A stretch of DNA of 35,742 nucleotides, from positions 1 to 35,742 of the forward strand of contig JAEEHY010000002.1 of assembly GCA_016281085.1 (NCBI GenBank), in the 5' to 3' direction. The position numbers and the translations under genes are program-made. The stretch comes from Lachnospiraceae bacterium. GTDB taxonomy: Bacteria > Bacillota > Clostridia > Lachnospirales > Lachnospiraceae. A model generated the notes under the pieces. The model was not told where the DNA came from and searched no databases. It was given only the letters and a program-made list of their open reading frames with translations. Every line of letters starts with the position of its first letter. Within the stretch, counting starts at the first letter, position 1. Below are positions 1 to 35,742 of the stretch, piece by piece.

Positions 1-34
1 GATCAAATGACACCAAAGAAAATCAACTCGGTTC

Positions 35-1816
35 TTATGGATAAACCTCGAGTGTATCAAGCGGGATCGAAATAAGGATCGTAGTGCCCACCCCCTTCTC
101 ACTCTCAACAGCAACCGAGGATCTCTCACTCGTATGCATCTTAAGACGCAGACATGCGTTTATTACGCCCACATGCTTTCCCGCTCTGAGATCATCAATG
201 GTACAGCTGACTAAACGTTCATTCAATGACCTGACCTCATTATCATCCATTCCGTCTCCCGTATCCTCTACTTCCATATACAGCCGGTCAGCCTGTTCGT
301 AAACCCTTATATAAATATATGTTACTCCGGCCTTATGCTCCGCACCGTGGACACAGGCGTTCTCGACGAAGGTTTCAAGCGTGAGCTTCGGGATATAGTA
401 ATTCTCGCAGCCGTTCCTTATGCTTATCTGATAGCTCAGCTTATCACCGAACCGGTACTTCTGAAGCTCAAGGTAGGCTTCCACAAACCGTATCTCATCC
501 TTGATCCTGATATTGTCATCCGACCAGTTGACATTCTGCCTCTGCAGAAGGGCAAGGCGTTCGATCATCCCGGCAGTCTCATCCTCCTTCTTTATAACGC
601 TGTGCATCCTTATACTCTCAAGCACATTGAAAAGGAAGTGGGGATTGATCTGCGAATGGAGCGCATCAAGCTCCGCCTGCCGTCTTGAAAGCTCCAGCTC
701 CTGTTTTCTCAGACGCTCCTCATATACAGTCCTGATAAGGTCCTTAAGACGCGTGACCATCTTATTGTAATTACGCATGAGGTTTCCGATCTCATCTTTT
801 CCTTCCGCATCTTCTATCGTTTCAAGACTGTCGTAAGCCGCGTTCACATTGTCAAAAGAATCATTCAGTATCCTCAGCCTGCTCACGAACGACCGGTTTA
901 TCATATACATCAGGATCGCCGGGAGCAGTATGTTAACGAGAAGAAGAAGTACCAGCAGAGGCAGCTGTTCATAAAGCTTAAGCATCGCATCTGCCTGTGA
1001 CTTTACCAGTACAGTGAGGCCTGTACCGTAAATCTCGAATTCACTCCTGTGCGCGAACAGCTCCCCGTTCTTAAGCTCCTCATACGGCGTGATAACATCC
1101 GAATAGCCTTCATTGGAATAAAGGATCCTGTCGCCCTCGCACAGATATACCGGAAGCGAGTAATTCCTGTTGTTGAAGCGCCTTACCATGGAACCGTAAT
1201 CCACTTCTATCTTAATATATTTTTCGTATTTAAGATTCTTGTAATAATCAAGCTTCCTGACTATGGCCAGACGTTTTCTGGATGTCTCTGTCCTTATTTC
1301 ATCACCGATAAAATAGCTTATCAGTACCGCATCCTTATCCGAAGCCTTAACAGCCTTATACCACTCCTCGTCCTTATGACCGTCAAGTGCGATAAAGGCT
1401 CCTCCGCTTATTATTGTCGGATTGTCCGAATACATCGTTATCGCATAGTCGCTGTCAGACAGATTTATCTGGGCGAACGGCTGATTAACAAGATCATAAC
1501 GAGCTTCGAAGAATTCAACATCGGACGAATAATCCTTATCAAGAAATTCATTTATCGATCTGTTTATGAAGAAGCTTCGTGTCATCCTGTCCGCATCATC
1601 GATGATATTTACGAAATCAGCCTCCATGGCATTGGCGATATTGCCCATTTCGTATTGTGTCCTTGTCTCCTCATCACGTCTGACAAGATGCAGTATCACG
1701 GCATCGGTCACAAACAGCGGGAGCAGCACACAGATAAGAAAGAGAACAATAAGCTTACGCCGTATCGTCAAGTCATCCAGTATTCCCTTACGGTATCTCC
1801 TGATCCTGTTACTCAT
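35..1816 (-). CDS. Sensor histidine kinase, YesM/LytS-like (two TM segments, extracytoplasmic sensor, HAMP-like region, His_kinase, HATPase_c)
   Basis: H-box ALHSQINPHFLFNVLESIR, N-box TLETFVENACVHG, G-box VEDTGDGMDD; N-terminal TM anchor and second TM near aa 285-310. Confidence 0.9.
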   Translation of the reverse strand: MSNRIRRYRKGILDDLTIRRKLIVLFLICVLLPLFVTDAVILHLVRRDEETRTQYEMGNIANAMEADFVNIIDDADRMTRSFFINRSINEFLDKDYSSDVEFFEARYDLVNQPFAQINLSDSDYAITMYSDNPTIISGGAFIALDGHKDEEWYKAVKASDKDAVLISYFIGDEIRTETSRKRLAIVRKLDYYKNLKYEKYIKIEVDYGSMVRRFNNRNYSLPVYLCEGDRILYSNEGYSDVITPYEELKNGELFAHRSEFEIYGTGLTVLVKSQADAMLKLYEQLPLLVLLLLVNILLPAILMYMINRSFVSRLRILNDSFDNVNAAYDSLETIEDAEGKDEIGNLMRNYNKMVTRLKDLIRTVYEERLRKQELELSRRQAELDALHSQINPHFLFNVLESIRMHSVIKKEDETAGMIERLALLQRQNVNWSDDNIRIKDEIRFVEAYLELQKYRFGDKLSYQISIRNGCENYYIPKLTLETFVENACVHGAEHKAGVTYIYIRVYEQADRLYMEVEDTGDGMDDNEVRSLNERLVSCTIDDLRAGKHVGVINACLRLKMHTSERSSVAVESEKGVGTTILISIPLDTLEVYP

Positions 1817-1886
1817 GGGTTTATTTTATCATATTTGCCTGTAATGATAAAAGTGTTAAAACCAAATAAACAGCCGGCAGACAAAA

Positions 1887-1912
1887 GACCGGATACACTA
1901 AGGTATCCGGTC
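1887..1912 (-). terminator. Rho-independent terminator
   Basis: Perfect 10-bp stem GACCGGATAC/GTATCCGGTC, followed on the minus strand by TTTTGTCT; lies just after the stop of the 1938..2204 gene. Confidence 0.8.
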
Positions 1913-1937
1913 CTCTTATGTTTTATTAAATTCAGCT

Positions 1938-2204
1938 TTATTCGCTCTCAAAGGGACTTACATCCATCACCCTTGAAGCATTCATCATTCCCATCTGCAT
2001 CTGCATTCCCAGTATGTCCGCAAGATTCTTTGTCTGTCCCGGCTTAAGCGGGTTCTCGTTCTGTCCCGAACTTGTCAGTCCGGAGAAATCCGTCTTACCC
2101 GAAGCCGTATCAGAACCTATCGCACTGATCTTATTCAGACTGGCTGAACTTACGCTGTTGGTATTGTAAATGTAAGGACTTGCTCCCACAGCACCTATTC
2201 TCAT
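1938..2204 (-). CDS. Small hypothetical protein (MRIGAVGASPYIYNTNSVSSASLNKI...), function unknown
   Basis: ORF opens at 2228, but the AAAGGAGG ribosome-binding site precedes the internal ATG at 2204; followed by a terminator. Confidence 0.65.
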   Translation of the reverse strand: MRIGAVGASPYIYNTNSVSSASLNKISAIGSDTASGKTDFSGLTSSGQNENPLKPGQTKNLADILGMQMQMGMMNASRVMDVSPFESE

Positions 2205-2312
2205 AGCGCCTCCTTTACAATTAGTCACATATGTTCCTAAATGTAACTATACACCAATCCGGGACATTAGTCAATGCATTTTTAAGTATTTTTCCGGCTG
2301 TTATGACTTATC

Positions 2313-4061
2313 CTACATCTCGGGAACGGTCTTGGTATCTCCGTATACCTCTGCCCACTTAGCGGCACGTTCATCAGATACGTCCTTACCGCCTGCTGCA
2401 AGGTATTCCTCCATACCGCTGTCCCAAACAGAGTCAAAGTCGGCAGGTGCTGCTGTTACGGCAAGGTCATATACCTCTGTTCTCTTTGAGTTAAGAGCCT
2501 CACCAACACCGCTCTCGGATGTGATCTCACCAACATTTACACACTTTGCGGGACGTGTATCCGTCTTGGCAATCTTATCGGCATCCTGAACAAGCTGAGG
2601 ATCGATATTCGCGTAGCTGTGTGCGGTTGTGAGCTCTGTAAGCTTGGCATCAGTCAAATGAAGTCCGTTACAGGTAATTGTCATGTCGATATTGAAGCCT
2701 GAGTTCTGGATATCATCACCTGTTGCTGCTATGATCTCGTATGATCCGTCATCAAGCTTATTGTGGGTCACACCCTCGTCACCGAGCTGTAAGTACTCGA
2801 TATGCTCGGGAGCTGAAATCCAGTCAAGATAAAGCATTGAAGCAAGAGGCTCATCATTTGTTGTAGGGAAGAATATCTTACGGTCGCCTGCTGTTGAGTC
2901 TACGAACTTGGTATGTGTTCCCTTTGAATCCTCGAAGGGATCGATAGCTACGAACTTGGCATCCTCGCCTACTATTCTCTGAAGGTTTGCATTGATCGAA
3001 TCCTCACCGTTTCTGAAAGGATAATCCCAGTTATGTGTGAATGCGCCTACATAACCTGCCTTCATCATGTCATCTTCTGTTGTATCGCCTTCGCCGTAAA
3101 GAGCGAAATCATTCCACATAAGTCCGTCGTTATACCACTTGTTAAGAAGCCTAACTGCTTCCTTTGTTCCGGGCTCCGTGAACTTTCTGTCATCAAAGCC
3201 GTTTACATAGAAATCATAATCAGATATTGCCGGATCGATAAAGGACTCGATAAGTGTAGCTGCTCTCCAGCCCACATCGAAGCTTACAGAATAAGGAACC
3301 ATCTTCTTGGCATCTGCGCCGAGGAGCTTGTCTGCGTTGTCTCTGAAGGCAATGAGCATATCCTCGAATTCCTGCTTGGTTGTGGGTGCCTTAAGATCAA
3401 GTGCATCCAGCCAGTCCTGACGAACGAAGGTATTAACACGGTTAGCTGTTGCCCTCTTACCTTCGATCGCCCACAGTGTTCCGTCTACAGGGCTCTTGTC
3501 CCAGTACATATTGGTCTCACCCAGCCAATCCCAGAGATTGGGACAATCAGCCTTGGTATCCTCTACTATCTGTGCAAGATCCTGAACACCGCCCATGTTG
3601 GCATATGTCTGGATGGTTGCATAACTGTATGTAACACAGATATCCGGTGCTTCGCCTGCCGCAAGAAGGTTGTTGATCTCATCAACCTCTGTCCAACGGG
3701 GTACAGCCACGAACTCAACCTCTACGTTGTGGTCTGCAAGCATTCCGTCCTGGATATACTTGGTATATTTATTGTTGGTCGGATCTGAACCGCCGTCATT
3801 ACCGCGGTCATATACCTCTACGGTGATATGACGGGTTTCAGCGAACTTACCGTCCGTAAGCTCTCCTGCTGCCGCTGACTCTGAACTGTCATCAGATGAA
3901 GCATCTTCAGCAACGGCTTCAGGCTCGGTATCAGCCGGTGCCTCTGCCGTATCACCTGTTGATGCATCGGCTGCCGGTGCCGCAGGCGCCTGTGAGCCAC
4001 ATGCTGCAAGCGAGAATACCATTGTACCCGCAAGCAAAAGTGAGATTAGTTTCTTTTTCAT
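2313..4061 (-). CDS. Extracellular solute-binding lipoprotein of a carbohydrate ABC transporter (LplA-like)
   Basis: Signal peptide and lipobox MKKKLISLLLAGTMVFSLAACGS; acidic/Ala/Ser linker; adjacent to two LplB/LplC-type permeases. ORF opens at 4145, start placed at the signal-peptide Met. Confidence 0.9.
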   Translation of the reverse strand: MKKKLISLLLAGTMVFSLAACGSQAPAAPAADASTGDTAEAPADTEPEAVAEDASSDDSSESAAAGELTDGKFAETRHITVEVYDRGNDGGSDPTNNKYTKYIQDGMLADHNVEVEFVAVPRWTEVDEINNLLAAGEAPDICVTYSYATIQTYANMGGVQDLAQIVEDTKADCPNLWDWLGETNMYWDKSPVDGTLWAIEGKRATANRVNTFVRQDWLDALDLKAPTTKQEFEDMLIAFRDNADKLLGADAKKMVPYSVSFDVGWRAATLIESFIDPAISDYDFYVNGFDDRKFTEPGTKEAVRLLNKWYNDGLMWNDFALYGEGDTTEDDMMKAGYVGAFTHNWDYPFRNGEDSINANLQRIVGEDAKFVAIDPFEDSKGTHTKFVDSTAGDRKIFFPTTNDEPLASMLYLDWISAPEHIEYLQLGDEGVTHNKLDDGSYEIIAATGDDIQNSGFNIDMTITCNGLHLTDAKLTELTTAHSYANIDPQLVQDADKIAKTDTRPAKCVNVGEITSESGVGEALNSKRTEVYDLAVTAAPADFDSVWDSGMEEYLAAGGKDVSDERAAKWAEVYGDTKTVPEM

Positions 4062-4157
4062 TTGTCTTCCTCCATAAAATGAAATGTTTATAGTTCCTGA
4101 ATATCGGATGATCACATCCGGTAATTCCTCTTTAAATTGCACCATATATGGTACATA

Positions 4158-5039
4158 TCATCCCTTGACCGCTCCGACCGTAACACCGTGAATGAAATAC
4201 TTCTGTAACCACGGATATATACAGAGGATAGGTATCGTAGAGAACATGACTATGGCCGCCTTAAGGGATTCATTAAGTCCCGGTGATGAGAAACCCTCCT
4301 GTGTGGCAACTTCGATATTGTTGATATTGTTGATTACATTGTACAGGAGCAACTGAAGCGGATAATACTTCTTGTCCTTCATATACATCAGGGCGTCCGA
4401 ATAACCGTTCCAGCGTCCCACCGCATAGAACAGTGCCAGAGTTGCCATAACGGGCTTGGAAAGCGGCAGGTAGATGACTGTGAGTATCTTGAAATAGGAT
4501 GCACCGTCTATCTGGGCAGATTCCCTTAAGCTTTCAGGTATACCGTAGAAGAAACTGCGCATTATTATCATGTTATATACGCTTAAGCAGCCCGGAAGAA
4601 TAAGAACAAGAGGGTTACTCAGAAGCCCCAGGGAGTTCATGAGCAGATAATTGGGAATTGTTCCCGCATTGAAGAACATGGTGATCGTTATTATGACATT
4701 GATCACCCCGCGTCCCTTAAGATCCTCGTAAATAAGCGGGTAAGCACATATAGCGGTGATCACCAGTGATGTGATCGTACAGATGATCGTTAACACGACC
4801 GTCCATACAAAGGCCCTTATGTATTTGGCATCCTTAAGTACTGTCTTGTATGCTTCAAAGTTAAGCCCCTTGGGCAGAAGATATACCTCATGCTTTACCA
4901 GAAAATCAGAGCCGCTGAGTGACTTGGCCAGAAGGTTCAGCATCGGAAGGACACATGCAAGACATACAAGAAGGCATATAATAACAAATATCATATCGCC
5001 TGCCTTTGTTTTATTTGATTTGATCATTCGGTCATTCAT
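4158..5039 (-). CDS. Carbohydrate ABC transporter permease (LplC/YtcP-like)
   Basis: Multiple TM segments; EAA-type loop ESLRESAQIDGASYFKILTVIYLPLSKPV. Confidence 0.92.
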   Translation of the reverse strand: MNDRMIKSNKTKAGDMIFVIICLLVCLACVLPMLNLLAKSLSGSDFLVKHEVYLLPKGLNFEAYKTVLKDAKYIRAFVWTVVLTIICTITSLVITAICAYPLIYEDLKGRGVINVIITITMFFNAGTIPNYLLMNSLGLLSNPLVLILPGCLSVYNMIIMRSFFYGIPESLRESAQIDGASYFKILTVIYLPLSKPVMATLALFYAVGRWNGYSDALMYMKDKKYYPLQLLLYNVINNINNIEVATQEGFSSPGLNESLKAAIVMFSTIPILCIYPWLQKYFIHGVTVGAVKG

Positions 5040-5068
5040 TTATATTTTTCCTCCTAATTCAGTATGAG

Positions 5069-5304
5069 GTAACTATTCAGAACCCCATTCGCAAAGTCGC
5101 GCTTCGCACTTTGTTTGCTCCGGGTGATGACACGCCGTTTTCACGCCGTGTCCGGTCGTCGCTCGCATGCTGATTTCGCTACGCTCAAGCTCGCTCCTGT
5201 GGTTACTTCGCCATATACATAAAATCCGACCTTCATGCCCTAAAGGACTAGCTTCGCGTCGCAAGCATGAGTCGTATTTTATGTGCATGGCTCTGAATAG
5301 TTAC
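5069..5304. repeat. Structured repeat element, copy 1: terminal inverted repeats (G)GTAACTATTCAGA with internal hairpins
   Basis: Left end GGTAACTATTCAGAAC, right end TCTGAATAGTTACC; internal hairpins at about 5092-5113, 5130-5151 and 5217-5284; same ends as 9789-10020. Confidence 0.85.
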
Positions 5305-6227
5305 CAAATTCCTCTTTCTCCAAGCTTTCTGGATATCCAGTTGGCAAGGAGCAGGAATATAACACATATTACAGACTGGAACAGACCAACCGCTGTCGTA
5401 AGCGAGAACTGAAGACCTTTGATACCGTTCTTATACACATATGTTGCGATAACGTTCGCGACACTCATGACCATGTTATTCTGGAAAGCATACGGTCTGT
5501 CGAAGCTGCTGCCCAGAATGTTTCCGAGGTTCATGATAAGCAGTACCACTATCGTAGGTCTTATACCGGGAAGAGTTATATGCCACATCTTGGAGAAACG
5601 TCCCGCACCGTCAACCGAAGCCGCTTCATACAGCTCGGGACTTATACCGGCGATGGCCGCGAGATAGACTATCGAATTCCAGCCGAAGCTCTGCCATACT
5701 CCCATGAAGATATAGGTAGCCACCCAGTGCTTTGGATCGTTAAGGAACGGAACAGCCTCTCCTCCGAGCTTCATGATCAGCTGGTTCACAAAACCGTTGG
5801 TAGGAGCAAACAGCTGTAATGCAAGACTTGATACGATGACCCATGACAAAAAGTGAGGCATGTAAGCTATTGTCTGCGTAACCTTTTTTAACTTCTTGAA
5901 GGCAAGCTCATTCAGGATCAGTGCAAAAATGATGGGAGCCGGGAAACCGGCTATCAGATCAAGGAGATTGAGCATGAGTGTGTTTCTCAGTGCATTTATA
6001 AAATCCTTATTTGAAAAAGCCTTTATGAAATACTTAAACCCGTGATCTGACGCAAGGGGCATCTTCCACGGACTTACACCTATCTTGTACTCTTTAAATG
6101 CTATCTGGATATATACCATGGGAATATACTTAAATATCAGCAGGTATATCATCGGCAGCAACAGGAGCACATACAGCTGCCAGTATTTCTTATAGGCTCC
6201 TTTCTTCTTCTCTTTCATCTCCTCCAT
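5301..6227 (-). CDS. Carbohydrate ABC transporter permease (LplB/YtEP-like)
   Basis: TM-rich; EAA loop SPELYEAASVDGAGRFSKMWHITLPGIRPT; ORF opens at 6272 but a terminator hairpin covers 6247-6289, so the start is probably at 6227 or 6218. Confidence 0.9.
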   Translation of the reverse strand: MEEMKEKKKGAYKKYWQLYVLLLLPMIYLLIFKYIPMVYIQIAFKEYKIGVSPWKMPLASDHGFKYFIKAFSNKDFINALRNTLMLNLLDLIAGFPAPIIFALILNELAFKKLKKVTQTIAYMPHFLSWVIVSSLALQLFAPTNGFVNQLIMKLGGEAVPFLNDPKHWVATYIFMGVWQSFGWNSIVYLAAIAGISPELYEAASVDGAGRFSKMWHITLPGIRPTIVVLLIMNLGNILGSSFDRPYAFQNNMVMSVANVIATYVYKNGIKGLQFSLTTAVGLFQSVICVIFLLLANWISRKLGERGIW

Positions 6228-6246
6228 CCTTTCTTGAACAAACAAA

Positions 6247-6289
6247 AATGCAGTGTAAAGATGCGCCTGCAAATCCTTACTACTGCATT
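6247..6289 (-). terminator. Rho-independent terminator after the response-regulator gene
   Basis: AATGCAGT...ACTGCATT stem followed on the minus strand by TTTTTGTTTGTTC. Confidence 0.65.
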
Positions 6290-6345
6290 ATAAAAAATAC
6301 CCATATCGGGTTCACCCTAAAAACTCAACTAAAAACCCTAAAAAA

Positions 6346-7941
6346 TCAAGTTGGCATTCCACCGTTCTTCCGGTACTTTGCAGGTGAGATGCCCATAACC
6401 TGCGTAAACTTCAACAGAAAATAGTCCGGATCCCTGTATCCGACATTTTCCGCTATATTGGCTATCTTCTCATCGGTGGAGAGAAGCTGCTTGGCAGCCT
6501 CGTCAATACGGACAGAGCACAGATAGTCCTTAAAGGACTGGTCGTATTTCTTCTTGAATATCTGGCCAAGATATGATGGGTTAACATAATATTTCCTGCT
6601 AAGCTCACGCAGCGTCAGATTCTGTGCGTAATTGTTCCTGACCTCCCTTTCTATCTCGGCAAGCAGACCCCTCGATACATTTCTCCTTAACTGTATCAGA
6701 TACTCTGCATAAGAAAGTGCAAACCTCTTAAGGTGTGTCCGGCCGCCGCGGGTAACAGTTGCATCGAAAGCATTCTCACTGATATAATGCAGGATCTCCT
6801 CCTGATCAACCGTTTCATCCTGCTCAACCGCAAGATGTATAAGCTGAAAGATCAGGTAGTTTAAGTTCATCGAACGCATATCCGTATTAATCCCGGCTCT
6901 CTCCATTTCCAAATACAATGCGTCGACGCTTCCGTTTATCCTGGTAATATCGTTCTGCTCGATCGCCGTTATCAGCTCATCAAGATTCTGCTTGAGAAGG
7001 ACAACATTATTGTGCGAAGCCGAGACCTCATCCTCATAGTAATAGATCCTCTTCTCATTGCTGAAGCCCCTGAAGGAGCGCAGCACACATGCATTGCTGT
7101 AGGATCTTGAAAGCCTGGATATATCATCGACACTCTTACCGGCAAGGAGTACCACACCGGCATCAATGTCCTTATTAAGCACATCACACAGTCCGTCCAG
7201 ATATTCGCTCTCATTCATATGGGAGGCATTCATAAGACCATCATAGATCACGATACCTATCTCATGATCCTCCAGATAGTCAAACGCATCTCTTACAATA
7301 CAGGAAGGGTTCCCGATATACTCCTCTGCAGCCAGGCTGAGCGCATCCCTTATCTCCTTTATCTCATCATCATCCATATCCTCCAGAGATTCCGTATTGT
7401 CAACAGAAGCTATCATGAACCGGCATTTCTCCTTTCCAATGCCCAGTTCCTTCTTAACATATGCCTCATCATCTTCGTCATACCTGCCGCACAACAATGC
7501 GATCATGCTCTGCCTGAAATATGCATCTTCTATCGTTTCCCTGGCTTTGGCCACCTTCAGCTTCTCATGGATCGACTCCGTAACCTGATCCAGTATCTCA
7601 ATAAGCCGGTCACTGTCAATAGGCTTAAGCAGATAATCCATACATGAATACCGTATGGCCTGCCTTGCGTATTCGAAATCATTATAACCGCTGAGTATCA
7701 CGAAATACGCATCAGACACCCCTTCCTCACGGATACGCCTTATAAGCTCAAGTCCGTTCATCTCGGGCATCTTGATATCGGCTATGATAAGATCGACCGC
7801 ATTATCCTTAAGAAAATCATAAGCCTCGCGCCCGTTGGCTGCGCTCTTTACTATCTCAAAGCCCCTGTCCTCCCAGTCTATCACCACGGACATACCCCTT
7901 AGTATCAGCGGCTCGTCATCCACAAGCATTACCTTATACAT
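6346..7941 (-). CDS. Response regulator, YesN-like (REC + AraC-type HTH)
   Basis: MYKVMLVDDEPLILRGM...DLIIADIKMPEMNGLELI...; C-terminal AraC HTH (YYVNPSYLGQIFKKKYDQSFKDYLCSVRIDEAAKQLL...VGYRDPDYFLLKFTQVMGISPAKYRK). ORF opens at 7986. Confidence 0.93.
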   Translation of the reverse strand: MYKVMLVDDEPLILRGMSVVIDWEDRGFEIVKSAANGREAYDFLKDNAVDLIIADIKMPEMNGLELIRRIREEGVSDAYFVILSGYNDFEYARQAIRYSCMDYLLKPIDSDRLIEILDQVTESIHEKLKVAKARETIEDAYFRQSMIALLCGRYDEDDEAYVKKELGIGKEKCRFMIASVDNTESLEDMDDDEIKEIRDALSLAAEEYIGNPSCIVRDAFDYLEDHEIGIVIYDGLMNASHMNESEYLDGLCDVLNKDIDAGVVLLAGKSVDDISRLSRSYSNACVLRSFRGFSNEKRIYYYEDEVSASHNNVVLLKQNLDELITAIEQNDITRINGSVDALYLEMERAGINTDMRSMNLNYLIFQLIHLAVEQDETVDQEEILHYISENAFDATVTRGGRTHLKRFALSYAEYLIQLRRNVSRGLLAEIEREVRNNYAQNLTLRELSRKYYVNPSYLGQIFKKKYDQSFKDYLCSVRIDEAAKQLLSTDEKIANIAENVGYRDPDYFLLKFTQVMGISPAKYRKNGGMPT

Positions 7942-7982
7942 CTGTTCTACCTCTGTTCTGTCTTTGTACTGCCTTTGCAGGT

Positions 7983-9767
7983 TCAAAATGCCGATGTCTC
8001 CAGTGTATCAACAGGAATACCTATCAGAAATCTGGTCCCGACTCCCTTTGTACTGACAACCTTGAAAACAGCCCTGTCACTGGTTATCATCTTAAGCCGG
8101 AGACAGGCATTTATTATACCGACCCTCTTACCCTCTTTAAGATCGGAGATATTGCAGTCCCTCATCCTTTTGTTCAGTGCTTCGACAGCACTCTCATCCA
8201 TTCCGGAGCCTGTATCCTCAACCTCCAGAAACAGTGTGTCGTCCTGCTCATATATACGGATATATACCCAACAGGGAACCGACTTATTCTCCACGCCGTG
8301 CTCACATGCGTTTTCCACGAAGGTTTCAAGTGTGAGCTTCGGTACGTTGTAATTCTCGCAGCCGTTCTTAATACTGACCTTATAGTTTAACCTGTCTTCA
8401 AAACGCAGCTTCTGAAGATCAAGATATGCCTCAACAAACTTAAGCTCGTCCTTAAGCCTGATAAAGTCATTCGACCAGTCCACGCTCTGTCTCTCCAATA
8501 TCGCAAGCTTCTCAATCATGCTCGCGATCTCCTTCTCCTTCCTGATAAGACTGAGCATCCTGATGCTTTCAAGAACATTAAACAAAAAATGCGGATTTAT
8601 CTGGGAATGAAGAGCCAACAGTTCAGCCTGCTGCCTGGCAATATCGGTTTCCTGCTTCTCCAGCCTGTCCTCATATACCGTCTTGATAAGCTCCTTAAGA
8701 CGACGTACCATTAAATTGTAATTCGTCATAAGATTGCTTATCTCATCATTTCCCTCTATGTTTTCAATTTCCTTTATCTGCGACACCTCTCCCTTGATCT
8801 TGTCAAAGGAAGCATTCAGCAGTGCAAATCGTTCTGTCAGTGACTTGTTAATTATGTAAACCAAAGTCACAGGAAAGAACAGATTCATGAAAACGAGCAG
8901 AATAAATACCGGAATATTCTTCCTACTTAAAAAACGGATTCCCGTATCAGGTTCAAGCACCAGTACCCTAAGCTTTGAACCATGCAGATCAAGATCGGAT
9001 ATGGCCGCTATCCTCTCACTCCCCGTAAGAGTGGCAAAGGGCTCGTTTATGTCGGCCTTATCATCATTTGAAAAAAGAATGATATCATCACTGCAGACAT
9101 AGACGGTCGCGAGATAATTCATTTCATTGAGTGACTTCACAAGTTCATTGTAATTGATGTCAACCTTAATTATAACCTCTCGTTTGAAATTTCCGTAATT
9201 GTTCATGGTACGGAGCAGACATATATTTCTCTTGCTTGACTTGATGTACTCTCCGGTCTCACCATAATAGAAAGTTTCGAAGATAGGGGCATTGGATTCG
9301 CGAAATGCCTTATACCATTCTGTACCGGCTATCGCTTCAATGGAACAGAAACGTCCTCCGCTTACGATAGTCGGATTATCGGTATAGATGGTAACATTGT
9401 AGTTGGAATTGTTGAATATACTCCCCGCAAGCGACTGTCGCAGAAGCCTGTAATTGGCGGAATAGTAATCATAGGGTTTTTCGTACTCCCTGCTGATGAA
9501 TTCATTGACAGCTCTGTCAAGATAGATTGCATTGGTCGTATCAAGGATATCATCGAACAGACCGGTGATATTGTTTCCCACCGCCTGTGCGATATTGTTA
9601 AGCTCATACTCCTGCCTCTGCCTCTCGTCACGGTTTATTATATGTATGATGATACCGTCCGTTACGATAAGCGGCAGGATAACGCAGAAAGCATAAAAGA
9701 ATATCAGCTTTCTGTAGATTGTCAGGTTGTTCATCAGACCGGTGAACGTGTTAAAAATCTTTTTCAT
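7983..9767 (-). CDS. Sensor histidine kinase, YesM-like
   Basis: ALHSQINPHFLFNVLESIR, TLETFVENACEHG, VEDTGSGMDE; paralogous to 35..1816. ORF opens at 9899, but that extension translates the repeat element; start placed at MKKIFNTFTGLMNNLTIYRKL. Confidence 0.88.
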   Translation of the reverse strand: MKKIFNTFTGLMNNLTIYRKLIFFYAFCVILPLIVTDGIIIHIINRDERQRQEYELNNIAQAVGNNITGLFDDILDTTNAIYLDRAVNEFISREYEKPYDYYSANYRLLRQSLAGSIFNNSNYNVTIYTDNPTIVSGGRFCSIEAIAGTEWYKAFRESNAPIFETFYYGETGEYIKSSKRNICLLRTMNNYGNFKREVIIKVDINYNELVKSLNEMNYLATVYVCSDDIILFSNDDKADINEPFATLTGSERIAAISDLDLHGSKLRVLVLEPDTGIRFLSRKNIPVFILLVFMNLFFPVTLVYIINKSLTERFALLNASFDKIKGEVSQIKEIENIEGNDEISNLMTNYNLMVRRLKELIKTVYEDRLEKQETDIARQQAELLALHSQINPHFLFNVLESIRMLSLIRKEKEIASMIEKLAILERQSVDWSNDFIRLKDELKFVEAYLDLQKLRFEDRLNYKVSIKNGCENYNVPKLTLETFVENACEHGVENKSVPCWVYIRIYEQDDTLFLEVEDTGSGMDESAVEALNKRMRDCNISDLKEGKRVGIINACLRLKMITSDRAVFKVVSTKGVGTRFLIGIPVDTLETSAF

Positions 9768-9773
9768 GGTGCT

Positions 9774-9782
9774 AGTATAACA
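9774..9782 (-). promoter_or_regulatory. Candidate extended -10 promoter (TGTTATACT) for the kinase/regulator operon
   Basis: Minus strand reads TGTTATACT-AGCACC-ATG; abuts the end of the repeat element. Confidence 0.45.
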
Positions 9783-9788
9783 TATTTT

Positions 9789-10020
9789 GTAACTATTCAG
9801 AACAAGCTCAAAATACTTCGTATTTTTCGCTGTTTTGGATTCATCCAGCCTGTATACTAAATTCGAAAATACCTCATTAAGTATACATGCATGGCTCACA
9901 CTAAGCTCGAAAAAACCTCGCTAAGTGTTCTGCACAAATACATAAATTTATAAAATATGCCTCTATCATGCAAGCATGAGAGTCATATTTTAAAATTTAT
10001 GTGCTGTTCTGAATAGTTAC
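9789..10020. repeat. Structured repeat element, copy 2 (AT-rich internal sequence)
   Basis: GTAACTATTCAGAAC at 9789 and its inverse GTTCTGAATAGTTAC ending at 10020; internal hairpins at 9810-9826, 9852-9886, 9898-9928 and 9940-10002. Confidence 0.85.
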
Positions 10021-10032
10021 TCACATAAAACA

Positions 10033-10076
10033 ACGGGGACGATGATCCGATGGTTGTTTCAGATCAGCGTCCCCGT
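10033..10076 (-). terminator. Terminator downstream of the GG-leader peptide genes
   Basis: Stem ACGGGGACG/CGTCCCCGT with additional pairing inward; minus strand continues TTGTTTTATG. Confidence 0.75.
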
Positions 10077-10098
10077 AATCAGCTATATATATGAAAGA

Positions 10099-10350
10099 TC
10101 AGCACCTGCCTGTGTCAAAATTGCCGCCAGATACTATCTTGTTTTCCCCGACACTTCTGACCGCGGCATTATCTATGAGCTTTGCTTTGTATTTCTTTTT
10201 TTCATCATATTGTGTAGTCTTTGCACTGCCGGGATCGCCCCTTTGTACAAGATCCACCCCTAACGTAGCTACTCCACCCAGCTTTAATCCTCCGTTAACC
10301 TCATTAAGTAATGCATCATCAAGTAATTTGTCTTTACTGTTCTCCAACAT
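10099..10350 (-). CDS. Double-glycine leader peptide (bacteriocin/RiPP-like precursor), core of about 62 aa with a single C-terminal Cys
   Basis: Leader MLENSKDKLLDDALLNEVNGG; strong RBS GGGAGG; adjacent to a C39 exporter; leader alignable with that of 10379..10651. Confidence 0.8.
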   Translation of the reverse strand: MLENSKDKLLDDALLNEVNGGLKLGGVATLGVDLVQRGDPGSAKTTQYDEKKKYKAKLIDNAAVRSVGENKIVSGGNFDTGRC

Positions 10351-10378
10351 AACCGTAACCTCCCTTCCTCTGTATTCA

Positions 10379-10651
10379 TTATACTGCCCTGCCCGTTACA
10401 TTGACGGAACCGGGATTGCTTGCGACTGTCGATTTCTTCACCTTGGATGCCGTCAGATTTTCCTCTGAACAGTCCTCGTTGCAGCTCGGACATACGATCG
10501 GCTTAACCTTGGTATTGGCCATGAAGACCTCACCGCAAGTCCTGCACTTGACTCTTCTGAGATCCTCATTTCCGTTCTTCATTTTTATGCCACCGTTTAC
10601 TTCCGTAAGTAATTCATCATCCAATGCAAGATGTTCTATATTCTTATTCAT
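10379..10651 (-). CDS. Double-glycine leader peptide with a Cys4 zinc-ribbon-like core
   Basis: Leader MNKNIEHLALDDELLTEVNGG, then CRTCGEVFMANTKVKPIVCPSCNEDC; RBS CAGGAGGT. Confidence 0.82.
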   Translation of the reverse strand: MNKNIEHLALDDELLTEVNGGIKMKNGNEDLRRVKCRTCGEVFMANTKVKPIVCPSCNEDCSEENLTASKVKKSTVASNPGSVNVTGRAV

Positions 10652-10684
10652 AAAAGTAACCTCCTGTTTTCGCCTTTCTGTATA

Positions 10685-10713
10685 TTTATACGAATCAAAA
10701 AACCAAATGGCAA
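10685..10713 (-). promoter_or_regulatory. Sigma-A type promoter for the GG-leader peptides
   Basis: Minus strand TTGCCA - 17 nt - TATAAA, followed about 30 nt later by the RBS and ATG at 10651. Confidence 0.65.
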
Positions 10714-10730
10714 TATTTTTTCAATTTTTT

Positions 10731-12902
10731 TTACATCTGCCGCCTGACAAGATTTGCAAAGAATCCGTTCATGGCTATCAGCTCGTCAAAAGTACCGTCC
10801 TCAATTATCTTCCCACCGTCCAGTACGATTATCCTGTCGCAGTGACGGATCGTTGACAGCCTGTGGGCAATAACTATTCTCGTACATTTCAGCGAATCAA
10901 GAGACTCGGATACCTTCTTCTGTGTAATATTATCAAGAGCCGAAGTCGCCTCATCAAACATAAGTATCCTGGGCTTGGGTGCGATGGCTCTTGCTATCAT
11001 GAGCCTCTGCTTCTGGCCGCCGGAAATACCGCCCTGGCCCTCTGAGATGATGGTATTCATTCCCATGGGCATATTTCTTATATCATCTGCCATACCCGCC
11101 ATTTCAGCGGCTTCCCAGGCTTCATCCAGAGTAGTGAGCGGTGCGGATATAGTGATATTACTGTAAATATCCCCCTGAAAAAGATTACTGCTCTGCATCA
11201 CCACGCCGATATGCCTTCGCAGTGACTTAAGATCAATTCCCGAGATATCCTTACCGTCATAATATACAGCACCTTTCTGCGGCTTCTCGAAGCCAAGCAG
11301 AATACGCATGAGTGTTGATTTACCGCAGCCTGTCTTTCCGACTATTGCCACATATTGTCCGGGCCTGATCTTAAGGGATATATTATCCAGCACGTTCGGC
11401 ATATTGTCACTGTATCTGAAGGATATGTTATTAAGCTCTATCCCGCCCTTCAAATTGGTTACCACGGGTCTGGTTCCGTCAACCTCGGGGGCGGCATCGA
11501 ATACAGGCTTAATAAGCTTGTGTACCGGACGTATCTGAGCAACTATGACCGCGATCGAGGAAAGAGCCACAAAGGCACCGCTCATCAGACCGTAAGCACC
11601 CGTAAATGCCATATAATCCGGCATACTTACCCCGCTCTTAACGGCATTGTAATACATAACTATAGTACCGATAAGAGTCACTGCCAGAACAAATGTCGTA
11701 CTGAGCCTTAAAAAGAGCGGCGGACTGTACATATACCTTGCTGCCTTGGAATACTGATCACTCCACTTGGCAAATGCCCTCTTCTCGGCGCCCGCATTTT
11801 TCAGCTTGGCCACACCGCTTATCAGAGCATATACCATACCGTCTTCCTTGTTTGACTCACGAAGCAGATTCTCTGTTATGTTCATCTGCCACAGTGCCGT
11901 TACCGTAGTTATGATGAAAGTAGCGAAGGTGATCGCCAGGGCAGGTGCGGCAAGGGCAGGTGCATATTTGACAACCTGAAATATATAAACAAGCGAGAAT
12001 ATCGCTGTAAGTCCTATCGAAAGAATTGAATTAAATACAGTATTGCATATCGCATTAACATTTCCTATACGTCCGGCGAGCTCACCCGCACTGTAATCCC
12101 TGAAGAAATTAACCGGAAGTGATAATACCCTCATCATCATCGCACTTTCCACTTCAAGGCTTATCCTGGTCGTTACATTCGTATTAATAAGGGTCTTGAT
12201 CACTTCGAGCAGGTTTAATGCCAGTCCCGCACATGTGAAGGTTATCATCGCTGCGATAAGTAATATGGTACTCGAGTCATCAAGTACCGTTCCATACAGA
12301 TATTTCGTTATCATGGGGGCTGCCATTCCGATAAGTACCGAGCACAACGACGCTGCGATGATCAGAACGTAATCTCTTGGTCTTAATGATCCCATCATGA
12401 ACATAAAAACATCTTTAAAATCTATGCTGCGAAGCGGAAAAGGCCTGTAGAAGCAAATGGCATTTTCATCGAGTTCTTTTTCAACTTGGGCCGTTATCCT
12501 TTTAGACTCTCCGGTTGTATAATCCCTGTAATAATATCCACCGGCCACACCGGGAATGATAGCGACGATCCCGCCTTCCTTCTTACTGCCGAGCATGGCT
12601 CCGACAGCATCCCTGTGCCAGCCCTCAGTGAGCTTCACCGGCCTTCTCATCAGACCTGACGGTCTTAGGAGGTACTCAAGCGCATCATCCATATCCGTGA
12701 TCTCTTCCGGAATCTCCTGAGCCTTAACGTGATAATATTTGAGTATGTCCTCCATGGCTTCACCGGACAGCTTGCCATCTTTGGACATTCCCACCGCTAT
12801 CTTCTCCGTGCTGACTATGTTCACCATTCTTGCAACGGCATCGGTAAACATTTCGTCATCACTTCTGGTTCTTAATTTAATCTGTTCTTCAAACCAACTC
12901 AT
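10731..12902 (-). CDS. ABC transporter, permease+ATPase, NHLM-type bacteriocin exporter without peptidase
   Basis: Long N-terminal non-C39 domain, TMD, Walker A GKTGCGKST, signature ISGGQKQRLMIARAI, Walker B RILMFDEATSALD. Confidence 0.85.
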   Translation of the reverse strand: MSWFEEQIKLRTRSDDEMFTDAVARMVNIVSTEKIAVGMSKDGKLSGEAMEDILKYYHVKAQEIPEEITDMDDALEYLLRPSGLMRRPVKLTEGWHRDAVGAMLGSKKEGGIVAIIPGVAGGYYYRDYTTGESKRITAQVEKELDENAICFYRPFPLRSIDFKDVFMFMMGSLRPRDYVLIIAASLCSVLIGMAAPMITKYLYGTVLDDSSTILLIAAMITFTCAGLALNLLEVIKTLINTNVTTRISLEVESAMMMRVLSLPVNFFRDYSAGELAGRIGNVNAICNTVFNSILSIGLTAIFSLVYIFQVVKYAPALAAPALAITFATFIITTVTALWQMNITENLLRESNKEDGMVYALISGVAKLKNAGAEKRAFAKWSDQYSKAARYMYSPPLFLRLSTTFVLAVTLIGTIVMYYNAVKSGVSMPDYMAFTGAYGLMSGAFVALSSIAVIVAQIRPVHKLIKPVFDAAPEVDGTRPVVTNLKGGIELNNISFRYSDNMPNVLDNISLKIRPGQYVAIVGKTGCGKSTLMRILLGFEKPQKGAVYYDGKDISGIDLKSLRRHIGVVMQSSNLFQGDIYSNITISAPLTTLDEAWEAAEMAGMADDIRNMPMGMNTIISEGQGGISGGQKQRLMIARAIAPKPRILMFDEATSALDNITQKKVSESLDSLKCTRIVIAHRLSTIRHCDRIIVLDGGKIIEDGTFDELIAMNGFFANLVRRQM

Positions 12903-12921
12903 GTATCTGTGTATCCTGATT

Positions 12922-15132
12922 CTATTCCGACGTTATTAATTCCTCATACTTCCCATGCAGGTTGATAAGCTCTTCATGGGTCCCCCTCTCAACGACTTTT
13001 CCATTATCCATTACGATTATTTCATCACAGTCACGTATCGTCGACAGCCTGTGAGCTATGACTATACAGGTTATGCCTCTGTCGGTTATTGACTTTACCA
13101 CCTCATATTCAGTGGCTGCATCCAGTGCACTGGTGGCTTCATCCATGATGATCACGGTTGGATCCTGTGCAAGTACCCTTGCTATCTCGATCCTCTGGCG
13201 CTGTCCTCCCGAAAAATCACGCCCGCCGGCTATCATCTTGTACTTATAGCCCCCTTCGCGCTGAAGGATATCATCATGAAGACTGGCATCGCGTGCAGCC
13301 AGTATCATTTCAAAATCTTCGATGGAGCTGTCCCACATCTTGATATTGTTTGCCAGCGTATCCTCAAACAGGGTTATCTCCTGATCCACAACCGCAAGCG
13401 AACCTGTAAACACACTTCTGTTGATATCCTCCATCGGCTTGCCGTCAAACAGAACCTCGCCGCTCCACGGCTTATACAGTCCCGATATAAGCTTCGACAG
13501 TGTGGATTTACCGCAGCCCGAAGCACCGACGAAGGCTACCTTCTGTCCCGGTTCCACCTTCATTGAAAAGTTCTCTATAAGAGGTGGCGAAAGTCGTGAA
13601 TATCCGAAGGTGACATCCTTTAGTTCAACCATTCCCGAAAGCTTACTGAAGCTTACCGTATCATCCGTATCTTCCGTACTTTCCTCATGTCCGGCATCCG
13701 CTGTATCACTCTCATCATACTCAACATCAACCGGATACTCCATGACATCATCTATGCGCTCCATATCAACGCGCATTTCACGGATTATCGTACCGGTATC
13801 CGACAACGCCATGACAGGAGCCATGAACTGTGTCAGCATGGCCTGGAAGGAATAGAGCATACCAACCGTGAAATGCCCCTTCATGATAAGATACAGTCCG
13901 GTTCCCAATATCGTTGTATTAACAAAAACATTAACAACCAAAGGGATCAGACCATAATAGCTGTTAAGCTTGATCTCCTTGATGGCCTGACTGTTCACCG
14001 ATGCCTGAAATCCCGACCACTTCTCGAAAAAGCCGTTTTCCGCTCCGCTCGATTTGATAGTCTCCATCATTTCTATCCCGGAAACGGTCGCAGCTGCCAG
14101 CTTGGCAGCATCTCTCATCTGAACACGCGTTATATTGACACGCTTCGCGGAAATATACTGGCTTACAAATATGTTTATTGCCATACCGACAAGTCCTACG
14201 GCCGTGAGCATTACACTGTACTTAAGTATGACGGTAAGATAAACTATCATCATCAAAAGATCAAGAACCGTAGGAGCCAGTGTATTGATAAGCGTAGCTG
14301 CAAGTATCTCATTGTCTCTCTTTCTGATAGCGATATCCTCGGCATGACGCTGTGTAAAGAATTCAACCGGCATCCTGAGAACATGCCACATATAACGTGC
14401 ATTTGCCTTTATCGCAAGCTTACCCTGTATCCTCAGATTATATATTGCCTGCATTCCCGAAAGAACTATCTGCATAACAGCGAAGACTATCAGAAATATG
14501 AAAAACGGCACCAGCCAGTCCCTGTTTCTTCCGGCAAGAAATCTGTCGATAAAGATCTTGGAAAAGACAGGATTAATGACTCCCATTATCGCACATATAA
14601 GTGAAACAATAACGGTAAACGTCATAACGGCGCCTGTTCCCTTAAGCTGCTTCCCTGCAAATTCGAATATACTCTTCTTCTTTCCTCCGCGTTCAAACCC
14701 CTCGTCCGGCTCAAAGAATATGCACACACCGGTAAAGCCCTTGTCGAAATCCTCCATAGACAGCTCAACAACACCTCTTGCCGGGTCATTGATAACCGCC
14801 TTATCCTTCTTAAATCCGTTAAGAACAACAAAATGATTGAACTCCCAGAAGATGATACAGGGGAACTCTCCTTCTTTCTTCAGATCCTCAATTTCAAACT
14901 TGTATCCCTGCGCCTGCAGACCGTAGTTCCTCGCAGCCATCATGACATTCTTTGCATTGGAACCGTCGCGCGACACTCCGCAGTCAACCCTGACCCTTTC
15001 AAGCGGTACCCACTTTCCATAGTAGGCAAGTATCATTGCAAGACATGCCGCACCGCACTCAAGCGCTTCCAATTGTAATATCACCGGCACCCTGACAACT
15101 TTGCCCGTCACCGGCTTCCTGATCTCAGACAT
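12922..15132 (-). CDS. Peptidase-containing ABC transporter (C39 peptidase + TMD + ATPase), NHLM-type exporter
   Basis: C39 residues in QLEALECGAACLAMILAYYG, FNHFVVLNGF and INDPARG; Walker A GASGCGKST; signature FSGGQRQRIEIARVL. Confidence 0.92.
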   Translation of the reverse strand: MSEIRKPVTGKVVRVPVILQLEALECGAACLAMILAYYGKWVPLERVRVDCGVSRDGSNAKNVMMAARNYGLQAQGYKFEIEDLKKEGEFPCIIFWEFNHFVVLNGFKKDKAVINDPARGVVELSMEDFDKGFTGVCIFFEPDEGFERGGKKKSIFEFAGKQLKGTGAVMTFTVIVSLICAIMGVINPVFSKIFIDRFLAGRNRDWLVPFFIFLIVFAVMQIVLSGMQAIYNLRIQGKLAIKANARYMWHVLRMPVEFFTQRHAEDIAIRKRDNEILAATLINTLAPTVLDLLMMIVYLTVILKYSVMLTAVGLVGMAINIFVSQYISAKRVNITRVQMRDAAKLAAATVSGIEMMETIKSSGAENGFFEKWSGFQASVNSQAIKEIKLNSYYGLIPLVVNVFVNTTILGTGLYLIMKGHFTVGMLYSFQAMLTQFMAPVMALSDTGTIIREMRVDMERIDDVMEYPVDVEYDESDTADAGHEESTEDTDDTVSFSKLSGMVELKDVTFGYSRLSPPLIENFSMKVEPGQKVAFVGASGCGKSTLSKLISGLYKPWSGEVLFDGKPMEDINRSVFTGSLAVVDQEITLFEDTLANNIKMWDSSIEDFEMILAARDASLHDDILQREGGYKYKMIAGGRDFSGGQRQRIEIARVLAQDPTVIIMDEATSALDAATEYEVVKSITDRGITCIVIAHRLSTIRDCDEIIVMDNGKVVERGTHEELINLHGKYEELITSE

Positions 15133-15213
15133 TCATAAATCCTTCCACTTCTTTCCGGATCGGTCACACTGCCCGCCCATAATACAGGACTCCGGAATTC
15201 TTCACTATGTACT

Positions 15214-15453
15214 CTACTCACCGACAAGAAGGGATACCGGCGCTATCTCAACCGTACTGACCTTCCCCGAAGCATCCGTGACCGTATCCTCGATCCGTCC
15301 CTTAAAGCCCCAGATTATCGCACCTATCAATACCAGTAAGATACATCCGAGCACAAGCCACATGCTTATTCCTGCAATCTTCATGTAGTCATCAATCTTC
15401 TCCGGCGAAGATATTCTCTCTATGCTTTTTTCTCTGAAAATTGATTTATCCAT
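15214..15453 (-). CDS. Truncated HlyD/NHLM secretion-protein-like small membrane protein (79 aa)
   Basis: MDKSIFREKSIERISSPEKIDDYMKIAGISMWLVLGCILLVLIGAIIWGFKGRIEDTV resembles the N-terminal anchor of NHLM bacteriocin secretion proteins; ORF stops shortly after the TM. Confidence 0.65.
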   Translation of the reverse strand: MDKSIFREKSIERISSPEKIDDYMKIAGISMWLVLGCILLVLIGAIIWGFKGRIEDTVTDASGKVSTVEIAPVSLLVGE

Positions 15454-15462
15454 TAGCTTTAC

Positions 15463-17265
15463 CTATTCTGCATTCTTTCCGTCTTTTCCGTAGTAATTGA
15501 ACATCAGCATGGTTATATCATCAAACTGAGGAGCATCTCCTACAAATGCATCAATATCCTTTCTGATATTTGCAAGAGCCTCCTTAAGATCTACATCCTT
15601 ATTTGCATTAAGAGCATTTATCATCCTGTCATTACCGTACAGCTCATTGTTTGAGTTTGTAGCCTCAGCAACTCCGTCGGTATATACGAAAAGTGAATCG
15701 CCGGGATTAAGCTCGAACTCATGCTGCTTGAATGGAATACCCTCCATTGTTGCGACCGCCGGAGAATGCTTGTAGATCGACAGCTCGAAATCTCCTCCCT
15801 TTCTCTTTATCGCAGGATGCTCATGTCCGGCATTGGCTGCCCAGCCCTTTCCTGTACTGATCTCTATGATAGCAAGCCATACGGTTACAAACAGCTCGGC
15901 ATCATTTCCCTCGCATAATGTATCATTAACCTCGGACAGAATATCTCCCGGAAGACCTCCCTGCTGGGTCCTTGTCTTAATAAGAGTCTTGGCGATAACC
16001 ATAAACAGTGCAGCGGGAACGCCCTTACCGGATACGTCGGCCATAACAAGAGCTATGTGATCATCATCCACCATAAAGAAGTCATAGAAGTCTCCACCGA
16101 CCTCCTTGGCAGGATTCATGGTAGCATACAGATCAAATTCTTCCCTGTTAGGGAATGCCGGGAATACTCTTGGCAGCATGTCTGCCTGTATCTGTGTTGC
16201 GACATTAAGCTCGGCTCCGATACGTTCCTTCTCTGCCGTAACGTGCTGGAGGTTTGTCATGTAATCCTTAAGTTCGACAATCATATCGGCAAACTGATCG
16301 GACAGGCTTCTGATCTCATCATTGCCTTTTTCTTTTAAACGTATTTCGTCAGCAACATGTACATCCTTGCTGTCAGAATACTTTTCAACACTTCCCTCAA
16401 GATTGATTAAACGATAAAGGAATTTTTTCTTGATCAAAGCGATCATAATAAGAATACCGATTGCAAGCACCAAAAAAGCACCGATAAACTGTAAATATAC
16501 TCTGTTGAGTATAGCACTGCTTACTGCATCTACATTTATCTCCGCACATGCAAGACCAATCTTTACGCCATTAACATATACAGGTGTATAATATGCGTAT
16601 GAATATCCGTACTCATTATTAAAGACATCAAAGCCATTTGGCTCAGTCCCTGTATGCCATGCTTCCCACATCCTTACATACTTGGCCGGATCCTCTTCCA
16701 CAACATCGGCCAATAACAGATATGTCTTTCCGTCAACCTCCTTTTCTTCTCGAACGGCATCTATCATATAGCACATATTGGGCTCTTCGGTAGGAAATAT
16801 AAAATATGTGTATGCAAGTCCGAATGAATCCCTTGCTTCTTCGAAGACTGTAAGCCAGTACTCAAAGGTATATTCTGCGTAAACCAGCTTAATATCCTCA
16901 TCCAGATCATCAAAATGTATATCCCTTCCATATATCTTATCGTGATATCTTTCTTTGAAGAGCTTATCAAATTCTTCCCTCTTCAGATCGTACTCTCCAT
17001 CGTAATCAATCGGAATAAGCATTTCATCACTATGCTCTATCATATAGTCCTTGAGCTCTGCGAAGTCATTACCTTCTCTCTCTATCAGGGATGCAATATA
17101 CTTGTTTATATCTCTGAGGTTGTCTTCGCACTGCTTATGATAAGAAGAATTCTGTACAACATAGGTGTAAACCGTATTCATGATCAGACTTATTAATGCA
17201 TAGATCGCAAACATAATCACAAAAAGATTAATCAGACTTTTTCTTTTTACAATTTTATTATCCAT
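15463..17265 (-). CDS. Membrane sensor SpoIIE/PP2C-type serine phosphatase (extracytoplasmic sensor + HAMP + PP2C_SpoIIE)
   Basis: EKERIGAELNVATQIQADMLPRVFPAFP..., AKEVGGDFYDFFMVDDDHIALVMADVSGKGVPAALFM, PQFDDITMLMFNY. Confidence 0.9.
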   Translation of the reverse strand: MDNKIVKRKSLINLFVIMFAIYALISLIMNTVYTYVVQNSSYHKQCEDNLRDINKYIASLIEREGNDFAELKDYMIEHSDEMLIPIDYDGEYDLKREEFDKLFKERYHDKIYGRDIHFDDLDEDIKLVYAEYTFEYWLTVFEEARDSFGLAYTYFIFPTEEPNMCYMIDAVREEKEVDGKTYLLLADVVEEDPAKYVRMWEAWHTGTEPNGFDVFNNEYGYSYAYYTPVYVNGVKIGLACAEINVDAVSSAILNRVYLQFIGAFLVLAIGILIMIALIKKKFLYRLINLEGSVEKYSDSKDVHVADEIRLKEKGNDEIRSLSDQFADMIVELKDYMTNLQHVTAEKERIGAELNVATQIQADMLPRVFPAFPNREEFDLYATMNPAKEVGGDFYDFFMVDDDHIALVMADVSGKGVPAALFMVIAKTLIKTRTQQGGLPGDILSEVNDTLCEGNDAELFVTVWLAIIEISTGKGWAANAGHEHPAIKRKGGDFELSIYKHSPAVATMEGIPFKQHEFELNPGDSLFVYTDGVAEATNSNNELYGNDRMINALNANKDVDLKEALANIRKDIDAFVGDAPQFDDITMLMFNYYGKDGKNAE

Positions 17266-17305
17266 ATTGTCACATTCCTTTCCTAGGGATACATTTATAA
17301 TTATT

Positions 17306-20300
17306 TTATTTCAAAATTTCATTTTTTACAATCTCGGAAATATATATTTTGTATTTTGATAGGAAAACAAGATGATCATTATCATTTCCAAAAATACCAT
17401 AGGACTTCCCTCTGCTTTGCGATCTTTCAAGCCAGGGATCTGTCTCCAGCAATGCATACCCTGAATCAAACGATAGTTCTTCTGTCAGTATTATGCTGTC
17501 AATCTCTGCATTAACCTTACCTTTTATCCGTAATGCGTTACATACATTTGAAGAATATACAAGATATGTTTCATACAGAGACTTTAGCAAAGTCTCTGCT
17601 GCATCTTCACCCATCAAGGTCTTCAGTTCGTTCTTTAAATATACGACATCCTCTGTTTCTTCAGAAAATGTCTCATCGTCCCTGTCAACAGAACTGCCTG
17701 TAAATATTGCAACAGCTGTCTTTAACCTTTCAAATCTTTCTGTATCATTATCCATAGTACCTTCCTGCGAAGGCGGGACACACTCGAGCATTATTATCTT
17801 CCCAATTGTAAAACCCTGTTTTTCAAGAGACATTGCAACAGAGTGAGCTGCGTTGCCTCCCTGCGAGTAACCGACAAGGATATCACCGTCTTTAAATACT
17901 TCGGATACACAGTCCGTATATTTCTTAACTGTATCTTCCCACAGATTTTCACTGAAAACATCATACTCCGACAATTCTTCAAACGACATCCTGTCAAATT
18001 TATTATATTTATCATCTGACAATCCAAATATCCTGCCTTCATGACCTATCTCTTCAATCACGGGCATATAACATAAGGACATTCCTCCTGAAGGAGGTAT
18101 GCAGAAAATCGTGGGTCTGTCTTCATTACCTTCCTTAAGAAGCATTATTCCACTCCCCTTCCTCTCCCTTCCATTCCATTCGTCCAACATCCTTTCTCCC
18201 AGCAAAAGAGGCGTAGGGGCTGCTGCAACATCAGTAACGCTTATATTGTACCTGCCCAATCCCGACACAAGCTTCATAAGATCAATGGAGCTTCCTCCCA
18301 GTTCAAAGAAGGAATCATTCCTGCCCACATGCTCAACGCCGAGTATCTTTTCAAACAGCTTTGCAGCAAACTGTTCAAAATATCCCACCGGAGCAGTATA
18401 GCCTGCCTGCTCCGTCATAACCGGGAGCGACTTTATATCAAGCTTTCCGCTTGAAGTAAGCGGCAGTTCTTTCATGTTGATTATAAAAGCAGGTACCATA
18501 TATGAAGGCAGATTCTTATATAGATAGTTGCGAAGCTGACCCATATCGATCTCATCTCCCGCAACAACATAAGCTGCAAGATATGATTCTCTCTTACCTT
18601 CCTTACGGCTTATTACAGCCACTTCACTGACCTTATCATATTTTCTGATACAATTCTCAATCTCCCCTGTTTCTATTCGATATCCTCTTATTTTTATCTG
18701 ATCGTCTTTTCTTCCCAGGAAGCGGAGTTCTTCATCTAATCCAAAGGCTCCTATATCACCCGTATGGTATATCAATCCATCCTCATACGGATTATCCGTA
18801 AACATCAGCCTGTTCATTTCATCACGGTTATGATAACCCCTTGCAAGACCTGTTCCTCCGATACAAATCTCACCCTTCTGTCCTATCCCACACAGTTCAT
18901 TTCCCTGCATTATAAATACGCGTTTACCTTTATACGGCATACCTATCGGAACGACCGTTTTATCATCTCCCGTGTATTTATGCACTGTTGCATTCACGCA
19001 TCCTTCTGTAGGACCGTAGTCATTTACGAGCATATCTGTATGCGCCGACCAGGCAGCGAATGTCTCGACATTTGCTGCATCTCCTCCCACACATACCAGA
19101 CGAAGATCATCAAACTGCTCCGGATCAAGTGCCTGTAAAAGGGCATTTGTCGTTATAATTATACGAACTCCCTTATCTTTACAGAACTTCGCTGTTTCTT
19201 CCGCGCTCCTGAGCATCTTTACAGGTATTGTACATACCGTTCCGCCTGAAGCAAGTGTAACGAATATTTCCTGAACCGATGCATCAAAAACATAATTGGC
19301 CGCCTGAAGAACAGCCGTATCAAACGGACCGTAATACTCAATATTTGAACGCACCATCTGTACTAGCGCACCATGTTCCACCTCAACACCTTTCGGCTCA
19401 CCGGCAGTACCTGATGTATATATCATATACGCAAGTCTGTTTCCCGTTAATCCATGCTTATTCCATGGATATTCCATATTTACTTCTGTGACTTTTTGTG
19501 CAACGGTTTTTTCATCCAATACGTCAATAACCTTAGTTCCGAGTACGGCGAACAAATCATCTCTTTCATCCGTTCCTGCGTTTACATTTCTGATCACGAC
19601 CTTTGCTCCGCAGTCGTTCATTATATATCTTATCCTCTCATCAGGATATGAAGGATCCAACGGAACATAAGCTGCCCCTGCAATAAGAACAGCAAGCATT
19701 GCCGTCATCATCGGGGCGCCTCTGTCTGTATACAGTGCGATAAACCGTTCCTCTCCGTAGCCTATCCTTTCCGCCAACAGACAGGACTGCTCCCACAATT
19801 CATGATAGCTCAATACACGATCGGCTTCTGCCACGGCAACCGCATCAGGAGTCTGTACCACTTTTTCATAGATCATGTCAAGTACTGTCTGTTTTCCGAA
19901 ATCGGCCCTTACTCCTGCAACCTGACCGAGCATGGTTCTGCGCTCATCTGCTGGAATCCTGCCAAGAGCCGACATCTTAATATCCCTGTCGGATATAACC
20001 TGATCTATGATATTTATGTATCTTCCTGCAAGCAGATCTATATACCGCCTGTCATAGCTCCCCGTATCATACTGGATGGAAATTGTAAAGCCGTTTCCCT
20101 CTTCCACACTGACGGATATTGGATAATCAACTTCCTCATGAAGCATATCCAATACGTAGCTTCCACCATCCGTATCACTTTCCGGATAATTCTCATAAAC
20201 ATAGAGCGATCTGATAAGATCAGATGCCTTCACTCCGTCTGATCCTATTTTGTCAAGAGGCGCATCCAGTACACTCTGCATAGTGTAGTAATCCTCCTGT

Positions 20301-23300
20301 CGCTGTCTGAAAATCTCGGAAACATACTTATTATCATCCAGCCTTATCCTTACCGGAACAGTATTTATAAACATACCTACGGCATTTATTATACCCTCCG
20401 GTCCGTTTTCACGTCCGGAAACGGTTTCACCGAAGATCACCTCTTTTGTATTGTTCTCAAATCCGAGCAGTATTCCCCATATACATCCAAAAAAGCATCC
20501 TGTGGTGATACGATACTTCTCTGCAAATCTTTGTATACATTCCTTTTTCTGCCCGCTTATCGGGAATGTTACAAAACCGGCCGCATTACCGGCATTCTCC
20601 GTACTGTTTACGTGCATAAGGGATGTACCTTCATCTATCCCGTCAAGATACTTATTCCATGCTCCGATCTTCTCGTGAACACTTATATTTCCTCTGCTCC
20701 TTAAGAAGTCAGCATACGAACAATCTCTATGTCTTTCTTTGCCAGCCATGGCAAACAATGCACTGCCGCTTACCCCCCTGAGCAGCATCTGATAATAATT
20801 TACAAGGGTATCTATGAGTATTGGAAAACTCCACCCATCCAATATACAGTGATGCGTGGTAATGAGTAATTCCTTATCCCATACCGTATTCCGCCCCGGC
20901 TCTTCCGTAAACGTCACCCGTAACATCGGATCTTTTGCAGGGTTGATCCCCCTCCTTAGATCATCAGCGATCACCTCATCCATATCTTTTCCCGGGATCC
21001 GTACTATTTCGGGTTTTATCGCCCCCTCCTTAAGTACTATCTGAACCGGTTCCGAAAGACCGTTGTACATTATTCTTATCCGCAATGCATCATAACGTAT
21101 AAACAACGCTCTAAGTGCAGTTCTGAAATTTATTAGACTCCATTCCCCCTTGATGGTAAGCCTGTCCTGAAGAAGATAAGCACCACTGTCAGGCTCTGCC
21201 AGATGTCTGTACAGCATTCCCTGCTGAAGCGGAGTCAATGAACTTATAACCTCTATATCCCATGGTGAATATTTTTTCGTTACAATATCCCATTCATCCT
21301 TCGAGAGCAAACGATCCGCACACAGATCCGAAGGAGTATAAATCCGTTTCGTATCCATGACGGTATCCGCAAGTGTTCTCAGGCTGCTTTCATAATTCTC
21401 GATAAGACTGTCTATCTTCTTTTTATCAAATACCAGATCATATATGCACTCGATCTTAAGCCCCTGTTTCGTGTCACGTATATTAACCGAAATGGTCTTC
21501 GGATCAACATTTAACGGGCTGATCTCTGTGCCGGAGCTTTCTTCGCTCCACTGTATGACAGAGTTCTGCTCTTCCTTTCTGCCTCCCAGATAGTTAAATA
21601 CAAGTCCGCCCATATCCGTGAGGTCATCATACATAAGACCATAACCGATCCCGGAATTGGGAATTGCAGCCAACACTTCCTTCATTTCCGTGATCTGATC
21701 ATCAATCCCGGTGAATGCACCGATCAATATCGGATATACAGCCGTAAACCACCCGACGGTACGATCGGTCTTCGGCAAGATCCGGGCTTCTGCCCTGCCA
21801 TGGCTCTCCATCTGAAACAGTAAAATATTGCTTCCGTCTGTGTCAAATACCGTCTTCGCTAGGACGGCTGCAAGCAGTGCATCCACTCTTGCTCCGTATC
21901 GTTTGTCCGAAAGTTCAAACAGCCTGTCTGTTGCCTCTCTGTCCACATATCCCGATGCTATACCATAGCCATGTTCGGAAATGCCGTCGGTACGCATATA
22001 CATTTCTTTCCATTTATTTAACTTCTTTTTTTCAGTTTCAATCCTGTTATGTACTTCGGTCCAATATTCCCCTTCGGCTGAAAAAGCATCCGAATCACGA
22101 TATTTCCATAAACTCTCGGACCATTCACCAAAGGATACCGTACCTTTTTTCAACAGACGCAGGGCCTTTTCGTATTTCTTTTCATATGCACGGGATGATC
22201 TTGCATGTTCATACAGTATATTAATATCTTCAAATATTATGTCCCATGACACTTCATCAATTACATAATGGTGGAATGTAAGGAAAAGACGTGACTTCAC
22301 CGTATCTTCAAACACTGCGGCTCCAAAGACAATACCGTTATCGGGATCCAGGGATGAGTGTATACTGTTCATCATCTCTTCCCTTTCTTTTTCGGAAAGT
22401 CCTTTGTAAACACTCAGTTCAAACGGCGGCATCTCATCTCTTCTCCTGATTCCGGGTCTGCCGTCATCCTTAAGATACATTCTGAGCATACCATGACAGT
22501 ATATAAGACCGTTAATTGCCCATTCCAGAGCTTTTGTGTCAGTTACTCCGTTTATAATAAATACCGCACTCTGATTGTAATATGACGGCTCAGGCATATC
22601 GGCTGAAACAAACATACGCATTACCGGGGTAGGGCGTACTGTTTCGTATTCAAGGTAACTTATGTTTCCGGTCCTCTTAACTACAGCTGCGAGTCCCTTG
22701 ATCGTATGACTCTTAAGAATGGTAGCGGCATCAACACTGTAACCTCTTTCTCTAAGCAGGGACACAATACGTATTGCCTTGATAGAATCCCCTCCGAGAG
22801 ACAGGAAATTATCCGCAACGCTGATATTACTTATTCCCAGTATTTTCTCAAAAGCACGACAGCAGTCTCTTTCCTCCCTCGTTACAGGTGCCTGATAATC
22901 CTGTGCCTGAATTTGTATGCTTACCGCCTCTGAAGGATCCGGAAGAAGGTTTCTGTTGATTTTTCCGTTTACGGTAAGGACAAACTCCTTAACCGGAATA
23001 AATACTGAAGGAACCATATAGGCCGGTATTTTCTTTTCGAGTTCCTCTCTTATAGTGAGTATATCCGCGTCACTGTCTTTTTCGGGTATAAAATATCCAC
23101 ACAGGAGCTTCTCTCCATTATTATCCTTAAGTACTACTACGGCATTTCTGACAGCACTAAATGAACGGAGTGCAGCTTCCACTTCGCCCAGTTCTATCCT
23201 GTATCCTCTTATCTTTACCTGATCGTCCATGCGGTTCATAAACTCAATATTACCGTCAGGCATCATCCTGGCCAGATCACCGCTTCTGTACATCCTCCCG

Positions 23301-26300
23301 TTTCCGAAAGGATCGTTACCGAATTTCTCTGCCGTCAATTCCGGTCTGTTAAAATATCCTCTTGCAACCTGCGTGCCAGCGATACATAATTCTCCGGGAA
23401 CACCAAAACCGCACAGCTTATCTTTATTCATAATATAAATGCTGACTCCGGGAGCAGGTCGCCCTATCGGAACATTCTCCCTGGCTGAAAATGCTTTGTT
23501 TCCGATCACACCATTTTGAGCAAACACGTAACTTGATGCATTAACCGTAGTCTCTGTAGGTCCGTAAGTATTAAATACTGTTCTTCCCGCGCTCCACATT
23601 TCCAACAGGGATCTGTCGGGTGCTTCACCGCCAACATCCAATATCCTGAGACTCTTAAATTTCTCGGGTGAAAGTAGTCTTAAATATCCCGGTGTAAGCG
23701 AAGCGACCGTCACTCCCCTTGTCTCACAATAGCTCACAAGTGCCTCAGGATCCTTGTTAAGCTCCTGTGTAATAAGACAGAGCGTTCCACCTATTGTCAG
23801 GATATGAAAAATATCCCATACAGACTGATCAAATACGTAATTGGCAAACTGCAGGACTGTGTCATCAGAGTTAATGCCATAAACCTGTCCATATGCATCA
23901 AGCATTCCTGACAGCTGTTTATGCTCCACTACGACGCCTTTAGGCTCTCCTGTGGTCCCGGACGTATAGATCATATATGCGATCTGCTGCATTGTTATCG
24001 CAGGTAACTTTGTATTCTCATAAGCTTCTTTTGTACCGTTTTTCTGTCCGCTTCCCACAGGCTGTACATCAATGACCTTAATCTTCATCCTGTCAGTCTG
24101 TTTCTTTATACCTGCAGGCAATTCACAACCGCATATAATCAGAGCATCGGGACGACAGTCTTTAAGAACATACCGTATCCTTTCCTCGGGATATTCAGGT
24201 GATACAGGCACATATCCTGCTCCCGAACGCAATATTCCGAGTATCGATGATATCATTCCCGTACTTCGCTCCGCAATAAGCATAACCCGACGCTCTTTGT
24301 TTCCATCTTCTGCGACATCAACGTCATGGAGCCTGTTGCCGGCTTCGCTGTCTTCATATGCATTTACAAGATCTACGGCAATTCTCCCGGATCTGTTCCA
24401 CAAATCAGCATAACTGACTGTTTCATCTTTAAATAGCAGCGCCGTCTTATCCGGTGTCTCTTTTACCCTGTTTTCAATACGTGTAATGACGGTATCCTGA
24501 ATAAAGGGACATTCATCGTCCTTTGCAAGTCTCAGGAGCTCCCGAACCTCTTTATCATCCGTCATTGATATCATATCAACATTCTGTTCGGGACCTTCTA
24601 TACAATTCTCGATCAGATTTACATAATGTTCGCTCATCATATGAACCGATTCTTCAGTATACAGCCCGGTATCATATTCAAAGAAATAATTGTAGCCTTC
24701 TTCATCCCTGCCTGTTTCAAGAGTAAGATCATACATGGGCATCTCATCTTCAGGGAACGTTATCCATGCTTTCTTACCATCGATATCCTGCAGCTTTGTT
24801 TCAAAATCTCTCATAGTAAAGAGCGAATCAAACAAAAGATGGTCATGAGATGTACGGACGTATCCTCCCAGTGACGCAAATCCTTCAGCTATATCCTCGA
24901 GGGCAATACTCTTGAACCTGTGGCAATCCAGTATTCTGTTCTTTATCTGTTCAAGCAGCTCAAGGAAGGTTATACCCTCACTTATATCCACAATTACGGG
25001 AATTGTACTTACAAACATTCCCTGCATTCTTTCAGTAAGCTGTTCACTGCGCCCATCCATTACCGTGCCTGTTATGAATCTGCGCTGTCCCGAGTACTTA
25101 TATAAAAGCAGCAGATAGGAAGTCATAAGGAACATATACGGAGTTACTCCGTTGCCCTTACAGAATTCATCCAGCCTTTCAGAGAGCTGCCTGCCCGCAT
25201 TTCCGTATTCATGACCTGCCTGTTTCCTCTCCGATGCACTATATATACCATCCTGTACAAGCTGAAGCTCATGAATGTCATCATACTGTGCAAGTAATTT
25301 CTTCCAGAATTCAAGTCCTTTATCATATGTACCCGATGTTCTCTGTTTTCTCTCGAAGGCTGCATATTCTTTTTGATGGATTCTGTTTTCTTCAGGCTCT
25401 GACCCGTTGTAACAGGAAACGAATTCCTGTGCAAACATAGAGATTCCGACACCATCATTTATAATATGATGCCAATACAGCGTCAGACTCCTGTTATCAT
25501 ACTTCCACCTGAACAGCGGTGCCTTATCCAGCTTAAATCCAGAAGGCTTTTTGTCAGTGCGGGATTCATCCACTGCTCTTTTTATCCATGCTTCATCCGC
25601 TTCATTTATCTTCTGCACAAGACCTTCTTCAGTCATATGGAAACCGGTTCTGAGACTCTCGTGAGCTTCAAACAGACGGGCCAGCACCATCTTTATGCTG
25701 TCATCATCAAGGTCCTTCTCAGTATGTATCACGGCACTCAAAAGATATGTCGGATCATCATCCTCCAGAAGATTCTGTGCAGTATAAATCCTCTCCTGTG
25801 CCATACTGACATCATAGCTCTCACTTTCGGGCAGAGCCTCATCACTCATCATCTCTTCCGGGACATTGTTTCCGTCCTTTTTCATTTCACATATCTTACT
25901 TCCCAATGCCGATACGACGGAATTCTCCATAACATCTCTTATGCTCAGTCTGACCGACAACTCTTTTTCTATGCGGTATATCAGTCCCGCAATAAGAATC
26001 GAATTACCTCCGATGAGCATAAAATCATCATTACGTCCTATATGATCAGTCTTAAGAATTTCCGCATAAATCCGGCTGAGTATCTTTTCAGTATCATTCA
26101 CCGGTTCTTCATAGACTGCTTTATACATTTCAAAGCTTGGAATGGGAAGCTTTTTCTGATCTACCTTGCCATTTGTGTTGAGAGGTATTTCATTTATTCG
26201 AACAAAAAAAGACGGACACATATACGAAGGCTTATATGTAAGCACGAATTCTTCGAGAAGTTTGCTGTCAAGCTCTTTATCTGCCAAATAATATGCGGCA

Positions 26301-27646
26301 ATTACTCTTTGCCCTCCAACTTCAGGCGTTGTTATAACCACCTCATTGATTTCTTCATATGTCCTGAGTAGTGCCTCTATTTCGGCCGGTTCTATCCTGA
26401 CACCTCGTATTTTGACCTGTCTGTCAGCTCTACCGAAATATTCAAATATCCCATCACTGTTCCTGAGCACCAGATCGCCGGAATGATACATCCGCTCGTA
26501 ACCGGGCTTATCCGAGAAAGGATTTGCCGTAAAGGACTTTTCTGTAAGCTCAGGTCTGTTAAGATATCCATATGCAACATGAGGTCCTGCAATACACAAT
26601 TCTCCAACCGTATTATCCGCAGCCTCAAGACCGTTTTCATCTACGACATACAGTTCTACTTCATCAACCGCTCTTCCTATAGGTACCTTCTCCGGATAAT
26701 CCTTCTCCACCGCAAAAATAGTAGTATACAGAGTGCATTCGGCAGGGCCGTAGTCATTGTGTAATATATAACCCTTTGGAGGAACAACAGATATTAATGC
26801 TTCTCCTCCAACAGTCAAATGTCTGAGGGAATGATTGTCAATAGTCATTGCGAACTGACGTCCCAACTGGGTAGTCATTGTAAGATGTGTGATCCTGTTA
26901 TTCTCCAGAAATGAATTCAGGGTCGAAAGATCGGTTCTCAGTTCTTCGGGTATAATATAAACAGAAGCTCCCGCAGTAAGCGGTAACAGGAGCTCAACTA
27001 TCGCAAGATCGAAAACATAGCTTGCATGCTGTCCCATCCTGCAATCGGAATTAACATCATAATATTTGAGATGCCATCTGCATGCGGAATAAATATTTCC
27101 GTGAGTCAGAATTATCCCTTTGGGAACGCCGGTGGTTCCGGATGTATACAATATTACAAAACGGTCATCGCCGCTCATATCTTCCCATATATCTTCCGCC
27201 GGCTCGGGCAACGAGGCTATATCCTCCATGTATAGTAATTCCGGCTTCGCTTTTTCAAAATCCGAACAATCTATTAGGTACTCAAGTTCCCTTGAAACTA
27301 TAACAACAGATGCATCCGCATCTTCTATCATGAACCTTATCCTATCCACAGGATGAGAAGCATCAAGCGGCTGATAAGCTCCTCCGGCCCTCAGTACACC
27401 CAATGCAGCTATAGACATATACTCACATCGCGGCACCAAAACAGGAACCACATCTCCGTGTTTTATACCATGATCCTTTAAATAAGCTGCCAATTTTCCG
27501 CTTATGTTGTCCAGTTCAGAATATGTATAACGATTATTCTTATATATCAAAGCCGACCGATCACCAAATTCTCTTATTGAATTCCTGATCCACGGAATAA
27601 TTGATTCTTTCTCATTTTGACAATATACTTCCCGTGACATTATCAT
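17306..27646 (-). CDS. Three-module nonribosomal peptide synthetase A1-PCP1-C1-A2-PCP2-E-C2-A3-PCP3-TE
   Basis: A-domain cores LYTSGTTGVPKG, IYTSGTTGEPKG, IYTSGTAGEPKG; PCP cores IGGNSI, LGGDSI, LGGSSI; C motifs HHIINDG and HHCILDGWS; E motifs HHYVIDEVSW, RTVGWFTAVYP and FNYLGG; TE GYSQGGNAAH. Confidence 0.95.
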   Translation of the reverse strand: MIMSREVYCQNEKESIIPWIRNSIREFGDRSALIYKNNRYTYSELDNISGKLAAYLKDHGIKHGDVVPVLVPRCEYMSIAALGVLRAGGAYQPLDASHPVDRIRFMIEDADASVVIVSRELEYLIDCSDFEKAKPELLYMEDIASLPEPAEDIWEDMSGDDRFVILYTSGTTGVPKGIILTHGNIYSACRWHLKYYDVNSDCRMGQHASYVFDLAIVELLLPLTAGASVYIIPEELRTDLSTLNSFLENNRITHLTMTTQLGRQFAMTIDNHSLRHLTVGGEALISVVPPKGYILHNDYGPAECTLYTTIFAVEKDYPEKVPIGRAVDEVELYVVDENGLEAADNTVGELCIAGPHVAYGYLNRPELTEKSFTANPFSDKPGYERMYHSGDLVLRNSDGIFEYFGRADRQVKIRGVRIEPAEIEALLRTYEEINEVVITTPEVGGQRVIAAYYLADKELDSKLLEEFVLTYKPSYMCPSFFVRINEIPLNTNGKVDQKKLPIPSFEMYKAVYEEPVNDTEKILSRIYAEILKTDHIGRNDDFMLIGGNSILIAGLIYRIEKELSVRLSIRDVMENSVVSALGSKICEMKKDGNNVPEEMMSDEALPESESYDVSMAQERIYTAQNLLEDDDPTYLLSAVIHTEKDLDDDSIKMVLARLFEAHESLRTGFHMTEEGLVQKINEADEAWIKRAVDESRTDKKPSGFKLDKAPLFRWKYDNRSLTLYWHHIINDGVGISMFAQEFVSCYNGSEPEENRIHQKEYAAFERKQRTSGTYDKGLEFWKKLLAQYDDIHELQLVQDGIYSASERKQAGHEYGNAGRQLSERLDEFCKGNGVTPYMFLMTSYLLLLYKYSGQRRFITGTVMDGRSEQLTERMQGMFVSTIPVIVDISEGITFLELLEQIKNRILDCHRFKSIALEDIAEGFASLGGYVRTSHDHLLFDSLFTMRDFETKLQDIDGKKAWITFPEDEMPMYDLTLETGRDEEGYNYFFEYDTGLYTEESVHMMSEHYVNLIENCIEGPEQNVDMISMTDDKEVRELLRLAKDDECPFIQDTVITRIENRVKETPDKTALLFKDETVSYADLWNRSGRIAVDLVNAYEDSEAGNRLHDVDVAEDGNKERRVMLIAERSTGMISSILGILRSGAGYVPVSPEYPEERIRYVLKDCRPDALIICGCELPAGIKKQTDRMKIKVIDVQPVGSGQKNGTKEAYENTKLPAITMQQIAYMIYTSGTTGEPKGVVVEHKQLSGMLDAYGQVYGINSDDTVLQFANYVFDQSVWDIFHILTIGGTLCLITQELNKDPEALVSYCETRGVTVASLTPGYLRLLSPEKFKSLRILDVGGEAPDRSLLEMWSAGRTVFNTYGPTETTVNASSYVFAQNGVIGNKAFSARENVPIGRPAPGVSIYIMNKDKLCGFGVPGELCIAGTQVARGYFNRPELTAEKFGNDPFGNGRMYRSGDLARMMPDGNIEFMNRMDDQVKIRGYRIELGEVEAALRSFSAVRNAVVVLKDNNGEKLLCGYFIPEKDSDADILTIREELEKKIPAYMVPSVFIPVKEFVLTVNGKINRNLLPDPSEAVSIQIQAQDYQAPVTREERDCCRAFEKILGISNISVADNFLSLGGDSIKAIRIVSLLRERGYSVDAATILKSHTIKGLAAVVKRTGNISYLEYETVRPTPVMRMFVSADMPEPSYYNQSAVFIINGVTDTKALEWAINGLIYCHGMLRMYLKDDGRPGIRRRDEMPPFELSVYKGLSEKEREEMMNSIHSSLDPDNGIVFGAAVFEDTVKSRLFLTFHHYVIDEVSWDIIFEDINILYEHARSSRAYEKKYEKALRLLKKGTVSFGEWSESLWKYRDSDAFSAEGEYWTEVHNRIETEKKKLNKWKEMYMRTDGISEHGYGIASGYVDREATDRLFELSDKRYGARVDALLAAVLAKTVFDTDGSNILLFQMESHGRAEARILPKTDRTVGWFTAVYPILIGAFTGIDDQITEMKEVLAAIPNSGIGYGLMYDDLTDMGGLVFNYLGGRKEEQNSVIQWSEESSGTEISPLNVDPKTISVNIRDTKQGLKIECIYDLVFDKKKIDSLIENYESSLRTLADTVMDTKRIYTPSDLCADRLLSKDEWDIVTKKYSPWDIEVISSLTPLQQGMLYRHLAEPDSGAYLLQDRLTIKGEWSLINFRTALRALFIRYDALRIRIMYNGLSEPVQIVLKEGAIKPEIVRIPGKDMDEVIADDLRRGINPAKDPMLRVTFTEEPGRNTVWDKELLITTHHCILDGWSFPILIDTLVNYYQMLLRGVSGSALFAMAGKERHRDCSYADFLRSRGNISVHEKIGAWNKYLDGIDEGTSLMHVNSTENAGNAAGFVTFPISGQKKECIQRFAEKYRITTGCFFGCIWGILLGFENNTKEVIFGETVSGRENGPEGIINAVGMFINTVPVRIRLDDNKYVSEIFRQRQEDYYTMQSVLDAPLDKIGSDGVKASDLIRSLYVYENYPESDTDGGSYVLDMLHEEVDYPISVSVEEGNGFTISIQYDTGSYDRRYIDLLAGRYINIIDQVISDRDIKMSALGRIPADERRTMLGQVAGVRADFGKQTVLDMIYEKVVQTPDAVAVAEADRVLSYHELWEQSCLLAERIGYGEERFIALYTDRGAPMMTAMLAVLIAGAAYVPLDPSYPDERIRYIMNDCGAKVVIRNVNAGTDERDDLFAVLGTKVIDVLDEKTVAQKVTEVNMEYPWNKHGLTGNRLAYMIYTSGTAGEPKGVEVEHGALVQMVRSNIEYYGPFDTAVLQAANYVFDASVQEIFVTLASGGTVCTIPVKMLRSAEETAKFCKDKGVRIIITTNALLQALDPEQFDDLRLVCVGGDAANVETFAAWSAHTDMLVNDYGPTEGCVNATVHKYTGDDKTVVPIGMPYKGKRVFIMQGNELCGIGQKGEICIGGTGLARGYHNRDEMNRLMFTDNPYEDGLIYHTGDIGAFGLDEELRFLGRKDDQIKIRGYRIETGEIENCIRKYDKVSEVAVISRKEGKRESYLAAYVVAGDEIDMGQLRNYLYKNLPSYMVPAFIINMKELPLTSSGKLDIKSLPVMTEQAGYTAPVGYFEQFAAKLFEKILGVEHVGRNDSFFELGGSSIDLMKLVSGLGRYNISVTDVAAAPTPLLLGERMLDEWNGRERKGSGIMLLKEGNEDRPTIFCIPPSGGMSLCYMPVIEEIGHEGRIFGLSDDKYNKFDRMSFEELSEYDVFSENLWEDTVKKYTDCVSEVFKDGDILVGYSQGGNAAHSVAMSLEKQGFTIGKIIMLECVPPSQEGTMDNDTERFERLKTAVAIFTGSSVDRDDETFSEETEDVVYLKNELKTLMGEDAAETLLKSLYETYLVYSSNVCNALRIKGKVNAEIDSIILTEELSFDSGYALLETDPWLERSQSRGKSYGIFGNDNDHLVFLSKYKIYISEIVKNEILK

Positions 27647-27651
27647 GCTCC

Positions 27652-28821
27652 TTAATCGTCGTTGCGGTAAATATAATCAACCATCTGAAGATTTTCAAAT
27701 GAAATATCAAATCCTATTCTCTGTGCGGTAGTAAAGTTTACTCCTATCTGCGGCGTTGCTTCACAGACCATGTCCAACTCATCAAACGGAACTCCCTCTT
27801 CGTTGTATCTGCGGATCTGTTTTATCATATGGTTTGCAGATTCTTCACAGTCTGTAAGTGTTATTCCAAACAATGCTCCACACTGTACGGGGAGTAACTC
27901 ATCCTGCGCGATAGTCTTTATACCTGAAGGTATGACATAATCGTCAAGTAATTCCTGCATTTTTTCTTCATAATCAATCGATGCGACCGTTATCAGCAGA
28001 CAATCCACCCCATTGTTGACGAGCCTTCGATATGCCTGCTTTAATTCACTGTAATACCTGTCATAATCATCATCGCTGACAGGTTCATCAACATGTTCAT
28101 ACAAAACTTCAAAACCGTATTCGGATGCTTTCTTCTCTACAACATCTATTGCCGAATAAATATATGCATCCTCCGAATCTTCATAAACAACGCCGAGCTT
28201 CTTAAAACCAAGAAATTTATATCCCGCATCAAGCTGTCTTACATAAGAAGTCTGATCGACCAGCGCAAATGAACGGTCATCAAACCGCTCGGTCTCACTC
28301 TTGACTATCTGCGATGCAATAGGATCCCCCGAGAACATGTTCATAAATTTATTCTTTTTCTCATGCTCCGCCAGATACACACCTGAAGCAGTACCCATTG
28401 ACAGAGTTATATCCACATCATCCCTGTTGGCTACCTTCTCATATTCCGATTCATCCATCTCATCAAGATCAAAGAATGCCTCTTTTACAAACTGATAACG
28501 TGCCCCTTTTACATTTGCATCGCATATGTCATTCCATAATTTTCGTGTATCGCCCGTTTCCAGAGTATTCTCAAAATTTATATTTTCATATTTGCTCCTG
28601 AATTCCGGAGCAATACTACCCTCTTCCACCAACTCAAGTGCCATATCAAGCAAAAGCTGTGTAAACGACCCATATTCCTCACTCTCCACGTACCCAAACC
28701 GTATACTGCCGCCGGCTTTGTTCTGGTTTGACACATCTGCAGCCTCTGCACTCGTAAAGAATGTTGTCATCATAAGGCATATACTGCATATTAAAGCAAT
28801 TATCTTCGTTCTTCTATTCAT
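27652..28821 (-). CDS. Secreted ABC-type substrate-binding protein (ABC_sub_bind-like), no adjacent cognate permease/ATPase
   Basis: Signal peptide MNRRTKIIALICSICLMMTTFFTSAEA; periplasmic-binding-protein-like two-lobe pattern (FLGFKKLGVVYEDSEDAYIYSAIDVVEKKASEYGFEVLYEHV, GVDCLLITVAS). Confidence 0.7.
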   Translation of the reverse strand: MNRRTKIIALICSICLMMTTFFTSAEAADVSNQNKAGGSIRFGYVESEEYGSFTQLLLDMALELVEEGSIAPEFRSKYENINFENTLETGDTRKLWNDICDANVKGARYQFVKEAFFDLDEMDESEYEKVANRDDVDITLSMGTASGVYLAEHEKKNKFMNMFSGDPIASQIVKSETERFDDRSFALVDQTSYVRQLDAGYKFLGFKKLGVVYEDSEDAYIYSAIDVVEKKASEYGFEVLYEHVDEPVSDDDYDRYYSELKQAYRRLVNNGVDCLLITVASIDYEEKMQELLDDYVIPSGIKTIAQDELLPVQCGALFGITLTDCEESANHMIKQIRRYNEEGVPFDELDMVCEATPQIGVNFTTAQRIGFDISFENLQMVDYIYRNDD

Positions 28822-28857
28822 GTTTACTGCTCCTACCTCATATAATCGTTCATATGC

Positions 28858-31089
28858 TCACCCTGCATTTTTATTTGCCGGACCATATTTTTTTGTAAAA
28901 TACAAAACTGAAAACCCATATACTACTGTACCTATCAGCAACGTGATCACTATAACACCTGTAGCTCTTGCAGCTCCCATGGAAAGACGTGATGTTATCG
29001 CAACAGGTCCGATCACCATTGCCAACTTGCCGAATACCATCTGAAGAAGAGTACTATGCTCGGTCTCTGTCCCATTGACATGATCCAATGCCGAATCAAT
29101 AGCAACCATTCCAAAGCAATCCCACAGACTTGTAAGTATTACTCCCAATACCGCCGCCCACATACTTGATGTTATAACAAACAGTCCGATACTTATGGTC
29201 TGCATCGTCATATACAATATCATAGATGCACGTATTTTCAGTCTCTTCATAACCCACTCCGATATCGGATCCGTCAGATAGGCTATCAACATGAAATTTA
29301 CCATCAACATTCCTGATACCATCGAATTCGATAAATTCATTTCATCTCCGAAGAGCGGAAATGTATATTCGACAAAAAGAGAGGCCATATAAAGAGGTAT
29401 CACGGCAAATATCATAAAAATCCGCACCTGTGGAAAACGAAGCTCTCTAAGAGCTATTGCAAAGCTGAGCTTATTCTCCTTTTCTTTCTGTGCCGGAAAG
29501 CCTGCAAAATAAATGAGAAACAGGCATAATACTCCAATCGCTGCTCCCGTCAGAAATACTGCTGTGTATGAGGTCACATCCGCAATAAGTCCACCGATAA
29601 CGACACCACAGCTTACGCCCAGATTGATCGCGGCCATATACTCAACAAGCAGCTTGTTGTGCATTTCCTTATCCTTCTGTGACGCTGCATACAGCCTTAT
29701 CGCATTTACAATGATTCCATCGCAAAAGCCGTAAATAAAACGCGCTATTATGAGAAAAATCAGATTTGGAGCAAATGCGCACATGATATATCCGAATATT
29801 CCCGCTATGATTCCACCCATAAGAGTTTTCTTCATTCCGATTCTTTCGATCATCGCACTACATCCGAACAGACCTATCAGCAATGATATCGAAAACATGG
29901 TATTAGGCATACCTCCGAGGAATGAGTATTGGTCGGAAATCTCCATGGCTATAAACATCTTGTTACTGTATATCGAAAAGAAACCGCTGTCCAACGAAAA
30001 GGCAATTCCCTGGGCAAATACAAACATACGGAAACCCGGCACATATAAATTTCCCTCATTTCGCCTGCCTTTATATTCCATATTTTTCGTTATGAAATTT
30101 ACCGATTCAGTACTCATGAATACCGTTATAAAGAGCAGGATTATAATATCTACCGCATTGTTTATACGTTTACTCTTTATATAATCCCGGTCATTTTCAC
30201 ATACTATATATTTCTTTTGGCCTGACTCACCCTTTATATCAATTGAATAACAGCTTTGATTGGCTGATGTCTGTTGAGTTTCATCCGAAATATATATAGC
30301 TGACAATTCAGGGATATCCCCGCAAAGCTTCTCAAGATATTCGTCCAGACCTGTTATTTCTTCGTATCTTACTCCTTTTTCCACAACCTTATTTATATCA
30401 TTCTCAATAGAACGGGATGTCATTGCAGAAATCCTGATCAGCGATATCAAAAACGAATCGTCTACCCTCTGCATCGAGATGGCTCCCAATGCTATCTGTG
30501 AAATAAGGAGGATCACTATACTCGTTACACGCATACGCTTAAAGCCGATACCCTGTGATGAGGCAACAGCACAGACTATTATAGCAGCCACGGCAATACC
30601 AAACAGAATATAAGTATCTATACGAATAATATATCTTATATATGCTGCAGTAGCAGCCTCTATCTCACTTTTATCTATCTTTAGAACTATCTCACCACCA
30701 TCAAAATCCACAAATGCGTATACACCATCATTCCTTATGGTGTATTCCTCATCAGGGGTCGTCCTGCGTACAGAATCGGTTATATCTCCCACTGCTTCTA
30801 TTCTGTCACCGTCACTATTGACAACTTCTACTCCACTTATATCTCCCGGCAGATCCAAAATATCGTTCATAAGCTCGCTCAATCCAAAGAACTTATCAAT
30901 AGGCTTGCCAAAGCTGAGTGCATAATTAAGCTTTCTCACCATACTTGCGGCATTAAGTACACCTCCATGTACAGCAGTATCAGCCTGAACCTTACGATAA
31001 GACATGGTAGTCAGAGCCGTAGTAAACGCAGTCATTACTATTCCCAATATTAGTATCGAAAGTACTACTCTATCCTTTTTGATCTTCAT
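28858..31089 (-). CDS. MFS transporter with an N-terminal membrane sensor-like region
   Basis: C-terminal about 400 aa is MFS-like (IERIGMKKTLMGGIIAGIFGYIMCAFAPNLIFLIIARFIYGFCDG); N-terminal about 330 aa has TM segments flanking two extracytoplasmic regions. Confidence 0.8.
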   Translation of the reverse strand: MKIKKDRVVLSILILGIVMTAFTTALTTMSYRKVQADTAVHGGVLNAASMVRKLNYALSFGKPIDKFFGLSELMNDILDLPGDISGVEVVNSDGDRIEAVGDITDSVRRTTPDEEYTIRNDGVYAFVDFDGGEIVLKIDKSEIEAATAAYIRYIIRIDTYILFGIAVAAIIVCAVASSQGIGFKRMRVTSIVILLISQIALGAISMQRVDDSFLISLIRISAMTSRSIENDINKVVEKGVRYEEITGLDEYLEKLCGDIPELSAIYISDETQQTSANQSCYSIDIKGESGQKKYIVCENDRDYIKSKRINNAVDIIILLFITVFMSTESVNFITKNMEYKGRRNEGNLYVPGFRMFVFAQGIAFSLDSGFFSIYSNKMFIAMEISDQYSFLGGMPNTMFSISLLIGLFGCSAMIERIGMKKTLMGGIIAGIFGYIMCAFAPNLIFLIIARFIYGFCDGIIVNAIRLYAASQKDKEMHNKLLVEYMAAINLGVSCGVVIGGLIADVTSYTAVFLTGAAIGVLCLFLIYFAGFPAQKEKENKLSFAIALRELRFPQVRIFMIFAVIPLYMASLFVEYTFPLFGDEMNLSNSMVSGMLMVNFMLIAYLTDPISEWVMKRLKIRASMILYMTMQTISIGLFVITSSMWAAVLGVILTSLWDCFGMVAIDSALDHVNGTETEHSTLLQMVFGKLAMVIGPVAITSRLSMGAARATGVIVITLLIGTVVYGFSVLYFTKKYGPANKNAG

Positions 31090-31123
31090 GTATTTATCCC
31101 TTCCGGCAAAATAATCTTTGTCA

Positions 31124-31132
31124 ATTATACCA
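31124..31132 (-). promoter_or_regulatory. Extended -10 promoter TGGTATAAT upstream of the MFS/NRPS operon
   Basis: Perfect TGnTATAAT on the minus strand, about 35 nt before ATG 31089, with GGAAGGG RBS; directly after a terminator-like hairpin. Confidence 0.6.
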
Positions 31133-31148
31133 TACTTTGTAACAATAA

Positions 31149-31178
31149 TAAAGAGTTCGACTCATGTCAAACTCTTTA
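31149..31178 (-). terminator. Terminator or attenuator hairpin at the end of the upstream phosphatase gene
   Basis: TAAAGAGTTcGACtcatGTCaAACTCTTTA, followed on the minus strand by TTATTGTTA. Confidence 0.6.
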
Positions 31179-33297
31179 TTCTCAATGCCAGCATCGTCAG
31201 ATCGTCAAATTGTGGGGCATTTTTGACAAATGCATCTACATTTTTTCTCACCTTGCTCAGCAGTTCCTCCGGATTTTCCCTGTAATTCCTCCTAAGCACT
31301 CTCTCAAGTCTTTCCGTTGTATACAATTCCTCTCTGCTGTTTGTCGCCTCGGGAACACCGTCTGTATACAGGAATATCATATCATTTTGCTTGAGCTGTA
31401 TTTCATTCTCAGGATAAACAGTATTATCCATGGCGGCAAGCGGCAGCTTTTTCTTTGACGGCATGATCATCTCCACGCTTCCGTCCTCATGCATAATGTA
31501 CGGATTCTCATGTCCTGCATCGGCATATCTGAGCCTGCCGAGCTCAAGGTCCACAATACCCAGCCAGGCAGTGACAAACATTTCCTGGCTGTTACCCTCG
31601 TACAATCTTTCATTTGCCATCCTGAGCACATCTCCTGCGCCAACACCTGTCATGGCGATATTTTTGATAAGGGTTTTTGCAACCACCATAAACAACGCAG
31701 CAGGAACTCCCTTTCCCGAAACATCAGCCATCACTATTGCAAGATTATTGTCATCAACAAAAAAGAAATCATAGAAATCTCCACCGACCTCCTTGGCAGG
31801 AGTCATCCTTGCATAGATATCAATCTCCTCACGGTCCGGAAACGGCGGGAAAACACTTGGAAGCATGGCTGCCTGAATTCGTGCCGCAACGGAAAGTTCG
31901 GCTCCTATCCTCTCCTTCTCTGCCGTGATCCTGGTTATATCATCAATATAACTCTTCATGCGTTCAGTCATCGATCCAAATGACTCGGCAAGCGTCTGAA
32001 CCTCATCTCCCGTATCCATTTCCCATGAAAAGTCAAGATTGTCTCCCTCGATCTTCCTTACACTTCTCGTAAGCTTCGTTATAGGCTCCGTCAGCACATG
32101 AGACAGTCTCACCGATGCAAAATAAGATATTATTGCAATCAGAAGGAAAAGGGTACAGAGTATTGCCAATGAAGCAAAAACGGAGGTATGCACGAATTCC
32201 CTCTGATGCTCACTGCTTCTGTCAAGCGCACCCAAAAGATCTTCCGTAGGCTCCATAACCTCGTTTGCAGGAAGTACCGCAAGATAGGTCCAGCCTACAG
32301 TCTCCATCGGAGAATAACCGACGAAATAATCACCGTCATCAAGTGTGATCCTCACCACATCGGTTTTACCTTCAAGTGCAGCTCCGACTATCCCGGCGAG
32401 CTGAACATTACCGCTTTTTCTAAGATCATGTTCCGGATCTAAGCTGACCTTCAGTTCACCATCCTCGCTGCCGGAGAACAAAACCTGTCCCTCACCATTG
32501 ATTATACAGGCGTAACCGCCTCTTCCTATCTCATAACGGTCTACCTTTGATCTCACGGAATCAAGTTTTAATCCCGCACCGGCAACTCCCTTAAACACTC
32601 CGTTGATATATACGGGAGAAGCACAGGAGATAGCAGGTTCACCGCTGTCAGCATCTTCTATGATGTCGGTAAACACAGTTTTGCCACTTTCGACCGCAAG
32701 CTTGTACCACGGCCTTTCCCTGCCCTCAAAACAGAGTGATCCGTCATCCTCTTCAAGATTATATTCGGATACTTTTTCCGTACAAAGGAATATTCCGGAT
32801 TCCGTCTGGAAAAAAATAGCCGACATCGAAGCGTCTGATTTGAAAAAAGCCTTCATCACGCCCTGCATATTGGCAATAAGAGCAAGCTCCTGCTGTATCT
32901 TCTCGGAAGCCGGATCAACACCATCCCCGTATGCCGCATATGTGACCACTTTCCCCATATCACGTTCGTAGTACGTTTCAAGAACTGCATCTCCGTATCT
33001 GTCAGGCGATAAATATATGTCGGCCGCATTATCGGTTATTGTATTAACAGCCCTGAAGAAATCCGCGAAATCCTCATCGGCTTCATACGCACGGCTCGTA
33101 GCAGACTCAAGCAGAAATTCCATCGCCTGTGTGCTCATGGATTCCTCCGATATGGCTTCGATCTTTTCGCCTGTCTGTTTATTGCCGTCATTGATACGTC
33201 TCTGGACGATGATGGTCTGGAACAGTATCAGCAAACATACAATTACCAGTATTCCGTCCGAAACAAACAAAATTGTACGCAGTATCTTCTTTCTCAA
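31162..33297 (-). CDS. dCache-HAMP-SpoIIE/PP2C serine phosphatase
   Basis: dCache-like extracellular region ([49 protein letters not shown]), HAMP, [64 protein letters not shown]. Confidence 0.92.
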   Translation of the reverse strand: [711 protein letters not shown]

Positions 33298-33324
33298 CTT
33301 ATACAGCTCCTCTTACACTCTAAT

Positions 33325-34101
33325 TCATTGTGCCATATATTTATCATAGAGATCGGGACGTCTCTCTCTTGTCCGCTCAAGTGCTTTTTCATGTCTCCAC
33401 TTTTCCACATTTGCATGATGACCCGAAAGCAGTACTTCAGGGACCTTTTTATCATGCCATATTTCAGGCCGTGAATACTGAGGATATTCAAGAAGTCCAT
33501 CCTGAAATGACTCGAATTCAGCCGATACCTCATTGTTCAGAACTCCGGGAACCAGCCTTGATATAGCATCAACCAGGATCATGGCCGGGAGCTCTCCTCC
33601 CGTAAGGACATAATCACCTATTGAAATATTGTCTGTGACTATTTCCTCAAGGACCCTTTCATCAATACCCTCATAATGTCCGCATAACAGGATAAGATCA
33701 TCCTCCCCGGAAAGCTCCTGTGCCTTTTTCTGGGTAAACACCTCCCCCTGGGGTGTAAGATACACTACACGGGATTTGCTGTTGCCGTTACCTTCATTTA
33801 CATCCCTGTCATTATTTCTGTCCACGGCATCGGTACAGGATCCCATCCCGTTCCTATTTAACTTGATCTTCTTCTCAACAGCTTCATAACACAGATATAC
33901 CGGCTCTGCCTGCATCAGCATACCGGCTCCGCCCCCATAGATATAATCGTCCACCTTATTATGCTTATTGAATGCATAATCACGTATATTAACTGCTTCG
34001 ATACTTATGAGACCCTTATCCATCGCACGTCCGATAATACTCGTATTAAGTCCATGCATTACCATTTCCGGAAAGAGCGTCATTATATGAAAATTCATCA
34101 A
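33325..34101 (-). CDS. trmD: tRNA (guanine-N1-)-methyltransferase TrmD, with a low-complexity insertion
   Basis: [61 protein letters not shown]. Confidence 0.93.
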
Positions 34102-34108
34102 CCATCTC

Positions 34109-34417
34109 CTATAATATGTTATCTATGCTGGTCTGCAGTGCTACGACCGCATCCTTAAGCTTTTCTTCGTTTTTATCTGTATTTCTGCCTTTACCGATAT
34201 CCTTATCTATATCTATTATAAGCTTCTTGACAAGCTTAACTGTATCACTTATCTGTACTTTTTCTATCAAAGTGATCGGAGAGCGCTCGCTGACCACACC
34301 CTGTTCCGCTCTCTTAACAAGCTTTCCTGCGGTCTCCAGCAAAAGCTTAAGCTCATCACTTATATTTTCGTTTACCTTTCCGGATGCATCATTATACTGT
34401 TTCTTAAATATTATCAT
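34109..34417 (-). CDS. Hypothetical 102-aa predicted helical protein
   Basis: ORF 7 bp upstream of trmD on the same strand; charged/Leu-rich composition; no recognised domain. Confidence 0.55.
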
Positions 34418-34466
34418 GTATTTTACCTGATTTATAAAGAATTTATTACTTGAAACAAATACTTAT

Positions 34467-34488
34467 AGCCGGAGATCCCCCCGGCTAT
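34467..34488 (-). terminator. Possible terminator after the amino-acid ABC ATPase gene
   Basis: Perfect stem TAGCCGG/CCGGCTA; weak T tract on either side. Confidence 0.4.
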
Positions 34489-34567
34489 TTTATATATGGT
34501 AATGAATACTGCTCTTTATCAATTACCGTATCTTTTCTATAGGCTTATCCAAAGCATATACGCAAGC

Positions 34568-35662
34568 TCACATTTGAATATAGATCTCATAACCGGTATC
34601 ATTGGATTCTTTGCTTAAGATCACATTAGTGTAATGATCAAGAAGTTTCAGGCTGATAGGATCTGTATACGGCCACTCCAACGGATCGGATTTAGCCTGA
34701 GGCACCGATAAAAGAATGGTATGCGCCGTTGAACTCTCAGAGCACATAAGCCGCACACCTATAGTGTCGATGTCGTTCTTCTTGTTGTACATTATCGGAT
34801 ACAAAAACTCATCACAGATTGAAGAAATAACCTCATACTGGGTTTGTGTATACTTAAACTTACTCAAAAACTTTTTCATCTGCGAATTAAGGGTCAAAAT
34901 ATCCATATTCTCTTTATCAAGCAGCGCTTCAAACATCCTTGAATGATACAGGAACCGTCTTGTAAGGAGCTTCTTCGGATTGTCCAGTACCGCAGCCGGT
35001 GTACCCTGTTCATATATACCGTTTTCGGCCATGAAGATGACCCTGGATGCTGATTTCCTTGCAAATGACATATCATGTGTGACGATCACACAGGTCATTC
35101 CTTCTTCGCACAGAGAGCTGATTACGTTCTCAACCTCCTCCACCATGGTCGGATCCAGAGCACTGGTGGGCTCGTCAAACAATATGACATCAGGATGCAT
35201 GGCCAGGGTTCTCGCAATGGCGATGCGCTGCTTCTGTCCGCCTGAGAGTTCCGATGGCATGGCATTTTCCCTTCCGGACATTGCCACTCTTTCAAGCAGC
35301 TTCTTCGCTTCGCTTATTGCTTCAGCCTTGGAACGCTTAAGTACCATCATCGGAGCAAGGACGATGTTCTCGAGTACGTTAAGATGCGAAAAAAGGTTGA
35401 AATGCTGATAAACCATACCCATATGACATCTGATGGAATCGATATCATCATTATCGGGAGACACACGCTGTCCGCTGAAGTATACTTCCCCAGACGTGGG
35501 TTTGGCCAGACCGTTCATGCATCTTAACAATGTACTTTTTCCGCACCCCGAGTTACCTATCAAAAATACCGATTCGCCTTTTTCTATATCAAGGTTCACA
35601 TCTTTGAATATTATTCCGCTGCCGTAATCCATAGACAGATCTTTGACACTTATCACACTCAT
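34568..35662 (-). CDS. Polar amino-acid ABC transporter ATP-binding protein (GlnQ-like) with C-terminal extension of about 110 aa
   Basis: Walker A GNSGCGKST, LSGGQKQRIAIARTLAMHPDVILFDEPTSALDP; extension beyond the usual ~240-aa GlnQ length. Confidence 0.9.
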   Translation of the reverse strand: MSVISVKDLSMDYGSGIIFKDVNLDIEKGESVFLIGNSGCGKSTLLRCMNGLAKPTSGEVYFSGQRVSPDNDDIDSIRCHMGMVYQHFNLFSHLNVLENIVLAPMMVLKRSKAEAISEAKKLLERVAMSGRENAMPSELSGGQKQRIAIARTLAMHPDVILFDEPTSALDPTMVEEVENVISSLCEEGMTCVIVTHDMSFARKSASRVIFMAENGIYEQGTPAAVLDNPKKLLTRRFLYHSRMFEALLDKENMDILTLNSQMKKFLSKFKYTQTQYEVISSICDEFLYPIMYNKKNDIDTIGVRLMCSESSTAHTILLSVPQAKSDPLEWPYTDPISLKLLDHYTNVILSKESNDTGYEIYIQM

Positions 35663-35742
35663 CCTTCCACCACTATATGCTTTCTGCTTCCCATAAGGTC
35701 AATAAGTTTCTTGCCCGCAAATCCTATCAGGAAATAAATCAA
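35659..35742 (-). CDS. C-terminal end of a gene upstream of the ABC ATPase, probably an amino-acid ABC permease (truncated by window edge)
   Basis: Minus-strand frame LIYFLIGFAGKKLIDLMGSRKHIVVEG*, with ATGA overlap to the ATPase start. Confidence 0.5.
   Translation of the reverse strand: MIYFLIGFAGKKLIDLMGSRKHIVVEG

Follow-up and report, generated by a model that had tools for sequence, protein, structure and literature searches.

A peptide gene in a 35,742-nucleotide stretch of Lachnospiraceae DNA (the window, meaning the whole stretch that was analysed) raises the question of what a zinc-ribbon-like core is doing behind a double-glycine (GG) leader and next to a C39 exporter. Both the zinc ribbon and the Cys2His2 finger are considered intracellular folds. 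We consider it probable, with appreciable room for doubt, that this peptide, P0001, belongs to a family of microproteins that are processed by C39, exported, and kept in their small fold by a zinc staple, and we infer the cleavage, export, zinc binding and role of P0001 itself.

The P0001 locus

P0001 is read on the minus strand from 10651 down to 10379 and translates as MNKNIEHLALDDELLTEVNGG|IKMKNGNEDLRRVKCRTCGEVFMANTKVKPIVCPSCNEDCSEENLTASKVKKSTVASNPGSVNVTGRAV (leader|core). The gene and its surroundings contain the following features.

10033..10076, minus strand: terminator-like hairpin at the end of the two-peptide unit (-32.5 kcal/mol, z = -6.1)
10099..10350, minus strand: second GG-leader peptide, P0002, 83 aa, without Cys pairs, its core ending KIVSGGNFDTGRC
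10379..10651, minus strand: P0001, predicted GG-leader zinc-ribbon peptide, 90 aa (ORF translation and homologues)
10481..10492, minus strand: putative second zinc knuckle CPSC, C54 and C57 (C54 at least 90% conserved, C57 invariant in A1)
10535..10546, minus strand: putative first zinc knuckle CRTC, C36 and C39 (sequence; invariant in A1 and A2)
10589..10651, minus strand: GG leader of P0001, MNKNIEHLALDDELLTEVNGG, 21 residues, with L-12, L-7 and V-4 (sequence; LahT/PCAT1 rules; 81 leaders compared)
10660..10665, minus strand: ribosome-binding site AGGAGG, 8 nt 5' of the P0001 ATG (sequence)
10731..12902, minus strand: NHLM export ABC permease/ATPase without peptidase (ABC2), above the TIGR03797 cut-off
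12922..15132, minus strand: NHLM export C39 peptidase/permease/ATPase (ABC1), above the TIGR03796 cut-off, its C39 domain closest to LahT147 (6mpz)
15214..15453, minus strand: mini HlyD-like protein, 79 aa, matching only the first 47 of the 421 positions of TIGR03794

The double-glycine leader, the CxxC-x14-CxxC arrangement and the fifth Cys claimed in the original prediction, which gave no strand, are all present in the minus-strand translation. The leader has the form of a GG peptide, being short, ending in GG and hydrophobic at positions -4, -7 and -12 (V, L and L), and the 69-residue core carries CRTC-x14-CPSC plus the fifth Cys, which is not conserved and is missing from L008 and L009.

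The genes run in the order HlyD-like, ABC1 (C39), ABC2, P0001 and P0002, followed by the hairpin (which a simple terminator scan missed), with a gap of 79 nt between the ABC2 and P0001 genes. ABC1 scores 923 bits against TIGR03796 (cut-off, 853) and ABC2 scores 716 bits against TIGR03797 (cut-off, 709), while the HlyD-like protein, at 30 bits, falls below the TIGR03794 cut-off of 156. Small HlyD-like proteins also precede other NHLM operons, where forms of ∼130 to 190 aa occur in place of the 79 aa found in the window, and a P0002-type peptide is a conserved partner in NHLM loci. The tandem of GG peptides in the window has no recognisable immunity gene beside it, and no RiPP maturase or modification enzyme, metal importer or immunity gene was recognised among the window genes, which include sugar-type ABC, NRPS, MFS and phosphatase genes.

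The window genome is a metagenome-assembled genome (MAG) with an estimated contamination of 7.4%; an assembly artefact is unlikely because a near-identical locus is present in G035. A 94%-identical copy of P0001 lies in the same gene order in an independent MAG, with five amino-acid differences, all close to the cleavage site, and only synonymous differences across the 3' 64 codons.

Homologues and linkage to C39 exporters

A search of the genus (37 genomes) recovered P0001 homologues down to ∼30% identity, and among those aligned, G-2, G-1, C36, C39 and C57 show no variation and C54 almost none. Leader conservation had been named as a check on the original prediction, and the GG and Cys pairs are indeed kept across a large homologue set. 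Peptides combining a GG leader with a ribbon occur in at least 31 of the 37 genomes (profile search, after which ORFs were read), and 66 distinct GG-ribbon cores were collected overall, other genera included. An ORF entered this prevalence only if its leader and core had been read as a unit; profile-only counts (35/37 in the genus, 241/397 in the family) were rejected because rubrerythrin (L020) and other ordinary intracellular zinc ribbons make up many of the matches. The ribbon peptides are mostly unlinked to any exporter, and their copies are divergent and share no common neighbour gene. What had been described as one odd peptide is genuine and belongs to a large, mostly orphan repertoire. 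At two orphan loci, a zinc-ribbon protein of 277 to 279 aa (MY[IV]CP[EG]CRS[FY]FKTGS..) stands immediately before the GG-ribbon peptide (L058, 2198-3037; L059, 10171-11004).

Where linkage to an exporter is found, it is direct. The peptide immediately follows HlyD-ABC1-ABC2 in the window, G035, G007 and G019, and in G023, where the contig begins within ABC2, it follows that gene. The complete genome G519, from another family of the class, has the same arrangement: HlyD, C39 ABC1 and ABC2 precede a pair of GG peptides whose cores each carry Cys knuckles. Encoding with a C39 ABC exporter is seen in the window and, through synteny, in these five genomes, with ABC2 alone visible in G023. Within the genus, 34 of 37 genomes have C39; outside it, C39 was detected in 5 of 7 GG-ribbon genomes versus 2 of 21 controls (Fisher p = 0.004, small sample). 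The GG-ribbon peptides L077 (G171) and L264 (G144) come from genomes without a C39 match.

The C39 domain of the window is closest to LahT147 (6mpz, E = 8e-66). The LahT protease cleaves diverse GG leaders, provided that L-7 and L-12 are unchanged and that V-4 is not replaced by an acidic residue (PMC6363468, PMC6959990), and the P0001 leader carries each LahT/PCAT1-required residue (L-12, L-7 and V-4). The native PCAT1 cargo has 66 residues (PMC6959990), so the 69-residue core of P0001 is of ordinary cargo size. The central claim of the original prediction, a cargo with a GG leader, a zinc-ribbon core and a C39 exporter beside it, is largely supported.

Several features of this system have precedent. 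Like the NHLM export clusters with NHLP/Nif11 precursors (TIGR03794/03796/03797; Haft et al. 2010, PMC2887384), it pairs the ABC1 (C39) and ABC2 families and joins hypervariable cores to a shared GG leader, with many precursors per genome. Unlike those clusters, it has a short class-II-like leader (P0001 gave no match at E ≤ 1 to the NHLP/Nif11 leader models TIGR03793 or TIGR03798), a putative zinc-ribbon core, no modification enzyme and an HlyD of only 79 aa. The Lah peptides of Lachnospiraceae C6A11 (PMC6363468, PDB 6mpz) are processed by a closely related C39 under the same V-4, L-7, L-12 and GG rules, but they come from a lanthipeptide cluster, with leaders of the Nif11 type. The PCAT1 cargo CtA, with its 24-residue leader and 66-residue cargo, is in the same size class, and the available part of its description mentions no ribbon cargo (PMC6959990). 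C39/NHLM-exported GG peptides are already known; what appears to be new is a putative metal-stapled cargo.

Zinc, disulfides and other readings of the core

Sequence and model together suggest that the core of P0001 is a zinc-binding ribbon. Structure prediction, another check proposed at the outset, yields a β-hairpin ribbon with a pLDDT of ∼86 over residues 31 to 60, a disordered leader and tail, and both CxxC knuckles placed on the predicted hairpin. The tightest local Foldseek matches to this model are S27-type ribbons (1.3 to 1.7 Å over ∼31 residues); E-values for the core models were nonsignificant, as expected for a 30-residue domain. Sequence profiles gave weak matches to many zinc-ribbon families, with the best matches of P0001 falling below the Pfam and NCBIfam thresholds. 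The small zinc-ribbon proteins MJ0042, FmdB, S27e, RPB12 and YfgJ have a similar CPxC..CPxC core with a β-hairpin but differ in lacking a GG leader, and all are intracellular. Cys2His2-type fingers behind a GG leader with a longer helical N-terminus were also observed (L254, L309 and L310 in G034; L307 in G035), and one such peptide from G034 was modelled as a beta-beta-alpha finger whose structure-search neighbours are nearly all Cys2His2 fingers.

The zinc reading competes most seriously with that of a disulfide-stabilised bacteriocin, in which the four Cys would form two disulfides after export, with zinc uninvolved. Disulfides are known for class II bacteriocins, and the four Cys of P0001, arranged in two pairs, would permit them. 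Most members, however, keep a CPxC/CxxCG zinc-knuckle context (CPxC in 67 of the 120 knuckles of collected members), the profile matches, though weak, are to many zinc-ribbon families, and the host family consists of obligate anaerobes. In addition, His replaces Cys in L017/L065 (HSRC) and L080 (CSKGH); these members, like the Cys2His2 fingers of G034, preserve a zinc site and would break the second disulfide, which favours metal over disulfides and makes purely disulfide bonding, as guessed in the original prediction, unlikely. Class II/GG bacteriocins (PF10439, TIGR03949, TIGR01847) resemble the system in the weak leader matches of some members and in the tandem two-peptide arrangement, but the core here is not a membrane-active hydrophobic helix and an immunity gene was not recognised.

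Cys4 sites bind zinc tightly, and a zincophore, a secreted peptide that captures zinc and returns the metal to the cell, had also been suggested. We consider this quite improbable because no metal-uptake gene lies nearby: the window genes include no recognisable zinc importer, the vicinity of the locus offers nothing in favour of the idea, and the many divergent copies lack a common neighbour. Still less probable is that P0001 is an intracellular zinc-ribbon protein whose leader-like N-terminus is unused for export. The predominance of exporter-unlinked members and the two genomes without a C39 match (G171 and G144) would fit such a protein, but its leader residues are the same in kind as those of nonribbon GG peptides, operon linkage is direct in two bacterial families, and C39 co-occurs with the peptides. 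A cytoplasmic domain captured as secreted cargo is instead the best fit of the three guesses that had been offered.

We place lower again the idea of zinc-gated export, in which only the zinc-free unfolded precursor leaves and the peptide reports or buffers cytoplasmic zinc; this follows by inference from combining a folding metal domain with an export signal, but no pointer to metal control is found in the locus. Lowest of all, because a maturase is lacking in the window, is a RiPP precursor with Cys modified (thioether, thiazole or ranthipeptide) before export: NHLM exporters often serve modified peptides (PMC2887384), but the residues between the Cys are highly divergent here and the zinc-knuckle context is kept.

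A repertoire of exported microproteins

To avoid selecting for ribbons, a leader-only profile was searched in 10 genomes and all 85 matches were read. Metal-site cores (a Cys4 or Cys/His pattern) account for 30 of the 85 GG peptides and for 20 of the 59 at E ≤ 0.01, and each of the 10 genomes has at least one, although the ribbon fraction may be biased upwards because 26 of the 34 leaders from which the profile was built came from ribbon peptides. Strict CxxC..CxxC was observed in 24 cores, whereas 2,000 shuffles gave 0.16 on average and 3 at most; the loose metal-site pattern was observed in 30 versus 6.4 expected in shuffled cores. The leaders of ribbon and nonribbon GG peptides are alike (V/I at -4, L at -7, L/I at -12), and other GG peptides carry quite different small folds, so that the leader looks like a general microprotein export tag.

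We hypothesize that the C39 domain of the adjacent NHLM exporter would recognise the 21-residue P0001 leader through L-12, L-7 and V-4 and cut after Gly-Gly, and that the exporter pair ABC1 and ABC2, together with the mini HlyD, would carry the 69-residue core out of the cell. The core would fold round one zinc ion by means of its two CxxC knuckles, either outside the cell or already inside, although a zinc domain that has already folded may be hard to export if the exporter does not accept the apo form. Zinc would then fill the structural place that disulfides hold in bacteriocins of aerobic bacteria, an arrangement suited to an anaerobe. P0001 would belong to a large repertoire of metal-stapled GG microproteins, mostly orphan and diverging fast, whose members share a leader and therefore probably an exporter. 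In their number, divergence and scatter the cores resemble bacteriocin or signal repertoires, and the most likely role is interbacterial (bacteriocin-like or signalling) and not metal scavenging.

More tentatively, and with rather more doubt than confidence, we suggest that in anaerobic Clostridia a C39 exporter serves a genome-wide secretome of zinc-ribbon and Cys2His2 microproteins, zinc replacing disulfides as the staple. If this is true, such peptides would form a new class of effectors or signals, zinc fingers that are secreted; the cargoes of C39 exporters would be joined by ribbons and fingers behind an export leader; anaerobes would be shown to have a way of stabilising small secreted proteins that needs no disulfides; and a testable function could be given to many gut and rumen genes that lack annotation. 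Mining tools for bacteriocins would overlook such peptides because P0001 matches no curated family above its cut-off. We found no description in the open-access library searched of a cargo combining a GG leader with a zinc ribbon, zinc finger or zinc binding, and zinc goes unmentioned in a 2026 survey of rumen bacteriocins.

The surroundings of the NHLM operon also contain recurrent neighbours. An NRPS with three adenylation and three condensation domains lies upstream of the operon (window 17306-27646) and adjoins it in G007 and G019 as well; an obligate partnership was rejected, as G035 has the exporter and both peptides with no NRPS match nearby. Two SpoIIE-type phosphatases (15463-17265 and 31162-33297) flank the NRPS/NHLM block, and several further NHLM operons in the genus also have SpoIIE genes nearby. 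The window further contains a GA-cis RNA (Rfam RF02987, 5119-5201, minus strand, 36.5 bits, above cut-off), and a plasmid search returned no match.

Other cargo types were seen behind the GG leader. One peptide carries a PepSY domain above the Pfam cut-off (L296, G000:C108:1234-1293). An unnamed family without Cys, with the core ..GxDPxxPWEVLDxxxGxVLxRF.. (L179, 14136-14435; L200, 5609-5872; L210, 5533-5823), often adjoins NHLM operons, and a second unnamed family has the core GNVTFTDKTGxxGxFxxxxWxxLxxxWxYTGNPEYY.. (L286, L249, L253 and L316).
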